Shown piece by piece: positions 1 through 64,000 of a stretch of DNA of 64,000 nucleotides. The stretch is from Actinomycetes bacterium (GTDB lineage: Bacteria; Actinomycetota; Coriobacteriia; Anaerosomatales; Anaerosomataceae). The notes beneath the pieces are model-generated. The model had not been told where the DNA came from. It made no database searches and saw only the letters and a program-made list of their open reading frames with translations. The stretch covers positions 1-64,000 of the forward strand of contig JAJFTR010000037.1 of assembly GCA_021372825.1 (NCBI GenBank). The letters run 5' to 3'. How positions within the stretch are numbered: the stretch's first letter is position 1; each line of letters starts with the position of its first letter. Made by a program: the position numbers and the translations under genes.

Positions 1-3
1 GAC

Positions 4-41
4 TTACATTGCTCTGCTATGTATAGTGCTACAATGTATAG
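4..41 (+). promoter_or_regulatory. Promoter/operator region of the PadR gene
   Basis: A good -10 hexamer TACAAT lies at 30-35; a -35 is less clear (TTGCTC at 9-14 gives a short spacing). The octamer ATGTATAG occurs twice, at 19-26 and 34-41, flanking the -10, and TGTA (21-24) faces TACA (30-33) as a small dyad. AT-rich ATGT/ACAT-type dyads next to padR genes are typical of autoregulation in the family, so this is a plausible operator. Binding is inference. Confidence 0.45.
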
Positions 42-90
42 ACGAGCGTGACTCGATGTCACCTCTCGGCATGTCATGGCAGGTGGAGCC

Positions 91-477
91 GTGGAGATCA
101 ACAAAGACCTGGTGGCCGCGTCCTCGACGCCGATCGTCCTCGCGATACTGGCCGAGCAGGAAAGTTACGGTTACGCGATCCTGAAGCGCGTGCGTGAGCT
201 TTCAGACGGCCGTCTTGAGTGGACGGACGGCATGCTGTACCCCGTTCTGCATCGGCTTGAACGGCTGGGGTTCGTCGAGGCTCGCTGGCAACAGATAGGC
301 GGCGCGCGGCGTCGCAAGTACTATCGGATCACGCCCGAGGGCCTGGCCCAGCTTGCCGAGCAGCGCAGCCAGTGGGAAGCGGTGGGGGAGACGCTCGGGC
401 GGTTCTGGCAGGTCCGGTCCTCGGTGGCGAGCGTTGCCGGCCTGGCCTCGCCGATGTCCTCGATGCAAGGAGCGTAA
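91..477 (+). CDS. PadR family transcriptional regulator
   Basis: A small winged-helix regulator of about 128 residues. The PadR domain fills most of the protein: a leader resembling LVAASSTPIVLAILAEQ, the recognition-helix region SYGYAILKRV, and the wing segment LYPVLHRLERLGFVEARW followed by RRRKYYRITPEG. I prefer the GTG at 91 because AGGTGGAG sits just upstream; an ATG at 76 would add five residues. The gene directly precedes, and probably is co-transcribed with, a membrane protein carrying an N-terminal permease-prefix-like domain, a common partnership in which PadR represses the membrane gene. Effector unknown. Confidence 0.85.
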   Translation: MEINKDLVAASSTPIVLAILAEQESYGYAILKRVRELSDGRLEWTDGMLYPVLHRLERLGFVEARWQQIGGARRRKYYRITPEGLAQLAEQRSQWEAVGETLGRFWQVRSSVASVAGLASPMSSMQGA

Positions 478-480
478 GCC

Positions 481-1848
481 ATGCTTGACAGTGACAGCGC
501 AGCTCACCTCGAGGACGAGATCGGAGCGTGGCGCGATTATCTTGGCAAGAGGCAGGCGATCCACACCGCCGATGTCGACGAGCTCGAAGACCATCTTCGG
601 GCGCAGTTGGCACAACTGATAGAGGCGGGACTCGCCGCTGACGAGGCGTTCCTGATCGCGGTGAAGCGTGTGGGAGACCTGGACGCCGTGTCGCGCGAGT
701 TCGCGCGCGAGCACTCGGAGCGTCTCTGGAAGCAGCTGGTAGTAGGCGGGACTGACGCTTCGGGGTCTTCGGCGGCGCGAAAAGACGGCGTCGTGGCGAT
801 CTCGCTCGCTGTTGCGGCGGCAGCGCTCATCAAGCTGCCGGCCCTTTTTGGCATCACGATGAGCGAGGACGCCGGCTTCTATGGGCGGAACCTCAGTCTG
901 TTCGTCCTACCTGTACTCGCGGCGTACTTCGCGTGGAAGCGCGGACTCGAGGGTGCTCTGGTGCGCAGGATCGCAGCCGTGTTCGTGGTCGCGGCTGTGG
1001 TGGCCAACGCGTTCCCGTTCGTTCCCGGAGGATCCACCGAAGCACTCACGGCGCTGCACCTGCCGATAGCACTGTGGCTCACGGTGGGACTGGCGTATGC
1101 GGGTCACCGTTGGAAGGACGGCGCCGCCCGGATGGACTTCATCCGGTTCTCTGGCGAGTTCGCCATCTACTACGTCTTGATCGCGCTCGGTGGGGGCGTG
1201 CTCATGGCGTTCATGGCGATGATCTTCCAGGCCATCGGGATCGATGTCGAGCCGTTCTTCGAATCGTGGCTGCTTCCGTGCGGCGCGGTGGGCGCTGTGA
1301 TCATCGCGTCATGGCTGGTCGAAGCCAAGCAGGCGGTGATCGAGAACATGGCCCCTGTGCTCACGCGGCTGTTCACCCCGCTTTTCGCGGTTGCGCTGAT
1401 CACGTTCCTTGGCGCTGTCGCATGGACGGGCCGCGGAGTGGACATAAGCCGAGACGTGCTCATCGCGTTCGATCTCTTGCTCGCCGTGGTGCTCGCGCTC
1501 TTGCTGTACTCCGCCTCGGCACGAGACCGCCAGTCGCCGCCGGGGCTCTTCGACGTACTGCAGGTGGCTCTGGTGGTGAGCGCCCTTCTTGCCGATGCGG
1601 TGGCGCTTTGGGCCATCGCCGCGCGCATCACTGAGTTCGGCTTCACTCCCAATCGGGTCGCCGCTCTCGGGGAGAACCTCGTACTTCTCGTCAATCTGGG
1701 CTGGTCGGCGGTGCTGTACACGCGCTTCCTGCGCAACCGCGGTCCCTTCTCGGCCGTAGAGAGGTGGCAGACCAGTTACGTACCCGTCTACGGCATATGG
1801 GCGGCGATCGTGGTCGTGGTCTTCCCGCTGTTGTTCGGGTTCTCGTGA
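481..1848 (+). CDS. Permease-prefix-domain membrane protein
   Basis: A 455-residue protein with a soluble N-terminal domain (about residues 1-85, rich in Asp/Glu, containing VDELEDHLRAQLAQL and AVKRVGDLDAVSREFA). This resembles the 'permease prefix' domain found in front of PadR-associated membrane proteins. The rest, from about residue 98, is very hydrophobic with roughly ten membrane segments. No transporter signature, ATPase or catalytic motif is visible. AAGGAG upstream supports the ATG. It starts 3 nt after the PadR gene, so it is likely controlled by it. Function unknown; envelope stress or drug response is a guess from family context. Confidence 0.7.
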   Translation: MLDSDSAAHLEDEIGAWRDYLGKRQAIHTADVDELEDHLRAQLAQLIEAGLAADEAFLIAVKRVGDLDAVSREFAREHSERLWKQLVVGGTDASGSSAARKDGVVAISLAVAAAALIKLPALFGITMSEDAGFYGRNLSLFVLPVLAAYFAWKRGLEGALVRRIAAVFVVAAVVANAFPFVPGGSTEALTALHLPIALWLTVGLAYAGHRWKDGAARMDFIRFSGEFAIYYVLIALGGGVLMAFMAMIFQAIGIDVEPFFESWLLPCGAVGAVIIASWLVEAKQAVIENMAPVLTRLFTPLFAVALITFLGAVAWTGRGVDISRDVLIAFDLLLAVVLALLLYSASARDRQSPPGLFDVLQVALVVSALLADAVALWAIAARITEFGFTPNRVAALGENLVLLVNLGWSAVLYTRFLRNRGPFSAVERWQTSYVPVYGIWAAIVVVVFPLLFGFS

Positions 1849-1886
1849 CGCGGAGTCTTCGAGCACGTGCGCGCCGGGGGGTGGCG

Positions 1887-1892
1887 TACAAT
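1887..1892 (+). promoter_or_regulatory. Probable -10 box
   Basis: TACAAT lies in a GC-rich context about 55 nt before the start of the next gene. The same hexamer precedes several other transcription units in this window (at 30, 4849 and 21142). No convincing -35 was identified. Confidence 0.35.
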
Positions 1893-1944
1893 ACTGGTGG
1901 ATCGTGAGCTTTTCCACGGGGTTATCGGGGAGAAAGGAGCGAAC

Positions 1945-2256
1945 GTGAGCGATTCCACGGGGACCATAGAGATCACGACGAAACACATGAAAGGGTCAGT
2001 CGCGCAGGAGGCGTTCAATCCGATCATCGAGATAGACGGGGAGCCCCATGTGGCGCAGTGGGGGGCCAACACCTTCACGGTCGCGCCGGGACATCACACT
2101 CTGAAGGCCTACCACCGGTGGCTCATGTTCCCCCAGGCCTACGCGAGCAGCACAGACGTAGACGTCGCGGCGGGGGAGACGGTACGGCTGGAGTGGCGCA
2201 CCGGCGGCGCGGTGTTCTCTCACGGTAAGTGGTCGATGCTTCCGGCTGAGAGCTGA
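1945..2256 (+). CDS. Hypothetical small beta-rich protein
   Basis: A 103-residue protein of unknown function. The GTG start is chosen because GAAAGGAGCGAAC lies directly upstream; a longer reading frame from 1867 has no ribosome binding site. It has no signal peptide or membrane segment. The pattern of short alternating hydrophobic stretches (FTVAPGHHTLKAYHRW, TDVDVAAGETVRLEWR) suggests a small beta sandwich, as in carrier-type or FHA-adjacent accessory domains, but no family can be named. It is followed by a membrane protein and a PAS-like protein on the same strand. Confidence 0.6.
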   Translation: MSDSTGTIEITTKHMKGSVAQEAFNPIIEIDGEPHVAQWGANTFTVAPGHHTLKAYHRWLMFPQAYASSTDVDVAAGETVRLEWRTGGAVFSHGKWSMLPAES

Positions 2257-2291
2257 CAGACCGGCGGGTTCGTCGACGGGACGAGAGGGGA

Positions 2292-2909
2292 ATGGACGCG
2301 GCTGAGAACGGCGTGGGCGTATCACGACCGATCGGCTCTCTTGAGCGCACGTGGCTCGGACTCGTCTTTGGAGGGCCCGTGCAGCTGTGGGTCGCCCTCG
2401 CGCGCTTGGTAGGCGTGCAGGTCGCGAAGGGTGCGACTGTCGATGACGAGCTGCTTGCCGATGCGGAGGCAGGTGCGATGCTCGCGGCACGCTGGTTCCC
2501 GTGGGGCTTAGCGGCCACTGCGGTCTCGCTGGCCGGGATCGCGATCTGGTCACCTGTCGAGACGCGACTGATGTCGGCGGCAGCGGATGTGGGGTTCGAC
2601 GTGATTTTCACCGCGACGGATTCCCGAGGGGTGCCTTGGGGCTTCGCGTTGTGGCTCGCGAGCGCCGGACCGGTACTTCTCGGCGGGATGGTCGGTATCC
2701 TTAACGCGTGTGTCTTCGGTGGGATCCCGCTGTATCTGCTCAGGCGGTCGGCATCCGCCGCCGCGCCTGCGGTGTCTGTGGCGCTTGCGCAACGCGAGGG
2801 GGACACTGCCGCGCCCGAGGCCGAGCGCTACCCGCGAGTGCATTACGCCGTGGACTGCGTGCTGCATGGACGATCCCGCCGCGTTTCTACGCCCTCGGTC
2901 CGCGCCTGA
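2292..2909 (+). CDS. Hypothetical membrane protein
   Basis: A 205-residue protein with probably three or four hydrophobic segments: a weakly hydrophobic stretch around residues 20-42, a clear one around 68-88 (GLAATAVSLAGIAIW) and a long one around 120-150 (ALWLASAGPVLLGGMVGILNACVFGGIPLYLL). The C-terminal 50 residues are soluble, polar and Arg-rich. The ATG is preceded by GAGAGGGGA with short spacing. No recognised family. It lies in a run of same-strand small genes of unknown function and may belong to the same transcription unit. Confidence 0.55.
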   Translation: MDAAENGVGVSRPIGSLERTWLGLVFGGPVQLWVALARLVGVQVAKGATVDDELLADAEAGAMLAARWFPWGLAATAVSLAGIAIWSPVETRLMSAAADVGFDVIFTATDSRGVPWGFALWLASAGPVLLGGMVGILNACVFGGIPLYLLRRSASAAAPAVSVALAQREGDTAAPEAERYPRVHYAVDCVLHGRSRRVSTPSVRA

Positions 2910-2932
2910 GGCAAGTTCTGGAAGGGAGGGTC

Positions 2933-3277
2933 ATGCACGCCGACCAGCCCCTGCCTGTAAAAGCCAAGGCGTTGTTGCTTGCCGCGGACTCTGATCGAGT
3001 GGTGTGGATGAACGAGGCCGCGAGCGAAAGCATGTCACGTCACTGGCGACAGGGCGAACGACCGTCGCTGGAGGAGGCCTTTTCGATGGCGGGACCGCTC
3101 GGGCTCGCCGACGCGGTGAGGCAGGTGCGCGCGACAGGGGAAGCCGTCCATGCACAGTCCCGGGTGATCTCGACGCGCAAGGGGGCGATGGTCGTGGCGG
3201 CCTCCGTGTACCGCCTGCCTGACGGAGCGGTGCTCGTCGTCTCGGAGACTACCTTCCGCATGGGCGAGAAAGGTTAG
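2933..3277 (+). CDS. PAS-like sensory domain protein
   Basis: A 114-residue, single-domain protein. The start is an ATG with GGAAGGGAGGGTC upstream; the longer open frame to 2708 overlaps the preceding gene and is not used. The sequence has PAS-like features: KALLLAADSDRVVWMNEAASE at the N-terminus (the 'I..vN.a...' beginning of a PAS fold), a central helical part, then VRATGEAVHAQSRVISTRKGAMVVAASVYRL and a final strand VLVVSETT. There is no output domain, so it would have to act through a partner. Its last 4 bases overlap the convergent CHAD gene. The family assignment is moderate. Confidence 0.5.
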   Translation: MHADQPLPVKAKALLLAADSDRVVWMNEAASESMSRHWRQGERPSLEEAFSMAGPLGLADAVRQVRATGEAVHAQSRVISTRKGAMVVAASVYRLPDGAVLVVSETTFRMGEKG

Positions 3278-4197
3278 TCGAGCGGGTCGAGGACCACGTG
3301 CTCGAGATCCGACGCGGAGTACTGGTCCGCGAGCGTTTCGAAAGAGACGTAGGCGGCATGGGCGCGCTTCCGCATGATCGCGGCGAGGTGATCGAAGCCG
3401 GCAGGAGACACGCCGGCAGCTAGCGCGCGGGCCCTAAGATCCTCGTCTCGCAGGATGCCCAAAAAGACGTGCGCGTCGTGAAGCACACCGAGCGTGTCTT
3501 GGAATTCCGTGAGCGTTCCGTACGCGGCGTCGAATCCATCTGTATAGCATGGCGCGAAGACCTCAAGCGCGTAACGCAGTCGTTTGACGGCGATGCGCAG
3601 GGCGTGCTGTTGACCAACGGCTCCTTCGATGAGCGCCGGTGCGTATGCGCCTTTCACGACGCCGACCCGGTCGCGAAGCGCCTCCCGGGCGAAGACCCCC
3701 AACGGCTGGTCAGCCTCAGGGGTATCCCGCACGGCGCACGCGGTGGTGGCAAAGATCCGCCGGTCTCGTCGCACGTCCACGCGCGCGAGCTTGGAGCGCA
3801 ATCGCTCGAACTCTTTGTCTCTCACCGCGGAACGGTAGCCGATGAGGAACGCGATGGCGCGTTTGCCGCTCTTGTCCACCTCAGGCACGAGCGAGCTGAA
3901 CGTCTCGATGAAGACGTCGCTGTCGCGCACCGGGCCAAGGGCGCGGGTGATACCTCGCACGCGGCGGTACGCGGCATCGATCGCGTGCGGGTCATACAGA
4001 GATTCGAACAGCCGCAGCGCTTCGCGCAGGCGTCGAGAGGCGACCCGCATGTCATGCACCGCCTTGGCGTCGGCGCCGCGTGTGGCGGCGGTGACCGAGG
4101 CGAACACAGGTTCGGCCTTGGCGAGCACGATCGCCGGTGCTGCCACGCGAAGCGGCGTCGCCGCATCGGTTCCGGGTACCGCGAATCTGTCTGTCAT
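3274..4197 (-). CDS. CHAD domain protein
   Basis: A 307-residue alpha-helical CHAD (conserved histidine alpha-helical domain) protein. Both hallmark motifs are present: HDMRVASRRLREALRLF near residue 48 and HALRIAVKRLRYALEVF near residue 198, giving two four-helix repeats lined with His, Arg and Lys. Known CHAD domains bind inorganic polyphosphate. No CYTH triphosphatase domain is fused and none lies nearby, so this is a stand-alone CHAD. The start ATG has AGAAGGAG just upstream on the minus strand. The gene ends inside the last codons of the convergent PAS-like gene. Confidence 0.88.
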   Translation of the reverse strand: MTDRFAVPGTDAATPLRVAAPAIVLAKAEPVFASVTAATRGADAKAVHDMRVASRRLREALRLFESLYDPHAIDAAYRRVRGITRALGPVRDSDVFIETFSSLVPEVDKSGKRAIAFLIGYRSAVRDKEFERLRSKLARVDVRRDRRIFATTACAVRDTPEADQPLGVFAREALRDRVGVVKGAYAPALIEGAVGQQHALRIAVKRLRYALEVFAPCYTDGFDAAYGTLTEFQDTLGVLHDAHVFLGILRDEDLRARALAAGVSPAGFDHLAAIMRKRAHAAYVSFETLADQYSASDLEHVVLDPLD

Positions 4198-4232
4198 CGC
4201 TCCTTCTCACCGTCGCGCTCTTCCTCGACGAG

Positions 4233-4277
4233 ATTCTACCCCGGGGGTCTTGGTGCGCTGACGCGAGTGGGTACAGT
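4233..4277. promoter_or_regulatory. Divergent promoter region, CHAD / DinB genes
   Basis: On the minus strand TAGAAT (4233-4238) is a good -10 for the CHAD gene. On the plus strand TTGGTG (4250-4255) and TACAGT (4272-4277) are 16 bp apart and could drive the DinB-fold gene. No operator dyad was noticed between them. Confidence 0.4.
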
Positions 4278-4350
4278 CTCATCGGTTCGATCGTGCAAGT
4301 CCACCGCAAGAAGACGGCTTGCGCGAAGTCCGTCAAGAAGGAGGAAGGCT

Positions 4351-4827
4351 ATGGACGTGACGGCTGTAGCGGCGCTTATCGGCCGCTCGCTGGGTTGGGA
4401 AGAAGCGAAGGCATCCTTCGAGCACGTGACCGAGGGTGTTCCTTTCGAGCTGCAGGGCGTGCGTCCGCAGGGACTGCACCACTCGCTGTGGGAGCTGCTC
4501 GAACATGTCCGTATCACTCAGGCGGACATACTCGAGTTCTGCACGAGCGCCGACTACCATGAGCGGGCGTGGCCTGCGGAGTACTGGCCGACGTCAGCCG
4601 CGCCGCCTGATGAGACCGCATGGCCCGCGAGCGTGGCGGCTGTCCAGCGCGACCGGTCGGCGCTTGCCGCGCTTCTCGGCGAGCACGCTGACGACCTGCT
4701 GTGGCCTGTGCCAGGGAGTGACGAGGGCCAGCCTCTCTTGCGCGAAGCGCTGCTCGTCCTCGACCACACGTCGTACCACGTCGGCCAGATGGTGACGGTC
4801 AGGACGCTTCTGGGCGTGTGGGGGTAG
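4351..4827 (+). CDS. DinB-fold family protein
   Basis: A 158-residue four-helix bundle of the DinB/YfiT superfamily, which includes bacillithiol or mycothiol transferases and DNA-damage-inducible proteins. The metal-site histidines are recognisable: HHSLWELLEHVRITQADIL near residue 38 and the C-terminal DHTSYHVGQMVTVRTLLG. The start is set by AAGGAGGAAGGCT immediately before the ATG; a much longer open frame through the upstream region is only the antisense of the CHAD gene. The precise substrate cannot be told from sequence. It stands alone between the CHAD gene and isocitrate dehydrogenase. Confidence 0.8.
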   Translation: MDVTAVAALIGRSLGWEEAKASFEHVTEGVPFELQGVRPQGLHHSLWELLEHVRITQADILEFCTSADYHERAWPAEYWPTSAAPPDETAWPASVAAVQRDRSALAALLGEHADDLLWPVPGSDEGQPLLREALLVLDHTSYHVGQMVTVRTLLGVWG

Positions 4828-4848
4828 GCGAGTGCGCGGGGCCTCGCG

Positions 4849-4885
4849 TACAATCGGCCTCGCTCGGCGGGCGCTGTGACCCGCC
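4849..4885 (+). promoter_or_regulatory. idh promoter -10 and leader hairpin
   Basis: TACAAT at 4849-4854 is a good -10. It is followed by a small hairpin in the leader: GGCGGG (4866-4871) pairs with CCCGCC (4880-4885) around an 8-nt loop. The hairpin ends 15 nt before the AGGAGG of the next gene. Its role, if any, is unknown. Confidence 0.35.
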
Positions 4886-4906
4886 CTCACCCAACAGGAG
4901 GCCGCA

Positions 4907-5995
4907 ATGGCGAAGCACACCGTCACGCTCATCCCCGGTGATGGCATCGGACCCGAGATCACGACCGCGATGCGCCGGGTGGTCGAGGCCACCGGGGTCG
5001 ATATCGAGTGGGAGGTGGTGGAGGCCGGCGAGGCTGTCATGGCCGAGCACGGCACCCCGCTTCCGGAGTACGTTCTCGACTCGATCCGCAAGAACAAGGT
5101 CGCGATAAAGGGCCCCGTGACCACGCCCGTGGGCACCGGTTTCCGCAGCGTGAACGTGGCGCTTCGTAAGGCGCTCGACCTCTATGTGAACCTGCGGCCC
5201 GCGTTCACTATCCCCGGGACGGGCGCGCGCTACGAGGACATCGACATCGTCATCGTGCGTGAGAACACCGAGGACCTGTACGCGGGGATCGAGTTCGAGG
5301 AAGGCAGTCCCGAGGCCGCCGAGCTCATCGAGTGGGTCGCCGCCAAGGGCGCCGGTGTCATGAGACCCGACTCGGGCATCTCGCTCAAGCCGATCTCGAT
5401 CACCGGGTCTGAGCGCATCGTGCGCTGGGCCTTCGAATACGCGCTGGCCAACGGTCGCAAGAAGGTCACCGCCGTGCACAAGGCCAACATCCTCAAGTAC
5501 TCCGATGGACTGTACCTGGACGTCGCACGCAAGGTCGCGGCAGAGTACGAGGGCCGCGTGGAGTTCGAAGACCGTATCGTGGACATGACCTGCATGGGTC
5601 TGGTGCTCTACCCCGAGCAGTTCGACGTTCTCGTGCTGCCCAACCTGTACGGGGACATCGTTTCCGACCTCGCGGCAGGACTCGTGGGCGGACTCGGCAT
5701 CGCGCCGGGCGCCAACATCGGCGCGGACTGTGCGGTCTTCGAGCCCGTCCACGGCAGCGCGCCGAAGTACGCGGGCAAGGACATGGCAAATCCAACGGCA
5801 GAGATCCTCACCGCAGTGCTCATGCTGCAGCACCTCGGCGAATTCGAGGCCGCCGAGAAGATCCTTGCCGGCGTGCGCGCGGTGCTCGCCGAGGGCACGA
5901 ACGTGACGTACGACATCAAGCGCACCATCACGGGATCGACAGACGGCAGCGTCGGCACCCAGGCGTACGCCGACGCGATCATCGCCACCTTCTAG
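4907..5995 (+). CDS. icd: Isocitrate dehydrogenase (short type)
   Basis: A 362-residue member of the isocitrate/isopropylmalate dehydrogenase family, converting isocitrate to 2-oxoglutarate plus CO2. It shows the N-terminal [11 protein letters not shown], the substrate loop [23 protein letters not shown], the catalytic Tyr region [13 protein letters not shown], the Lys in [12 protein letters not shown], and the metal-binding [16 protein letters not shown]. The cofactor site reads [10 protein letters not shown] with K287-Y288. The Lys-Tyr pair is typical of NADP-binding enzymes such as those of E. coli and Thermus, whereas NAD enzymes usually have Asp-Ile there, so NADP use is likely. CAACAGGAGG precedes the ATG. 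A genuine leuB is present elsewhere (19991), which argues against an isopropylmalate role. Confidence 0.85.
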
Positions 5996-6010
5996 CAGCG
6001 GAGGCCGCGC

Positions 6011-7195
6011 ATGGCCGAGGAGATCCGCAGCAACGAGCCGACGGACGCCTCCGGGTGGAGGGCGATCTCGAGACGTCGCAGGCGGGCGATCGCACTTGTA
6101 GTCGCGGGTGTGGTCCTTGCGCTGATCGCGGGTGGCCTTCTGGCGGCGGACCGTTTGAGCACGCGCGAGCCCCGCGGAGGCACACCGACGATCCAGCACG
6201 CGGAGACCACGAGCGCACCCGACGACGCTGGCGGGTCTGTCGCTTCTTCGGCGAGTGTCAGTGCGACTGGCGCTTCCGGGGCGACCGAGACCGCGAAGGG
6301 AGCGCCGCCGCGGACGGGGCCGCCCTCGCAACCCGGCAGAGCCCTTCGGATCGCGTACCGAAAGGGCGGCTTCGTGTGTGTGGCGCAGCCGGATGGCACG
6401 GGTGAGGTTCGCGTCCTCCCCTCGCGCGACGGAGCCTTCGCCCTCTCGCCCGATGCGAAGAGCGTGGTGTTGGTGGAGGGAGGCACGCTCGCGGCCGTCG
6501 ACGTGGCATCCCGCGCGGTGCGGAGGCTAGACGCCGCGGCGCGCCTCACACCAGCGTGGACTCCCGACTCGATGTGGATCGTTTACGCTGTCGATCTCAC
6601 CACGGGCCCCCAAGTCCGCCGCGTTCGCCGTGATGGAACCGGCGGGAGCAAGCTCTTCGACGGGTCTGGCCCGGCAGTGTCGCCCAAGGGCGACGTCATC
6701 GTGGGGCACGCCGAGGGTGCACTCGTGGTCTGGAGGGCCACAGGCGTCACGCGGGTCGCGGTCGACGGGCACGTGGGCAGCGTCGCGACGGACGGCGAGC
6801 GTCTGTATTTCGTGGAGGTGGGCGATGACGAGGCGGCGTCGAGCTTGCGGAGTGTCAGCTTCGACGGCCGAGACGCGATCACTCTGCGTGATACGAGCGC
6901 CGCAGCAAGGCCGGTGACCCTCGATGATCTAAGCGTGTCTTTCGACGGTGCGTACCTTGCGTTCACCGAGTGCGGAGACGACGGATACTCGCGTCTGTTC
7001 TCGATGGAACTTGGCCCCGAGCACTCGGTGACAGCGCTCTCCGTACGTCGCGACGACTACCCACTCGGGTGGGGCCGAGACGGTCGCCTCTACTTCATCG
7101 AGGGCAATGCGTTCCAAGGGGAGAGCACGCGTCTTATGGCCGTGCGTGCCGATGGGCTTGGCCGAGTGACGCTCGTGGAGGGCGCGACCAGGTAG
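6011..7195 (+). CDS. Membrane-anchored TolB/WD40-like beta-propeller
   Basis: A 394-residue protein with a cytoplasmic N-terminus, an Arg cluster (ISRRRRRAIAL), one membrane helix at about residues 26-46, then a low-complexity Ser/Ala/Gly/Thr linker to about residue 105. The remainder shows repeated blades of the PD40/TolB type: ALSPDAKSVVLVEGGTL, LTPAWTPDSMWIVYAVD, AVSPKGDVIVGHAEG, VSFDGAYLAFTECGDDGYSRLF, LGWGRDGRLYFIEGN. The likely location is outside the membrane. It follows icd by 15 nt with a GGAGG site, so the two may be co-transcribed, although no functional link is evident. Ligand unknown. Confidence 0.65.
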   Translation: MAEEIRSNEPTDASGWRAISRRRRRAIALVVAGVVLALIAGGLLAADRLSTREPRGGTPTIQHAETTSAPDDAGGSVASSASVSATGASGATETAKGAPPRTGPPSQPGRALRIAYRKGGFVCVAQPDGTGEVRVLPSRDGAFALSPDAKSVVLVEGGTLAAVDVASRAVRRLDAAARLTPAWTPDSMWIVYAVDLTTGPQVRRVRRDGTGGSKLFDGSGPAVSPKGDVIVGHAEGALVVWRATGVTRVAVDGHVGSVATDGERLYFVEVGDDEAASSLRSVSFDGRDAITLRDTSAAARPVTLDDLSVSFDGAYLAFTECGDDGYSRLFSMELGPEHSVTALSVRRDDYPLGWGRDGRLYFIEGNAFQGESTRLMAVRADGLGRVTLVEGATR

Positions 7196-7199
7196 CGCA

Positions 7200-8198
7200 T
7201 CACTCCTCGGCGATGAGGTCAGCAGGCACGGGGCGGCCGAGGAGGGAGTAGGCCAGGGCGGTCCAGGCTCGTGGCACGGTGTCTTCCCATGCGTATCCGC
7301 CCCCGCCATGTGCGACCATGCGCCCTTGCGTGACCTCGGTGGAAAGCTCCACCAAAGACTCGACCAGTGCGGAGTACCCACGAAGCGTGAGGCCAAGTGT
7401 CGTGAGCGGGTCTGCGCGGTGGGCATCGGCGCCGTTCTGCGTCACAAGCAGGTCGGGGGCGAAGGCTCGCACGGCAGGCTTCACGCGCTCCGCGAAGGCG
7501 CGGGCGTACTCGCTGTCACCCGCATACGGCGGCATTGGCACGTTGAGCGCGCTACCAGGCGCGTCCGGGCCGCCTGTTTCTGTCTCGAAGCCCGTGCCGG
7601 GGAAGAGGTAGCGGCCCGACTCGTGCATCGAGACGGTAAGCACGCGCGGCTCGTTCCAGAACGCCTCCTGCACTCCGTCGCCGTGATGCGCGTCGATGTC
7701 CACGTACGCGACACGCAAGCCAGGATCGCGGTCGAGCGCCCAGGCGATGCCGACCGCAGGGTCGTTATACACGCAGAAGCCGGCCGCTCGGTCACGGTGG
7801 GCGTGGTGCAGGCCGCCGGCGATGTTGAACGCCCGGTCGGCCCTGCCGTCGAGCACCTCGCGTATCGCGGTGATCGCGGCGCCTGCGACAAGCGCGGAAG
7901 CGTCGTGCATGCCCGCGAACGCGGGAGTGTCACCAGGCCCGATGCCGTGCCGGGGCCAGAGCGTGCGCGGCGAGGCGGACAGGTCCTTCACGACCTTGAT
8001 GTAGTCCGCGTCGTGCACGCGGAGCAGGTCTTCATCGGTGGCTGGTGTCGGCATGACCACTCGCATGCCGTTCGGACCGATGAGGTCGCGCTTGTGCATC
8101 ATTTCGACCGCACGCGTGAACCGCTCCGGCCTGAACGGGTGGTCCGGCCCCAGGTCGTAGGCGGCGAGGCTATCGGAGTACACAAGCGTGACGCGCAT
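7200..8198 (-). CDS. acuC: AcuC-type histone-deacetylase-family protein
   Basis: A 332-residue zinc-dependent deacylase of the arginase/HDAC fold. The metal and catalytic motifs are intact: IAGGLHHAHRDRAAGFCVYND, VAYVDIDAHHGDGVQEAFW, VSMHESGRYLFPGTG and LLVTQNGADAHRADPL. The opening VTLVYSDSLAAYDLGPDHPFRPERF is characteristic of AcuC, which in Bacillus deacetylates acetyl-CoA synthetase. No acs gene is in the window, so the substrate is open. The start at 8198 is preferred because TACGAGGAC lies upstream on the minus strand; an ATG 33 nt earlier is possible. Transcribed opposite to the neighbouring ilv cluster. Confidence 0.88.
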   Translation of the reverse strand: MRVTLVYSDSLAAYDLGPDHPFRPERFTRAVEMMHKRDLIGPNGMRVVMPTPATDEDLLRVHDADYIKVVKDLSASPRTLWPRHGIGPGDTPAFAGMHDASALVAGAAITAIREVLDGRADRAFNIAGGLHHAHRDRAAGFCVYNDPAVGIAWALDRDPGLRVAYVDIDAHHGDGVQEAFWNEPRVLTVSMHESGRYLFPGTGFETETGGPDAPGSALNVPMPPYAGDSEYARAFAERVKPAVRAFAPDLLVTQNGADAHRADPLTTLGLTLRGYSALVESLVELSTEVTQGRMVAHGGGGYAWEDTVPRAWTALAYSLLGRPVPADLIAEE

Positions 8199-8390
8199 GA
8201 GATCGTCCTCGTAGAGTCGATGTCCTGCCACCGAGGGTATCCGACAGAACAGTCACGGTCGATAGCGGCTGGTACGGTGAGGGGACACGAGCCCAGTGGC
8301 GTGGTATTCATTGACGGTGTGTTCGTCGTGCCGCTCGACCGCTGATCGGCTGGCTGACAATCCCGTTTGCCCTCCTCATCTCTCTTCGGC
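8199..8390. other. Intergenic region, no gene seen
   Basis: This stretch separates the divergently transcribed acuC and ilv leader. No coding region, repeat or strong promoter for acuC was recognised. GATACC on the minus strand, about 45 nt upstream of acuC, is a weak -10 candidate. Confidence 0.4.
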
Positions 8391-8396
8391 TATACT
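8367..8396 (+). promoter_or_regulatory. Promoter of the ilv T-box leader
   Basis: TTGCCC (8367-8372) and TATACT (8391-8396) are separated by 18 bp. This would start transcription near 8403, just before the T-box stem I. Confidence 0.6.
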
Positions 8397-8404
8397 TGCC
8401 GCCA

Positions 8405-8716
8405 ATCCCATAGGGGAATGGCGACGACGGGGAGTAGTAGAGGTCAATCCTCGCTCCAGAGAGCCGGGGGTGCTGTGAGCCCGGCGCAGGACGCTTCGAA
8501 TCTGGCCCCCGAGCCGCCCGGAAGAACGCACCGGAGCGAAAGCGCGGACGACCTCCGCTGAGCGCCGGGACAAGTAGACCGGGTCGGTGGCATCCGTTAT
8601 CTGCCGCATGAGAGGGCGCACGCATATGCAGCGTGCGTCAAACGGGGTGGTACCGCGGGAGCGCAGCTCTCGTCCCTGGTCGGGACGACGCATGCGCCAT
8701 CGCGGTCTTTTCTTTC
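8405..8716 (+). ncRNA. T-box riboswitch leader upstream of ilvD
   Basis: A long leader with the defining T-box sequence GGGGTGGTACCGCGGG at 8644-8659. The 5' part contains a stem I core with AGTA in GGGGAGTAGTA, and a loop-E partner GAA at 8498-8500, so the specifier should follow at about 8500-8504. The reading there is CGAATCTGG. Directly after GAA it would be TCT, but shifts of one either way give ATC (Ile, 8500-8502) or CTG (Leu, 8502-8504), both sensible for this operon; Ile is my first choice. The leader ends in a hairpin and T-run, implying control by transcription termination in response to uncharged tRNA. No reading frame of note lies in it. Confidence 0.9.
8661..8716 (+). terminator. 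T-box intrinsic terminator before ilvD
   Basis: CGTCCC (8671-8676) pairs with GGGACG (8682-8687) across a short TGGTC loop, and GCGCA (8661-8665) can pair with TGCGC (8692-8696). The hairpin is followed by a T-rich run TCTTTTCTTTC (8706-8716). The T-box sequence just 5' of it would form the competing antiterminator. Confidence 0.65.
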
Positions 8717-8788
8717 TCGGCCGAACCATCCTCTTCCCTCGCCTCATATGCGGCACACGCGGCGCCGGCCCACCAGGAAGGTGGAGGC

Positions 8789-10453
8789 ATGGAGTTGCGT
8801 AGCGACCGCATGAAGCGCGGAGTCGTCCGGGCCCCGCACCGAAGCCTGCTCAAGGCCGACGGTTTCACCGACGAGGAGATATCCCGCCCGCTCGTGGCGG
8901 TCGTGAACTCCGCGAACGAGATCATCCCCGGGCATCTTGAGCTCGACCGGATCGCCGAGGCGGTCAAGGCGGGTATTCGCATCGCCGGTGGCACCCCGCT
9001 CGAGTTCTCCACGATAGGCGTGTGCGATGGCATCGCCATGGGCCACGAGGGGATGCGTTACTCGCTCGCCTCGCGCGAGATCATCGCTGACTCGGTGGAG
9101 CTTGTCGTGCAGGCGCACGCCTTCGACGCGATGGTGATGATCCCGAACTGCGACAAGATCATCCCCGGCATGCTCATGGCGGCCGCGAGGTTGGACATCC
9201 CGACCATCGTCGTGTCGGGCGGGCCGATGCTCGCGGGCAAGTGGCAGGGCCGCGGGGTGGACCTCGACACCGTGTTCTCCACGGTCGGGGCTGTCTCGGC
9301 CGGGAGCGTCTCCGAAGAGGAGCTCCTCGACCTTGAGAACAACGCGTGTCCGACGTGCGGAAGCTGCGCGGGCCTGTTCACCGCCAACTCGATGAACTGC
9401 CTGACCGAGGCGATCGGGCTGGGCTTGCCGGGCAACGGCACGATCCCCGCCGTCTACTCCGAGCGCATCCGGCTCGCGAAGCACGCAGGCATGCGGATCA
9501 TGGAGCTGCTGAAGCGTGGCATCACCGCGCGCGACATCCTCACGCCCACGGCTATCCGCAACGCGATGACGCTTGATATGGCGTTCGGCGGTTCGAGCAA
9601 CACGGTGCTGCACTTGACCGCCATCGCGCATGAGGCGAGAGCGGACATCACCCTCAAGGACTGGGCGGAGGTGAGCGCCCACACCCCCAATCTCGTGCGA
9701 ATCTCTCCTGCGGGCGAACACCACATGGAGGACCTCTACTATGCGGGCGGCGTGCAGACGATCCTCGGCGAGCTCGCCAGGCACGGACTCATCGACACCG
9801 ATGTGCTGACGGTCACCGGCGACAAGCTGAAGCACACTCTCAAGGCCGCGCGTCCGGCTGACGGCATCGTGGTCCGCACGGTCGAGGACCCCTACTACCC
9901 CGAGGGTGGGCTGCGCGTGCTCACGGGGAACCTCGCACCGAGGGGAGCGGTGGTGAAGCAGTCGGCGGTCCCTGCCGAGATGCGCAAACACAGTGGCCCG
10001 GCCCGAGTGTTCGACTCTGAGGACGCCGCGTCTCAGGCCATCCTCAGCGGGAAGATCGTGCCGGGGGACATCATCGTGATCCGTTACGAGGGACCCAAGG
10101 GCGGGCCAGGGATGCGCGAGATGCTCGGTCCTACATCGGCGGTCAAGGGTATGGGGCTTGCGGGCAGCGTCGCACTCGTGACCGATGGGCGTTTCTCGGG
10201 CGCGACCTCAGGAGCGTCGATCGGACATGTGTCGCCGGAGGCTGCGGAAGGCGGCGCGATCGCGTTCGTCGAAGAGGGGGACACGATCGACATCGACATC
10301 GACGCGGGCACGCTCACTGTGGATGTCACCGACGAGCGCCTCGCCATGCGCAGGCGAGCTTGGACCCCGCCGGAGCCGCGGGTGAAGGAAGGCTACCTCG
10401 CGCGTTACGCGCGCTTCGTCACGAGCGCCGACCAGGGTGCGGTGCTCTCATGA
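8789..10453 (+). CDS. ilvD: Dihydroxy-acid dehydratase
   Basis: A 554-residue IlvD/Edd family Fe-S dehydratase, which converts dihydroxy-isovalerate and dihydroxy-methylvalerate to their 2-oxo acids in Val/Leu/Ile synthesis. Cluster cysteines are in [15 protein letters not shown] and [18 protein letters not shown]. The C-terminal signature [24 protein letters not shown] is intact. The length matches the family. The start is the ATG with AGGAAGGTGGAGGC upstream; the open frame continues further 5' only through the T-box terminator region. First gene of the ilv-leu cluster under T-box control. Confidence 0.96.
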
Positions 10454-10481
10454 GGACGGCTGACACATGGGAGGTGATCAG

Positions 10482-12230
10482 ATGAGGACAAGTGGCGCGG
10501 AGGCGTTGGTGAAGTCGCTGCAGGCCGAGGGTATCGAGGTCGTCTTCGGGTATCCGGGCGGCGTCGCGCTCCCGATCTTCGATGCGCTTTATGACGCCGA
10601 GGGGATCCGCACGATCCTCGTGCGGCACGAGCAGGGCGCGGTACATGCGGCTGACGGCTACGCGCGTGCGACGGGTAGGCCAGCGGCGGTCGTCGTCACC
10701 AGCGGTCCAGGCGCCACGAACACCGTCACGGGCATCGCGAATGCGTACATGGACTCGATCCCGATGGTGGTCTTCACCGCTCAGGTGGACACGCACGTCA
10801 TCGGCACGGACGCGTTCCAGGAGTCCGACATCACCGGCATCACGCTACCGATCACGAAGCACAACTACCTGGTGCACGACTCGGCGGACATACCTCGCGT
10901 GGTGAAGGAGGCCGTCTATATCGCAACGACCGGACGTCCGGGCCCTGTGCTCATCGACGTGCCCGTCGATGTGAGCAAAGGCGAGCTCAACTACCGGCAT
11001 CCGGAATCCGTGAACCTTCCCGGATACAAACCTACGTACCGTGGGCACGCACGCCAGATAAAGAATGCGGCGACGCTGATCGCCAAGGCGCGTAAGCCAC
11101 TGTTGTACGCAGGCGGCGGTGTGCTCTCTTCGGGCGCGTGGAAAGAACTCAAAGAACTGGCCGAGTTGATGCAGCTGCCCGTGGTGACCACACTCATGGG
11201 CAAAGGCGCGTTCCCGGAGGACCACCACCTGTTCGTCGGCATGCCGGGCATGCATGGCGGCAGGTTCACGAATTACGCGATCACCGAGACCGATCTGCTC
11301 ATCGCCGTGGGCGTGCGCTTCGATGACAGAGTCACTGGCAAGCTCGCGGCGTTCGCGACCAAAGCCAAGGTCATCCACGTCGACATCGACCCCGCCGAGA
11401 TCGGCAAGAACCGTCCTGCGGATGTGCCCATCGTCGGCGACGCGAAGTCGGTGCTCTCAGCGATCGTCGCGGAGCTCCGCAAGATGGGAGCGGAGCCCAA
11501 GACCGACGCGTGGATGCGGGTGATCGATGACTGGCGCACGCGGATGCCGTTCCACTACCACCCTCGTGAGACCGGCGTGATGCCGGAACTTGTCGTGGAG
11601 CGGATCCGTGAGCTCACCAAAGACACTCCGACCGTCTACTGCACGGAGGTCGGTCAGAACCAGATGTGGGCGTGTCAGTACCTCAAGATCAAGGAGCCGC
11701 GCACCTGGGTCTCCTCGGGAGGACTCGGCACCATGGGTTTTGGCCTGCCCGCGGCGATGGGGGCGCAGGTCGGCAGGCCCGAGTACCTCGTGGTGGATAT
11801 CGCGGGTGACGGCAGCATCCAGATGAACAGTCAAGAGCTCGCGACGATATCCACCAACAAGCTGCCCGTGAAAGTGGTCATCTTGAACAACGGGTATCTC
11901 GGCATGGTGCGCCAATGGCAGGAACTGTTCTACAACCATCGTTATGCGTCGAGCGAACTTCCCCAAGACTGCCCGGACTTCGTCAAGCTCGCCGAGGCGT
12001 ACGGCATCTTGGGGCTGCGCGTGACCACTCCTGACGAGCTGGACGCGGCGCTTGCGCGTGCTTTCGACCACGATGGGCCCGCCGTGGTCGATGTCCGGGT
12101 CGTACGCGAGGAGAACGTGTTCCCCATGGTCGCCCCGGGCGGTTCGATAGACGAGATGCTTGGCGGCGTCCCGGGAGGTCCGGTGTCCGAGATGCTTGAC
12201 GACGAGTTCTTGAAGGAGGTGTGGGAATGA
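10482..12230 (+). CDS. ilvB: Acetolactate synthase large subunit
   Basis: A 582-residue thiamine-diphosphate enzyme condensing pyruvate with pyruvate or 2-oxobutyrate. It shows the N-terminal VVFGYPGGVALPIFDALYD and VRHEQGAVHAADGYARATG (catalytic Glu), the central FAD/ADP-ribose region, and the C-terminal ThDP motif GDGSIQMNSQELATISTNKLPVKVVILNN. The start is ATG 10482, preceded by an excellent GGGAGGTGATC; an ATG 15 nt earlier would sit on top of that site. Its stop overlaps the ATG of ilvN (ATGA), indicating translational coupling of the two subunits. Confidence 0.96.
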   Translation: MRTSGAEALVKSLQAEGIEVVFGYPGGVALPIFDALYDAEGIRTILVRHEQGAVHAADGYARATGRPAAVVVTSGPGATNTVTGIANAYMDSIPMVVFTAQVDTHVIGTDAFQESDITGITLPITKHNYLVHDSADIPRVVKEAVYIATTGRPGPVLIDVPVDVSKGELNYRHPESVNLPGYKPTYRGHARQIKNAATLIAKARKPLLYAGGGVLSSGAWKELKELAELMQLPVVTTLMGKGAFPEDHHLFVGMPGMHGGRFTNYAITETDLLIAVGVRFDDRVTGKLAAFATKAKVIHVDIDPAEIGKNRPADVPIVGDAKSVLSAIVAELRKMGAEPKTDAWMRVIDDWRTRMPFHYHPRETGVMPELVVERIRELTKDTPTVYCTEVGQNQMWACQYLKIKEPRTWVSSGGLGTMGFGLPAAMGAQVGRPEYLVVDIAGDGSIQMNSQELATISTNKLPVKVVILNNGYLGMVRQWQELFYNHRYASSELPQDCPDFVKLAEAYGILGLRVTTPDELDAALARAFDHDGPAVVDVRVVREENVFPMVAPGGSIDEMLGGVPGGPVSEMLDDEFLKEVWE

Positions 12231-12715
12231 CACTCCACACGATCTCCGTGCTCGTGGAGAACAAACCGGGCGTGCTCACGCGAGTGTCGAGCTTGTTCGC
12301 GCGTCGCGGTTTCAACATCGAGTCGCTCGCTGTGGGCGTGACCGAGGACCCGACGCTCTCGCGCATGACGATCGTCGTGAACGCCGAGGAGACTCCGCTC
12401 GAGCAGGTCACCAAGCAGCTGCACAAGCTCATCAACGTCATCAAGATCCAGGACCTGGACCCCGCCGAGATGGTGGACCGCGAGCTCGTGTTGTACAAGG
12501 TGAACGCTCCACCCGACCGGCGTCACGAGATCATCGAGATCGCGAACGTCTTCCGGGCGAAGATCGTCGACGTGGGCAAGAACTCACTCACGATCGAGGC
12601 GACCGGGGCGAACACCAAACTGGACGCGATGGAGGACCTGCTTCGCGCCTACGGCATCAAGGAACTCGCCCGAACCGGCCGCATCGCGCTGTCACGTGGC
12701 TCGCGAGAGGCTTAG
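12227..12715 (+). CDS. ilvN: Acetolactate synthase small (regulatory) subunit
   Basis: A 162-residue regulatory subunit with an N-terminal ACT domain (TISVLVENKPGVLTRVSSLFARRGFNIESLAVG) that senses valine in known homologues, plus a C-terminal ACT-like domain starting near residue 85 (DRELVLYKVNAPPDRRHEIIEIANVFRAKIVDVG). The ATG lies 6 nt after AAGGAGGT and overlaps the ilvB stop by 4 nt; a GTG at 12221 is a less well placed alternative. It partners with IlvB in the holoenzyme. Confidence 0.95.
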   Translation: MTLHTISVLVENKPGVLTRVSSLFARRGFNIESLAVGVTEDPTLSRMTIVVNAEETPLEQVTKQLHKLINVIKIQDLDPAEMVDRELVLYKVNAPPDRRHEIIEIANVFRAKIVDVGKNSLTIEATGANTKLDAMEDLLRAYGIKELARTGRIALSRGSREA

Positions 12716-13753
<1,038 letters not shown>

Positions 13754-13770
13754 CACCCGGTACCTGCTAC

Positions 13771-13792
13771 GCCGTCGATGCCGGGCGACGGC
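13771..13792 (+). other. Small intercistronic hairpin after ilvC
   Basis: GCCGTC (13771-13776) pairs perfectly with GACGGC (13787-13792) across a 10-nt loop, between ilvC and the aminotransferase gene. There is no T-run, so it is not an intrinsic terminator; it may be a processing or stability element. Confidence 0.35.
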
Positions 13793-13821
13793 ACCACCGA
13801 GTGTGATTGGGGAGAAGCGAG

Positions 13822-14970
13822 ATGCAGAAGAAGTACCTGATGACGCCGGGACCCACGCCGGTCCCCTCGGAGGTCCTGCTCACGCAGGCCGCCCCGATGA
13901 TCCATCATCGCACGCCGGACTTCTCGGCGGCGTTCATGGAGGCGGTCGAGGGGCTGAAGTACGTGTTCGAGACGAAGGAGTCCGACGCGCTCATCTTTGC
14001 GTCGTCGGGTACTGGAGCGATGGAATCCGCGGTCGCGAACTGCTTCTGCGCGGGGGACACGGTCGTGGTCTGCCGCAATGGCAAGTTCGGCGACCGTATG
14101 AAGCAGATCTCGGAAGCCTACGGCCTGAACGTCATCGACCTTCAGTACGGGTGGACCGAGGTCGTCGATCCAGCCGATGTGGCCACCGCCCTTGAGGAGA
14201 ACCCTGGAGTCCGCGGTGTGATCGTCACACAATCCGAGACTTCCTCGGGGATCTTGAACGATGTGGAAAGGGTGGGCGCGATTGTGCGCGAGTACCCTGA
14301 GTGCGTGCTTATCGTGGACAGCATCACCGGTATCGGGGCGGTACCCTGCAAGACCGATGAGTGGGGACTCGACGTGGTGATGACCGGCTCTCAAAAGGGG
14401 CTGATGCTGCCGCCGGGGCTCGCGGCTGTGACCGTCTCGGCGAAGGCATGGAGGGCCTATGAGCGCTCCACGCTGCCGAAGTTCTACTTCGATTGGATGA
14501 AGTACAAGAGGAACCTCGACAAGCAGACGACTCCTTTCACGCCCGCGGTCTCCCTTATCTTGGGCCTGAACGTCGCGCTCAAGATGATCCGCGACGAGGG
14601 GCTGGAGAACACTATCGCGCGCCACGCGAAACTCGCCGAGGCGACGAGACGCGGATGCGAAGCGCTCGGCCTCACGCTCTTCGCGCCCCCTGAGGGGCGG
14701 GGCAACGCGGTCACGCCCGTGTGGGTGCCCGAGGGCGTGGACGGCAAGGCGATCGTGAAGATCATGAAGGAGAAGTACGGTGTGACGATCGCCGGTGGAC
14801 AGGACGAGTACACGGGCCGCATCTTCCGCGTCGGACACTTGGGGTACTTCGGGGAATTCGACATCATCACGACACTCGCGGCGCTTGAGATGACGCTCGC
14901 CGAGCTCGGCTACTCCTTCGAGCGAGGCGCGGGGATCAAGGCCGCCGAGTCCGTCTTCATGGGGGAGTGA
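13822..14970 (+). CDS. Class V aminotransferase, probable phosphoserine/serine transaminase
   Basis: A 382-residue PLP-dependent class V enzyme of the alanine-glyoxylate / serine-pyruvate aminotransferase branch. It opens with YLMTPGPTPVPSEVLLTQAAPMIHHRTPDF. The PLP site includes SSGTGAMESAVANC, VDSITGIGAVPCKTDEWGLD and the Schiff-base Lys in TGSQKGLMLPPGL; a C-terminal Arg in GRIFRVGHLGYFGEFD should bind substrate carboxylate. No SerC-type enzyme is in the window. Four nucleotides separate it from serA, and class V transaminases of this branch are known to supply the phosphoserine step in some archaea and bacteria. That role is therefore likely here, but inferred. ATG chosen after GGGGAGAAGCGAG. 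Confidence 0.8.
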   Translation: MQKKYLMTPGPTPVPSEVLLTQAAPMIHHRTPDFSAAFMEAVEGLKYVFETKESDALIFASSGTGAMESAVANCFCAGDTVVVCRNGKFGDRMKQISEAYGLNVIDLQYGWTEVVDPADVATALEENPGVRGVIVTQSETSSGILNDVERVGAIVREYPECVLIVDSITGIGAVPCKTDEWGLDVVMTGSQKGLMLPPGLAAVTVSAKAWRAYERSTLPKFYFDWMKYKRNLDKQTTPFTPAVSLILGLNVALKMIRDEGLENTIARHAKLAEATRRGCEALGLTLFAPPEGRGNAVTPVWVPEGVDGKAIVKIMKEKYGVTIAGGQDEYTGRIFRVGHLGYFGEFDIITTLAALEMTLAELGYSFERGAGIKAAESVFMGE

Positions 14971-14974
14971 GAAG

Positions 14975-16558
14975 ATGAAGGTACTCATCGCAGACAAGAT
15001 CTCCGATACCGGCATCGCGAAACTGCGCGACGCAGGGTTCGACGTCGATGTGAACACGGGACGCTCGGAGGCCGAGCTCGTGGCCATCATCGGCGACTAC
15101 CAGGCGCTGGTGGTCCGCTCGGCCACCAAAGTCACCCGGCCGATCATCGAGGCGGCGGAGCAGCTCAAGATCATCGGGCGTGCGGGAGTGGGCGTCGACA
15201 ACGTGGACGTGAAGGCTGCCACCGAGCGTGGCATCGTCGTGTGCAACGCGCCGACCTCCAACATCATCTCGGCGGCCGAGCAGACCATCACGCTCATGCT
15301 TGCGAGCGCGCGCAACACCCCGCAGGCCAACGCGAGCATGCACGTCGGCAAGTGGGAGCGCTCGAAGTTCACCGGCGCCGAGGTCTACGACAAGACGCTC
15401 GGGATCGTGGGACTGGGGAGGATCGGGACCCTGGTGGCGGAACGTGCGCGGGGCCTTGGGATGAAGCTGGTAGGGTACGACCCGTACATATCGCAAGAGC
15501 GCGCTGCCGCCTTAGGCGTCGAGTTGGTCGAGACGCTGGACGACCTTCTGCCGCGAGTGGACTTCCTCACCGTCCACCTGCCGAAGACCAAAGAGACGAT
15601 CGGCATGTTCGGTCCCAGGGAGTTCGCACTCATGAAGGACGGCGTGCGCCTGGTGAACACCGCGCGAGGCGGCATCTACCAGACCGATGCCCTCGTCGAT
15701 GCCCTTCGAAGCGGCAAGGTCGCCTCTGCTGCTATCGACGTGTTCGAGGTCGAGCCCTGCACCGAGTCTCCCCTGCATCAGTTCGAGAACGTCATCCTCA
15801 CCCCGCACCTAGGCGCCTCGACCGATGAGGCCCAGGATCGCGCGGGCGACCAGATCGCTGATTTCATCATCGCGGGACTGACAGGTCAGATGGTGCCGAC
15901 CGCGGTGAACGTGCCGCCTGTTCCGCCGGAGGTCATGGAGAAGCTTGGGCCCTACATCTCTCTGGGTGAGTCGATGGGGGCTGCGATCGCGCAGCTTGCA
16001 CCCTCGGGCATCAGCGAGGTGGACGTGCTCACCATCGGCCAGCTCGCCGAGATGGACACCCGTATCCTCAAGACCGCGGTGCTCAAAGGGATGCTTTCGA
16101 AAGTGTCAGACGAGCCGGTGAACCTGGTGAACGCGGGCTACTACGCGGAACAGCGCGGTATCGCGGTGACCGAGACGAAACGTGAGGAGATCCACGATTA
16201 CACGAACATGCTCGTGGTGCGCGCCAGCTCCTCTTCCGGGCCGATCGAGATCGCCGCGTCGCTGATCGGCAAGAACAACGAGCCAAGGCTCGTGTCGCTG
16301 TTCGGCTACGATCTTGACATGGCGCCCGGCCGGCACATGGCCTTCTTCCGCTACCCCGACCGCCCCGGCATGATCGGCAAGGTCGGCACCATCCTCGGCG
16401 ATGCGGGCGTCAACATCGCGAGCATGCAGGTGGGACGTACCGCTGCTGGCGGAACGGCGCTCATGGGGCTCGTGGTGGATTCCGAGATCGGCCCCGATCT
16501 TCTCGGCAGGATCAAGGACTCTGCCGAGATGACCGACGCCTGGAGTATCACGCTGTGA
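14975..16558 (+). CDS. serA: D-3-phosphoglycerate dehydrogenase (long form)
   Basis: A 527-residue enzyme oxidising 3-phosphoglycerate to phosphohydroxypyruvate, the first step of serine synthesis. Domains: substrate-binding halves around a NAD Rossmann domain ([41 protein letters not shown]), the catalytic His in [14 protein letters not shown], an allosteric substrate-binding (ASB) domain from about residue 310, and a C-terminal ACT domain ([34 protein letters not shown]). The full-length form with ASB and ACT is the serine-inhibitable type known from actinobacteria. GGGGGAGTGAGAAG precedes the ATG. Confidence 0.96.
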
Positions 16559-16583
16559 CATCTGCTGCGACAACGCTTGCAGT

Positions 16584-16639
16584 GATGCGCCGACTTACCG
16601 AGCCGGCGGGCCGTCTGGTGCCCGTCGGCGCGGCGCATC
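16584..16639 (+). ncRNA. Nested long hairpin in the serA-leuA gap
   Basis: The 112-nt gap holds an unusually stable fold. The outer stem GATGCGCCG (16584-16592) pairs perfectly with CGGCGCATC (16631-16639). The inner stem GCCGGCGGGC (16602-16611) pairs at 9 of 10 positions with GCCCGTCGGC (16620-16629), across an 8-nt loop CGTCTGGT. A 9-nt bulge is left on the 5' side only. There is no T-run, so it is not a standard terminator, and no T-box or known leader-peptide sequence is visible. It sits about 17 nt before the leuA ribosome binding site. It may be a cis-regulatory or processing element. Confidence 0.55.
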
Positions 16640-16670
16640 TCGGAAGCGACGTTACAGGAGGTCGATACAC

Positions 16671-18215
16671 GTGAGTACCGAACGAGTCCGCATCTTCGAC
16701 ACGACGCTCCGCGACGGGGAGCAGTCCCCTGGCGCGAGCATGAACACCGACGAGAAACTCGAGATCGCCCGGCAGCTCGTGCGCCTCGGCGTGGACGTGA
16801 TCGAGGCGGGGTTCCCCGTCTCGAGTCCTGGCGATTTCGAGAGCGTGAGGCGCATAGGCGCCGAAGTGGGCGACGCCGTGGTGGTGTGCGCGCTGACACG
16901 CGCAGTGCCACGTGACATCGAGGTGGCTGCCGATGCGCTTACGACCGCAGCGCGGCCACGCATCCATACGGGTCTCGGCGCTTCGGAGAGTCATCTGCGC
17001 GACAAGCTGCGCATCACGCGGGACGAGGCGGTCGAGCGCGCCGTGGCGGCCGTGAGACTCGCACGCACCTTCGTCGAGGACGTCGAGTTCTATGCCGAGG
17101 ACGCGGCGCGCGCAGAGCCGGAGTTCCTGTACCGGCTCGTCGAGGCGACTATCAAGGCAGGCGCCACGGTGGTGAACATCCCGGACACCACCGGATACAC
17201 GTATCCCGAGGTCTTCGGCGCCCTCATCGCGGGGCTGAGGGAGAACGTGAACGGTATCGAAGACGTGACCATCTCGGTCCACTGTCACGACGACCTCGGA
17301 ATGGCGACGGCCAATGCGCTTGCGGGTGTCAAGGCAGGCGCGCGTCAAGTGGAGTGCACCATCAACGGCATCGGTGAGCGCGCGGGTAACACGGCGCTCG
17401 AAGAGGTCGTGATGGCCCTGAAGCTGCGGCCCGATCTCTTCGGCGTCGAGACCGGCATCGCCACGCGCGAGATCATGCGGACATCGCGCCTGGTCTCGTC
17501 CATCACCGGGTTTCGGGTGCCGCCCAACAAGGCCATCGTCGGCGCCAACGCCTTCGCGCACTCCTCGGGGATCCATCAAGACGGTGTGCTCAAGGAGCGC
17601 TCGACCTACGAGATCATCGATCCTGCCGATGTGGGAGTGGGCGGTTCGTCGATCGTGCTCACCGCGCGCAGCGGCAGGCACGCCCTGCGTCACCGGCTGG
17701 GAGAACTGGGCTACCAGCTCACCGACGAGGACTTCGAGCGCGTCCATGAAGCGTTCCTCGCGCTCGCGGACAAGAAGAAGGAGGTCTACGACGAGGACCT
17801 CGAGGCGCTCGTAGGCGAGAAGGGGCGTACCGTCGACGAGGTCTACCACCTCGAACAAGTGCATGTGAGCTGCGGCGAGCCGGGCATACCCACCGCAACC
17901 GTCGAGCTCGTCTCCCGAGACGGCACCGAGCTGATCGATGCCAGTCATGGAACCGGCCCGGTGGACGCGGTGTACCGCGCCATCAACCGTATCGTCAACG
18001 TCCCCAACGAGCTCACTGAGTTCAGCGTGCAGTCTGTGACGCACGGCATCGACGCACTTGGCGAGGTGACGATCCGAGTGACCTCCGAGGACGGCCGTGT
18101 CTTCACAGGCCGAGGCGCTCACTCGGACATCATCGTCGCTTCCGCCAAGGCGTACACCAATGCGCTCAACCGGCTGCTCGTCGCGACCGAGTCAGCCCAC
18201 ACACAGGAGTCCTGA
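16671..18215 (+). CDS. leuA: 2-isopropylmalate synthase
   Basis: A 514-residue enzyme condensing acetyl-CoA with 2-oxoisovalerate, the committed step to leucine. The catalytic TIM barrel begins [19 protein letters not shown] and carries the metal-binding [14 protein letters not shown] and the signature [19 protein letters not shown] helical linker leads to a C-terminal LeuA dimer/allosteric domain from about residue 390 ([24 protein letters not shown]), which gives leucine feedback in known enzymes. GTG start after ACAGGAGG. The second family member at 22161 differs in its substrate motifs and is assigned to citramalate. Confidence 0.94.
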
Positions 18216-18217
18216 GC

Positions 18218-19486
18218 ATGCCGAGACCGATGACCGTCACCGAGAAGATCCTCGCCAGCCACGCCGGTATGGACGAAGTGCGGCCAGGGCAGCTTATCAA
18301 CTGCCGGCTCGACCTCGTGCTTGCCAATGACGTGACCGCACCCATCGCCATCAAGGAGTTCCGCAAGGTCGGGGTGGAGTCGGTCTGGGACCCCGAGAGG
18401 ATCGCGCTCGTGCCCGACCACTACACCCCCAACAAGGACATCAAGAGCGCCGAACAAGCGAAGATGGTGCGGGAGTTCGCACGCGAGCAGCACATCACGC
18501 ACTACTACGAGGTGGGTTGCATGGGAGTAGAGCATGCGCTCCTGCCCGAGCAGGGAGTGGTCGTGCCGGGTGATGTGGTGATCGGCGCGGACAGTCACAC
18601 GTGCACCTACGGCGCGCTAGGCGCCTTCGCCACAGGCGTGGGCTCCACCGACGCCGCGGTGGGCATGGCGACAGGGGAGGCGTGGTTCAAGGTCCCCACG
18701 AGCCTGAAATTCGAGGTGACCGGTGAACTCGGGCCGTGGGTGAGCGCCAAGGACATCATCTTGCACATCATCGGGATGATCGGTGTGGACGGGGCCCTCT
18801 ACCAGGCGATGGAGTTCACGGGTGACACCATCGAGCGCCTGGACATGGACGGCCGCATGACCATCTGCAACATGGCCATCGAAGCGGGTGGCAAGAGCGG
18901 CATCATCGCGTACGATGACGTGACGGCCGCTTATGTGACGGGGCGCGCGGAGCGCGAGTGGACCGTCTTCTCAAGCGACGGGGATGCCGAGTACGTGCGG
19001 ACGTACTCTCTTGACGCCTCCTCGATCAAGCCGACGGTCGCATTCCCTCACCTGCCCAGCAACACGCGTCTTGCCGAGGAGAGCCGCGACATCACGGTGG
19101 ATCAGGTGGTGATCGGCTCATGCACCAACGGGCGCCTGGAAGACCTGCGTGTCGCGGCGGGGATCCTCAAAGGCCGACACGTGCACCCCCATGTGCGTGC
19201 GATAGTGATCCCGGCGACTCAGAAGGTGTGGACCGACGCGATGCACGAGGGGCTTTTCGACATCTTCGTGGACGCGGGAGCGGCGGTATCGACGCCGACA
19301 TGTGGGCCGTGCCTCGGCGGTCACATGGGCATCCTTGCCTCCGGGGAGCGTGCGGTCGCTACCACCAACCGCAACTTCGTCGGCCGCATGGGCGATCCTA
19401 CAAGCGAGGTCTATCTCGCCTCGCCCGCCATCGCCGCGGCGACTGCCGTGGCAGGACACATCGCTTTGCCTGACGACCTGGACTAG
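18218..19486 (+). CDS. leuC: 3-isopropylmalate dehydratase large subunit
   Basis: A 422-residue aconitase-family subunit (LeuC/HacA short type) carrying the 4Fe-4S cluster. Cluster ligands lie in [20 protein letters not shown] and [41 protein letters not shown] contains the family histidine/serine motif. With LeuD it isomerises 2- to 3-isopropylmalate, and can do the equivalent reaction on citramalate in the CimA route to isoleucine. ATG after ACAGGAG, 2 nt downstream of leuA. Confidence 0.94.
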
Positions 19487-19499
19487 AGAAGAGGGCCCG

Positions 19500-19994
19500 A
19501 TGAGATTCGAAGGCATAGCGCACCGCTACGGACGCGACGTCGATACAGATGTCATCATCCCGGCGCGTTACCTTAACACGAGCGACCCCGATGAGCTTGC
19601 TGCGCACTGTATGGAGGACCTGGACCAGGATTTCGTCAAGAAGGTGCAGCCTGGCGACATCCTCGTCGCGGAGGAGAACTTCGGCTGCGGGTCGTCCCGA
19701 GAGCACGCGCCGATCGCGATCAAGGCATCGGGCGTGAGCGTGGTGATCGCCAAGAGTTTCGCGCGCATCTTCTACCGCAACGCCATCAACACGGGTCTGC
19801 CCATCATGGAGGCCCCGGATGCCGTGGACGGCATCTCTTCTGGTGATCGGGTGGCGGTGGACGCGGATACGGGCATCATCACCGACCTCTCTACCGGAAC
19901 GAGCTGGCAGGCTCAGCCCTTTCCAGACTTCATCCGTGACATCATCGAGAAGGGCGGGCTTGTGGCCGCCGCACGCGAGAAGGTGGGCAAGTGA
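19500..19994 (+). CDS. leuD: 3-isopropylmalate dehydratase small subunit
   Basis: A 164-residue swivel domain partner of LeuC. Recognisable parts are the opening [19 protein letters not shown], the motif [19 protein letters not shown] that contributes the substrate-binding Ser-Arg, and [16 protein letters not shown]. The ATG at 19500 follows GAAGAGGG; the upstream part of this open frame is antisense-like coding inside leuC and is not used. Its stop overlaps the GTG of leuB by 4 nt. Confidence 0.94.
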
Positions 19995-21109
19995 GCCGGA
20001 CCTGCCACATCTGTCTGCTGCCGGGTGACGGGATAGGCCCCGAGATAACCGCTGAGGCGGTGAAGGTGCTGGGCGTCATGAGCGAACTCAGTGACGTGAC
20101 GTTCGAGTTCACCGAAGCCCTGCTCGGCGGAGCAGCGATCGATGCAACGGGGACCGCTCTTCCCGAAGCGACCCTTGCAGCGGCTCGCGAAGCAGATGCG
20201 GTACTGCTTGCGGCGATCGGCGGACCCAAGTGGGACACGACCGATCCAGACAAGCCGCGCCCCGAACAGGGGTTGCTCGGCATCCGGAAGGCGCTGGGGC
20301 TCTATGCGAACCTGCGTCCTGTGAAGCCCTTGGATGCGCTTTCCGCTGCGAGCACACTCAGGCCCGAAGTGCTGGCCGGGGTCGACATGCTGATCGTGCG
20401 GGAGCTCACCGGAGGGCTGTACTTCGGCGCACGCGCTCGCGAGACGGGAGTACCCGGAGCGGCGACTGGCGGCGGCGTGGGGATGCGCGCCTACGACACG
20501 ATGACATACACGGAGCGCGAGATCGAACGCATCGCCCGGACGGCGTTCGACGCGGCGCGCACGAGGCGCAACCGCGTTCACTCGGTGGACAAGGCCAACG
20601 TGCTCGAGTCAAGCCGTCTGTGGCGCGAGGTCGTGCATCGACTTCATGACGCCGAGTACCCTGACGTAGAGCTCATCGATCAGCTGGTGGACAACACGGC
20701 CATGCAGCTCATCCGGGATCCGGCGCAGTTCGATGTGATCGTCACTGAGAACATGTTCGGAGACATCCTTTCGGACGAGGCGAGCATGCTCACCGGTTCG
20801 CTTGGGATGCTGGCAAGCGCGTCTCTCGGTGACGGGACAGCGCTGTATGAGCCGAGTCATGGTAGCGCACCTGACATCGCGGGTCGTGGCATTGCGAACC
20901 CGCTGGCGATGCTGCTCTCGGTGGAACTCATGCTCCGGTATAGCTTTGGGATGCACGACGCCGCTGACGCGCTCGCTTCGTCGATCGAAGGTGTGCTCGC
21001 AGACGGGTGGCGGACACGCGACATCGCCGATGAGCACACGCTCCCGCAGCGGACGGTCGGCACCAGTGTCATGGGCGACCTCGTGGCGGCACGGCTTCGC
21101 GCCCAGTGA
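19991..21109 (+). CDS. leuB: 3-isopropylmalate dehydrogenase
   Basis: A 372-residue NAD-dependent oxidative decarboxylase giving 2-oxoisocaproate in leucine synthesis. It has [19 protein letters not shown], the LeuB-type substrate loop [31 protein letters not shown], the Lys in [16 protein letters not shown], and the NAD-type cofactor motif [17 protein letters not shown] with Asp where the NADP enzymes have Lys. GTG start overlapping the leuD stop (GTGA). Its product feeds IlvE; the equivalent step on methylmalate may serve isoleucine. Confidence 0.95.
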
Positions 21110-21141
21110 AGGGACGCCGCGGACATGGTGAATGCGTGCGT

Positions 21142-21168
21142 TACAATACGGTGACCTATCGCTAGGTC
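21142..21168 (+). promoter_or_regulatory. Candidate internal promoter and palindromic operator before ilvE
   Basis: In the 81-nt gap before ilvE, TACAAT (21142-21147) is a good -10. Six bases later a perfect inverted repeat GACCTA-TCGC-TAGGTC lies at 21153-21168, where transcription would begin. It could be an operator or a 5' hairpin of the transcript. This suggests ilvE and cimA can be transcribed independently of the long T-box transcript. Confidence 0.5.
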
Positions 21169-21190
21169 GGGATCGGTAAGGGGGCAGTTG

Positions 21191-22108
21191 ATGGCGCTGG
21201 AGACGGTCGACTACATCTGGATGGACGGCAAGACGGTTCCTTGGGCGGATGCGACCGTCCACGTTCTCACTCATGCGCTCCACTACGGCTCGGCCGTCTT
21301 CGAGGGCATACGTTGCTACGCGACCGCCGAAGGGCCGGCGATCTTCCGGCTGCGCGAGCATATGGAGCGCTTCGAACGCTCAGCCAAGATGCTCTACATG
21401 GACTTGGGCTACTCAGTCGACGACCTCATGCAGGCGGTCAAGGAGACGATCCGCGCGAACGAGTTGCCGGCCTGCTACATTCGGCCGCTCGCGTTCCGCG
21501 GTTACGGCTCCATGGGCGTCGATCCCATCCCCGCACCCGTGCAAGTGATCATCGCGTGCTGGCCATGGGACACCTATCTCGGGCAGGATGCTCTGCAGGA
21601 GGGCGTCGACGTCGGGATCAGCTCGTGGCGCCAGCGCGGCATCAACGCGACCCCACCGGCGATCAAGTCCTCGGCAAGCTACCTGAATTCCGCGTTCGCA
21701 AAGATCGAGGCGAACAAGCACGGGTATGCGGAGGCGATCCTCCTGAACGAGGAGGGCAGAGTGTGCGAGGGGACCGGTGAGAACATCTTCGTCGTTCGCG
21801 ACAGGGCGATCATGACGCCTCCTGTCTCGGACGGAGTGCTCGAAGGCATCACCCGGGATTCGGTCATGGTCATCGCGCGTGACCTCGGTTATGACGTGCT
21901 CGAGACATCGCTTGTGCGCACCGACCTGTATATCGCCGACGAGGTCTTCATGACTGGCACTGCTGCCGAGGTCGTGCCGGTGCGCTCCGTCGATCACCAT
22001 GTGATCGGCAGGAGCGGCCCCGTCACGCTCGAGCTTCAGCAGGCGTTCTTCAGGGCGGCGCGTGGCGAAGACCCTCGGTATGAGGACTGGCTGGACCGCG
22101 TCGAGTGA
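21191..22108 (+). CDS. ilvE: Branched-chain amino acid aminotransferase
   Basis: A 305-residue fold-type IV PLP enzyme that makes Val, Leu and Ile from their oxo acids. Characteristic segments are THALHYGSAVFEGIRCY, YIRPLAFRGYGSMGV, the PLP-lysine strand PAIKSSASYLNSAFAKIEA, the signature EAILLNEEGRVCEGTGENIFVV, and TGTAAEVVPVRSVDHHVIG. The ATG is preceded by AAGGGGGCAGTTG. Length is normal. It completes the branched-chain pathway encoded upstream. Confidence 0.95.
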   Translation: MALETVDYIWMDGKTVPWADATVHVLTHALHYGSAVFEGIRCYATAEGPAIFRLREHMERFERSAKMLYMDLGYSVDDLMQAVKETIRANELPACYIRPLAFRGYGSMGVDPIPAPVQVIIACWPWDTYLGQDALQEGVDVGISSWRQRGINATPPAIKSSASYLNSAFAKIEANKHGYAEAILLNEEGRVCEGTGENIFVVRDRAIMTPPVSDGVLEGITRDSVMVIARDLGYDVLETSLVRTDLYIADEVFMTGTAAEVVPVRSVDHHVIGRSGPVTLELQQAFFRAARGEDPRYEDWLDRVE

Positions 22109-22160
22109 CGCTTCGGATAGCGTCGCGGCGGATCTTCTTGAAGGCGAGAGCGGACGTTTC

Positions 22161-23735
22161 GTGATAACCCTCTACGACACCACGTTGCGTGACGGTACCC
22201 AGCGGGAAGGGATGTCCCTCTCGGTGGAGGACAAGCTGCGCATCGCGATGCGCCTCGATGACCTGGGAGTGCACTACATCGAGGGCGGTTACGCGGGCTC
22301 GAACCCCAAGGACATCGAGTTCTTCGAGCGCGCTCGTGGACTCTCGCTTGCGCATTCGGTGATCACTGCTTTCGGGTCGACCTGTCGCAAAGAAGTGGCC
22401 GCGTGCGACGACGCTGGGCTTGTCGCACTTCTCGACACTGGCTGCGCGGCGCTGTGCATCTTCGGCAAGGCGTGGGACTTGCACGTGACCGAGACGTTAC
22501 AGACCACACTCGCGGAGAACCTGAGGATGGTGCACGACAGCGTCGCCTTCTTGAAGGCGGCGGGTCGCACCGTGTTCTTCGATGCCGAGCACTTCTTCGA
22601 CGGCTATCTCCACGATCCTGGGTACGCCCGCGAGGTGTGCCAGGTGGCAGCCGAGGCTGGTGCGGATGCGGTGGTGCTCTGTGATACCAACGGGGGCACT
22701 CTGCCGCACGATGTGGCGAAAACGGTGCGTGCGCTCGCGCAGGAGATGAGCGTTCCTCTCGGCATCCACGCTCACAACGACAGTGCGTGTGCGGTCGCGA
22801 ATACGCTTGTGGCGGTCGATGCGGGGTGTGTCCACGTGCAGGGCACCATCAACGGATACGGCGAGCGGGCAGGCAACGCCGATCTCACCTCGGTGATCCC
22901 GGCGCTCGTTCTCAAGATGGGCAAGGAGTGCGTGAGCAGGGACCAGTTGAGGCTGCTCACAGAGGTGTCGCATTTCGTTGCCGAGACCGCGAACATCGCT
23001 CCTAACCCTCAGCAGCCCTACGTTGGCGCCAGCGCGTTCGCCCACAAGGGCGGGGTGCACGCGAGCGCCGCGGCCAGACTCGAGGCAGCCTATGAACACG
23101 TCGACCCGGCGGCGGTGGGCAACCTTGCTCGCGTGGTGGTGAGCGAGCTCGCTGGCAGGGCGAGCCTCGTGATGAAGGCCGAGGAGATGGGCATCACCCT
23201 TGCCGCTGATGATCCCGCTATCACGAGCGTTCTGGAAACGATCAAGGACAAGGAGCACCGCGGCTACACGTTCGAGGCCGCCGATGCGTCCCTAGAGATA
23301 ATGCTGCGCAAGGCGACCGGTACCTACGCCGCCTTCTTCACCCTGGAGAGCTTCCGCTGCATCATGGAGAAGCGCGAGGATGGCCGCGTCATGACCGAGG
23401 CGACTATCAAGATCCACGTGGAGGGACAGCGTTTCATCGCAACAGCGGAGGGTAACGGCCCCGTGAACGCGCTCGACCGCGCACTCCGCATCGCCATCGG
23501 CCGTTTCTATCCCTCGCTTTCCGCGATCGAGCTCACGGACTTCAAGGTGAGGGTGCTCGACGAGAAGAAGGGCACGGCGGCGGTGACTCGGGTACTCATC
23601 GAGTCCAGTGACGGCGAGAAGAGCTGGGGTACGATCGGTGTTTCCGAGAACATCATAGAGGCCTCGTGGGAAGCACTTGTGGATTCTATCGAGTACGGAC
23701 TTTCGCACCCCAAGCAGGAGAACGCACACCCTTAG
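22161..23735 (+). CDS. cimA: (R)-citramalate synthase
   Basis: A 524-residue enzyme of the isopropylmalate synthase superfamily. It starts VITLYDTTLRDGTQREGMSLSVEDKLRIA, has the metal-binding IHAHNDSACAVANTLVAV and the signature GTINGYGERAGNADLTSVIPALVLKMG, and ends in a LeuA-type allosteric domain with DFKVRVLDEKKGTAAVTRVLIESSDG. TQREG in place of EQSPG and NGYGERAGNADL are typical of CimA, which condenses pyruvate with acetyl-CoA to start isoleucine synthesis without threonine. I choose the GTG at 22161, which gives normal family length. The frame is open to 22062 inside ilvE, so the start is not certain. Confidence 0.9.
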   Translation: MITLYDTTLRDGTQREGMSLSVEDKLRIAMRLDDLGVHYIEGGYAGSNPKDIEFFERARGLSLAHSVITAFGSTCRKEVAACDDAGLVALLDTGCAALCIFGKAWDLHVTETLQTTLAENLRMVHDSVAFLKAAGRTVFFDAEHFFDGYLHDPGYAREVCQVAAEAGADAVVLCDTNGGTLPHDVAKTVRALAQEMSVPLGIHAHNDSACAVANTLVAVDAGCVHVQGTINGYGERAGNADLTSVIPALVLKMGKECVSRDQLRLLTEVSHFVAETANIAPNPQQPYVGASAFAHKGGVHASAAARLEAAYEHVDPAAVGNLARVVVSELAGRASLVMKAEEMGITLAADDPAITSVLETIKDKEHRGYTFEAADASLEIMLRKATGTYAAFFTLESFRCIMEKREDGRVMTEATIKIHVEGQRFIATAEGNGPVNALDRALRIAIGRFYPSLSAIELTDFKVRVLDEKKGTAAVTRVLIESSDGEKSWGTIGVSENIIEASWEALVDSIEYGLSHPKQENAHP

Positions 23736-23786
23736 TGGAAGTGAACAGCGATGCCAGACTCCGTTCGCTCGGACACGGGGAGCGTC

Positions 23787-24536
23787 ATGAGGGTAGTGCG
23801 AGTCTTTCAAGACGAAGACGTCCGATACGGTCTTGCAGACGAGAGCAGCATCACGCTCATCTCAGATGAGCCCTTCGCGGCGTGGGAGGCTGAGGGCGTC
23901 GTGCCGCTCGCACAGGCCCAGCTGCTCGCTCCCGTGATGCCGACCAAGATCGTGTGCGTGGGCATCAACTACCGTGACCACGCCTCTGAGATGGGACACG
24001 CGGTCCCGGCAGAGCCGGTGATCTTCTTGAAGCCCCCGACCGCCGTCGTAGGCCCGCGTGGCGAGATCCAGGTCCCCGAGAAGCTCGAGACCGTCGATCA
24101 TGAAGCCGAGCTCGCCGTGGTCATCGGTCGCCGGACACGCCGGGTCTCACCCGAGTCGGCGCGCTCGCACGTGCTGGGGTTCACCTGTGCGAACGATGTC
24201 ACATCACGTGAGATCCAAAGGATCGACGGACAGTGGACGCGCGCGAAGGGTTTCGACACGTTCTGCCCCGTGGGCCCCTGGATCGAGACGGACCTCGACC
24301 CGTCCGATCTCGTCATCGAGTCGTACGTCAATGGAGAGCTCCGTCAGCAGGCACAGACGTCAGAGATGATCTACGACGTGTTCGAGCTCGTGAGCTTCAT
24401 CAGCGGCGTGATGACCCTCTTGCCCGGCGATCTGGTGCTGACAGGCACGCCATCAGGGGTGGGGCCGCTTCACCGGGGCGATGTCGTCGAGGTACGCATC
24501 GAGGGCATCGGGAGTCTCGTGAACCGCGTGGTGTGA
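23787..24536 (+). CDS. Fumarylacetoacetate hydrolase family protein
   Basis: A 249-residue FAH-fold enzyme. The family core is clear: KIVCVGINYRDHASEMG, PVIFLKPPTAVVGPRGEI, DHEAELAVVIGRRTRRVSPESA with the metal-binding acidic residues, FTCANDVTSREIQR, AKGFDTFCPVGPWI and PGDLVLTGTPSGVGPLHRGDVVEVRIEG. Such proteins are acylpyruvases, hydratases or oxaloacetate decarboxylases, and the exact substrate is not readable. The ATG at 23787 with GGGGAG upstream matches the family's usual opening; an ATG at 23751 would add 12 residues. Possibly co-transcribed with cimA. Confidence 0.85.
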   Translation: MRVVRVFQDEDVRYGLADESSITLISDEPFAAWEAEGVVPLAQAQLLAPVMPTKIVCVGINYRDHASEMGHAVPAEPVIFLKPPTAVVGPRGEIQVPEKLETVDHEAELAVVIGRRTRRVSPESARSHVLGFTCANDVTSREIQRIDGQWTRAKGFDTFCPVGPWIETDLDPSDLVIESYVNGELRQQAQTSEMIYDVFELVSFISGVMTLLPGDLVLTGTPSGVGPLHRGDVVEVRIEGIGSLVNRVV

Positions 24537-24590
24537 TCTGCGCCCTCGCCTGTCCGCCCGTCTGGAACCGGATGCCGCTTGCCGGACGGT

Positions 24591-24675
24591 ACACATCATG
24601 TCGTCTCCCGGTGGTAGGATGGACACATCATCTTGCGTATGAACCGTCCACGAGAGAGCAACACACCATGTCGTC
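24591..24675 (+). promoter_or_regulatory. Repeated motif flanking the yerC-like start
   Basis: The motif ACACATCAT occurs at 24591-24599 and 24623-24631, and the related ACACACCAT at 24661-24669 covers the start codon. The first and third copies extend to a 14/15 match (ACACATCATGTCGTC against ACACACCATGTCGTC). TAGGAT at 24615-24620 is a -10 candidate between copies. Spacings of 32 and 38 bp place copies one and two on about the same helix face. This could be an autoregulatory site. Confidence 0.4.
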
Positions 24676-24982
24676 AGACCGGCTGCGCACGCCAGAGGTC
24701 GAGGCCCTCCTTGAGGCCTTCTTGAGTCTCGAGCACCCGGACGAGGTATGGTCGTTCCTTCAGGATGTCTGTACGATTCGAGAGATCCAGGATCTCGCCC
24801 AGCGTCTCGCGGTCGCGCGCATGCTCGCGGCTGGTGAGCACTACTCGGAAGTCCAAGAATCCACAGGTGCTTCATCCACTACTATCAGCCGCGTGAGCAG
24901 GTGCCTCAACTATGGCGCCAACGGCTACACGACCGTGATCGAGCGCATCGGTCCGTGGAAGAAGACGGAAACGGGCGAGTAA
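24668..24982 (+). CDS. YerC/YecD family TrpR-like regulator
   Basis: A 104-residue helix-turn-helix protein of the TrpR/YerC superfamily: an N-terminal helical dimerisation part (LRTPEVEALLEAFLSLEHPDEVWSFLQDVCT), then EIQDLAQRLAVARMLAAGEHYSEVQESTGASSTTISRVSRCLNYG, in which the last 25 residues form the HTH. YerC-type proteins have been predicted to repress histidine genes in Firmicutes. Here the his operon begins 3.5 kb downstream with a large palindrome at its promoter, so the same role is plausible but unproven. The ATG at 24668 has only a weak GAGAG site. The long open frame upstream is a shadow of the FAH gene. Confidence 0.8.
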   Translation: MSSDRLRTPEVEALLEAFLSLEHPDEVWSFLQDVCTIREIQDLAQRLAVARMLAAGEHYSEVQESTGASSTTISRVSRCLNYGANGYTTVIERIGPWKKTETGE

Positions 24983-24985
24983 GTG

Positions 24986-27900
24986 ATGGCGCGTCCGTTC
25001 GTGCACTTGCACACGCACTCCGAGTACTCCGTTCTTGACGGCCACGCCAAGATCGGCCACCTGTTGGACCGCGCGCACGCGTTGGGCCAAGACGCGCTGG
25101 CATTGACGGACCATGGCGTGATGTTCGGCGCCGTGGAGTTCTACAAGGCGGCTACTCGAGGGGACGAGAAGACGGGGAGGCCGCCGATCAAGCCCATCAT
25201 CGGGTGCGAGGTCTACTTCACGCCGGAATCTCGCCGCAAACGGGATGGGAAGCCGCACCTGTATCACCTGCTGTTGCTGGCCAAGAACGAGAAGGGCTAT
25301 CGCAACCTTATGGCGATGGTGTCCGATTCGTGGACGACCGGGTACTACTACAAGCCACAGGTGGACCTCGAGCTCCTCGAGCGCTATGCCGACGGCCTCA
25401 TCGCGACATCGGCGTGCATGAGCGGCATCATCAGCAAGTCCTTCGAGCGAGGTGAGCCTGCAGAGGCGCGAAGATGGGCCGAGACCTACGCGCGTCTTTT
25501 CGGCGATGAGGGCTTCTACCTTGAGGTGCAGGAGCAAGGGATCACGGCTGACAACGGAGTCACGCAAGCGCAGCTCGTGAGAGCCATCGCCGATCTGGGA
25601 CGCGAGCTGGGCCTTCCGCTGGTGGCGACGAACGACATCCACTATGTCGACCCGCAGGACGCGCGCGCACAGGACATGCTCGTCTGTATCCAGACGGGCA
25701 AGACGATCGACGAGACCAAGCGGCTGAGGTTCTCCTCGGATCAGTTCTACATGAAATCCGCCGATGAGATGGCGCTTGTCCTGCCGGAGTACGGGGAAGC
25801 GATCGCCAACACGGCCGAGATCGCGCGTGTGTGCGACGTGACGCTCGAGTTCGGCCGGATCATCTTGCCGGTGTTCGATGTGCCCGGGCACAAGTCGGTG
25901 GACGAGTACTTGCGCGATGAGTGCATGAGGGGTCTGGCCGAGCGGTATGGCGAACCAGTCCCGCCCGAGGCGCTTGACCGGCTCGAAAGCGAGCTCGACG
26001 TCGTCATCGGCAAAGGGCTCTCGGCTTACTTCTTGATCGTCGCGGACTTCGTGAAGTGGGCCAAGGAGAACGGCATCGGCGTGGGACCAGGGCGCGGTAG
26101 CGCTGCTGGGTCGATCATCAGCTACGCGCTTGGGATCACCAACCTCGATCCGATCAAACACGGCTTGTTCTTCGAGCGCTTCTTGAATCCCGAGCGTACC
26201 GAGATGCCGGATATCGACATCGACTTCGACGATGAGCGGCGCAGCGAGGTCATCGACTACGTGCGCCGCAAGTACGGCGAGGACCGTGTCGCGCAGGTGG
26301 TGACCTACTCTACGATGAAGGCGCGCGCGGCGATCCGTGACGCCGGCAGGGTACTCGGCTACCCGTTCGGCGTGCCGGACCGCATCGCCAAACAGATCCA
26401 GGAGGGACCTGACGCCACCATCGACGGTTCACTTGCGAGCAACCCGGACCTGAGGCAGGAGTATGAGGCCGGTGGCGACACCAAGGCCATCATCGATGCG
26501 GCCAGAGCCCTGGAAGGCGTCGTGCGCGGAGAGAGCGTGCACGCAGCGGCCGTCGTGATCTGCCGCGACCCGTTGCGCGACCATGCTCCCGTGAAACTCG
26601 ACACCAAGGGCGGTGCGGTGGTGACCCAGTACGAGGGGTCCATCATCGCCGAGCTAGGCCTTCTCAAGATGGACTTCCTTGGCCTACGCACGCTCACGGT
26701 CATCGGCAAGGCCGTGAAGGCGATCGAGGAGAACCACGGCGTGGTCATAGATATCGATGACCTGCCGCTGGACGACCCGGAGACTTTCGAGCTGCTGCGC
26801 CGCGGGGATGTGGATGGCGTCTTCCAACTCGGTGAGTCGGCGGGCATGAGGCAGCTGGTGAAGGACCTGCAGCCTGAGAGCTTCGCGGAGATAGTCGCGT
26901 GTTTGGCGCTGTACCGGCCAGGCCCGCTCCAATCGGGGATGGTCAGGGACTTCGTCAACCGGAAGCACGGGCGCGCCAAGGTCGAGTACTACGACGACCG
27001 AGTGAAGCACATCCTGGAAGAGACCTACGGGACCATGGTCTACCAGGAGCAGGTGATGCAGCTCTCCATGGAGATGGCGGGCTTCTCGGCGGCTAAAGCG
27101 GACAAGCTGCGTAAAGCGATGGGCAAGAAGATCGCGGCCGAGATGGCCAAGTGGCGGTCCGACTTCGTCGAAGGGTCCGTCCAGCGTGGCTACGATCGTA
27201 AGCTCGCCGAGCGCGTTTATGACGACATCGAGAAGTTTGCAGGCTACGGCTTCAACAAGAGCCACTCGGCAGCCTACGGCCTCATCGCGTACCAGACAGC
27301 CTACTTGAAGGCGCACTACCCGCTCGAGTTCATGGCCGCCTTACTCACGAGCTATACCGGGAAGTCGGAGTCGATCGTTCGCTACATCGCCGCATGCAAC
27401 GCGGCGGGCATCAAAGTGCTTCCTCCCGATGTGAACTCATCGGGGCGTGACTTCACTGCGGTAGAGGGCGGCATCCGTTTCGGGCTCGCCGGCATCCGCA
27501 ATGTCGGTGAGGGGGTCGTGGAGTCGATCGCGGCCGAGCGCAAGGCGCACGGGCCGTATCGTTCGCTGCACGACTTCTTGGCTCGTGTCGACCTCAAGGG
27601 GATCAACAAGAAGACGGTCGAGGCGCTCATCAAGGCAGGCGCCTTCGACTCCACGGGGTATACGCGCAAGCAGTTGATGGAGCTCATGGATCAAGCCATG
27701 GATGCGGCCCTCAAGCGACAGCGCGACGCCGCCTCGGGGCAAGTGTCGATGTTCGACTTGTTCGAGCCTGCCGAGCACGGGATGGACGATGACGCCCCGC
27801 CACGGGACGGTATCGAGTGGGACAAGGGCGTCAAGCTCGCTTTCGAGAAGGAGATGCTCGGCATCTACGTCTCCGACCACCCGCTGTCCGATCTGCGTGA

Positions 27901-28462
27901 CGTGATCATCGCCGCGCGTACGTTCTCTCTCGGCGCCACCGAGGAGCTCAAGGACGGAATGATGGGCTGGTTCGCGGGCATCATCACCAAGTCTGAGAGG
28001 ATCGCCACCAAGGCTGGCAAGTTGATGGGGACGTTCGTTCTGGAGGATCTTGAAGGATCCATGGACGCCGTCTTGTTCCCACAGGCCTATGAACGCTTGA
28101 GAGACGTCGTCGTCGAGGACGCGGTCGTGCGTGTGAAAGCAAAGGTCGAGGACTCGGACCGAGGACGTAAGCTGATCGTCCAGGAGGTCGAGGCGCTAGA
28201 AGAGGACGGCCACTTCCAGCGTCCCCCAGGACACCTGACCGTCCAGACCGATGCCGCCATGCTCGAGAACGGCAGGTTCGAACGATTCTGCTCGATCCTG
28301 CGTCAACACCCTGGACGGGACTGTGTGCGCGTGGTTCTCGTGTACCCGGGGCGCAGCAAGACACTCAAGTTGGGGGATGAGTATCGCGTGGACGCAGCCT
28401 CCGCATCTCTGCATGCAGAGCTCAAGGAAGTCCTCGGCGAGGGGTCGGTCACCGAGTCCTGA
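24986..28462 (+). CDS. dnaE: DNA polymerase III alpha subunit
   Basis: A 1158-residue replicative polymerase catalytic subunit. The N-terminal PHP domain has FVHLHTHSEYSVLDG and ALTDHGVMFG. The class C polymerase core contains GPGRGSAAGSIISYALGI and the catalytic aspartates in PDIDIDFDDERR (about residues 407-415). Next come the fingers with YEGSIIAELGLLKMDFLGLRTL and FNKSHSAAYGLIAYQTAYLK, then a helix-hairpin-helix region (AGIRNVGEGVVESIAAE) and an OB fold near residue 1000 (GMMGWFAGIITKSERIATKAGKLMGTFVLEDLEGSMDAVLFP). Length is normal for DnaE1. The ATG at 24986 or the GTG just before it starts translation, immediately after the yerC-like stop. Confidence 0.96.
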   Translation: MARPFVHLHTHSEYSVLDGHAKIGHLLDRAHALGQDALALTDHGVMFGAVEFYKAATRGDEKTGRPPIKPIIGCEVYFTPESRRKRDGKPHLYHLLLLAKNEKGYRNLMAMVSDSWTTGYYYKPQVDLELLERYADGLIATSACMSGIISKSFERGEPAEARRWAETYARLFGDEGFYLEVQEQGITADNGVTQAQLVRAIADLGRELGLPLVATNDIHYVDPQDARAQDMLVCIQTGKTIDETKRLRFSSDQFYMKSADEMALVLPEYGEAIANTAEIARVCDVTLEFGRIILPVFDVPGHKSVDEYLRDECMRGLAERYGEPVPPEALDRLESELDVVIGKGLSAYFLIVADFVKWAKENGIGVGPGRGSAAGSIISYALGITNLDPIKHGLFFERFLNPERTEMPDIDIDFDDERRSEVIDYVRRKYGEDRVAQVVTYSTMKARAAIRDAGRVLGYPFGVPDRIAKQIQEGPDATIDGSLASNPDLRQEYEAGGDTKAIIDAARALEGVVRGESVHAAAVVICRDPLRDHAPVKLDTKGGAVVTQYEGSIIAELGLLKMDFLGLRTLTVIGKAVKAIEENHGVVIDIDDLPLDDPETFELLRRGDVDGVFQLGESAGMRQLVKDLQPESFAEIVACLALYRPGPLQSGMVRDFVNRKHGRAKVEYYDDRVKHILEETYGTMVYQEQVMQLSMEMAGFSAAKADKLRKAMGKKIAAEMAKWRSDFVEGSVQRGYDRKLAERVYDDIEKFAGYGFNKSHSAAYGLIAYQTAYLKAHYPLEFMAALLTSYTGKSESIVRYIAACNAAGIKVLPPDVNSSGRDFTAVEGGIRFGLAGIRNVGEGVVESIAAERKAHGPYRSLHDFLARVDLKGINKKTVEALIKAGAFDSTGYTRKQLMELMDQAMDAALKRQRDAASGQVSMFDLFEPAEHGMDDDAPPRDGIEWDKGVKLAFEKEMLGIYVSDHPLSDLRDVIIAARTFSLGATEELKDGMMGWFAGIITKSERIATKAGKLMGTFVLEDLEGSMDAVLFPQAYERLRDVVVEDAVVRVKAKVEDSDRGRKLIVQEVEALEEDGHFQRPPGHLTVQTDAAMLENGRFERFCSILRQHPGRDCVRVVLVYPGRSKTLKLGDEYRVDAASASLHAELKEVLGEGSVTES

Positions 28463-28466
28463 AGAC

Positions 28467-28526
28467 TTGACGCTGAGGGGTCCGGCGTGGTACTGCATTA
28501 CGGTAGTGCTCTACTGTAATAAAGTA
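28467..28526 (+). promoter_or_regulatory. his promoter with 36-bp imperfect palindrome
   Basis: TTGACG (28467-28472) is a good -35. Around the expected -10 and transcription start lies a dyad spanning 28491-28526. The left half-site TACTGCATTACGGTAGTG and the reverse complement of the right half, TACTTTATTACAGTAGAG, agree at 14 of 18 positions. The core 24 bp (28497-28520) agree at 10 of 12. The dyad ends 24 nt before the hisZ start codon and overlaps where RNA polymerase would bind, so it has the placement of a repressor operator. Confidence 0.7.
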
Positions 28527-28549
28527 TCCGGGTGAGGAGTTGACGCATC

Positions 28550-29815
28550 ATGCGGCCGGTCACGCCAAGAGGGTTCAGAGATGTCTTGTTCGCTGAAGCG
28601 ATGGAGCGGGAGTCGGTCGCGCGTGCGATGTCGGATGTCTTCTCGGCATGGGGATATGCTCCCGTGGAGACGCCGGTGGTCGAGGAGCTAGGGACGCTCG
28701 AGCGCGGGGTAGGCGGCGGGGTCGGCGAAGGCATGTTCCGTCTTTTCGACGTCGATGGCTCACTTCTCGCGCTGCGTCCTGAGATGACCGTGCCTATCGC
28801 CCGTCTTGCCGCTTCCCGGCTGGCCGATCAGCCAGGCCCGCATCGGGTGAGGTATGTCGCGCCGGTCTTTCGCGAGCACGTATCGCTGCGCGGTCAGGCA
28901 CGCCAGTTCACGCAGGCGGGGGTGGAGCTCATCGGTCAGCGTGGGCCGGCTGCTGATGCGGAAGTGGTCGCGGTGGCAGCCGATGCGCTCACGGCAGCGG
29001 GGCTGGAGGGATTCGTCATCGGGCTGGGCACGGTGAAGCTGCTTCACGACCTTGTGGCCGCGGCCGATGCGCCTGCCGAGTGGGGCGAGGCGGTGCTCGC
29101 CGCTGCGCACGAGCACAACATCGTGGAAGTGGACCGGCTCGCCTCGGAGATGTTCGTGCCGCCACAGGTCGGCGAGGCGCTGAAAGCGGCGTTTCGCCTC
29201 CGGGGCGGTGCGGAAGCGCTCGCTGAGTGCCGGGCGCTGCTGGAGGCGTGCGGACGGGAAGAGACGCTGTCAGACCTGAGCGAGACCTACCGCATCCTGG
29301 AAGCGCTCGGCTACGCCGACGCAGTCGTTCTCGACTTCGGTATCGTGCGCTCGTTCGACTACTACACGGGGCTCGTCCTCGAGGTCTATGCGCGAGGTCT
29401 TGGTCTGCCCATCGGTGGTGGGGGACGCTATGACCGGCTACTCGCCGCTTTCGACCACCCGTCGCCAGCGGCTGGTCTGGCCCTCGGCCTTGAGCGGGTG
29501 ATGATCGCTCTGGCCGAGCAAGGCCGTGTGACTTCGGTCCCAGCACTCGATGCGATCGTCGGGGGCACGGATCCCGTGGCGGCATTTCGAGCTGCCTCGG
29601 CGTTACGTGTTGCCGGGTGGCGCGTACGTCTGGCGGTGGGAGAGACGGGTACCGGGCTCGTGCGCGAGGCGGAACACGCCGATGCTGCCGAGGCCGTGCT
29701 CGCTGACGGCGAAACGATCTACAGACTGGACCGTGTAGGCGAGCGCGCGCTGCCGCTCGGGCGTCCGCTTCCGGCGCCACCTAGATCGACCTGGGCCGAA
29801 GGCGGTGCGAGATGA
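28550..29815 (+). CDS. hisZ: ATP phosphoribosyltransferase regulatory subunit
   Basis: A 421-residue HisRS-like protein that lacks tRNA charging function and forms the regulatory half of short-type ATP phosphoribosyltransferase. It has class II synthetase motifs (TPRGFRDVLFAEAM, LRPEMTVPIARLAASRL, ARQFTQAGVELIGQRG, SFDYYTGLVLEVYARGLGLPIGGGGRYD). The length and position directly before a short hisG mark it as HisZ rather than HisS. GTGAGGAG precedes the ATG. Its stop overlaps the hisG start (ATGA). Confidence 0.94.
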   Translation: MRPVTPRGFRDVLFAEAMERESVARAMSDVFSAWGYAPVETPVVEELGTLERGVGGGVGEGMFRLFDVDGSLLALRPEMTVPIARLAASRLADQPGPHRVRYVAPVFREHVSLRGQARQFTQAGVELIGQRGPAADAEVVAVAADALTAAGLEGFVIGLGTVKLLHDLVAAADAPAEWGEAVLAAAHEHNIVEVDRLASEMFVPPQVGEALKAAFRLRGGAEALAECRALLEACGREETLSDLSETYRILEALGYADAVVLDFGIVRSFDYYTGLVLEVYARGLGLPIGGGGRYDRLLAAFDHPSPAAGLALGLERVMIALAEQGRVTSVPALDAIVGGTDPVAAFRAASALRVAGWRVRLAVGETGTGLVREAEHADAAEAVLADGETIYRLDRVGERALPLGRPLPAPPRSTWAEGGAR

Positions 29816-30492
29816 TCGTGCGGACCTCCTCGGCCAAGGAGCGGCCCCTCAGGATCGCGGTGCCCAAGGGCGCGCTTTTCGCCGACAGTGTGCGAGTCCT
29901 CGAACGCGCGGGTTTCGACGTGGAGGGGCTGGCTGAGCCGGGCAGACAGCTGATCGTGCGTGGCGGTGACATCGAGTTCGTGATCGCCAAGCCGACGGAC
30001 GTCCCCATCTATGTGGCTTACGGTGGAGTGGACGCCGCCATCGCGGGCAAAGACGTGCTTGTGGAGTCTGGGCTCGATGTCATCGAGATGGTGGATCTGC
30101 ACTTCGGCGCGTGCAGGTTCGTGGTCGCTGAGCCCATGGATACCCCGAGGAGTATCGAGGACATCTACCGCCACCTGGGCGTCATCCGTGTGGCGACCAA
30201 GTATCCGCGCATCGCCGAAAGGCATTTCGCGGAACGGGGTATGCAAGTCGAGGTCGTGAAGCTCGACGGCAACATCGAGATCGCGCCGCTCATCGGCCTG
30301 GCCGATCAGATCGTGGACATCACTGCGACGGGGCGTACGCTTGCGGAGAACCGTCTTCGCGTCATCGAAGAGGTGCTGCGCTCCACCGCGCGGTTCGTGG
30401 CCAATCCGGTGAGCATGGCTACTGAAGCGGATCGGATGAAGGATGTGGCAGACAGACTTGCGGCTGCGGTGCCGCTGTCCGAAGAGGAGTGA
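29812..30492 (+). CDS. hisG: ATP phosphoribosyltransferase catalytic subunit (short form)
   Basis: A 226-residue short-form HisG, catalysing the first step of histidine synthesis from ATP and PRPP. It has LRIAVPKGALFADSVRVLERAGF, VIAKPTDVPIYVAYGGVDAAIAGKDVL and the PRPP-binding DQIVDITATGRTLAENRL. It lacks the C-terminal ACT-like domain of long HisG, as expected when HisZ is present. It overlaps hisZ by 4 nt. Confidence 0.95.
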   Translation: MIVRTSSAKERPLRIAVPKGALFADSVRVLERAGFDVEGLAEPGRQLIVRGGDIEFVIAKPTDVPIYVAYGGVDAAIAGKDVLVESGLDVIEMVDLHFGACRFVVAEPMDTPRSIEDIYRHLGVIRVATKYPRIAERHFAERGMQVEVVKLDGNIEIAPLIGLADQIVDITATGRTLAENRLRVIEEVLRSTARFVANPVSMATEADRMKDVADRLAAAVPLSEEE

Positions 30493-30499
30493 GACCGGC

Positions 30500-31828
30500 A
30501 TGATGCGACGGATCGAACTGGCACGCGGCAGGCGTCTGTCTCGAGATGATGTGCCGAGGTCCGGTGGGATCGACTCGGAGGTGCTCGGCGTCGCCCAGCG
30601 GATCATCGACGACGTGCGAGAACGCGGCGACGCTGCGTTGCGGGACTATTCGGAGCAGTTCGACCATGCCGTGCTCGGCGACATCGCCGTCAGTGAGAAC
30701 GAGATCGCCGAAGCGCTCGCCGCAGTCGGCGAGGACTTCAAGCATGCCATCGCGCAGGCTGCGGTCGCCATCGAGGATTTCCACCGGCGGCAGGTCCCGC
30801 AGTCGTGGTTCACCACCGACGAGGGGGGTGTGTTCCTCGGCCAGAAGGTCACGCCTCTGGAGCGCGTGGGGATCTACGTGCCGGGCGGTCGCGCCTGTTA
30901 CCCGTCGAGCGTGCTCATGAACGCGATACCCGCGGTGGTGGCGGGTGTCGAGGAGATCGCAATGGCGGTTCCGCCAGGGCCGGACGGCCGCGTGAACCCC
31001 TACACGCTGGTTGCGGCCGTCGAGGCTGGCGTCGAGGAGATCTACAAGGTCGGCGGGGCGCAGGCGATCGCTGCCTTCGCGTATGGGACTGCTTCGATCA
31101 GGCGAGTCGACAAGATCACGGGTCCAGGGAACGCGTACGTCACCGCAGCCAAGAAGCTCGTGATGGGTGATGTGGGCATCGACATGCTCGCAGGACCCAG
31201 TGAGGTCCTCGTCCTGGCCGACGAGACGGCGGAGCCACTGCTCGTGGCGATCGACCTCATGGCGCAGGCCGAGCATGACCCGCGCGCCGCGACATATCTC
31301 GTGACAACGGACCCGTCCCTGCCGGATGAGGTGGAGTTCGCTATTGGAGAGCTGCTGAAGGATTCTCCACGCGCGGAGGTCATCAGACGCTCGCTCGAGG
31401 ACAACGGTGTCGTCGTGGTGTGCTCGGACATAGACGTGGCCTTGGACGCAGCTAACGAGATCGCGCCCGAGCATCTTGAGGTGCAGATGGCCGACCCTCT
31501 CGAGCTTCTCGGAAGCATCCGCAACGCCGGCGCCATCTTCCTGGGGCCGTGGACACCCGAGAGCGTGGGAGACTACGTGGCTGGCCCGAACCATGTGCTT
31601 CCTACCGGAGGTACGGCGCGGTTCTCAAGCCCGCTTTGCGTGGATGACTTCGTCAAGAAGTCCTCAGTGCTCTCTTATTCGCTCGACGGACTCGCCTTTG
31701 ACGGCTCCACCGTGATGACGATCGCGCTTGCCGAAGGGCTCGAGGCTCATGCCCGGGCCGTGAGCGTACGGCTCGCGATAGCGTACGGCGCCGATGAGGA
31801 CATCGATGAGAAGGAGGCCGATGAGTGA
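30500..31828 (+). CDS. hisD: Histidinol dehydrogenase
   Basis: A 442-residue zinc enzyme oxidising histidinol to histidine in two NAD-dependent steps. Signatures: ERVGIYVPGGRACYPSSVLMNAIPAVVAGV, the family motif ITGPGNAYVTAAKKLVMGDVGIDMLAGPSEVLV, zinc ligand region MAQAEHDPRAATYLVT, and the catalytic Glu-His in ANEIAPEHLEVQM followed by GPNHVLPTGGTARFSSPLCVDDF. Two consecutive ATGs (30500, 30503) follow AAGAGGAG. It is out of the usual last position; here it is third in the operon. Confidence 0.95.
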   Translation: MMRRIELARGRRLSRDDVPRSGGIDSEVLGVAQRIIDDVRERGDAALRDYSEQFDHAVLGDIAVSENEIAEALAAVGEDFKHAIAQAAVAIEDFHRRQVPQSWFTTDEGGVFLGQKVTPLERVGIYVPGGRACYPSSVLMNAIPAVVAGVEEIAMAVPPGPDGRVNPYTLVAAVEAGVEEIYKVGGAQAIAAFAYGTASIRRVDKITGPGNAYVTAAKKLVMGDVGIDMLAGPSEVLVLADETAEPLLVAIDLMAQAEHDPRAATYLVTTDPSLPDEVEFAIGELLKDSPRAEVIRRSLEDNGVVVVCSDIDVALDAANEIAPEHLEVQMADPLELLGSIRNAGAIFLGPWTPESVGDYVAGPNHVLPTGGTARFSSPLCVDDFVKKSSVLSYSLDGLAFDGSTVMTIALAEGLEAHARAVSVRLAIAYGADEDIDEKEADE

Positions 31829-32964
31829 TGGACCATGTGCGACCGCCACGGCCTGAGCTGGAGTCTTTGATCGCTTACGATGCAAGAGACGTGCGCGCTG
31901 AGGTCTTGCTCGCGAGCAATGAGAACCCCTCCAATCTTCCTGGAGAGCTCTTGGAGAAGCTTGGGGAACGCATCCGGTCGATGGACTTCAACCGTTACCC
32001 CGACCCTCTTGCGAGTGAGCTCCGAGAGCTCATCGCTGAAGCGAACGGCCTCGAGGCGTCCAATGTCCTGGTCGGTAACGGCGGTGATGAGCTCATCAGC
32101 GACCTCCTGCTTGCATGGGGCGGCCCGGGTCGTGTCGTGGTGGACCTTCCACCGACCTTCGCCATGTACGGCATCGATGCTGCGGTCACGGGTACGACGC
32201 TCGTGAGCATACCTCGTCGAGAGGACTTCTCCATCGATGGAGATGCGCTTCTGAATCGTCTGTCGGGTGATGACATCGATATCGTGATGATCGCGAACCC
32301 GAACAACCCCACGGGCACACTGGCGCCCGAGACGCTCCTCATCGACGTGCTGAACGCGACCGACGCGCTTGTGCTTATCGACGAGGCATACTTCGAGTTC
32401 TCACGGCACACCATGAGGCCTCACATGTCACGTCACGCGAACCTGGTGATCCTGCGGACGTTCTCCAAGGCCTTCTCGCTCGCCGGCCTGCGAGCGGGTT
32501 ACTTACTCGGTCACGAAGATGTCATCCGCGAACTCATGAAGGTGAGACAACCCTACTCGGTCAATCGCTTCACACAGATGGCTGCCGCTGCCGTGTTCCG
32601 CGAACGGCCGGTCTTCGAGGCAGGCATCAGCCATCTTCTCCGGAACCGCGACATGCTCATCGCAGGTCTCGGGACCATGCCCGAGGTGGAGGTGTTCCCG
32701 TCCGAGGCCAACTTCGTGCTCTTTCGCGTGGCCCATGCGTCCGCAGTGTGGCGTGACTTGCTGCGTGAGTTCTCGGTGCTCGTGCGCGACTTCTCCCGCA
32801 CCCCCGGGCTCGAAGACTGCCTGAGAGTGACTGTCGGCACAGAAGAGGAGATCCAGCGTTTCCTCGCGGCAATGGATGAGATACTCGCACGCCGTCACGC
32901 AGCGGCACACTTCGGAGTGCATGCGACAGCGGCCCGCCATGCCGGCGGAAGGGACAGAGGATGA
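31825..32964 (+). CDS. hisC: Histidinol-phosphate aminotransferase
   Basis: A 379-residue fold-type I PLP aminotransferase. It has LLASNENPSNLPGEL, NRYPDPLASELRELIAEANGL, VGNGGDELISDLLLAWGG, IANPNNPTGTL, LIDEAYFEFSRHTM and the PLP lysine in RTFSKAFSLAGLRAGYLLG. The GTG at 31825 is 7 nt after AAGGAGG and overlaps the hisD stop; the ATG at 31828 is an alternative. The last residues (HAAAHFGVHATAARHAGG) extend past the usual end and lie next to the hisB start. Confidence 0.94.
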   Translation: MMDHVRPPRPELESLIAYDARDVRAEVLLASNENPSNLPGELLEKLGERIRSMDFNRYPDPLASELRELIAEANGLEASNVLVGNGGDELISDLLLAWGGPGRVVVDLPPTFAMYGIDAAVTGTTLVSIPRREDFSIDGDALLNRLSGDDIDIVMIANPNNPTGTLAPETLLIDVLNATDALVLIDEAYFEFSRHTMRPHMSRHANLVILRTFSKAFSLAGLRAGYLLGHEDVIRELMKVRQPYSVNRFTQMAAAAVFRERPVFEAGISHLLRNRDMLIAGLGTMPEVEVFPSEANFVLFRVAHASAVWRDLLREFSVLVRDFSRTPGLEDCLRVTVGTEEEIQRFLAAMDEILARRHAAAHFGVHATAARHAGGRDRG

Positions 32965-33548
32965 CCCGGCGAGCAAGCATCACCCGCACTACCTCCGAGA
33001 CGGACGTCAGCGTCTCGGTGGACCTCGACGGGAGCGGGCGGGCCGTCGTCGATACGGGCGTGCCGTTCTTCGACCACATGCTGGACGCCTGGGGGAGGCA
33101 CTCGCTCATCGATCTTGAGGTGCATGCGACCGGAGACCTGGCCGTGGACGCCCACCACACGGTGGAAGACACCGGCATCGTGCTGGGCACCGCGGTGGCG
33201 AGCGCTCTTGGGGACAAGGCGGGCATACGTCGCTTCGGTTCGGCAGTGGTGGCGATGGACGAAGCGCTCATGCTCGCCGCGGTCGATGTGTCTGGCCGAG
33301 GGCGGCTTTTCTATGACGTGTCGGTCCCCATCGAGTTCATCGGCAGTTTCGACACGACGCTTGCCAAGGAGTTCCTGACCGCGTTCTCGATGACGGCGGG
33401 CATCACGGTTCACGTGTATGCGTTCTCCGGGGAGAACGCGCACCATATCATCGAGGCGGTCTTCAAGGCGGTCGCGCGCGCGTTGCGTGAGGCGGTCGAG
33501 ATCGATCCGCGGGCTGACGGCGTGCCGAGCACCAAGGGGTCGTTGTGA
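32961..33548 (+). CDS. hisB: Imidazoleglycerol-phosphate dehydratase
   Basis: A 195-residue Mn2+-dependent dehydratase, monofunctional (no phosphatase domain). The metal-binding repeats are FFDHMLDAWGRHSLIDLEVHATGDLAVDAHHTVEDTGIVLG and the C-terminal GENAHHIIEAVFKAVARALREAVEID. The ATG overlaps the hisC stop (ATGA), and the gene ends overlapping hisH. A separate histidinol-phosphatase is not in this operon. Confidence 0.95.
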   Translation: MTRRASITRTTSETDVSVSVDLDGSGRAVVDTGVPFFDHMLDAWGRHSLIDLEVHATGDLAVDAHHTVEDTGIVLGTAVASALGDKAGIRRFGSAVVAMDEALMLAAVDVSGRGRLFYDVSVPIEFIGSFDTTLAKEFLTAFSMTAGITVHVYAFSGENAHHIIEAVFKAVARALREAVEIDPRADGVPSTKGSL

Positions 33549-34168
33549 TCGCTATCGTCGACTACAAGATGGGCAACCTGCGGAGCGTCCAGAAGGCTTT
33601 CGAACACGTTGGCGCACGCGACGTGGTCGTGAGCGACGATCCACTTGTCGTCGGACAAGCGGACGGCATCGTGCTTCCAGGAGTCGGGGCTTTTCGCGAT
33701 GCGAGCGAGAACCTCAAGACCAGCGGCATGTGGGACGTTCTTGACAAGCGCGTGGCCGAGGGCACACCGCTCCTTGGGATCTGCCTCGGCATGCAACTGC
33801 TCGCGACCACGGGCCGAGAAGACGGTGAGTGGGAAGGGCTCGACATCATCCCAGGTACGTGCGATCGGTTGGCGGGAGGACTCAAACTCCCGCACATCGG
33901 GTGGAACACTGTCGAGTACACACGATCCAGTCGCTTGTTCGAGGGGATCCCTGATGGCTCGGCGTTCTACTTCGTCCACTCCTACCGGCTCGTTCCGATC
34001 GATGAGTCGAGTATCATCGGCCGTACGGAGTACGGCGTACCGTTCGCTTCTGTGGTGCAGAGCGGTTCGACGTACGCGGTGCAGTTCCACCCGGAGAAGT
34101 CTTCGGCCGCAGGGCTACGGCTTCTGGCGAACTTCTCGGACATCGTGAACGACAGGGGCGAGCGATGA
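33545..34168 (+). CDS. hisH: Imidazole glycerol phosphate synthase, glutamine amidotransferase subunit
   Basis: A 207-residue class I glutamine amidotransferase that supplies ammonia to HisF. It has VDYKMGNLRSVQKAFEHVGA, the nucleophile Cys in GICLGMQLLATTG, and the His-Glu dyad in YAVQFHPEKSSAAGLRLLANF. GTG start overlapping hisB by 4 nt; its stop overlaps hisA. Confidence 0.95.
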   Translation: MIAIVDYKMGNLRSVQKAFEHVGARDVVVSDDPLVVGQADGIVLPGVGAFRDASENLKTSGMWDVLDKRVAEGTPLLGICLGMQLLATTGREDGEWEGLDIIPGTCDRLAGGLKLPHIGWNTVEYTRSSRLFEGIPDGSAFYFVHSYRLVPIDESSIIGRTEYGVPFASVVQSGSTYAVQFHPEKSSAAGLRLLANFSDIVNDRGER

Positions 34169-34890
34169 TCATCCTTCCCGCGATAGATATCCTCGATGGC
34201 CGCGCAGTGCGGTTGCGTCAGGGCAGACTCGATGCCGTCACGGTCTATAACGAGGACCCCGTCGACCAGGCGAAGCGATGGATAGACCAAGGCGCTGAGT
34301 GGCTGCATGTCGTCGACCTGGACGGCGCAGTCCTGGGAGAGCCCAAGAACATCAGCATCGTCGAACGCATTGCTGCGCTTGGGGTACCGGTACAGACAGG
34401 TGGCGGATTGCGCTCGATGGAGGTGCTTGAGCGGCTTCATGCGGTAGGAGTCCGGCGCATGGTGGTGGGGACGTCGCTCGTGACACAGCCCACACTCGTC
34501 GCCGAGGCGTGCGAAAGGTTCGGTGGCGCGATCGTCGCGGGGATCGATGCACGCGACGGCCGGGTGGCGATCAACGGTTGGCGCGAAGGGACCGAATACG
34601 GAGTCCTCGAGCTTGTGCAGGAGCTGGAACTTCTCGGCGTGAAGCGCCTCGCCTACACGGACATCTCAAAAGACGGCATGCAGACCGGTGTGAACTACGG
34701 AGCGTACCGGGCTCTTGTGGGCCAGACCAGCATCCCTATCACCGCGTCGGGCGGTGTCTCGACGTTGGACGACATCCGCGACCTCGCCAGCTTGGGATTG
34801 CAGCTCGAAGGCGTCATCGTCGGCAGGGCGCTCTACGAGGGTGCTTTCGAGCTTGCCGAGGCCATCCGTGCCGGCCGTGGCGAGGAGTGA
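34165..34890 (+). CDS. hisA: Phosphoribosylformimino-5-aminoimidazole carboxamide ribotide isomerase
   Basis: A 241-residue (beta-alpha)8 barrel catalysing the Amadori rearrangement of ProFAR. It has the half-barrel repeats with catalytic Asp in LPAIDILDGRAVRLRQG and in LAYTDISKDGMQTGVNYGAY, and phosphate-binding QTGGGLRSME and TASGGVSTLDDIRDL. In many actinobacteria the HisA homologue is PriA, which also isomerises PRA; this operon neighbours a separate trpF at 47244, so a HisA-only role is favoured. Overlaps hisH by 4 nt. Confidence 0.93.
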   Translation: MIILPAIDILDGRAVRLRQGRLDAVTVYNEDPVDQAKRWIDQGAEWLHVVDLDGAVLGEPKNISIVERIAALGVPVQTGGGLRSMEVLERLHAVGVRRMVVGTSLVTQPTLVAEACERFGGAIVAGIDARDGRVAINGWREGTEYGVLELVQELELLGVKRLAYTDISKDGMQTGVNYGAYRALVGQTSIPITASGGVSTLDDIRDLASLGLQLEGVIVGRALYEGAFELAEAIRAGRGEE

Positions 34891-34893
34891 GCG

Positions 34894-35655
34894 GTGCTCA
34901 CGAAGCGCGTCATCCCGTGTCTGGACGTGCATGAGGGGCGCGTCGTCAAGGGCGTGAACTTCGTGAACCTGCGCGATGCGGGTGACCCGGTGGAGTTGGC
35001 GGCCTTCTACGACCGCGAAGGCGCAGACGAGCTGGTCTTCCTCGACATCACCGCGACGCACGAAGGCCGTCCGCTCATGCTCGACGTGGCCCGGAGGGCT
35101 GCCGAGGAGGTCTTCGTGCCCTACACGGTCGGGGGCGGCATGCGCAGTGCGGCGGACATCCGCGCGATGCTCGCCGCGGGCAGCGACAAGATCTCGATGA
35201 ACTCGGCGGCCGTGGCCGACCCCTCCCTCATCACGCAGACAGCGCGGATCTACGGTTCCCAGTGCATCGTGGTGGCGATCGATGCACGGCGCGTCCCAGG
35301 TTCACGGCGGTGGGAGGTGTTCGTCTCGGGAGGCAGGACGAACACGGGGCTCGATGCGGTGGCGTGGGCCAAGGAGGCCGAGGCTCGCGGCGCAGGCGAG
35401 ATCCTGCTGACGAGCATGGACCGCGACGGCACAGAGGACGGCTTCGACATCGACCTGACACGTGCAGTGACGCGCGCGGTGCGCATACCTGTGATCGCAA
35501 GCGGCGGGGCAGGAGAGCTCGACCACTTCGCAGAGGTCGTCATTGAAGCGGAGGCCGATGCTGTCCTGGCAGCGAGCGTCTTCCATTTTGGGACGTTCAG
35601 CATCCGCCAAGTCAAAGAGGCGATGGCTGCGCACGGTATACCCGTGCGACTGTGA
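34894..35655 (+). CDS. hisF: Imidazole glycerol phosphate synthase cyclase subunit
   Basis: A 253-residue barrel partner of HisH making imidazole glycerol phosphate and AICAR. Signatures: [49 protein letters not shown] in the N-terminal half with the catalytic Asp, [28 protein letters not shown], and [18 protein letters not shown] with the second Asp. GTG start, 3 nt after hisA. Confidence 0.95.
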
Positions 35656-35670
35656 AGGCGGGAAGGGACG

Positions 35671-36069
35671 ATGGATCGCGAGACAGAGGATCTGGAGATA
35701 TCGCAGCTCGCGTTCGATGAGCGGGGGCTCGTTCCCGTCATCGTACAGCAGTACGACACCCTTGAGGTGCTCATGCTGGCATGGATGGACCAAGAGGCGA
35801 TACGCCGGACGCTGGAGACGGGCAGGGCGTGGTACTGGAGCAGATCTCGTCAGATGTACTGGATGAAGGGCGAGAGCTCCGGGAACATCCAAGAAGTCAT
35901 GCAGCTCAGGTACGATTGTGATGGCGACACGCTTCTGTTGTCCGTCGACCAGAAGGGGCCTGCGTGTCATACGAGCCACCGGACGTGCTTCTACCGGACG
36001 CTTCTTCCCGGTAAAGTGCCTTCCACCAGTTCTCGCACCGCCGCAACGGGCGACATGCCCCTCTCTTAA
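35671..36069 (+). CDS. hisI: Phosphoribosyl-AMP cyclohydrolase
   Basis: A 132-residue monofunctional cyclohydrolase opening the adenine ring of PR-AMP. It contains the conserved [39 protein letters not shown] and the zinc/magnesium site [31 protein letters not shown] with three Cys. GAAGGCGGGAAGGG precedes the ATG. The pyrophosphatase function is in the next gene rather than fused. Confidence 0.95.
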
Positions 36070-36081
36070 CAGAAAGGAACG

Positions 36082-36420
36082 ATGGTGGTGACCAGCGATC
36101 TTCTCGGCGAGTCGAGTGCTGCGCCGTTTCCGTCTGTCGGCGAAGTGCTTGAGGATGTGTTCGGCGTCCTCGAGTCGCGGAAGGCCGAGCCTCCCGAGGG
36201 CAGCTATACTGCCAAGCTCCTTCTCGGGCCCCAGGACAAGCTCTTGAAGAAGGTCGCCGAGGAGGCGGGCGAGGTGATCATCGCCGCGCGGGACCACGAC
36301 CTTGCGCAGCTCCGGTATGAGATAGCCGACGTGCTCTACCATCTCATGGTGGTGATGGTCCGCGAGGGTCTCACCTGGGATGACATCGCGGCGGAGCTCT
36401 CAAGCCGTCGACGGAAGTAG
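36082..36420 (+). CDS. hisE: Phosphoribosyl-ATP pyrophosphatase
   Basis: A 112-residue MazG-like all-alpha pyrophosphohydrolase acting on PR-ATP in the second step of histidine synthesis. The signature YTAKLLLGPQDKLLKKVAEEAGEVIIAARDHDLAQLRYEIADVLYHLMVVM includes the Mg-binding EExxE/ExxD pattern. AGAAAGGAACG precedes the ATG. Last biosynthetic gene of the his operon. Confidence 0.94.
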   Translation: MVVTSDLLGESSAAPFPSVGEVLEDVFGVLESRKAEPPEGSYTAKLLLGPQDKLLKKVAEEAGEVIIAARDHDLAQLRYEIADVLYHLMVVMVREGLTWDDIAAELSSRRRK

Positions 36421-36423
36421 GGT

Positions 36424-38100
36424 GTGATGCCGCCGCGCCGCTCGGGAATGACCGAACTCACGCTCCCGCCCGGCGTGAGAACGAACCGGATCGAGCCGTT
36501 GTGGCGCAGGGTCGAGCGCAACCGTGTGCGTCTTTACGCGCTCATGCTCTCCTATGTGGTCGCGGTGGCGGGAACGCTCACCTTGCTGATCGTGTCGCTC
36601 GCGTTCATCGTCCTGTCGTTCTCGCCGGAAGCGCTCGTGGTGCTAGGCGCCACTGCGAAGCCGGGGACGATCGCTGCGTGGTCCTTCACCGTCTGCTCGG
36701 TGATCGTCGCTGTGGCGCTCGCGGTGCAGATGTCCCGCTCGGAGGCCTTCCTCCTCAGGAGACTCGAGGCGCGGCCCGTGCCGCCGAAGAAGATGCCCGA
36801 GGTGCGCAGCGTCCTGCGTGACATGAGTCTTGCGGCCGGGGTCACCCCCTCTCCCGCGCTCTACGTGATCGAAACCGACCGAGTGAACGCCTTTGTCGTG
36901 GGTCGCACGCCGAGACGCGCGGCAGTGGGCGTCACGCGTGGGTTTGCTGAGAAGCTCTCTCGCGACGATCAACGCGCGGTCTTTGCGAACCTCATGGCTC
37001 GCGTGATGGCGGCGGACACTCTGTGGGCGACTGCGGTGTCGGCCTTGGCGGGTCCCGTCTGGGCAGTTCGAGACCTTGGCTTGCAGGCCACGGCGAGCAT
37101 GCCGGCGCCGGACTTGGAGCGGTCCGAGCGCGAAGACGCCACTCAAAGGATGGCCCGGGTCGCTGCGCCTCCTCTCGCGGGGTGGGTCATCTGGTACGGG
37201 TTCGTCGTGATCATCACCGAGCTGCTCTCCTACTGGCACCAGGAATCGGTGTGGAGTGCGGCAGAGAAGGCCGACGCCGAGGGGATGCTGCTCCTGAAAG
37301 AACCGAACGACATGCTCGCAGGGCTCGAGCACGTCTTGGAGTACAACAATCACGTGCCATCGGCAGGGGACGCGTATTCGCAGCTGTTCTACTGCTGGGC
37401 AGGATTCGGGTTCCCTCCGGAGTCGGATCCGGAATACCGCCGCGTCTGCAGATTGCGGGAAGTGCTGGGAGTCGAAGGGCTTGTCATGCGGCCGCAGCCC
37501 AACGTTCCCGGCTGGCCCCAGGCCCCGCGCCTCGCAGAGCCGGGGGCCGAGGCTTTGTATGACGCCCCGGTTGCGACGACTGTCATGCGGCGTGTGGATG
37601 GACGCGTGTTGCTTGCTCTCACCACGGTGCTCGCGATGGTCGTGTTCCATGTCGCAAGTGCCCTGGCAGGTGACGCGAACGCCGGTGCACCCAGGGCGCT
37701 CGCCTTTGTGATGACGGCGCTCACCGTCGTCGTTGGGGTGTGGCCGAGCGCCCGTCTGATCGCCGAGAGAGGCCAAGGAGGTTCCGAGTCCGACATCTTC
37801 TCGCTTGTGGCCTTCGGTGTCTTCGTGATCGGGACACTCGGTCGTGGCATCTTGCTCGCACCGGTGTGGGCTCTTGCGACCGTCATCGGCCGTACCCAGG
37901 GCGAGGAGGTCTCTCGGGAGCAGTGGCGCGCTGAGTTCGAGCGTGCGTGGACTTCGCAAAGCGCAGTAAGTGCGCCGGCGGAGGTGGCGGCGTCTATACC
38001 GCCGACGGCCAAACGAATGGTCCACTGCAAGAGGTGCGGAGCCTCGAACGCCCCGATGAACAGGCGATGCACCGTGTGCGAGGCCCGTCTCAAGCCGTGA
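36424..38100 (+). CDS. HtpX-like M48 family pseudoprotease with C-terminal zinc ribbon
   Basis: A 558-residue membrane protein. Two N-terminal membrane helices (about residues 38-65 and 78-102) precede an M48/HtpX-like domain: LRDMSLAAGVTPSPALYVIETDRVNAFVVGRTPRRAAVGVTRGFAEKLSRDDQRAVF aligns with the segment leading to HExxH in HtpX. At the active-site position it reads ANLMARVMAAD (N189-L-M-A-R193), so both zinc-binding His and the catalytic Glu are gone. The downstream ADAEG region that carries the third ligand in HtpX is partly preserved. More membrane segments follow, and the end is a CxxC-CxxC zinc ribbon (HCKRCGASNAPMNRRCTVCEARL). It starts 3 nt after hisE. Probably catalytically inactive; role unknown. 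Confidence 0.65.
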   Translation: MMPPRRSGMTELTLPPGVRTNRIEPLWRRVERNRVRLYALMLSYVVAVAGTLTLLIVSLAFIVLSFSPEALVVLGATAKPGTIAAWSFTVCSVIVAVALAVQMSRSEAFLLRRLEARPVPPKKMPEVRSVLRDMSLAAGVTPSPALYVIETDRVNAFVVGRTPRRAAVGVTRGFAEKLSRDDQRAVFANLMARVMAADTLWATAVSALAGPVWAVRDLGLQATASMPAPDLERSEREDATQRMARVAAPPLAGWVIWYGFVVIITELLSYWHQESVWSAAEKADAEGMLLLKEPNDMLAGLEHVLEYNNHVPSAGDAYSQLFYCWAGFGFPPESDPEYRRVCRLREVLGVEGLVMRPQPNVPGWPQAPRLAEPGAEALYDAPVATTVMRRVDGRVLLALTTVLAMVVFHVASALAGDANAGAPRALAFVMTALTVVVGVWPSARLIAERGQGGSESDIFSLVAFGVFVIGTLGRGILLAPVWALATVIGRTQGEEVSREQWRAEFERAWTSQSAVSAPAEVAASIPPTAKRMVHCKRCGASNAPMNRRCTVCEARLKP

Positions 38101-38192
38101 GCGATGGGCCTGTGCGCGCAGCACTGACGGCGGCGAACCGAGGGGGCGGAGGGGCGGAGCATGGCGTGTCGAGAGCAAGTGGGGGAGGGGCC

Positions 38193-39890
38193 GTGAAGAC
38201 GAGCATCCGCCTGGCCGTGACAGGGGTGGCCGTGATCTCGGTGGCAGCGGCCGCGTTTCTTGGCTGGCGCTTCGCTTGCGAGGTGCTTGCGCCACCGCCC
38301 CTCGCGAAACCCAGGATCCCGCTGCCGTCGGTGCTGCCTACCGTGACCGTGGACATCCCGCTGCCTTCGGGAAGCGATCCTGATTCCGACGGCATCAAGA
38401 TCGCGACGTTTCTGGGTAACGAGACTCGGCGCTTCTACGGCGTAGGGCCCGTCCCTGAGAGACTCGAGCTCATCTGGAAGCACCCCATCGGCGGGGGCCT
38501 TACCGGCGGGACGGCACGAAGTGCGGCTGCGACACCTCCGGCCGGGGTGCCGAAGGGGATGGTCAAGTGGTATGGCACGGGCTGGACGGGTCAGCCTGCG
38601 CTCGTGCGCGAGAACGGCAAGCTCTATCTGCTCGTCGGAGGGTTCGACCACGACCTCGTCAAGATCGACGCCGAGACGGGCAAGGAGGTCTGGTCCTACG
38701 AGTTCGACGACGTCATCAAGGGGTCTCCCACGGTCTTCGAAGACCCCGCCGCGCCGGGTGACCCCTCGCGCTACGTGGTGATGGTGGGATCGAGGAGAGG
38801 CTTCCCGCGCAGTATCCAAGCCCCCGACATCGCGCCGTACCGCGCGGTGTCGTACGCGACGGGCAAGGAGCTATGGCGCCTTCCCGTGCCGCGCACCAAG
38901 AGCTACAGCAGGGATGCGGACGGGTCGGGATTCGTGATGGATGGCGTCGCTTACATCGGCGTGGAGAGCGGCAACATGTATCGGATCGATCCTTTCCACA
39001 CCGTCAGCTGGCGGGGGTACCGAGCACCGAAGGTGCTTTCAGAGGCAGTGCTGCTCGGTGACGAGCGCTCGGCCAGCCATGGGGGGAATCTCGTGCTCGA
39101 GAGCTCGCCTGCCTTGCTCGGGGATCGCGTATATGTCGCCTCGGGCGCCGGGCACGTCTACGGTCTTGACAAGGACACGCTTGCCGTCGAGTGGGACTGC
39201 TACATCGGGTCGGACATGGACGGGACGATCGCGGTCACGCGTGACGGGCATCTGCTCGTGCCGGTCGAGAAGCAGTACATCAAGGGCAAGGGCGGGCTTA
39301 TGAAGCTCGATCCTGCCAAGGAGCCGGGCAGTGCCCTTGAGTGGTTCCTCCCGACGGGGAACCGCTCATTCGCCGACTGGGAAGGTGGGGTGATCGGCTC
39401 GCCGTGCGTGAACGATGAGGCGGACCCGGCTGGAGACAAGCCCGCGCTCGCCGCGTGCAGCGCTATCGACGGCAAGCTCTACGTGGTGTCGCAAGACGCT
39501 CTCGCGGACAAGACGGTTACCGGACCCAACCTGGAGAAGGGACTGCCCACGCCCGTCGTGGTCTTCACCGATGACATCGGCGGCGCGATCTCGACCCCGA
39601 TCATGGTGGACGACCACATCGTCGCCGCGGGGTATGGCGCGACGGTCACCGTCTATCGGATCGCCTACACTCCTGGCGCCGACGGGCCCGGGGTCGCACT
39701 CAAGACGCGTAGCGGACAGACGGTGTCGGTGTCGGTCAAGCGCGTCGCCCGCTTCGCGGGCGGAGGCAGCTACGAGTCGACCCCCATCGTGTGGCAGGGG
39801 CGCATCTACATCGGGTCGCGCGACGGGTCGTTGTACTGCATCGGCGACCCGGACGGGCAGCCGTCTGGCGCGGAGCCCGCAACGCCCTAG
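38193..39890 (+). CDS. Membrane-anchored PQQ-type beta-propeller protein
   Basis: A 565-residue protein with an N-terminal signal anchor (VKTSIRLAVTGVAVISVAAAAFLGWRF) and an extracytoplasmic eight-blade-like propeller. Repeats of the PQQ/quinoprotein kind are visible: YLLVGGFDHDLVKIDAETGKEVWSYEF, YRAVSYATGKELWRLPV, AYIGVESGNMYRID, VYVASGAGHVYGLDKDTLAVEWDC, IYIGSRDGSLYCIGD. No catalytic residues of alcohol dehydrogenases are apparent, so it is more likely a binding or assembly scaffold. The GTG at 38193 is chosen for its GGGGGAGGGG site; a GTG at 38097 would overlap the preceding stop. It sits 65 nt before nrfA. Confidence 0.7.
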   Translation: MKTSIRLAVTGVAVISVAAAAFLGWRFACEVLAPPPLAKPRIPLPSVLPTVTVDIPLPSGSDPDSDGIKIATFLGNETRRFYGVGPVPERLELIWKHPIGGGLTGGTARSAAATPPAGVPKGMVKWYGTGWTGQPALVRENGKLYLLVGGFDHDLVKIDAETGKEVWSYEFDDVIKGSPTVFEDPAAPGDPSRYVVMVGSRRGFPRSIQAPDIAPYRAVSYATGKELWRLPVPRTKSYSRDADGSGFVMDGVAYIGVESGNMYRIDPFHTVSWRGYRAPKVLSEAVLLGDERSASHGGNLVLESSPALLGDRVYVASGAGHVYGLDKDTLAVEWDCYIGSDMDGTIAVTRDGHLLVPVEKQYIKGKGGLMKLDPAKEPGSALEWFLPTGNRSFADWEGGVIGSPCVNDEADPAGDKPALAACSAIDGKLYVVSQDALADKTVTGPNLEKGLPTPVVVFTDDIGGAISTPIMVDDHIVAAGYGATVTVYRIAYTPGADGPGVALKTRSGQTVSVSVKRVARFAGGGSYESTPIVWQGRIYIGSRDGSLYCIGDPDGQPSGAEPATP

Positions 39891-39899
39891 CGAGGGTGG

Positions 39900-39924
39900 G
39901 TACACACACGATTGAAGCGTGTAC
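39900..39924 (+). promoter_or_regulatory. Inverted repeat before nrfA
   Basis: GTACAC (39900-39905) and GTGTAC (39919-39924) form an inverted repeat separated by 13 nt; within it ACACG can also pair with CGTGT around a 7-nt loop. It lies about 30 nt before the nrfA start, in the gap after the propeller gene. It could be an operator or leader hairpin. Confidence 0.35.
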
Positions 39925-39955
39925 GCAGTCGTGCGTTATCGGGAAGGTGAGCGTC

Positions 39956-41446
39956 ATGTCCGCGCGCGTGTCCGGGCGGTCGAGAGTCTTGATGGTGTGT
40001 GGTGTGCTCGTGGGGCTTCTCGTGGCGCTCGCGGCATGCGCCACGCAGGAGCAGGTGTCTGCGCCAACAGCCGAGCCAGACTATCATGACCCCGCGCCAT
40101 GGGGCGAAAGATACCCACTGGAGTATTCGTCATGGCATGCGACGAGTGAGGAGCGCCCAGCCGGGAAGAGCGTGTACAAGCGTGGATTCGATGGCGGCGT
40201 CATGTACGACAAGCTTTCCGAGTACCCGTTCATGCCGCTTCTCTTCAAGGGCTGGGGATTCGGCATCGACTACAACGAGCCACGCGGTCACTACTACATG
40301 CTCGTCGACCAGTCCGAGGTCGATCCCGCGCGCGTGAAGACTGGAGGTGCATGTCTCACGTGCAAGTCACCCTACGCCGAGGACCTGTACGAGAAGGACT
40401 CCAAGGCGCTTTTCGACGCGACGTATGACGAAGCTGTGGCGATGCTGCCCAAGGAGCGTCGGTTCCTCGGCGCCACCTGCATAGACTGCCACGATCCTGC
40501 GACGACACAGCTTGCCACTCGGCGGTGGACTGTCGGAGCGGCCATGTCCGAAGTCGGACTAGACCCTGAGAAGCTCACGTTGCAGCAACAGCGGCTGCTG
40601 GTGTGCGGACAGTGCCACTGTTCGTACTCGGTGATGAAAGACGGGACGACGGTACTCGGTGTCGATCTGCCATGGGAAGGCAGCACGTGGGGTGGGATCA
40701 CGGTCGAGAACATCGTCGATTCGCTCGAGACACAAGAGGCGCGGATCGAGTGGACGCAGCAGGTGACCGGATTCAAGCTCGGCTTCATCCGTCATCCAGA
40801 CATCGAGTTCTTCACCTCGGGGTCGGCTCACTTCGTCGCCGGCGCCTCTTGCGTCGACTGTCACATGCCTTCGAGAACCGTCAACCACACCGAGTTTCGC
40901 GACCACGACGTCATGAGCCCTCTCAAGAGCGACATGGTCGCGTGCATGCGCTGCCACGATCAGAGCGCGGCCGAGCTCAAGGCCGAGGTGCTCCGGATCC
41001 AAGACCGTGACGCGGCCTTGCTGATCGATGCCGGCTACCGGACTGCGACCGTCGCCAAGCTCTTCGAGATCGCCAACAGTCGGCTCGCCACGCAATCCGC
41101 GGATATCAAGCCCAGTTACGACGAGGCCGCAGCTCACTACCGTCAGGCCTTCTACCGGGTCGTGTACATGGGTGCGGAGAACTCAATGGGATTCCACAAT
41201 CCCGACGAGGGGGTGCGCATGTTGCGTGATGCGACCGAACAGGCGGAGCAGGCCGAGAAGATCTTGCGCGACCTTCTCACCCGCAACGGCGTGGCGGTAC
41301 CGGACGAAGTGCCACTCGAACTCAGGGAGTACACCGACGACCGCGGAGTGAGACGGCTCGACTTCAGGCGAGAGCAGTACATCCCGGACCCCACCGGCGA
41401 GGCCGTGAAGAAGTGGCCGCGCAGTCTCGCCGACCTTCTTGAGTAG
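39956..41446 (+). CDS. nrfA: Ammonia-forming cytochrome c nitrite reductase, lipoprotein form
   Basis: A 496-residue pentahaem enzyme reducing nitrite to ammonium. An N-terminal lipoprotein signal ends in LAAC (lipobox Cys28). Five haem motifs are present: CLTCK at 133-137 (Lys-ligated active-site haem), then CIDCH (about 175), CGQCH (about 216), CVDCH (about 297) and CMRCH (about 330). The active-site Arg is in NEPRGHYY (Arg110), and the haem-3 segment CGQCHCSYS keeps the Tyr. These features separate NrfA from other multihaem cytochromes. No nrfH quinol dehydrogenase is adjacent. The start follows GGGAAGGTGAGCGTC. Expected to face the outside of the membrane. Confidence 0.93.
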   Translation: MSARVSGRSRVLMVCGVLVGLLVALAACATQEQVSAPTAEPDYHDPAPWGERYPLEYSSWHATSEERPAGKSVYKRGFDGGVMYDKLSEYPFMPLLFKGWGFGIDYNEPRGHYYMLVDQSEVDPARVKTGGACLTCKSPYAEDLYEKDSKALFDATYDEAVAMLPKERRFLGATCIDCHDPATTQLATRRWTVGAAMSEVGLDPEKLTLQQQRLLVCGQCHCSYSVMKDGTTVLGVDLPWEGSTWGGITVENIVDSLETQEARIEWTQQVTGFKLGFIRHPDIEFFTSGSAHFVAGASCVDCHMPSRTVNHTEFRDHDVMSPLKSDMVACMRCHDQSAAELKAEVLRIQDRDAALLIDAGYRTATVAKLFEIANSRLATQSADIKPSYDEAAAHYRQAFYRVVYMGAENSMGFHNPDEGVRMLRDATEQAEQAEKILRDLLTRNGVAVPDEVPLELREYTDDRGVRRLDFRREQYIPDPTGEAVKKWPRSLADLLE

Positions 41447-41475
41447 GACACGCGGGCCGCTGACGTGGCGGGCCC

Positions 41476-41504
41476 TTGCGCGCCTCGCCCTCGGCTGGTA
41501 GAGT
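41476..41504 (+). promoter_or_regulatory. trp operon promoter
   Basis: TTGCGC (41476-41481) and TAGAGT (41499-41504) are separated by 17 bp, which would start transcription just before the T-box leader. A GC-rich inverted repeat after nrfA (GGGCC to GGCCC, about 41454-41475) may be a weak terminator of the previous unit. Confidence 0.5.
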
Positions 41505-41514
41505 GCTCGGCAAT

Positions 41515-41804
41515 CACATACGTCGCCTGTGACGGGGAGTAGTACTCCGGAAGTACGGCAGAAGAGAGCTGGGGACGGTGGGAACCCGGCGCGAACGACC
41601 GGAAGGAATGGACCCCTGAGGCTTCGGGACAACGGCTGAGCGCTCATTAGTCCCGACGGATGCCCACCGATACGAGGGACCAGGTATCACCGGCGAGATC
41701 GGCCGGAGTACTGCAGGAGCGGCCGGAGCCACGGTTCCGGCAAGTAGGGTGGCACCACGGGAGCATCGGCTCTCGTCCCTTCGGGGACGAGGGCTTTTTG
41801 TTTT
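41515..41804 (+). ncRNA. tRNA-Trp T-box riboswitch leader upstream of trpE
   Basis: A complete T-box leader. Stem I has AGTA in GGGGAGTAGTA (41538-41541) facing GAA (41606-41608), which is followed by the specifier TGG (41609-41611) and a purine, exactly the arrangement for the Trp codon. The T-box sequence AGGGTGGCACCACGGG is at 41746-41761, and an intrinsic terminator follows. When uncharged tRNA-Trp pairs with the specifier and T-box, the antiterminator forms and the trp genes are transcribed. The leader accounts for most of the 386-nt gap between nrfA and trpE. Confidence 0.95.
41772..41804 (+). terminator. T-box intrinsic terminator before trpE
   Basis: CTCGTCCC (41772-41779) pairs perfectly with GGGACGAG (41784-41791) around a TTCG tetraloop, followed by GGC and a run TTTTTGTTTT. 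The upstream T-box would sequester the 5' arm in the antiterminated state. Confidence 0.9.
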
Positions 41805-41832
41805 CCCGGGAGATGCCGGAAAAGGGTGACAG

Positions 41833-43320
41833 ATGATCGTACCGAGCAAAGACGAGTTCGTCCGTCTGGCAAAGGACCACGACGTGGTGCCGGTGGCACG
41901 CGAGGTGTACGCGGACCTCGCCACGCCGATCAGCGCGTTCATGGCGCTCTCACAGGGCGCCGAGAACGCGTTCTTGCTGGAGAGTGTCGTCGGCGGGGAA
42001 CGTCTGGGGCGCTACAGCTTCCTCGGCGTGGGCGACCGCGAGGTCATCACCGCTCGCGGAGGCGAGGTCGTCATCGAGAACGGTGGCGTCACGGGGGAGT
42101 CGGTGGGGGACCCGTTGCGGATCGTGCCACGCGAGCTCAAGGCGGGGCGAGTCGCCCGGGTGCCGGGCCTGCCTCTCTTCGTGGGCGGGGCGGTCGGTTT
42201 CGCCGGTTATGAGATGGCGAGCACATTCGAGCGCGTCCCGCGTCATCGCAACGACGAGCTCGGGTTGCCCGACATGGTGTTCATGCTTGCCGACATCGTC
42301 GTGGCCTTCGACCACGTGCGCCGCGTCATGCAGGTCATCGCTCCCGTGCGTCCCGGCGGAGCACCCGAGCGCGCCTATGATGCGGCTCTCGCGCGCATCG
42401 ACGCGCACCTCCGTCGGATCGACAAGGGCCCCAAAGGCGCCGAGCTCGGCGCGGTGGGGTCGAGAGAAGAAGTCGCACTCACCGCTCACACCGCTGAAGA
42501 CGAGTTCATCTCCGCGGTTCAGGTCGCCAAAGAGCATATCGTCAAAGGAGACGTGTTCCAGGTCGTGCTGTCGCAGCGCTTCTCGGCGCCCTATGAAGGA
42601 GACGGTCTGGACCTGTACCGCGTGTTGCGTGCCGTGAACCCCAGCCCGTACATGTTCTACGTTCGTACGCGGGAGGTCACCCTCGTGGGGTCGAGCCCTG
42701 AGCCGCTCGTGCGTGTGGAGGGCGACTCCGTGCTCACCAGACCCCTTGCCGGGACGCGCCCCCGGGGTGTCGATGCTGCCGAGGATGGCCGCCTGAGGGC
42801 CGATCTGCTCGCAGACGAGAAGGAACGTGCCGAGCATGTCATGCTGGTCGACCTGGGACGTAACGATCTTGGACGCGTGAGCGTGCCCGGCTCGGTGAGC
42901 GTCGACGAACTCATGGAGGTCGAGTACTACAGTCACGTCATGCACATCGTAAGCAACGTCACCGGCCAGCTTGCGCCGGGAAAGACGGCAGTCGATGTGC
43001 TCGAGGCGGCGTTCCCCGCAGGCACGGTATCGGGGGCGCCGAAGATCAGGGCCATGGAGATCATCTCCGAGCTCGAGCCCGCATCGCGTGGTCCGTATGC
43101 GGGTACGGTCGGGTACTTCGGACTCGACGGGGCGATGGACATGTGCATCACCATCCGCACTTTCGTGCTTGCCGGAGGTCGAGTCTATCTGCAATCGGGT
43201 GCGGGCATCGTGGCTGACTCCGATCCCAAGCACGAGTACGAAGAATGCATGCACAAGGTAAGGGCGCTCCATGAGGCCCTTGAGTTAGCCGCGGGGATGC
43301 ACGAGGAGGCGCCGCGATGA
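41833..43320 (+). CDS. trpE: Anthranilate synthase component I
   Basis: A 495-residue chorismate-utilising enzyme. It has the tryptophan feedback site FLLESVVGGERLGRYSFLG (LLES motif), then the catalytic chorismate-binding domain with VAKEHIVKGDVFQVVLSQRF, SPEPLVRVEGDSVLTRPLAGTRPRG, MLVDLGRNDLGRV, FPAGTVSGAPKIRAMEIISELE and GPYAGTVGYFGLDGAMDMCITIRT. It needs the glutaminase part of the following fusion gene, whose ATG overlaps the trpE stop. First structural gene of the T-box-controlled trp operon. Confidence 0.96.
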   Translation: MIVPSKDEFVRLAKDHDVVPVAREVYADLATPISAFMALSQGAENAFLLESVVGGERLGRYSFLGVGDREVITARGGEVVIENGGVTGESVGDPLRIVPRELKAGRVARVPGLPLFVGGAVGFAGYEMASTFERVPRHRNDELGLPDMVFMLADIVVAFDHVRRVMQVIAPVRPGGAPERAYDAALARIDAHLRRIDKGPKGAELGAVGSREEVALTAHTAEDEFISAVQVAKEHIVKGDVFQVVLSQRFSAPYEGDGLDLYRVLRAVNPSPYMFYVRTREVTLVGSSPEPLVRVEGDSVLTRPLAGTRPRGVDAAEDGRLRADLLADEKERAEHVMLVDLGRNDLGRVSVPGSVSVDELMEVEYYSHVMHIVSNVTGQLAPGKTAVDVLEAAFPAGTVSGAPKIRAMEIISELEPASRGPYAGTVGYFGLDGAMDMCITIRTFVLAGGRVYLQSGAGIVADSDPKHEYEECMHKVRALHEALELAAGMHEEAPR

Positions 43321-45014
43321 TCCTTGTGATCGACAACTACGACAGCTTCACCTACAACCTCGTGCAGCTCTTGGCGGCGCTGGGAGCGGATGTGGAAGTA
43401 GCGCGCAACGACGCCGCGTCGGCCGAGGACCTCATCGGCCGCTCACCCGCGGGGATCGTCATCTCGCCAGGGCCAGGCACTTCGAAGGAGGCGGGCGTCT
43501 CGGCTGACGTCGTTCGGACGGCTGCAGATGCGGGCATCCCTGTTCTCGGGGTGTGCCTCGGTCACCAAGTGGTCGCCGAAGTGTACGGGGCGTCCGTCGA
43601 GCAGGCGCCCCAGCCGGTTCACGGCAAGACGGACGAGATCATCCATGACGGCACCGGGGTGTTCGCGGGGATACCCAACCCGTTCGTGGCGACCCGATAC
43701 CACTCCTTGCGTGTCGACCCATCGAGCGTGCCTGACGCGCTGCGCGTCACTGCGCATACCGCGGATGGGACCGTGATGGGGCTCGAGCATCGTCGAGCAC
43801 CCGTGTTCGGCGTGCAGTTCCACCCCGAAAGCGTTCTTACGCCGGAGGGCGCCAAACTCCTCGCCAACTTCCTCGACGTCTGCGGGGAGGTGCCTGTGAC
43901 GCGTGCAGCTGCCGAGACTCCCTCCGCGATCGCCGCAGCAGGGGGTGCCGCTCGTTCCTCGGCACGCATGGCGCCCGTGACCACCATCATGGGCGCGATC
44001 GCGCGAGTGAGCGACGGTGGGTCGCTCGATGAGGACGAGGCCGAGCGGGTCATGGGCATCGTGATGGACGGCGAAGCGACTCCCTCGCAGATCTCCGCGC
44101 TCATCGTCGGCCTTCGCATGAAGGGTGAGACGGTGGACGAGATCGTGGGCTTCGCCCGTGCGATGCGCGACCGTGCGACACCTGTGAGACCGGGCAGGAG
44201 CGGGTGTATCGACACATGCGGCACAGGCGGCGATGGACTGCATACCTTCAACATCTCCACCGCTGCCGCGTTCGTGGTAGCAGGTGCGGGGGTCCCGGTC
44301 GCCAAACACGGGAATCGAGCCGTGTCGTCAGGGGCCGGTTCCGCGGATGTGCTCGAAGCGCTCGGCGTGGACATCACGCTCCCGCCTGCGGATGTGGCGC
44401 GTTGCATCGATGAGTGCGGAGTGGGATTCCTCTTCGCGCAGTCGCTCCACGCCTCCATGAGGCACGCGGGTCCCACGCGGACCGAGATCGGTATCCGTAC
44501 CGTGTTCAACATCCTTGGGCCTCTCACCAATCCGGCAGGAGCGAAGCGGCAGTTGCTTGGGGTCTATGACACCCGGCTCACGCGGGTGCTCGCGGAGGTC
44601 TCTGGCAGGTTGGGCAGCGAACGGACACTCGTGGTGAACGGGCATCCTGGCATGGACGAGGTCTCCGTAAGCGGGCCGACCACGGTCGCCGACTACGATG
44701 CCGAGACAGGCGAGGTCCGTCAGTACACGATCGTGCCTGAGGAGGTGGGGATCCCACGCTCTGCACTCGCGGACATCGCCGGCGGGAACGCAGCCGAGAA
44801 CGCCGCGCTCGTGCGAGCCGTGCTCGCGGGCGAACGCAGCGCGCGTCGTGACGTAGTGGTACTGAACGCCGCGGTCGCGCTCGTGGCGGCCGGCGTCGCC
44901 CACGATCTCGCCGAAGGCGTCGTGCAGGCGCGAGAATCGGTTGACTCGGGCCGCGCGGCTGAGGCTCTTGACCGTCTTGTGGCGCTGAGCTCGCGGCTCG
45001 GGAAGGAGGCGTAG
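43317..45014 (+). CDS. trpGD: Fused anthranilate synthase glutaminase / anthranilate phosphoribosyltransferase
   Basis: A 565-residue bifunctional fusion. Residues 1-190 are a class I glutamine amidotransferase (VIDNYDSFTYNLVQLL, the Cys in LGVCLGHQVVAEVYG, the His in GVQFHPESVLTPEGAKLLANF). After a linker of about 25 Ala-rich residues, the TrpD part begins near residue 220, with CGTGGDGLHTFNISTAAAFVVAGAGVPVAKHGNRAVSSGAGSADVLEALG and RTVFNILGPLTNPAGAKRQLLGVYD. It delivers ammonia to TrpE and then adds phosphoribose to anthranilate. TrpG-TrpD fusions are known from enteric bacteria; here TrpE is separate. Confidence 0.95.
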   Translation: MILVIDNYDSFTYNLVQLLAALGADVEVARNDAASAEDLIGRSPAGIVISPGPGTSKEAGVSADVVRTAADAGIPVLGVCLGHQVVAEVYGASVEQAPQPVHGKTDEIIHDGTGVFAGIPNPFVATRYHSLRVDPSSVPDALRVTAHTADGTVMGLEHRRAPVFGVQFHPESVLTPEGAKLLANFLDVCGEVPVTRAAAETPSAIAAAGGAARSSARMAPVTTIMGAIARVSDGGSLDEDEAERVMGIVMDGEATPSQISALIVGLRMKGETVDEIVGFARAMRDRATPVRPGRSGCIDTCGTGGDGLHTFNISTAAAFVVAGAGVPVAKHGNRAVSSGAGSADVLEALGVDITLPPADVARCIDECGVGFLFAQSLHASMRHAGPTRTEIGIRTVFNILGPLTNPAGAKRQLLGVYDTRLTRVLAEVSGRLGSERTLVVNGHPGMDEVSVSGPTTVADYDAETGEVRQYTIVPEEVGIPRSALADIAGGNAAENAALVRAVLAGERSARRDVVVLNAAVALVAAGVAHDLAEGVVQARESVDSGRAAEALDRLVALSSRLGKEA

Positions 45015-45818
45015 GTGGGTTTCCTTGCCGAGATGGTGGCTCGTCGCAGCCATCGCATGGCCGAGGAGTACGGCTCTTTGTCCCCGTCGGACCGCGAGCG
45101 GCTTGCCTGCTGCGCACGTCCGCCGCGTCCGTTCGCCTCGGCGCTTCGAACACGTGAGGACGTTGGTCTCATCGCGGAGGTGAAGAAATCATCGCCTTCA
45201 CAGGGAGCCATCGCACCGGAGTGTGAGGCGTCCAAACAAGCGCTGCACTATGAGCGCGGAGGAGCAGCCGCGATCAGCGTGCTTGTCGAACCAGAGGTGT
45301 TCGGCGGAGCGTGGTCCGATCTGTCTGACGTGGCGGACGCGGTGTCAGTGCCCGTGCTCGCGAAGGACTTCGTCGTAGACCCCGTGCAGCTCTTCGCTGC
45401 GCGCGGCCACGGAGCGGATGCCGTGCTGCTGATGGTGAGTGTCCTGGGCCGCGAGGTGGCGTCGTATCTCGATCTTGCGGCGACGCTCGGACTTGAAGGG
45501 CTGGTGGAAGTCCACGACCTGGAAGAGCTCGCCATCGCAGCCGAGGCGGGAGCGGAGCTGGTGGGAGTCAACAGTCGCGACCTGTCCACGCTAGAGATCG
45601 ATCATGCTCGCGCACACCACGTAGCGCGCGCCGCGCACGACGGTGGGCTTGTGGTCGTCGCGGAAAGCGGCGTCGAGCGGCGCTCGGACATCGAGGCGGT
45701 CTCGATGGCAGGCGCCGATGCGGTGCTCGTGGGTACGGCGCTCATGCGCGCGCCGTACCCCGAAGAAGCGGTGGCAGAGTTTATCGGCGTGCCTAAAACG
45801 CGGCTTGGCGAGATGTGA
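45015..45818 (+). CDS. trpC: Indole-3-glycerol phosphate synthase
   Basis: A 267-residue TIM-barrel enzyme closing the indole ring. It has the active-site IAEVKKSSPSQGAIAPE, ISVLVEPEVFGGAWSDL, VLAKDFVVDPVQLFAARGHGADAVLLMVSVL, GLEGLVEVHDLEEL, ELVGVNSRDLSTLEID and VAESGVERRSDIEAVSMAGADAVLVGTALMRAP. The GTG start abuts the trpGD stop, with GGAAGGAGG upstream. Monofunctional: PRAI is encoded separately by trpF. Confidence 0.95.
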   Translation: MGFLAEMVARRSHRMAEEYGSLSPSDRERLACCARPPRPFASALRTREDVGLIAEVKKSSPSQGAIAPECEASKQALHYERGGAAAISVLVEPEVFGGAWSDLSDVADAVSVPVLAKDFVVDPVQLFAARGHGADAVLLMVSVLGREVASYLDLAATLGLEGLVEVHDLEELAIAAEAGAELVGVNSRDLSTLEIDHARAHHVARAAHDGGLVVVAESGVERRSDIEAVSMAGADAVLVGTALMRAPYPEEAVAEFIGVPKTRLGEM

Positions 45819-45829
45819 AGACACAGGCG

Positions 45830-45872
45830 CGGTCTTACTGACCGGCCCAACGGTTCTTGGGGCATGTGCCCC
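45830..45872 (+). other. Two intercistronic hairpins between trpC and trpB2
   Basis: CGGTC (45830-45834) pairs with GACCG (45840-45844) around TTACT, and GGGGC (45859-45863) pairs with GCCCC (45868-45872) around ATGT; the latter is a perfect 14-bp dyad GGGGCATGTGCCCC. No T-run follows, and the second ends just before the GAAGGAG of trpB2. They may affect transcript processing or start-site access. Confidence 0.45.
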
Positions 45873-45890
45873 GAGGGAAGGAGCGAGAAC

Positions 45891-47237
45891 ATGGGTAGCG
45901 ACAAGACACGGTTCGGCCTTGATGAGACGCGGATTCCCGAAGCCTGGTACAACGTGATGCCGGACCTCAAGAACCCGCCGGCGCCGCCGCTTGCACCCGA
46001 CGGCGGACCGGTCACGCCCGAGGACCTCAGCGTGATCTTCCCCATGGAGTGCATCAAGCAGGAGATGTCACCAGACCGTTGGATCGACATTCCCGGGGCT
46101 GTGATCGACGTGTACAAGACGTATCGGCCATCGCCACTTCTGCGTGCACGGCAGCTCGAGCGTGTGTTGGGCCTTCCGGAAGGCGTGAAGATCTTCTACA
46201 AGTATGAGGGTGTGAGTCCGGCGGGTTCGCACAAGCCCAACACCGCCATCCCGCAGGCGTACTACAACAAGGCGGAGGGTATCACCAAGATCTCCACGGA
46301 AACCGGAGCGGGTCAGTGGGGAAGCGCGCTTGCCATCGCGGGAGCGCTCTTCGGCATCGATGTCGAGGTCTTCATGGTGAAGGTGAGCTACGAGCAGAAG
46401 CCGTACCGCCGCATCCTGATGGAGACGTACGGCGCCGCGGTACATTCCTCGCCGACGAATCTCACGGACGCGGGCCGTCACGTACTGGCGATGGATCCGG
46501 ACTCCACGGGTGCTCTCGGCATCGCGATATCTGAGGCGGTAGAGGTCGCCGCCAAGGACCCGAAGACGCACTACTCGCTCGGATCGGTACTCAACCACGT
46601 CTGTCTGCACCAGACCGTCATCGGTCTTGAGGCGATCGAGCAGATGCAGCTGGCCGATGAGGAACCGGACGTCGTCATCGCGTGCGTCGGCGGCGGGTCG
46701 AACTTCGCGGGGCTCGCGTTCCCGTACTACCATCGCAAGCTCGAGGGCAAGAGTCATGCGCGACTCGTCGCAGTCGAGCCCAAGGCATGTCCGTCACTTA
46801 CGGCGGGAGAGTACCGTTACGACCTCGCAGACGAGGCGGGGATGACCCCCCAGCTCCTCATGTACACGCTGGGGCACGATTTCGTCCCCGCAGGCATTCA
46901 TGCGGGCGGTCTGCGCTACCATGGTGATTCACCGCTCGTGAGCCAGCTCGTGCGTGAGGGCGAAGTCGAGGCTGTGGCCGTGGACCAGACCGCGTGTTTC
47001 GCCGCTGCGGTACAGTTCGCCCGGGCAGAAGGTATCTTGCCTGCGCCTGAATCGAGCCATGCGATCCGAACTGCGATCGATGAGGCGCTTGCCGCACAGG
47101 AAGCGGGCGAGGACAAGGTGATCCTTTTCAACCTATCGGGGCACGGCCACTTCGATCTGGCCGCCTACGAGTCGTATCTCTCCGGCAAGCTCAGGGACTT
47201 CGACTATGCGGCGGGTACGGTCTTGCACGAGGAGTAG
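45891..47237 (+). CDS. trpB2: TrpB2-type tryptophan synthase beta-like enzyme
   Basis: A 448-residue PLP fold-type II enzyme of the longer TrpB2 class. The PLP lysine is in SPAGSHKPNTAIPQAYYNKAEG, the phosphate-binding glycines in [23 protein letters not shown], and STETGAGQWGSALAIAGALFGI matches the COMM-domain region. It lacks the HTGAHKINN and GRGDKD motifs of the second beta subunit at 47884. TrpB2 enzymes use indole and serine and usually do not form the tight TrpA complex; serine deaminase activity has been reported for the class. The ATG has GAAGGAGCGAGAAC upstream; the frame is open 27 nt further. Confidence 0.92.
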   Translation: MGSDKTRFGLDETRIPEAWYNVMPDLKNPPAPPLAPDGGPVTPEDLSVIFPMECIKQEMSPDRWIDIPGAVIDVYKTYRPSPLLRARQLERVLGLPEGVKIFYKYEGVSPAGSHKPNTAIPQAYYNKAEGITKISTETGAGQWGSALAIAGALFGIDVEVFMVKVSYEQKPYRRILMETYGAAVHSSPTNLTDAGRHVLAMDPDSTGALGIAISEAVEVAAKDPKTHYSLGSVLNHVCLHQTVIGLEAIEQMQLADEEPDVVIACVGGGSNFAGLAFPYYHRKLEGKSHARLVAVEPKACPSLTAGEYRYDLADEAGMTPQLLMYTLGHDFVPAGIHAGGLRYHGDSPLVSQLVREGEVEAVAVDQTACFAAAVQFARAEGILPAPESSHAIRTAIDEALAAQEAGEDKVILFNLSGHGHFDLAAYESYLSGKLRDFDYAAGTVLHEE

Positions 47238-47243
47238 CGACAC

Positions 47244-47891
47244 GTGATGCGGACGCGCGTGAAGATCTGCGGTATCACGAATCCGACGGACGCGGAAGCC
47301 GCCGTCGAGGCGGGCGCCGATGCCCTTGGGGTCGTGCTCGCGCCTGGCAGACGGCAGGTCGGCATCGAGCAGGCCTCCTGGGCGCTTCGGGATGTGCCGC
47401 CTTTTGTCGCGCGCGTCGGCGTGTTCGTGGACGCCGAGCCCGCCTTCATCGCCGATGCCGTCGCCGAGCTCGGCCTCGCCGCCGTGCAATTCCACGGCCG
47501 TGAGAGTGCTTCTGCGTGCGCGAATGCGCCGGCGCCTGTGATAAAGGCTTTCAGGGCAGGTCCGGGTCGTGCGCTCAGCGACCTTGCGCCCTACCGCGAT
47601 GCGGTCGCCTGCATACTGCTCGACACCTACGCGCCCGACATGCACGGGGGCACTGGCCGCACGTTCGAGTGGTCGGCATACGCCGATGTCGTGCCTACGG
47701 AGACACGGCTCGTCTTGGCGGGAGGACTCACCGCAGACAATGTCGGTACGGCGATCAAGGCCCTCCGCCCGTTCGCTGTCGACGTCTCCTCGGGGGTCGA
47801 GTCATCCCCCGGAGTGAAGGACCCCGCGCTCATGAGCGCTTTCGTCGCCGCAGTCGCTGCGGCAGATCAGGAGGTAAGAACCCATGGCTGA
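47244..47891 (+). CDS. trpF: Phosphoribosylanthranilate isomerase
   Basis: A 215-residue TIM barrel catalysing the Amadori rearrangement of PRA. The catalytic Cys is in [17 protein letters not shown] and the Asp in [58 protein letters not shown] carries the phosphate loop. A GTG at 47244 is 9 nt after AGGAG (ATG at 47247 is the alternative). It ends 8 nt inside trpB. Its presence makes a bifunctional PriA unnecessary. Confidence 0.94.
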
Positions 47892-49122
47892 CGTGTTGCT
47901 GCCATCCGCTGATGACGCGTATTCGAGCCCGGATGCGCAGGGCTTCTATGGCGCCTACGGGGGTACGTTCGTGCCCGAGACGGTGATGCCGGTCCTCGCT
48001 GAGCTCGAGGCTGCGTATCGGGAGGCGCAGGCCGATCCTTCGTTCGCCGAGGAGCTTTCGCTCCTGCTCACCGATTATGTCGGCAGGCCGTCGCCTTTGT
48101 ATCGTGCGGACAGGCTGGCACAAGCGGCCGGTCTTGGGGCTGTCTATCTCAAACGTGAGGACCTCGACCACACGGGTGCGCACAAGATCAACAACACGCT
48201 GGGGCAATGTCTGCTCGCGAAGCGGATGGGTAAGCACCGCGTGATCGCCGAGACCGGTGCGGGCCAACATGGCGTCGCTACTGCGACGACAGCCGCCTTG
48301 ATGGGCCTCGAGTGCGCGGTCTTCATGGGTACCGAGGACATCCGCAGGCAATCACTCAACGTGTACAAGATGCGGTTGCTCGGCGCCGAGGTCGTGCCCG
48401 TGGCGGAGGGTACCGGCACTCTTGCCGACGCGGTCACGGCGGCTTTGCGTCACTGGGTGGAGCGCGTGCGCGACACCTTCTACGTGATCGGTTCGGTAGT
48501 GGGTCCGCATCCCTATCCCCAGATCGTACGCGACTTCCAGTCCGTCATCGGCAAAGAGACGATCGCACAGATCGCCGAGAAAGCGATCCCGCAGGTCGAC
48601 GCGGTCGTGGCGTGCGTCGGAGGCGGGAGCAACGCCGCAGGCATGTTCTACCCGTTCATCCACGACGTTCCCGCTGCCGATCGCCCGCTTCTCATCGGCG
48701 CGGAGGCGGCGGGACTCGGGCTGGATACCGGCAAGCACGGAGCTGCTCTCACCAAAGGGACCCCTGGTGTGCTCCACGGGTTCTATAGCTACGTCCTTCA
48801 GGATGACGCAGGCAACCCACGCGAGGCGTATTCCATCTCGGCCGGGCTCGACTACCCGGGAGTGGGGCCCGAGCACAGCTTCTTCAAAGACCAAGGTCTT
48901 GTGCGCTACGAGGCGGTCACAGATACGGAGGCCCTGGAGGCCTTTGCGCTGCTCACCCGGACAGAAGGCATCATCCCGGCGATCGAATCGTCGCACGCGC
49001 TCGCTCTCTTGCCCCGGCTCGCAAAGGAGCTGGGCCCCGAGGCGGTGGTGATCGTGAACGTCTCGGGGAGAGGCGACAAGGACATGGACATCGTACGGGA
49101 GGCGGGCCTTGGTATCGACTGA
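47884..49122 (+). CDS. trpB: Tryptophan synthase beta chain (TrpB1)
   Basis: A 412-residue canonical beta subunit. It begins [26 protein letters not shown], has the PLP lysine in [22 protein letters not shown] and the catalytic Glu in [22 protein letters not shown], then [16 protein letters not shown], and the C-terminal [15 protein letters not shown]. Overlaps trpF by 8 nt and trpA by 14 nt, indicating tight coupling with its alpha partner. Confidence 0.96.
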
Positions 49123-49921
49123 CGTCGAGAGAGGGCTCGGCCGTGGCTTCGCGCGCGGCCACGCCGCTCTGGTCGCGTACGTGATGGCGGGCTACCCGGA
49201 CCGGGCATCCTCGCACGAGGCGCTCTCGGCGCTCGTCAGCGGAGGTGCGGATGTGATCGAACTCGGCGTCCCGTACGCCGATCCGGTCGCCGATGGTCCC
49301 GTCATCGCCTCGGCAGGCCGCCACGCGCTCGCCAGCGGTTTCGGGCTGGCGGAGGCCATCGAACTCGCCGCGGAGTTCTCGGCTGCGTGCCCCGAGGCCC
49401 CGCCGATAGCGCTCATGACCTACGTGAACCCGCTACTGCGCAGAGGTTTCGAGCGGGCGGCCTCCGAGGCGGCTGAGGCAGGGGTCTCCGGTTTCATCGT
49501 GCCCGATTTGCCACCGGATCAGCCCTTCGCGCAGAAGTGGCGGTCTGCGTGCGAGGCGCACGGCCTTGACACCGTCTTCTTGGCCGCGCCGACCTCTACT
49601 CCTGCCAGGCTTGAGGCAGTGGGTGCCTGTTCCAGCGGGTTCGTGTACCTGGTCTCGTCGCTGGGCGTGACCGGTGAGAGAGCGACACTCGCGGAAGATC
49701 TGCCATCACTTGTCGCCACGATGCGTGAGTACACGACGCTGCCCGTCGCCGTCGGCTTCGGGGTCAGTAAGCCCGAGCAGGCCGCGAAGGTCGCTCGTGT
49801 CGCGGAAGGCGTCGTGGTGGGGAGCGCGTTGGTGCGGCGCCAGCACGACGCGGGTTCTCTTGAGCGTCAGGTCCGGCAGATTGCGGAGGCCGTGCACGCG
49901 GTACCGATCAGCCCGCGCTGA
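49109..49921 (+). CDS. trpA: Tryptophan synthase alpha chain
   Basis: A 270-residue TIM barrel cleaving indole-3-glycerol phosphate. The catalytic Glu and Asp lie in [58 protein letters not shown] and [14 protein letters not shown] complete the signature, with the phosphate loop [17 protein letters not shown]. The only suitable start is TTG at 49109, preceded by GGGAGGCGGGCC inside trpB. Its last 14 nt overlap the end of the convergent DUF2207 gene. Confidence 0.95.
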
Positions 49922-51740
49922 CCCCTCCACCGCCTCCACCGCCTCCACCTCCGCCCGAGAAGCCGCCGCCGCCTCCCGAGGAGCTCGACATCTGGCTGGA
50001 GGCCACGTGCGCTGCGGAGGCGAAACCCGACGTGAACGCCGTCGCGGGCGAGACGTTGCCGTGCGTAGGCGTCACCCACCACATCGTGCGAGCCAGGGCG
50101 GGGTCGGAGACGATCTCAGGCACCTTGACCCTCATCGCCTTGATGACCTCCTCGGCGATACCGAAGACCACCGCCATCACCAAGAAGTGCTCCCACAAGA
50201 CGATATGTGTGGGCGGAGCCTCCTCCAGACGGCTGAAGTCACGGAGGTAGTCCCGCAGTCCACGGTACTTCGCATACAGCTCGTTGGCGGCCGGCGCACG
50301 TCTGGGCATCTGGGTCCCGAGGACCGCGATACCGATCGCACACGGGATCCCCACCACGAGCGGAAGCGGCGTTTCAGCGATGCGTACCGAGAAGAACGCG
50401 GCTACTGCGACGAGGACCGCCACCGCGATGAACACCCACTTGAGGGTACTGCCGGTCTTCTCGAAGAAACCCCTTGCGTCCGCTTCGGCCGCTACGGCGT
50501 TCTTCCACTCGGTCATGCCGCTTGTGAACGTCTGCGGCCGCGCTTTGGCGGCAGCCTCGAGTTCGCCGATCGTGAGCGTGTCCCCCCGTGCGATCGTCGT
50601 GAACAGAAACGACACGAACTGCTGCTCGAAGGGCTGCAGCGATGGGACCTTCGAGGGGTCGAGTGTCATCTTGTATGTGGTCTCGGTCTTGCGGCCGAGA
50701 AGCGTGTTCTTTGTCTCGGTCACCGGCTCTACCGTGATGATCCCGCGGTTGGAGAGGTCCATCAAGGTCGCCACGGTCTCCTCATCGCCGATGGTGCCGA
50801 ACCGCCAAAGCGCGCCCACGAGCGCAGGCGGCAGATCGCTTGGCAGCTCACGGAAATACCCGCCAGGGTATGAGGAGTCTCGCTCTTTGCCGTGCCTCAG
50901 CCACAGGACGAAGGCGCCTGCAAGAGCGAGAAGGGGCAGGCCGATCCCTAGCACGTACCCCAGCGTCACGACGGTGCGCGCCTGGCGGCGCTGCGCGTTC
51001 GCCTCTTCGGCCCAGCGAGCCTCCTCGGCGAGCACGTCGGCCGCGCGAGGCGCCGAGATGAGGGGCGCCTGAGGCAGTCCCTCGGCGGGGAACAGCACCC
51101 GCGGCTCAACGAAAGTGTAGGGGGGAAGGTCATCCACTTCGACCTCGACCAGTCCGCCGTCTTTCGGGTAGACGGTACCTTGCAGTGGACCGTGCGCCCA
51201 TGCTTTCACATCGGCGGCGGTGTACTCCTGAGGCAGGTGGATGCGGATCGAGACGTGCCCGACGCCCACTTCTGACTCGTCGCCGACGAACTGCCAGTAG
51301 AGCTCGGCCGTATCGGTGTACCGTTTGGCTGCTCCTCTGGCGCGATACTCGATCACGAAAGTCGCCTGGGCGTTGGACGTCGAGTGGAAGAGCTTCACAG
51401 ATACGGCATCGCCCTCATCGACCACGACATAGGTGCCCGGTCCCTCGCCTTCGGTCTCGGCGCGCCGATACTCCCCGGACGGGCCCATGACCGAGATGAT
51501 CTCGATGCCATCAGAACCTGCCGTGTTCATCTTCCATTGGACCCACGAGAAGTCTCCGGAGAAGTCGAACGTCCGGGATTCGACCACACGCACATTGCCG
51601 TCAGGCTCCACGTACGCATCGATGCTCACCTGAGGCATCGAATACGACTTGGCATCCGCGCTGTTCGCGGGCATCAGCACTGCGAAGAGCGTGACAAGCA
51701 GGACACAGCACACCAGGGTGACTCTTACGTACCGTGACAC
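49908..51740 (-). CDS. DUF2207-type membrane protein with poly-Gly tail
   Basis: A 610-residue protein. An N-terminal signal peptide (about 1-28) leads to an extracytoplasmic beta-rich domain (VSIDAYVEPDGNVRVVESRTFDFSGDFSWVQWKM) of the DUF2207 type. A membrane helix lies around residues 262-285 (TLGYVLGIGLPLLALAGAFVLWL). A cytoplasmic winged-helix-like part (LWRFGTIGDEETVATLMDLSNRGIITVEPV) follows, then two more helices (about 450-490). The C-terminus is an almost pure Gly/Ser tail, typical of the family. The GTG start has an excellent AAGGAGGCGCT. It is the third gene of the minus-strand unit begun by the selenoprotein. Function unknown. Confidence 0.8.
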   Translation of the reverse strand: MSRYVRVTLVCCVLLVTLFAVLMPANSADAKSYSMPQVSIDAYVEPDGNVRVVESRTFDFSGDFSWVQWKMNTAGSDGIEIISVMGPSGEYRRAETEGEGPGTYVVVDEGDAVSVKLFHSTSNAQATFVIEYRARGAAKRYTDTAELYWQFVGDESEVGVGHVSIRIHLPQEYTAADVKAWAHGPLQGTVYPKDGGLVEVEVDDLPPYTFVEPRVLFPAEGLPQAPLISAPRAADVLAEEARWAEEANAQRRQARTVVTLGYVLGIGLPLLALAGAFVLWLRHGKERDSSYPGGYFRELPSDLPPALVGALWRFGTIGDEETVATLMDLSNRGIITVEPVTETKNTLLGRKTETTYKMTLDPSKVPSLQPFEQQFVSFLFTTIARGDTLTIGELEAAAKARPQTFTSGMTEWKNAVAAEADARGFFEKTGSTLKWVFIAVAVLVAVAAFFSVRIAETPLPLVVGIPCAIGIAVLGTQMPRRAPAANELYAKYRGLRDYLRDFSRLEEAPPTHIVLWEHFLVMAVVFGIAEEVIKAMRVKVPEIVSDPALARTMWWVTPTHGNVSPATAFTSGFASAAHVASSQMSSSSGGGGGFSGGGGGGGGGGGVSAG

Positions 51741-51775
51741 AGCGCCTCCTTGTATACGTGAGCTTGTCTTCGGCA

Positions 51776-52408
51776 TCAGAAGTCGAATCGATCGTGGTCG
51801 CGCTCCTGCTCGACGTTGGCCGCCACCGCGTACATCAAGCTCTGCAGGATCGGCTCTTGATCGGGCCGCGCCCACGCGCGCTGCCATATGTCATAGGCCT
51901 CCGCATACCAGGCTTCCTCAAGATAGGTGAGCCACTCGGTGTTCCACACGTCACCGTGGCCACCGTAACCGCCCTTGGTGTAGATACCGGCGCGGTCGAA
52001 CTCCTCGGCCACCTTGTCGAGCAGACCGACCATAGGTGCGTCGCCGTATGGTGCGAGCCGGTTGAAGATGTCCACCAGGTACACATCTTGCCACTGCGTC
52101 GCCCTCAGAAAGTCACCCGAGAAGCCTGGTGCGTCCGAGTACAGCGCGCGGACGCCAAGTGACTTCACGTGGCTGAGCCCCATTTTCTTGTCGGCCGGCC
52201 ATAGCTGGACGTAACCGTTGGAGTCGAGCCACTCGATGGTCACGAGCATGAGGCCCTTGCACCATGACCGACAGTCGACCTTGGTACCCTGCGGCGTCCG
52301 CACGCCGAAGTAGAGCCCGCCGCCAGGGGCGATCAGACGGCCTCCACACAGGTAACACTTCGCTGCAGCCGAGAACTCGATGCCGTTGGGTGTCTGGATG
52401 TCGGTCAT
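51776..52408 (-). CDS. Unknown protein with CxxC...CxxxC motif
   Basis: A 210-residue protein of no family I recognise. The N-terminus has four cysteines arranged as KCYLCGG (Cys18, Cys21) and VDCRSWCKG (Cys46, Cys50), which suggests a zinc ribbon or a redox site. The rest is acidic and rich in Trp/Tyr (YVQLWPADKKMG, EEAWYAEAYDIWQRAWARP) without signal peptide or membrane segment. The start after GGGGGGAAGACG is favoured over an upstream open frame. It begins 22 nt after the selenoprotein stop and is followed 35 nt later by the DUF2207 gene, so all three are probably co-transcribed. Confidence 0.65.
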   Translation of the reverse strand: MTDIQTPNGIEFSAAAKCYLCGGRLIAPGGGLYFGVRTPQGTKVDCRSWCKGLMLVTIEWLDSNGYVQLWPADKKMGLSHVKSLGVRALYSDAPGFSGDFLRATQWQDVYLVDIFNRLAPYGDAPMVGLLDKVAEEFDRAGIYTKGGYGGHGDVWNTEWLTYLEEAWYAEAYDIWQRAWARPDQEPILQSLMYAVAANVEQERDHDRFDF

Positions 52409-52430
52409 CGTCTTCCCCCCTGCTCGCGAC

Positions 52431-52817
52431 TCACTTGAGCGCGTCGAGCTCCTTACGCAGACGGTCTTCTGGCAGGGCCCCTGCCTCCATGAGTGCGACG
52501 CTCCCATCTGCGTTCACGAACACGAACGTCGGGACGTACTTGGCGCCGAGCTTGTTGGCGAGCTCCTGCCCCTCGGTGCTGGTGTCTACGTTGTACAAAC
52601 GGAACTCCACTTTTCCCTCATACTCTGGCTTGAGCCTGTCGACCACAGGCTTGACTTCCTTGCAGGAGGGTCACCAATCCGTGTAGAGCTCCACCATCAC
52701 GGGCGTGCCGTTGGTGGGGACCTGCGCCGTGGAACCTCCACCCGAGCTCGAACAGCCCCCAAGGGGTGTGAGCGCCAGTCCTACGAGCAGAGCGATGATC
52801 GCTGCGCGCCATGCCAT
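52431..52817 (-). CDS. Selenocysteine-containing thioredoxin-like lipoprotein
   Basis: A 128-residue protein if the UGA at 52671-52673 is read as selenocysteine (residue 49). Residues 1-22 are a lipoprotein signal (MAWRAAIIALLVGLALTPLGGC, lipobox Cys22). After a Ser/Gly linker comes a thioredoxin fold: PVMVELYTDW-U-PSCKEVKP, i.e. a WUxxC in place of WCxxC, then VVDRLKPEYEG, VEFRLYNVDTSTEGQELA and the cis-Pro loop KYVPTFVFVNADGS. No frameshift is needed; the frame is open on both sides of this single UGA, and a SECIS-like hairpin lies 20 nt downstream. The ATG has GGAGGACCAC upstream. Probably a thiol:disulfide reductase on the outer face of the membrane. Partners: the Cys-motif protein and DUF2207 protein downstream. 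Confidence 0.88.
52633..52651 (-). promoter_or_regulatory. Bacterial SECIS element
   Basis: On the coding (minus) strand AGCCTGT pairs perfectly with ACAGGCT across the loop GGTCG. The stem begins 20 nt after the UGA codon and the loop is 27-31 nt after it. Bacterial SECIS elements lie within the coding region just downstream of the UGA and carry a G-rich apical loop; the E. coli fdhF element has GGUC in its loop, as here. SelB and tRNA-Sec genes are not in this window. Confidence 0.85.
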
Positions 52818-52846
52818 GTGGTCCTCCGTTCGTTGGTCACCGAACT

Positions 52847-52852
52847 AGTATA
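52847..52852 (-). promoter_or_regulatory. Possible -10 of the selenoprotein unit
   Basis: TATACT on the minus strand is a near-consensus -10, 30 nt before the selenoprotein start. No good -35 is visible at the expected distance. The rest of the 148-nt gap to nadE holds no other feature I can support; TAGACT at 52912-52917 might be a -10 for nadE. Confidence 0.35.
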
Positions 52853-52965
52853 TGCCCCGCGCGCCTTGGTGGGCGCCCTGAGAGTCTCATACCTGCGCAA
52901 CGACCTTGCGCTAGACTGACTACCGAGGGGGCCAGCCACCCCAGCCGCGTGTGGAAGGATCCGTG

Positions 52966-54564
52966 ATGCGCGTCGCGCTTGCACAAGTCGATCCCACGGT
53001 GGGCGACATCGACGGCAATCTGGTCCTCGCCCTCGAGTCGGCTCGCCATGCCGCGGCCCTTGGCGCGGACATCCTCGTGTTGCCAGAATTGGTGCTGACC
53101 GGGTACCCGCCAGAGGACCTTCTCGGCAAGCAGCACTTCGTCGATCGAGCGATGGAAGCCACGCGCATGTTCGCGGCTGAGACCGCGTGCCCTGCTTTGA
53201 TCGGCACGGTTCACCGTGACGAGGCCGGTCTGCATAACTCGGCGGTGTATGCGCACGACGGGCGGATCGACGCCGTGTACCACAAGCGGATGCTCCCCAA
53301 CTACGGCGTGTTCGATGAAGAACGCTACTTCGAGCCGGGACGGTGTGACGGGATCATCGAGGTCAACGGCGTCACATGTGGCGTGACGGTCTGCGAGGAC
53401 GTCTGGTATGCCGAGCCGGTCATGCGGCTGGCGGCTCAGGGTGTCCGCGTCGTCTTCAACCTGTCCGCATCGCCTTTCTTCGCCGGTAAAGGACTCTCGC
53501 GTGAGCGGATGCTGGTGCGACGTTCGATCGAGTCCGGTGTGTGGATGGCCTACTGCAACCTCATCGGCGGTCAGGACGAGCTCGTCTTCGATGGCCGGTC
53601 GGTGGTGGTCGCGCCCGACGGGACGGTCGCTGGTCGTGCGGAAGGGTTCGTCTCGGAGTTGCTCGTGGTCGAGGTGGATCCGGGGGGCGCTCCCCGTCCC
53701 CAGCGTGTAGCGCCGAGAACGGAGCATGAGGCCGAAGTCTATGAGGCTCTCGTCCTGGGACTGCGCGACTACATCCACAAGAACGGATTCACCGGCGTGG
53801 TTCTCGGACTTTCCGGGGGGATCGACTCTGCGCTCACGGCGACGATCGCTACCGATGCGCTTGGGTCCGAGAACGTCCGAGGCGTTCTCATGCCCTCGCG
53901 GTACTCCTCGCCCGGGAGCCTTGTCGATGCACAAGAGCTCGCCGATGCACTCGGCATCGAGACCTACCGAATCTCCATCGAGAGGCCCTTTGACGCGATG
54001 CGTCAGGCCCTCGCGGGCGTCTTCGAGGGGCTTGGCGAGGATGTGACCGAGGAGAACCTGCAGGCCCGTGTGCGTGGCACCATCTTGATGGCGCTATCGA
54101 ACAAGTTCGGATGGCTTGTGCTTGCGACCGGCAACAAGAGCGAGCTCTCGGTGGGGTACAGTACGCTGTACGGGGACATGGTGGGCGGTTTCGCGCCGAT
54201 CAAAGACGTCTTCAAGACGCGGGTCTATGACCTCGCGCGCTGGCGGAACGAGAAGAGCCATGTCGTCCCGGAAGCGACTCTCACCAAGCCGCCGAGCGCC
54301 GAACTGCGGCCAGGGCAGACCGACCAGGACACACTACCTCCTTATGACGTCTTGGACAGGATCCTCATCGAGTACGTGGAGCAGGACCGGTCAGTGGAGC
54401 AGATCGCGCAACTGGGGTATGATGCCGCACTGGCCGAGCGGATCGCGCGCCTGGTGGACGCCGCCGAATACAAGAGGCGTCAAGGTCCCATCGGCATCAA
54501 GATCACTCCCAAGGCCTTCGGCAAGGACCGCCGCATGCCTATCACCAACAGGTTCCGGGGGTAG
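52966..54564 (+). CDS. nadE: NAD+ synthetase, glutamine-dependent
   Basis: A 532-residue two-domain enzyme amidating deamido-NAD+. The N-terminal nitrilase-type glutaminase (about 1-260) has the catalytic triad Glu in LVLPELVLTGYPPEDL, Lys in YHKRMLPNYGVFDEERYFEPG and Cys in GVTVCEDVWYAEP. The C-terminal synthetase (from about 265) has the ATP-binding LGLSGGIDSALTATIATDALG, and ATGNKSELSVGYSTLYGDMVGGFAPIKDVFKT. GTGGAAGGAT precedes the ATG; an upstream GTG at 52951 would cover that site. Ammonia is channelled between the domains in known homologues. Confidence 0.95.
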   Translation: MRVALAQVDPTVGDIDGNLVLALESARHAAALGADILVLPELVLTGYPPEDLLGKQHFVDRAMEATRMFAAETACPALIGTVHRDEAGLHNSAVYAHDGRIDAVYHKRMLPNYGVFDEERYFEPGRCDGIIEVNGVTCGVTVCEDVWYAEPVMRLAAQGVRVVFNLSASPFFAGKGLSRERMLVRRSIESGVWMAYCNLIGGQDELVFDGRSVVVAPDGTVAGRAEGFVSELLVVEVDPGGAPRPQRVAPRTEHEAEVYEALVLGLRDYIHKNGFTGVVLGLSGGIDSALTATIATDALGSENVRGVLMPSRYSSPGSLVDAQELADALGIETYRISIERPFDAMRQALAGVFEGLGEDVTEENLQARVRGTILMALSNKFGWLVLATGNKSELSVGYSTLYGDMVGGFAPIKDVFKTRVYDLARWRNEKSHVVPEATLTKPPSAELRPGQTDQDTLPPYDVLDRILIEYVEQDRSVEQIAQLGYDAALAERIARLVDAAEYKRRQGPIGIKITPKAFGKDRRMPITNRFRG

Positions 54565-54565
54565 A

Positions 54566-55021
54566 GTGACGCAGTACCGGTGGGTCGCTCACGACGACCC
54601 GATCATGCAGCAGGTTCTCGACCTGCGCTTCGATGTGTTGATGGCACCCTTCGGGGTGACCCGCGATGACGACTGGGACGATGCTGACCCGGCGTCGCTG
54701 CACCTTGTCGCAGTCGAGGACGGCAGGGCCGTCGGGTACGCGCGACTCATCATCCACGGCGGCGAGGGCCAGGTCAGGCAGGTGGCGGTGGCCTTCGATC
54801 GCCAAAGAAGCGGGATCGGCAGCCGGCTTATGCGGGAAGTGTGCGCCAAAGCCGTCGACTGCGGGCTCGATGTGGTGTATCTGCATGCACGGCACACTGC
54901 CGAGTCGTTCTACACGAGGCTCGGCTTCGTCAGGGTGAGTGAGGAGGCGTTCCCGTTCGGCCGCACGGGCATGCCTCACGTTCGGATGGAGTACCGACCG
55001 GGTATAGGTGCTACGTCGTAG
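54566..55021 (+). CDS. GNAT family N-acetyltransferase
   Basis: A 151-residue single-domain acetyltransferase of the ElaA-like kind. The acetyl-CoA loop is in VRQVAVAFDRQRSGIGSRLMREVCAKAVDCG, preceded by HLVAVEDGRAVGYARLIIHGGEGQ and followed by VVYLHARHTAESFYTRLGFVRVSEEAFPFGRTGMPHVRMEY. The GTG at 54566 follows GGGGGTAGA; the longer frame is a shadow of nadE. Substrate not identifiable. It is 1 nt after the nadE stop, so probably co-transcribed. Confidence 0.85.
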   Translation: MTQYRWVAHDDPIMQQVLDLRFDVLMAPFGVTRDDDWDDADPASLHLVAVEDGRAVGYARLIIHGGEGQVRQVAVAFDRQRSGIGSRLMREVCAKAVDCGLDVVYLHARHTAESFYTRLGFVRVSEEAFPFGRTGMPHVRMEYRPGIGATS

Positions 55022-55090
55022 CGAAAGCGTCCGGCATGCCGTACGCTGTTCGTTGGCTGTGGACGACGACTCGTTCGAGGAGGGACCGCT

Positions 55091-56050
55091 ATGCTCAGCA
55101 TCACCCGTGAACAGGTCCGCGTACCCGCGGACGTCCCGGCAGACGCACGCGACGCCTACATCGACAACTATCTCAAGGCGACTCGCGGCACCGGCAGGCT
55201 CATGCTCTTCGCTTGTGACCAGAAGATCGAGCACCTGAACGATGACTTCTACGGAGAGGGTATCGCCCCGGAAGACGCTGAACCGGAGCATCTGTTCCGG
55301 ATAGGGAGCCGGGGAGTGTGCGGCGTGCTCGCCGGTCAGCGTGGGCTTATCGCCCGTTACGCGGCTGACTACCCCGACATCAACTACCTTGTGAAGATGA
55401 ACAGCAAGACGCACTTGGTGAAGACCTCTGCGAAGGATCCCGCCAAGCACCAGGACGACCCGTACTCGCCCCAGCTCTATGACATCCAGACCGTCTTGGA
55501 TCTGCGTGACAACGGTGTCAACGTGGTCGGGGTCGGATACACGATCTACCTGGGAAGCGAATATGAGTCGAGCATGATGCAAGAGGCGGGTCAGCTCATC
55601 GCTGATGCGCACAGCCTCGGTCTGATCGTGGTGTTGTGGATCTACCCGAGAGGTCGGGCCGTACCTGATGAGAAGGACGCCCATCTCATCGCCGGCGCTG
55701 CGGGGACCGCGGTGTGTCTCGGCGCCGACTTCGTGAAGGTGAACCCCCCCAAGGGCGACGAGACCGCGTCTTCTGCCGATAAGCTCAAGGAAGCCGTGGC
55801 AGCGGCAGGACGCACCGGACTGGTGTGTGCGGGCGGCTCTACTGTCGACGCTCGAACGTTCCTCACGCAGCTTTGGGAGCAGATCCACATCGGCGGAGCG
55901 CGCGGGAACGCGACAGGCCGCAACATCCATCAGCGTCCACTGGACGAAGCTGTTCGCTTGACCAAGGCCATAAGCGCCATCACTTTGGGTGACTGGAGCG
56001 TGGACGATGCGCTCGCGGTCTTCGAGGGTGCGAAGGACTTCACCCTGTAG
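55091..56050 (+). CDS. Class I aldolase of the FbaB/DhnA-DeoC type
   Basis: A 319-residue TIM-barrel aldolase. The Schiff-base Lys is in TAVCLGADFVKVNPPKGDE, flanked by GLIVVLWIYPRGRAVPDEKDAHLIAGAAG and CAGGSTVDARTFLTQLWEQIHIGGARGNATGRNIHQRP, which carries the phosphate-binding Gly-rich loop. It resembles archaeal-type fructose-bisphosphate aldolase, though related enzymes act on other sugar phosphates. GAGGAGGGACCGCT precedes the ATG. Close to a PPi-phosphofructokinase gene, consistent with a glycolytic role. Confidence 0.85.
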   Translation: MLSITREQVRVPADVPADARDAYIDNYLKATRGTGRLMLFACDQKIEHLNDDFYGEGIAPEDAEPEHLFRIGSRGVCGVLAGQRGLIARYAADYPDINYLVKMNSKTHLVKTSAKDPAKHQDDPYSPQLYDIQTVLDLRDNGVNVVGVGYTIYLGSEYESSMMQEAGQLIADAHSLGLIVVLWIYPRGRAVPDEKDAHLIAGAAGTAVCLGADFVKVNPPKGDETASSADKLKEAVAAAGRTGLVCAGGSTVDARTFLTQLWEQIHIGGARGNATGRNIHQRPLDEAVRLTKAISAITLGDWSVDDALAVFEGAKDFTL

Positions 56051-56061
56051 CCGAGCCGGTT

Positions 56062-56119
56062 GTCGGCTTCGATCGATACGCGGCGTCGCCCTAAGAGCGG
56101 CGCCGCGGTATCCTATACA
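56062..56119 (+). promoter_or_regulatory. Gap before accD: small hairpin and -10 candidates
   Basis: Near 56053-56067 AGCCG and CGGCT can form a short hairpin after the aldolase gene, without a T-run. TATCCT (56109-56114) and TATACA (56114-56119) are -10 candidates about 45 nt before accD. Weak evidence only. Confidence 0.25.
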
Positions 56120-56159
56120 CCTGTAGCACTACGAGGATCTGAAGCGACACCGGAGTCTC

Positions 56160-57086
56160 ATGCCCATTTCGGACTGGTTCAAGGCGCGCGAGGGCCGACG
56201 TTACACGGTCACCTCTACGGGCACGACGGAGCTCCCAGAGGGCGTCTGGGTGAAGTGCCCTTCGTGCAAGCACACCCTGTACCAAGGCGACCTGGTGCGG
56301 GGGCTCTTCGTGTGCCACTACTGCGGGCACCATATGGAGGTGACCGCACCCGACCGCGTTCTTTCGCTGGCAGACGAGGGGACTTTTGAGGAGACCGAAC
56401 CGGGGCTCACTTCCGTAGATCCCCTTGGGTTCAGAGGAGACAAGCCCTACGCGGAGAGCCTACGGCTGGCGCGCGAGAAGACGGGGCTTTCCGAGGCCGT
56501 CGTGACCGGTCGCGCGCTTCTGGGTGGCCATCCTGTGGTGTTGGCGGTGATGGACTTCCGGTTCATCGGCGCATCCATGGGGTCCGCGGTAGGCGAGAAG
56601 ATCGCGCGTGCCTTCGCTCTCGCCTTGTCTGAGCGCAGGGCGATGGTGGCCGTCACCGCTTCTGGTGGAGCGCGCATGCAAGAAGGCATGTTGTCATTGA
56701 TGCAGATGGCCAAGACCGCGGCCGCGGCTGAGCGCTTCACGCGTGCTGGATTACCGTACGTCACCGTCCTCACCAACCCCACGTACGGAGGTGTGACCGC
56801 GAGTTTTCCCGTGCTCGCGGACGTGATCTTTGCGGAGCCGGGAGCAATGGTAGGCTTCGCCGGGCCAGCGCTCGTGGAGCAGACAACGAAACAGGCTCTT
56901 CCCAAGGACTTCCAGACCGCAGAGTCGCTGGTACGTCACGGGATGATCGATGCCGTCGTGCCGAGGCAAGAGCTTGCCGAGACGGTCGCGCGGGTGCTGG
57001 ACTATCTGTCTGAGCCCGGAGTCCCTGAGTCGGCGGCAGGCGCCACATGCTCTGTGGCATCACCTGGCGTGCGGGGCGGTGAATGA
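56160..57086 (+). CDS. accD: Acetyl-CoA carboxylase carboxyltransferase beta subunit
   Basis: A 308-residue subunit. The N-terminal zinc ribbon is VKCPSCKHTLYQGDLVRGLFVCHYCGHHMEV (four Cys). The crotonase-like domain has GHPVVLAVMDFRFIGASMGSAVGEKIARAFALALSERRAMVAVTASGGARMQEGMLSLMQMAKT and GGVTASFPVLADVIFAEPGAMVGFAGPALVEQT. It carboxylates acetyl-CoA from biotin with AccA for fatty acid synthesis. GGAG lies 5 nt before the ATG. Biotin carboxylase and carrier genes are not in the window. Confidence 0.95.
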   Translation: MPISDWFKAREGRRYTVTSTGTTELPEGVWVKCPSCKHTLYQGDLVRGLFVCHYCGHHMEVTAPDRVLSLADEGTFEETEPGLTSVDPLGFRGDKPYAESLRLAREKTGLSEAVVTGRALLGGHPVVLAVMDFRFIGASMGSAVGEKIARAFALALSERRAMVAVTASGGARMQEGMLSLMQMAKTAAAAERFTRAGLPYVTVLTNPTYGGVTASFPVLADVIFAEPGAMVGFAGPALVEQTTKQALPKDFQTAESLVRHGMIDAVVPRQELAETVARVLDYLSEPGVPESAAGATCSVASPGVRGGE

Positions 57087-58050
57087 CGTGGTACGGCATG
57101 TGATGGAATTCGAACGTCCGCTCGTGGAGCTCGAAGACCAGCTGGCCGAGCTGAAACGCCTCGATGTGATCGCACAGCCGGAGCTTGCGGCCGAGATCGC
57201 CTCGCTCGAAGCCGAGGTCGAGATGCTGCGCGAGGCGCTCTACTCGGCACTCTCACCATGGGAGCGCGTGCAAGTCGCGCGTCATCCGGATCGTCCCAAG
57301 ACCCAGGACTACGTGGCCGCGCTGTTCACCGATGTGGTGGAGCTGCGAGGCGATCGGACATTCGGAGACGACGAGGCCATCTTCGCAGGCCTGGCGACCC
57401 TTGACGGCGTGAAGTGCATGGTGCTCGGGCATCGCAAGGGCAAGAACACGAAGGAGAACATACGGCGCAACTTTGGCAGTCCCCATCCCGAGGGCTTCCG
57501 GAAGGCGCGCCGCGCCATGCTGCTCGCCGAGAAGTTCCAGCTTCCAGTGGTGAGCTTCCTCGATACCGCCGGCGCGTATCCTGGGATTGAAGCGGAGGAG
57601 CGCGGCCAGTCATGGGCCATCGCCGAGAACCTTGCCACTCTGTCGGCGTTGCGCACGCCGGTCGTCGTCGTGGGGATCGGTGAGGGCGGGAGCGGTGGCG
57701 CTCTCGCAATCGGTTTCGGTGACCGGCTCATCATGCTGGAGAATGCGTACTACTCGGTCATCTCACCTGAGATGTGCGCCATGATCTTGTACAAGGACCC
57801 CGCGCGCGCGGCGGAGGTGGCATCGAGTCTGAAGCTCACAGCCGAGGACCTCGTGCGGCTCAGGATCGCCGACGAGATGGTGGCCGAACCTCTCGGAGGT
57901 GCGCATCGCGATCCTGCGGTCGTGTACCAAGGCGTGGGCGAGGCGGTCCTTCGAGCGCTCGAGGAGTTGCGGGCGCAAGACATCGACGAGGTCGTCTCGG
58001 CGCGCAGCGAACGTTTGTCGAGAACAGGTATGTTCGTCGAGGGGGAGTGA
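57079..58050 (+). CDS. accA: Acetyl-CoA carboxylase carboxyltransferase alpha subunit
   Basis: A 323-residue partner of AccD. It has an N-terminal helical part (FERPLVELEDQLAELKRLD), VQVARHPDRPKTQDYVAALFTDVVELRGDRTFGDDEAIFAGLATLDGVKCMVLGHRKGKNTKENI, and the oxyanion loop region FLDTAGAYPGIEAEERGQSWAIAENLATLSALRTPVVVVGIGEGGSGGALAIGFGDR. The GTG at 57079 overlaps accD by 8 nt; GTG 57088 and ATG 57103 are possible. Confidence 0.95.
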   Translation: MNDVVRHVMEFERPLVELEDQLAELKRLDVIAQPELAAEIASLEAEVEMLREALYSALSPWERVQVARHPDRPKTQDYVAALFTDVVELRGDRTFGDDEAIFAGLATLDGVKCMVLGHRKGKNTKENIRRNFGSPHPEGFRKARRAMLLAEKFQLPVVSFLDTAGAYPGIEAEERGQSWAIAENLATLSALRTPVVVVGIGEGGSGGALAIGFGDRLIMLENAYYSVISPEMCAMILYKDPARAAEVASSLKLTAEDLVRLRIADEMVAEPLGGAHRDPAVVYQGVGEAVLRALEELRAQDIDEVVSARSERLSRTGMFVEGE

Positions 58051-58054
58051 TCGC

Positions 58055-59299
58055 GTGGCAGTCGAGTCCATCAAACGCGTGGGGATGCTGTTCAGCGGAG
58101 GTCCCGCTCCAGCGGCCAATGCAGTGATCTCCGCGGCGGCTCTCTCGTTCATCAACAGCGGGATCGAGGTCATCGGGTTCTACGACGGCTATGAGGACCT
58201 GGAGCTCTTCAGCGATGACCATCCTTTGGTCGAGGGGAGAGACTACACGCGTCTTACACGTGACGATGTGTCGGCCATCCGGAACCGCAAGGACATCATC
58301 TTGCGCACGTCGCGGGCCAACCCTGGCAAGCCGGTGGGCACGGTGAGTGACCTGGCCGATGCTGCGCGCAACGCCAGACTGCGCAACGTTTACGCGGCTT
58401 TCGAGGCGCACGAGATCGATGCTTTGGTGTCGATCGGCGGCGATGACACTCTGAAGACGGCGAACTACCTTCTGCAGATGCAGAAGGTAGTCCCGGGCCT
58501 GCGTCCTGTGCGGATCGTCCACTTGCCCAAGACCATCGACAACGACTACTACGGCATCGACTGGACATTCGGATTCTTCTCGGCGGCGCACTTCGCGGCG
58601 GCCGAGATCCGCAACCTTGGGGCGGACGCACGCTCCACGCAGGTGTGGTACGTGCTCGAAATGATGGGCAGGAAGGCGGGCTGGCTCACCTACGCATCGG
58701 GGATCGCCGGCGAGGCCACCAAGATGATCTCAGTGGAGGATTGCGAAGGCATCTTCGATGCGCGCGAGGAGGCGGAAGGTCTCGTCGACCTCATTCTCGC
58801 GCGTGAGGCGGATGGCAGACGCTACGGCATCATCTGTGTCGCCGAAGGTCTTGCCGACAAGCTTCCCGATGACATGCGCCCCACGACCACCGACGAGCAC
58901 GGCAACGTCAAGCTCGGCGACGCGCAGATAGGACGTGTCCTGGCCGATGAGATGGAGCGCGTGTACCACGAGCGCACCGGCGTGAAGATCAAGGTTCGCA
59001 GCAAGCAGATAGGTTACGAGGCTCGTTGCGCCGAGCCGAGCGCGTTCGACGTGCTTCTCGGTACGCAGCTCGGTGTGGGAGCGTATCGCGCGCTGGTCGA
59101 GAAGGGCTTGAGTGGTGTGATGGTGAGTGTCAAAGACCAGCTGTCACTCACGTATGTGCCTTTCGACGAACTGATCGACCCTGAAACCCTCAAGACGCGC
59201 GTCCGCTTCATCGATCGAGAGAGCGACTTCTTCAAGCTTGCGCGGGCGCTCGAGTACCAAAGGAGCCTGCCGGAGCGTGAACGCGGGGATAGGGCATGA
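58055..59299 (+). CDS. pfp: Phosphofructokinase, PPi-dependent type
   Basis: A 414-residue member of the phosphofructokinase family. It opens RVGMLFSGGPAPAANAVISAAALSF, has SIGGDDTLKTANYLLQM and the catalytic strand HLPKTIDNDYYGIDWTFGFFSAAHFAA, then EMMGRKAGWLTYASGIAGEATKMI. Asp131 in GGDD and Lys159 in PKTIDND are the pair that marks use of pyrophosphate instead of ATP; ATP enzymes have Gly at each position. The enzyme would be reversible and save ATP. GGGGGAG precedes the GTG; the upstream open frame is inside accA. Its stop overlaps the next ATG. Confidence 0.9.
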   Translation: MAVESIKRVGMLFSGGPAPAANAVISAAALSFINSGIEVIGFYDGYEDLELFSDDHPLVEGRDYTRLTRDDVSAIRNRKDIILRTSRANPGKPVGTVSDLADAARNARLRNVYAAFEAHEIDALVSIGGDDTLKTANYLLQMQKVVPGLRPVRIVHLPKTIDNDYYGIDWTFGFFSAAHFAAAEIRNLGADARSTQVWYVLEMMGRKAGWLTYASGIAGEATKMISVEDCEGIFDAREEAEGLVDLILAREADGRRYGIICVAEGLADKLPDDMRPTTTDEHGNVKLGDAQIGRVLADEMERVYHERTGVKIKVRSKQIGYEARCAEPSAFDVLLGTQLGVGAYRALVEKGLSGVMVSVKDQLSLTYVPFDELIDPETLKTRVRFIDRESDFFKLARALEYQRSLPERERGDRA

Positions 59300-59850
59300 G
59301 CCGGCCGGAGCTCCTCGGCAGCTTCTGTGATGTGGGCCGTGACATGTTCGTGGCAGGGCTCGTGACGAGCCACGGGGGGAACCTCTCGGTGTGCTCGGAG
59401 GGCCGCATCATGATCACACGGCGTGGGTCGATGCTCGGGCGGCTTAGGGCGGACGACCTCATCGAGACAGGCATCGACGTGGGCCAAGATGACGACCTGT
59501 GCAGCCGTGAACTCGTCGTCCATCGATCGATCTACGCAGCCACGGGAGCCCGCGCGATCGCGCACGCGCACCCTGTGCACACGATCGCCCGCTCGCTTGT
59601 GAGCGACTGGATCGTGCCCGAGGACTCGGAGGGTCGCTTCGTGCTCGGCAACGTGCCGGTCGTCAGTGCCGCCGAGACGATCGCGTCGCCGGAGGCGGGC
59701 CGCCTGCTCGCGGAGGCGCTGGTGGACCATCCTGTCGCCGTGCTGAAGAGCCACGGCCCGTTCGCCATCGGCGCGACTCTTGAAGAGGCCTTCTACCACG
59801 TGAGCGCGCTCGAGGCGAGCGCGCAGGTGCTGGACCTGCTCGGCAAATGA
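59296..59850 (+). CDS. Class II aldolase/adducin family protein
   Basis: A 184-residue zinc aldolase of the fuculose/rhamnulose/ribulose-5-phosphate family. GLVTSHGGNLSVCSEGRIMITRRGSMLGRLRADDLIE is the N-terminal substrate loop. The zinc histidines are HAHPVHTIARSL and the C-terminal VLKSHGPFAIGATLEEAFYHVSALEASAQ. The catalytic Glu is not obvious in the usual position, and RELVVHRSIYAATGARAIAHAHP contains the acidic start. The substrate is unknown. It overlaps the phosphofructokinase gene by 4 nt, suggesting sugar-phosphate metabolism. Confidence 0.85.
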   Translation: MSRPELLGSFCDVGRDMFVAGLVTSHGGNLSVCSEGRIMITRRGSMLGRLRADDLIETGIDVGQDDDLCSRELVVHRSIYAATGARAIAHAHPVHTIARSLVSDWIVPEDSEGRFVLGNVPVVSAAETIASPEAGRLLAEALVDHPVAVLKSHGPFAIGATLEEAFYHVSALEASAQVLDLLGK

Positions 59851-59881
59851 GTGCATGCCGGCCGTACAGGGCGGACGGACT

Positions 59882-60628
59882 CTAGGCGCCCACTGCGCCC
59901 ATGAACGCTCCGCTGATGATCGTGGGTAGTGCCTGCAGTATCATCGTGATCGCGACGAACGCGATCATCGCCGTCGCGGCATGCTTCTTCGTGAACCCGA
60001 GGGTCTTGGAGCCTAGCGCCCCGAACATGATGGCGAGTCCCCACAGCACCCAGATGTCGATTTGTGAGAGGAACGCGTAGGCGACGCTGGGAGCGGCGCT
60101 GGGATCTTGTGGGGCGACAAGTGCTCCTAGCCCGGGGTGAGCGAGGAAGACCCCGGTTGCTCCCATGTAGATCGCCTGGATGACGTTGCGGATCGCGTGC
60201 GGTATGAACATGAGTGCGGCGGCCGAGAGCATCGACGTGTACGACACGCCCCCCGCCCATGTCTTGGCGGCGATGAAGAAGAAGGTCGCCACGTAGAAGA
60301 TGGCGACAAGAGCGCCGACGACGCCGAACACTATCGCCGCGGTGTTGGCGATGCCGACTGCGGTGTCGAACTCCCCCGAGGACAAGTCCTGCTCAAGCCG
60401 TGCCCGGTCCGCTTCAGGCATCTTCTCCATCTCCTGCTCCATCGCCGCTCGTGCCGCCGCTTGTTGGGCTTCGGCCTGAAGCGGAGCGGCCACCACGGCC
60501 TTGCAGACCACGGAGGCGATCAGGACGACCGCAAGCGGGATCCACAGCCACCTGATCGCCGGGCCGACCTGGTCGAGTCCTCTCGTAGGCCGGAACAACG
60601 CGGTGAGAATGCTCGCAAGGGTGTGCAT
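59882..60628 (-). CDS. Yip1-like membrane protein
   Basis: A 248-residue membrane protein with about five hydrophobic segments. It begins LASILTALFRPTRGLDQVGPAIRWLWIPLAVVLIA, the pattern seen in bacterial Yip1-domain proteins. An acidic helical segment of about 50 residues (QAEAQQAAARAAMEQEMEKMPEADRARLEQDL) sits between the first and second helices. The ATG at 60628 has GATGGAGGCGCC upstream, inside the end of the permease gene, so it is coupled to the ABC unit. Function unknown. Confidence 0.7.
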   Translation of the reverse strand: MHTLASILTALFRPTRGLDQVGPAIRWLWIPLAVVLIASVVCKAVVAAPLQAEAQQAAARAAMEQEMEKMPEADRARLEQDLSSGEFDTAVGIANTAAIVFGVVGALVAIFYVATFFFIAAKTWAGGVSYTSMLSAAALMFIPHAIRNVIQAIYMGATGVFLAHPGLGALVAPQDPSAAPSVAYAFLSQIDIWVLWGLAIMFGALGSKTLGFTKKHAATAMIAFVAITMILQALPTIISGAFMGAVGA

Positions 60629-60638
60629 GGCGCCTCCA

Positions 60639-61949
60639 TCATTCATGTCGAAGAGCGATCAACGGGTCAAGGTTCGACGCACGCACCGCAGGCAGGAGGC
60701 CCGAGAGCAGACCCACTCCCGCAGCGAACGCGATGGCGAACAGCCCGAGCGACGCAGGGATGACGAAGAACGTGGTGTTCTGGGGCATGGCGCCGCCACT
60801 CATGGACTGTGACGCCACGAGCGACTGCACGAAAAGATTCGCAAGAGCGGCGCCCGACACGGACAGAGCCAAGCCCCCCAGTCCGCCCAGTACGCCTATC
60901 ACGGCCGCTTCGCCGAGGAAGACGCGCTTGATCTGCCGGTTGGAAGCGCCCACCGCTTTCATGATGCCGATCTCACGGGTGCGCTCGTAGATGGACATGG
61001 TCATCGTGTTGGTGATGCCCAGTGCCGCGACGATCATCGCGATGCCGCCAAGAGCGCCCAATACGCCTTGGATGACCATGAAGACCGCCTGAAGGCTCTT
61101 GCGCACTGACACCGCGGAGAAGGTGAGGTAACCCCTACTCGTGAGCGTCTTCTCGACTCCGGCCACCGCATCCGGAGAATCGACTTTCACTACAGCGGTG
61201 TCGTACACAGGCCGCGACGAGCGGACCCCGTTGAGGTCGAGCGCCGCCTTCAGAGTCACGAACGCCGTCGAGTCCGTCTGCATATCGAGCTTGTCGAGTA
61301 CGCCGACCACAGTAAGACGGCGCTTCGTCTCTGCCGCCTCCATCTGCGATTCTGGTCCCTCTGCGACCATCACTTCCTTGCCGGACGCCTCCATGTCCGG
61401 CATCTTCATGACGGTGACGGCGACGCGTTTGCCGATCAGGTCGAGGCGCGGGCCTGCTGGCCCGCCCGAGAAGGGATCGCCCCCGGCGAACATCTCGGGG
61501 ACCGAGGCGCCGAGCACGATCTCGTCATCATCTCGTGGCCAGCGGCCTTCGGCGAGGGCGTAGCCGAACGTGGGGAGGTCGTCCATCGGCACTCCTGTGA
61601 CGCTTGCGAACGTCGACTGCCGCTTGTACGTGATGTCCTGCGCCTGCACCATCACCTGCGGGAGGACCGCCTGTACGTGGTCGAGATCGCTGATGTCGCC
61701 GATCGCGCGGTCATCGAGCCTCTCGGGTCCCCCGATGCCTGGTTCGCCGCCCGCCATGACCTGGATGTGCGTGGCTGCCCCCAACTCACCGAGCGACTGC
61801 GTGACGTTCTCCTGTAACCCGATGCCCAAAGACACCATGAGCACGATCGCCGAGGTGCCGATGACGACTCCGAGAGCCGTGAGCACGAGCCGGAGCTTCA
61901 TCCGCCTCAGGTTGGAAAAGACGATGAAGATGAGGTCGCGAGCCCGCAT
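60639..61949 (-). CDS. MacB-like ABC transporter permease
   Basis: A 436-residue permease of the MacB/FtsX family: a first membrane helix at residues 15-45 (MKLRLVLTALGVVIGTSAIVLMVSLGIGL), a large extracytoplasmic domain (about 45-285), then three C-terminal helices. The FtsX core is GALGGIAMIVAALGITNTMTMSIYERTREIGIMKAVGASNRQIKRVFLGEAAVIGVLGGLGGL and ends GLLSGLLPAVRASNLDPLIALRHE. It pairs with the ATPase at 62925. Such mechanotransmission systems export or extract lipoproteins and peptides rather than import; the substrate is unknown here. Confidence 0.92.
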   Translation of the reverse strand: MRARDLIFIVFSNLRRMKLRLVLTALGVVIGTSAIVLMVSLGIGLQENVTQSLGELGAATHIQVMAGGEPGIGGPERLDDRAIGDISDLDHVQAVLPQVMVQAQDITYKRQSTFASVTGVPMDDLPTFGYALAEGRWPRDDDEIVLGASVPEMFAGGDPFSGGPAGPRLDLIGKRVAVTVMKMPDMEASGKEVMVAEGPESQMEAAETKRRLTVVGVLDKLDMQTDSTAFVTLKAALDLNGVRSSRPVYDTAVVKVDSPDAVAGVEKTLTSRGYLTFSAVSVRKSLQAVFMVIQGVLGALGGIAMIVAALGITNTMTMSIYERTREIGIMKAVGASNRQIKRVFLGEAAVIGVLGGLGGLALSVSGAALANLFVQSLVASQSMSGGAMPQNTTFFVIPASLGLFAIAFAAGVGLLSGLLPAVRASNLDPLIALRHE

Positions 61950-61950
61950 G

Positions 61951-62928
61951 CTATGTGCCTAGTCCGAGAAACGCCATGATCAGGCCGAGCAGACCGGTGG
62001 GACCTTCCTTGGGCGCGTCCTTGTCTGGTGTGGCGCCGGATGTGCCCTCATCCGGTTGTTGCGAGGCCTTCACCTGGACCCGGTAGGGCGCGTTGAACGA
62101 CCGCGCACGCCCGAAGTCGTCGCGATAGCGCACCGTGAGGACGACGTCCAGCGTCCCGGGCTCCTTGGGTGTGATCGAGACATCGATCGCCTCACTTCCG
62201 GCGGGGTCGAAAGTCCCGAGGTAGATGCTTCCTTCGCTGACAACGGCGGTGCTCGCCTCGACGCTGAGCGTCACGCCGCTCACCGCGAAACCGCCGGTGT
62301 TGGCGACCTCGAAGCTCGCGTCGAACGCCTCTCCTACGACGGCCGAGGCGGGTAGCTCGGCGGTCACGACCGCGAACGCGGGTTCGCGTTCGATGATCAC
62401 GCCGACGGTGTAAGAGACGTCTAGGCGTTGCTTTTCGTACTCGAAGGCGACGGTCACGGGGATGGCGTAGGTGCCTGGAGTGGTGCCAGGACCCGCCATC
62501 ATCTCGAAGCTCACGGACGCCGACTTCGATCCTTTGAGAGTCCCGATGTACTTCGCGTTTCCGGTGCCGAGCACGATAAGGCCCCCCGAGCCTGTCTGTG
62601 CGGCCGCATCGATGCTCCCGGGACCGCTCCCCACTGAGACGACGACGTTTTCCGCTCTGCGTGACGTCGCGTTGAAGACGTCGAGGGAAAGCGTGAACCC
62701 CGAACCGACGAGCACGCTCTTCGGGGAGGTACGGTACGAGCGCACCACCAGGACGGGAGCGGGGTTCTGCGGGGTCACGTCGACAGGCAGGAGCGCTTCA
62801 GGGGTGGCGGGTGTGGACAGGGCGGTGACGGAGGACGGCGCGGCGGATGCCGTTGCGGGACATACAAACAGGATGGCCACGGCAATCGCCACCCCGCGAC
62901 TCGCCCATGATGCTCTTGTGCGTCTCAC
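61951..62928 (-). CDS. Secreted CARDB/S-layer-like protein of the ABC unit
   Basis: A 325-residue exported protein: signal peptide at about residues 1-30 (ASRGVAIAVAILFVCPATASAAP), two or three beta-sandwich domains with the CARDB/COG1361 look (SVLVGSGFTLSLDVFNATSRRAENVVVSVGSG, AVVGEAFDASFEVANTGGFAVSGVTLSVE), then a polar linker rich in Gly, Asp and Lys and a final hydrophobic stretch (GLLGLIMAFLGLG). It overlaps the ATPase gene by 4 nt and precedes the permease by 1 nt, so it is likely an extracytoplasmic component or partner of this exporter. Confidence 0.75.
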   Translation of the reverse strand: MRRTRASWASRGVAIAVAILFVCPATASAAPSSVTALSTPATPEALLPVDVTPQNPAPVLVVRSYRTSPKSVLVGSGFTLSLDVFNATSRRAENVVVSVGSGPGSIDAAAQTGSGGLIVLGTGNAKYIGTLKGSKSASVSFEMMAGPGTTPGTYAIPVTVAFEYEKQRLDVSYTVGVIIEREPAFAVVTAELPASAVVGEAFDASFEVANTGGFAVSGVTLSVEASTAVVSEGSIYLGTFDPAGSEAIDVSITPKEPGTLDVVLTVRYRDDFGRARSFNAPYRVQVKASQQPDEGTSGATPDKDAPKEGPTGLLGLIMAFLGLGT

Positions 62929-63620
62929 AGGTTCCCTCCCTGCTCTATCTCGGTCACTGATCCGTCGAGGAGATGGACGATCCGGTGGGCGACCGATTCG
63001 GCGACCGCCCTGTCGTGTGTGGTGATCAGAAGCGTGCGGCCCTCCGCGTTCATCTCGCGCATGAGCAGGAGGATCTCATGGCCGGTGGCGGTGTCGAGGT
63101 TCCCTGTAGGCTCGTCGGCGAGAACTATCGCAGGAGAGTTGACGATCGCTCGGGCGATGGCCACGCGCTGCTGCTCTCCTCCCGAGAGCTCCGTGGGTTT
63201 GTGATCAAGGCGTTGCGAGAGCCCGACTTTGTCCAAGGCGGCGGCCGCCCTGTGCCGTCGAGTGTCCTTGTCGATCCCTGCGAACACGAGGGGAAGCTCG
63301 ACGTTGTCTTGTGCCGTCATGGTGGGGATCAGGTTGAAAGACTGGAACACGAAGCCCACACGTTCCCTGCGATAGACGGCGAGCTGTTCGTCATCCATGG
63401 AGTCCAAGCTGACGCCATCGACGAATACCGCTCCACTCGTCGGCCGGTCGAGTCCTCCTACTATGTTGAGCAGTGTGGACTTGCCCGATCCTGACGGCCC
63501 CATGACGCACACGACTTCTCCTGGGCGCATCGCCAGGTCGATGCCACGCAGCACAAGAAGCGGTTCGCCACCCATCGTGTAGCTCTTGGTGAGCCCGGTG
63601 ACCTCGACTGTGCTTGACAC
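62925..63620 (-). CDS. ABC transporter ATP-binding protein (MacB/LolD type)
   Basis: A 231-residue ATPase. Walker A GPSGSGKSTLLNIVGGLDRP, Q-loop VGFVFQSFNLIPTMTAQDNVELPL, signature LSGGEQQRVAIARAIVNSPAIVLADEPTGNLDTATG with Walker B, and the H-loop LLITTHDRAVAESVA are all intact. The closeness of LSGGEQQRVAIARA and the TGNLD segment to LolD/MacB ATPases agrees with the FtsX-type permease that follows. GAGGGGGTCGC precedes the GTG start. First gene of the four-gene minus-strand unit. Confidence 0.95.
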   Translation of the reverse strand: MSSTVEVTGLTKSYTMGGEPLLVLRGIDLAMRPGEVVCVMGPSGSGKSTLLNIVGGLDRPTSGAVFVDGVSLDSMDDEQLAVYRRERVGFVFQSFNLIPTMTAQDNVELPLVFAGIDKDTRRHRAAAALDKVGLSQRLDHKPTELSGGEQQRVAIARAIVNSPAIVLADEPTGNLDTATGHEILLLMREMNAEGRTLLITTHDRAVAESVAHRIVHLLDGSVTEIEQGGNL

Positions 63621-63641
63621 GCGACCCCCTCGACAAGTGCG

Positions 63642-63657
63642 GAGACTGCATTGTCTC
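63642..63657 (-). promoter_or_regulatory. Inverted repeat upstream of the ABC unit
   Basis: GAGAC (63642-63646) and GTCTC (63653-63657) form a perfect 5-bp inverted repeat with a 6-nt spacer, 22 nt before the ATPase start on the minus strand. Within it GACAAT on the minus strand could serve as a -10. Weak evidence. Confidence 0.3.
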
Positions 63658-63703
63658 GCAACTCATCGGAGGGTGCTACCCGCTCCTGCCGCGGCGCTGA
63701 CCG

Positions 63704-64000
63704 TCACTCCCACATCGCGCGCATACTCGCGCGGATGCTCGTGGCGGCACTGCTCATCGCGAAGGGCGCGGGCCCGGCGGCCTCGCGCGCGCCTGTCTGC
63801 ACCTCAGCGAAAAGCGGGCGGACCTCTTCGGGGATGAAGCGCGTGCGAAGTGCATAGCCGTACCTGTCGCTCGTCCCGTGCCCGCTCACGTAGTACCGCA
63901 GAGGGTGTGTCACGTACAGGTACTCCTTGGCTCGCGTGCACGCGACGTAGAACAGTCGGCGCTCTTCTTCGATCTCCTCGGTGGAGCCGGTCGCCATGTC
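63704..64000 (-). CDS. UvrD/PcrA-type helicase, C-terminal part (cut by window end)
   Basis: The last 98 or so residues of a superfamily 1 DNA helicase. EEERRLFYVACTRAKEYLYVTHP is helicase motif VI of UvrD/PcrA/RecB relatives, with the arginine that contacts the ATP gamma phosphate. The tail after it (YVSGHGTSDRYGYALRTRFIPEEVRPLFAEV) is variable and ends AMWE. The gene continues beyond the right edge of the window, so its full architecture cannot be judged. Confidence 0.85.
   Translation of the reverse strand, partial: DMATGSTEEIEEERRLFYVACTRAKEYLYVTHPLRYYVSGHGTSDRYGYALRTRFIPEEVRPLFAEVQTGAREAAGPAPFAMSSAATSIRASMRAMWE

Follow-up and report, generated by a model that had tools for sequence, protein, structure and literature searches.

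A gene on the minus strand of the analyzed window, a stretch of 64,000 nucleotides from a genome of the order Anaerosomatales (Coriobacteriia), very probably encodes a selenoprotein that would act as a CcdA-fed, membrane-anchored, extracytoplasmic reductase with a WUxxC active site. The sequence shows the selenoprotein gene to be genuine, with a predicted selenocysteine (Sec) residue and a SECIS element inside the coding region. This assignment draws on the open frame, the covarying SECIS, the Sec machinery of the genome, the thioredoxin fold, and the way in which the family is distributed. The finding concerns a conserved protein family that is split by a standard gene caller throughout a little-studied order of anaerobic bacteria.

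Reading frame, fold, and relation to known families

The coding sequence (52431..52817, minus strand) starts at an ATG, and the limits of 52817 to 52431 given in the initial annotation were correct on re-reading. It comprises 128 codons plus a stop when its single internal UGA is translated as U, and the product reads MAWRAAIIALLVGLALTPLGGC-SSSGGG...VMVELYTDW-UGA-PSCKEVKPVVDRL...DALK-stop, with a signal region (MAWRAAIIALLVGLALTPLGGC), a linker, and a thioredoxin domain in that order. The start codon is preceded by a GGAGGA-like ribosome binding site (52822..52827, minus strand, approximate limits; AACGGAGGACCAC-ATG), with GGAGG a few bases 5′ of the ATG. The internal UGA is codon 49 (52671..52673, minus strand) in the context DWUPSC; alignment with thioredoxins places it at the first Cys position of WCxxC, where it had been proposed to lie, and its predicted Sec is the first residue of the UxxC motif. 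The terminal stop (52433-52431, minus strand) is also a UGA. Standard gene calling indeed misses the N-terminal half, since the list of open reading frames yields only a 71-aa fragment with an internal GTG start.

Pfam Thioredoxin (PF00085) matches residues 33 to 125 with 54.8 bits (cut-off, 23.5; UGA read as Cys) over profile positions 14 to 102 of 103, and other thioredoxin-like Pfam families gave weaker matches. This match spans the UGA, in line with the earlier description of a lipoprotein signal, linker, and thioredoxin fold interrupted by that codon alone. The family profile A1 delimits the domain, with its motif U49-P-S-C52 and cis-Pro position P96, to residues 36 to 128 (52434..52712, minus strand); alignments A1 and A2 show invariant columns in it, P96 among them. 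One row of A1 (L047) is inexact, which affects only the A1 profile searches, while A2, the alignment used for structure, was taken directly from DNA. The AlphaFold2 model has pLDDT values above 90 for most of residues 31 to 128, with the first 30 residues not confident, and both the PDB sequence matches and the best fold matches are thioredoxins (fold TM-score, 0.73-0.83, target-normalised). Residues 1 to 22 (52752..52817, minus strand) form, by inspection, a lipoprotein signal peptide with the lipobox LGG-C22, read by eye as MAWRAAIIALLVGLALTPLGG-C, and this Cys falls in the same alignment column as the lipobox Cys of the other stand-alone homologues, which is conserved. The product is accordingly a predicted lipoprotein on the strength of this motif, and its presumed extracytoplasmic location follows from the same signal sequence.

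Thioredoxins with a UxxC motif are a listed selenoprotein family (PMC9312934, PMC13188914), and Sec-thioredoxins are known from deltaproteobacteria, Carboxydothermus, and Treponema (PMC1794560). The window protein resembles the listed family (PF00085) in its thioredoxin fold, in the Sec that replaces the first active-site Cys, and in the bacterial SECIS within the coding region, but it belongs to a predicted extracytoplasmic lipoprotein form, and its family, many members of which are fused to rhodanese, is conserved in most sampled genomes of one Coriobacteriia order. It scores 55.8 bits against a cut-off of 96.8 for the thioredoxin equivalog TIGR01068 (NCBIfam) and is therefore not the housekeeping thioredoxin; among the families matched, it falls below every NCBIfam cut-off. 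TsoB (NF045694), a rhodanese/DsbD fusion-like selenoprotein, likewise combines rhodanese, thioredoxin-like parts, and Sec, but its model of 572 positions is DsbD-like with two Sec residues, whereas the fusions found here carry Sec in the thioredoxin part and have CcdA as a separate gene; with a cut-off of 805, the window protein scores 25.7 bits and one fusion 40.5 bits. ResA and StoA are extracytoplasmic, membrane-held reductases of the thioredoxin fold that are fed by CcdA. The window protein would share this location, fold, and expected electron supply, but it has Sec in place of Cys and lies below both cut-offs (ResA, 25.3 of 170; StoA, 27.6 of 210). SaoT (NF040730) is also a UxxC thioredoxin-like selenoprotein; its model gave no match to the window protein at an E value of 0.001, and relatives of the window protein reach at most 27 bits against its cut-off of 65. 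No report of a Coriobacteriia or lipoprotein Sec-thioredoxin was found in the literature collection searched, and the word "lipoprotein" is absent from the main text of PMC9312934 and PMC13188914. What is new here is a predicted extracytoplasmic lipoprotein form whose position next to nadE is conserved, together with membrane-anchored rhodanese-Sec-thioredoxin fusions, two of which adjoin ccdA, and the spread of a Sec-thioredoxin family through an order.

Architectures, gene neighborhoods, and predicted role

The family occurs in two main forms: stand-alone lipobox proteins like the window protein, and proteins in which an N-terminal membrane segment or lipobox is followed by rhodanese and Sec-thioredoxin domains. 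The rhodanese domain (PF00581) scored 73-77 bits in the three fusions tested. In an 88-row tree each form tends to cluster, yet the two are intermixed (11 to 13 changes between them), and few forks are resolved.

The synteny marker of the stand-alone form is nadE, the gene for a glutamine-dependent NAD synthetase, which is the divergent neighbor of the window gene (52951..54564, plus strand). Homologues of nadE adjoin stand-alone Sec-thioredoxins in 17 loci, some of them fetched twice (Pfam-confirmed in L095), and the divergent arrangement recurs in many genomes of the same family. Downstream, a gene for a CYLCGG... protein without a Pfam match (51776..52408, minus strand) starts 22 nt after the thioredoxin stop, and several other loci have a relative of this gene downstream of their Sec-thioredoxin; the two genes are possibly co-transcribed. 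The search for an operon partner gave no candidate, as the downstream gene has no Pfam match and the DUF2207, trp, and nadE genes offer no functional link. Elsewhere in the window, a T-box leader was recorded at 8415-8680 on the plus strand (Rfam RF00230, 94.3 bits).

The fusions adjoin P-II/ammonium-transporter (amtB) genes in many loci, or an ABC transporter gene. A ccdA gene lies directly downstream of the rhodanese-Sec-thioredoxin fusion in L106 and L109; a general association of ccdA with the Sec-thioredoxins was discarded, since a motif screen across the loci examined turned up these two only. The host genome has one ccdA above the cut-off, on another contig than the window gene. The context of the window gene thus gives no substrate, because ccdA is unlinked and the neighbors (trp, nadE) are unrelated. 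In three more distant Actinomycetota loci (L176, L180, and L184), a Sec-thioredoxin lipoprotein gene is preceded by a trxA of the cytoplasmic type and followed by a gene for a CsoR/FrmR-family repressor, all on the same strand, and no ccdA was seen between trxA and the Sec-thioredoxin gene.

The most likely role, as we infer it, is that of a reductase of disulfides or persulfides that works outside the cytoplasm and receives its electrons through CcdA. With SelB on the hairpin, whose stem begins 19 nt after the UGA, ribosomes would read codon 49 as selenocysteine; after export and lipidation on Cys22, the protein would sit at the outer surface of the cytoplasmic membrane. The thioredoxin fold and the motif suggest that Sec49 would attack disulfides, or persulfides and polysulfides, and that Cys52 would resolve the resulting selenenylsulfide. 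Cytoplasmic thioredoxins would most likely supply the electrons, with CcdA as the conduit across the membrane to the Sec-thioredoxin, as for ResA/StoA-type proteins, a predicted route that draws on the single ccdA of the host, the adjacency in two relatives, and the biology of ResA and StoA.

Persulfide or polysulfide is a reasonable but unproved candidate substrate, for which the rhodanese fusions, the CsoR/FrmR-family neighbor, and respiration of thiosulfate or sulfur (PMC9686372) are the grounds. In a narrower form of the preferred explanation, sulfane sulfur (persulfides, polysulfide, or thiosulfate-derived) would be the main substrate, handled together with a partner rhodanese domain. We regard this as possible but doubtful. 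An N-terminal rhodanese domain whose loop is of the CATGxRS type is present in approximately half of the UGA homologues, distant homologues adjoin the repressor gene, and thiosulfate, sulfur, or Fe(III) is respired by cultured members of Anaerosomatales (PMC9686372); the window protein, however, has no rhodanese domain and no adjoining sulfur genes, and the fusions themselves adjoin amtB/P-II or ABC-transporter genes rather than sulfur genes. The rhodanese-Sec-thioredoxin fusions suggest selenium-based extracytoplasmic sulfur chemistry. A broader and equally tentative proposal is an order-wide, membrane-anchored selenothiol system of anaerobic Coriobacteriia, comprising both the stand-alone Sec-thioredoxin lipoproteins and the rhodanese-Sec-thioredoxin fusions, both of which would work with CcdA in extracytoplasmic persulfide/polysulfide reduction with selenium as the reactive atom; in this system the SECIS would dictate the residues V-V-D, L-V-E, and I-V-N of the thioredoxin fold more than protein function does.

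It is improbable that the selenoprotein is instead an extracytoplasmic disulfide oxidase or isomerase of the DsbA/DsbC type. The extracytoplasmic location would suit such an activity, the WUPSC motif differs from the WCGPC of classical reducing thioredoxins, and Sec-containing DsbA-like and DsbG-like proteins provide a precedent (PMC9312934). The domain, however, is a classical thioredoxin domain without the DsbA helical insert, and both the ccdA adjacency in two relatives and the cytoplasmic-type trxA on the same strand near distant homologues point to reduction. In general, too, a selenol favors a low redox potential.

Selenocysteine machinery and distribution among relatives

The host genome (G000; 1.94 Mb, 99.5% complete) encodes selD, selA, selB, and tRNA-Sec in a row at 12.6-17.6 kb of contig C3. 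The initial annotation had proposed a search for these four genes and held that a lack of selB, selD, and tRNA-Sec would speak against Sec; all four are present, in this one cluster. The selB product scores 388.7 bits, above the curated cut-off, and tRNA-Sec scores 73.4 bits, above the Rfam gathering score, and was also called by ARAGORN; selD and selA were identified by eye from the list of open reading frames. In the host selD (12.57-13.61 kb of C3, locus L009), a TGA in frame occupies the usual position of Sec (MESVRLTQLSTKSG-U-AAKWG), and the gene appears from its sequence to encode a selenoprotein itself; a strong hairpin was observed soon after this TGA. A formate-dehydrogenase-like gene on contig C88 (locus L135, around 1840-1845, minus strand), which falls below the Fdh-alpha family cut-off, likewise carries a TGA in frame at the canonical Sec site (ARI-U-HSSTVAGLGR), and a hairpin that contains GGUC lies after it.

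A membrane-tethered UxxC thioredoxin had been considered unusual; in the host order it is instead common. An in-frame-TGA homologue was found in at least 54 of the 61 order genomes, host included (at least 53 of the 60 relatives), and the matches listed for the rest of the class are without TGA, while more distant UGA homologues occur elsewhere in the phylum, many with lipoprotein-like starts. In 83 distinct loci, the UGA stands at the residue of the window gene, with a Cys codon three positions further along; in 78 of these loci Pro comes directly after the UGA. Interchange of U and C, which homologue alignment had been expected to reveal, is seen in a sister subfamily between close rows (L126 with U, L118 with C). 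This second, membrane-anchored thioredoxin-like subfamily has an HSxxU/CxxC motif with Sec or Cys (L118, L126, L127, and L131), and its four loci also hold an ArsP_1-type permease gene. A further Sec-thioredoxin-like subfamily with an FGxxU motif (L112, L113, L116, L120, L122, L128, L129, and L130) was observed in several families of the order.

In close pairs, rates of nonsynonymous change (dN) are far below synonymous rates (dS) both before and after the UGA; for L021 and L022 the respective values are 0.029/0.556 upstream and 0.033/0.322 downstream (the upstream comparison of L025 and L026 was out of register and was excluded). Such purifying selection on the two flanks speaks against gene decay.

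In seven genomes with a UGA-thioredoxin (G009, G013, G020, G025, G026, G034, and G053), selA, selB, and tRNA-Sec were not found. Five of these are less complete or contaminated, and the main exceptions, G013 (98% complete) and G009 (96%), are real puzzles, although one assembly gap could remove all Sec genes, because they are clustered in the window genome. Conversely, G023, G029, G044, G051, and G060 have Sec machinery but no UGA-thioredoxin among the matches listed, and G040 and G045 have neither among the matches listed. Correlation between Sec-thioredoxin and Sec machinery was set aside as uninformative evidence, since both are nearly universal and the absences are mostly due to incomplete assemblies.

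Hairpin covariation and its imprint on the protein

Downstream of the UGA lies a perfect hairpin (AGCCTGT-GGTCG-ACAGGCT; 52633..52651, minus strand; -11.2 kcal/mol) with a 7-bp stem and the loop GGUCG at 52644-52640. The initial annotation had described this hairpin correctly but placed it 20 nt after the UGA; the distance is 19 nt to the stem and 26 nt to the loop. Published limits for bacterial SECIS elements are a loop of 3-9 nt, an upper stem of 4-16 bp, a G within the first two positions of the loop, a distance of 16-37 nt from the UGA, and an MFE of at most -7.5 (PMC13188914). The window hairpin, with a 5-nt loop, 7 bp, 26 nt, and -11.2 kcal/mol, lies within these constraints, which agrees with the earlier remark that its placement is that of known bacterial SECIS elements. 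An Rfam scan of the window gave no match to a SECIS family.

Taken alone, one such hairpin says little, as 65% of the sequences obtained by synonymous recoding contain one; the generic hairpin test, which most Cys controls also pass, was dropped as evidence. Decisive for the SECIS is the covariation across relatives rather than the lone hairpin. A full 5-bp stem is kept in 77 of the 83 UGA loci, against a mean of 4.1 and a maximum of 11 under synonymous recoding. Standard pairing at the five stem pairs holds in 95.9% of cells (shuffle mean, 85.5%; maximum, 88.0%) and falls to 28-50% when the register is slid by 1 to 3 bases. Double-sided stem changes number 52, compared with at most 24 in 1000 column shuffles of the 83 loci, and one stem pair shows G-C, A-U, C-G, and U-A types across loci. 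The two stem pairs that vary most require at least 11 and at least 13 changes on a tree from which the hairpin codons and the active-site residue had been left out. The loop GU is kept in 80 of 83 loci, while its flanking bases mostly vary as a pair (G-C, 61; C-G, 13; A-U, 1); conservation of the GU alone could be protein-driven, because it lies within a nearly invariant Val codon. The SECIS of E. coli formate dehydrogenase H has a GGUC loop. The apical loops of the window hairpin and of the host formate-dehydrogenase-like gene share this GGUC, but the loops of the family also include CGUG and AGUU, with the GU kept and its flanks covarying. The hairpin deviates in L113, L114, and L121, and in L126, L127, and L131, which differ in local sequence, a GGUC hairpin is found in another register.

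This evidence also bears on whether the UGA is decoded at all. The appearance of a 71-aa fragment alone in the standard list of open reading frames, and the several UGA-bearing relatives without detected Sec machinery, might suggest a true stop, with mere fragments of a decaying gene or a sequencing error. Such an origin is very unlikely: 83 distinct loci share the UGA at this residue, close pairs show low dN/dS both before and after it, the hairpin that follows it covaries, and the genome has the Sec machinery. The initial annotation had named truncated or frameshifted relatives without a conserved hairpin as the observation that would count against it; the hairpin instead covaries across relatives. 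That a code change or general suppression inserts an ordinary amino acid is hardly credible, for although the frame is open with any residue at the UGA, UGA also terminates the window gene and other family members, the tRNA with a TCA anticodon is called tRNA-Sec by both ARAGORN and Rfam, and the hairpin lies within SECIS limits.

With codon 49 taken as Sec, the family offers an unusually clean natural experiment on a coding-region SECIS, in which base-pair compensation predicts coupled amino-acid changes. The RNA signal forces coupled residue changes (V..D, L..E, and I..N), as the first base of codon +9 after the UGA and the last base of codon +11 form a base pair in the hairpin. Val at +9 (GUG/GUC) is found mostly with Asp or other C-ending codons at +11, and Ile (AUC/AUA) with U-ending codons, while Leu (CUG or UUG) is accompanied by Glu (GAG or GAA). 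The pairing of Leu at +9 with Glu at +11 is exclusive, occurring in seven of seven loci and in none of the other 76, with an effective number of events made smaller by kinship and a few origins suggested by the tree.
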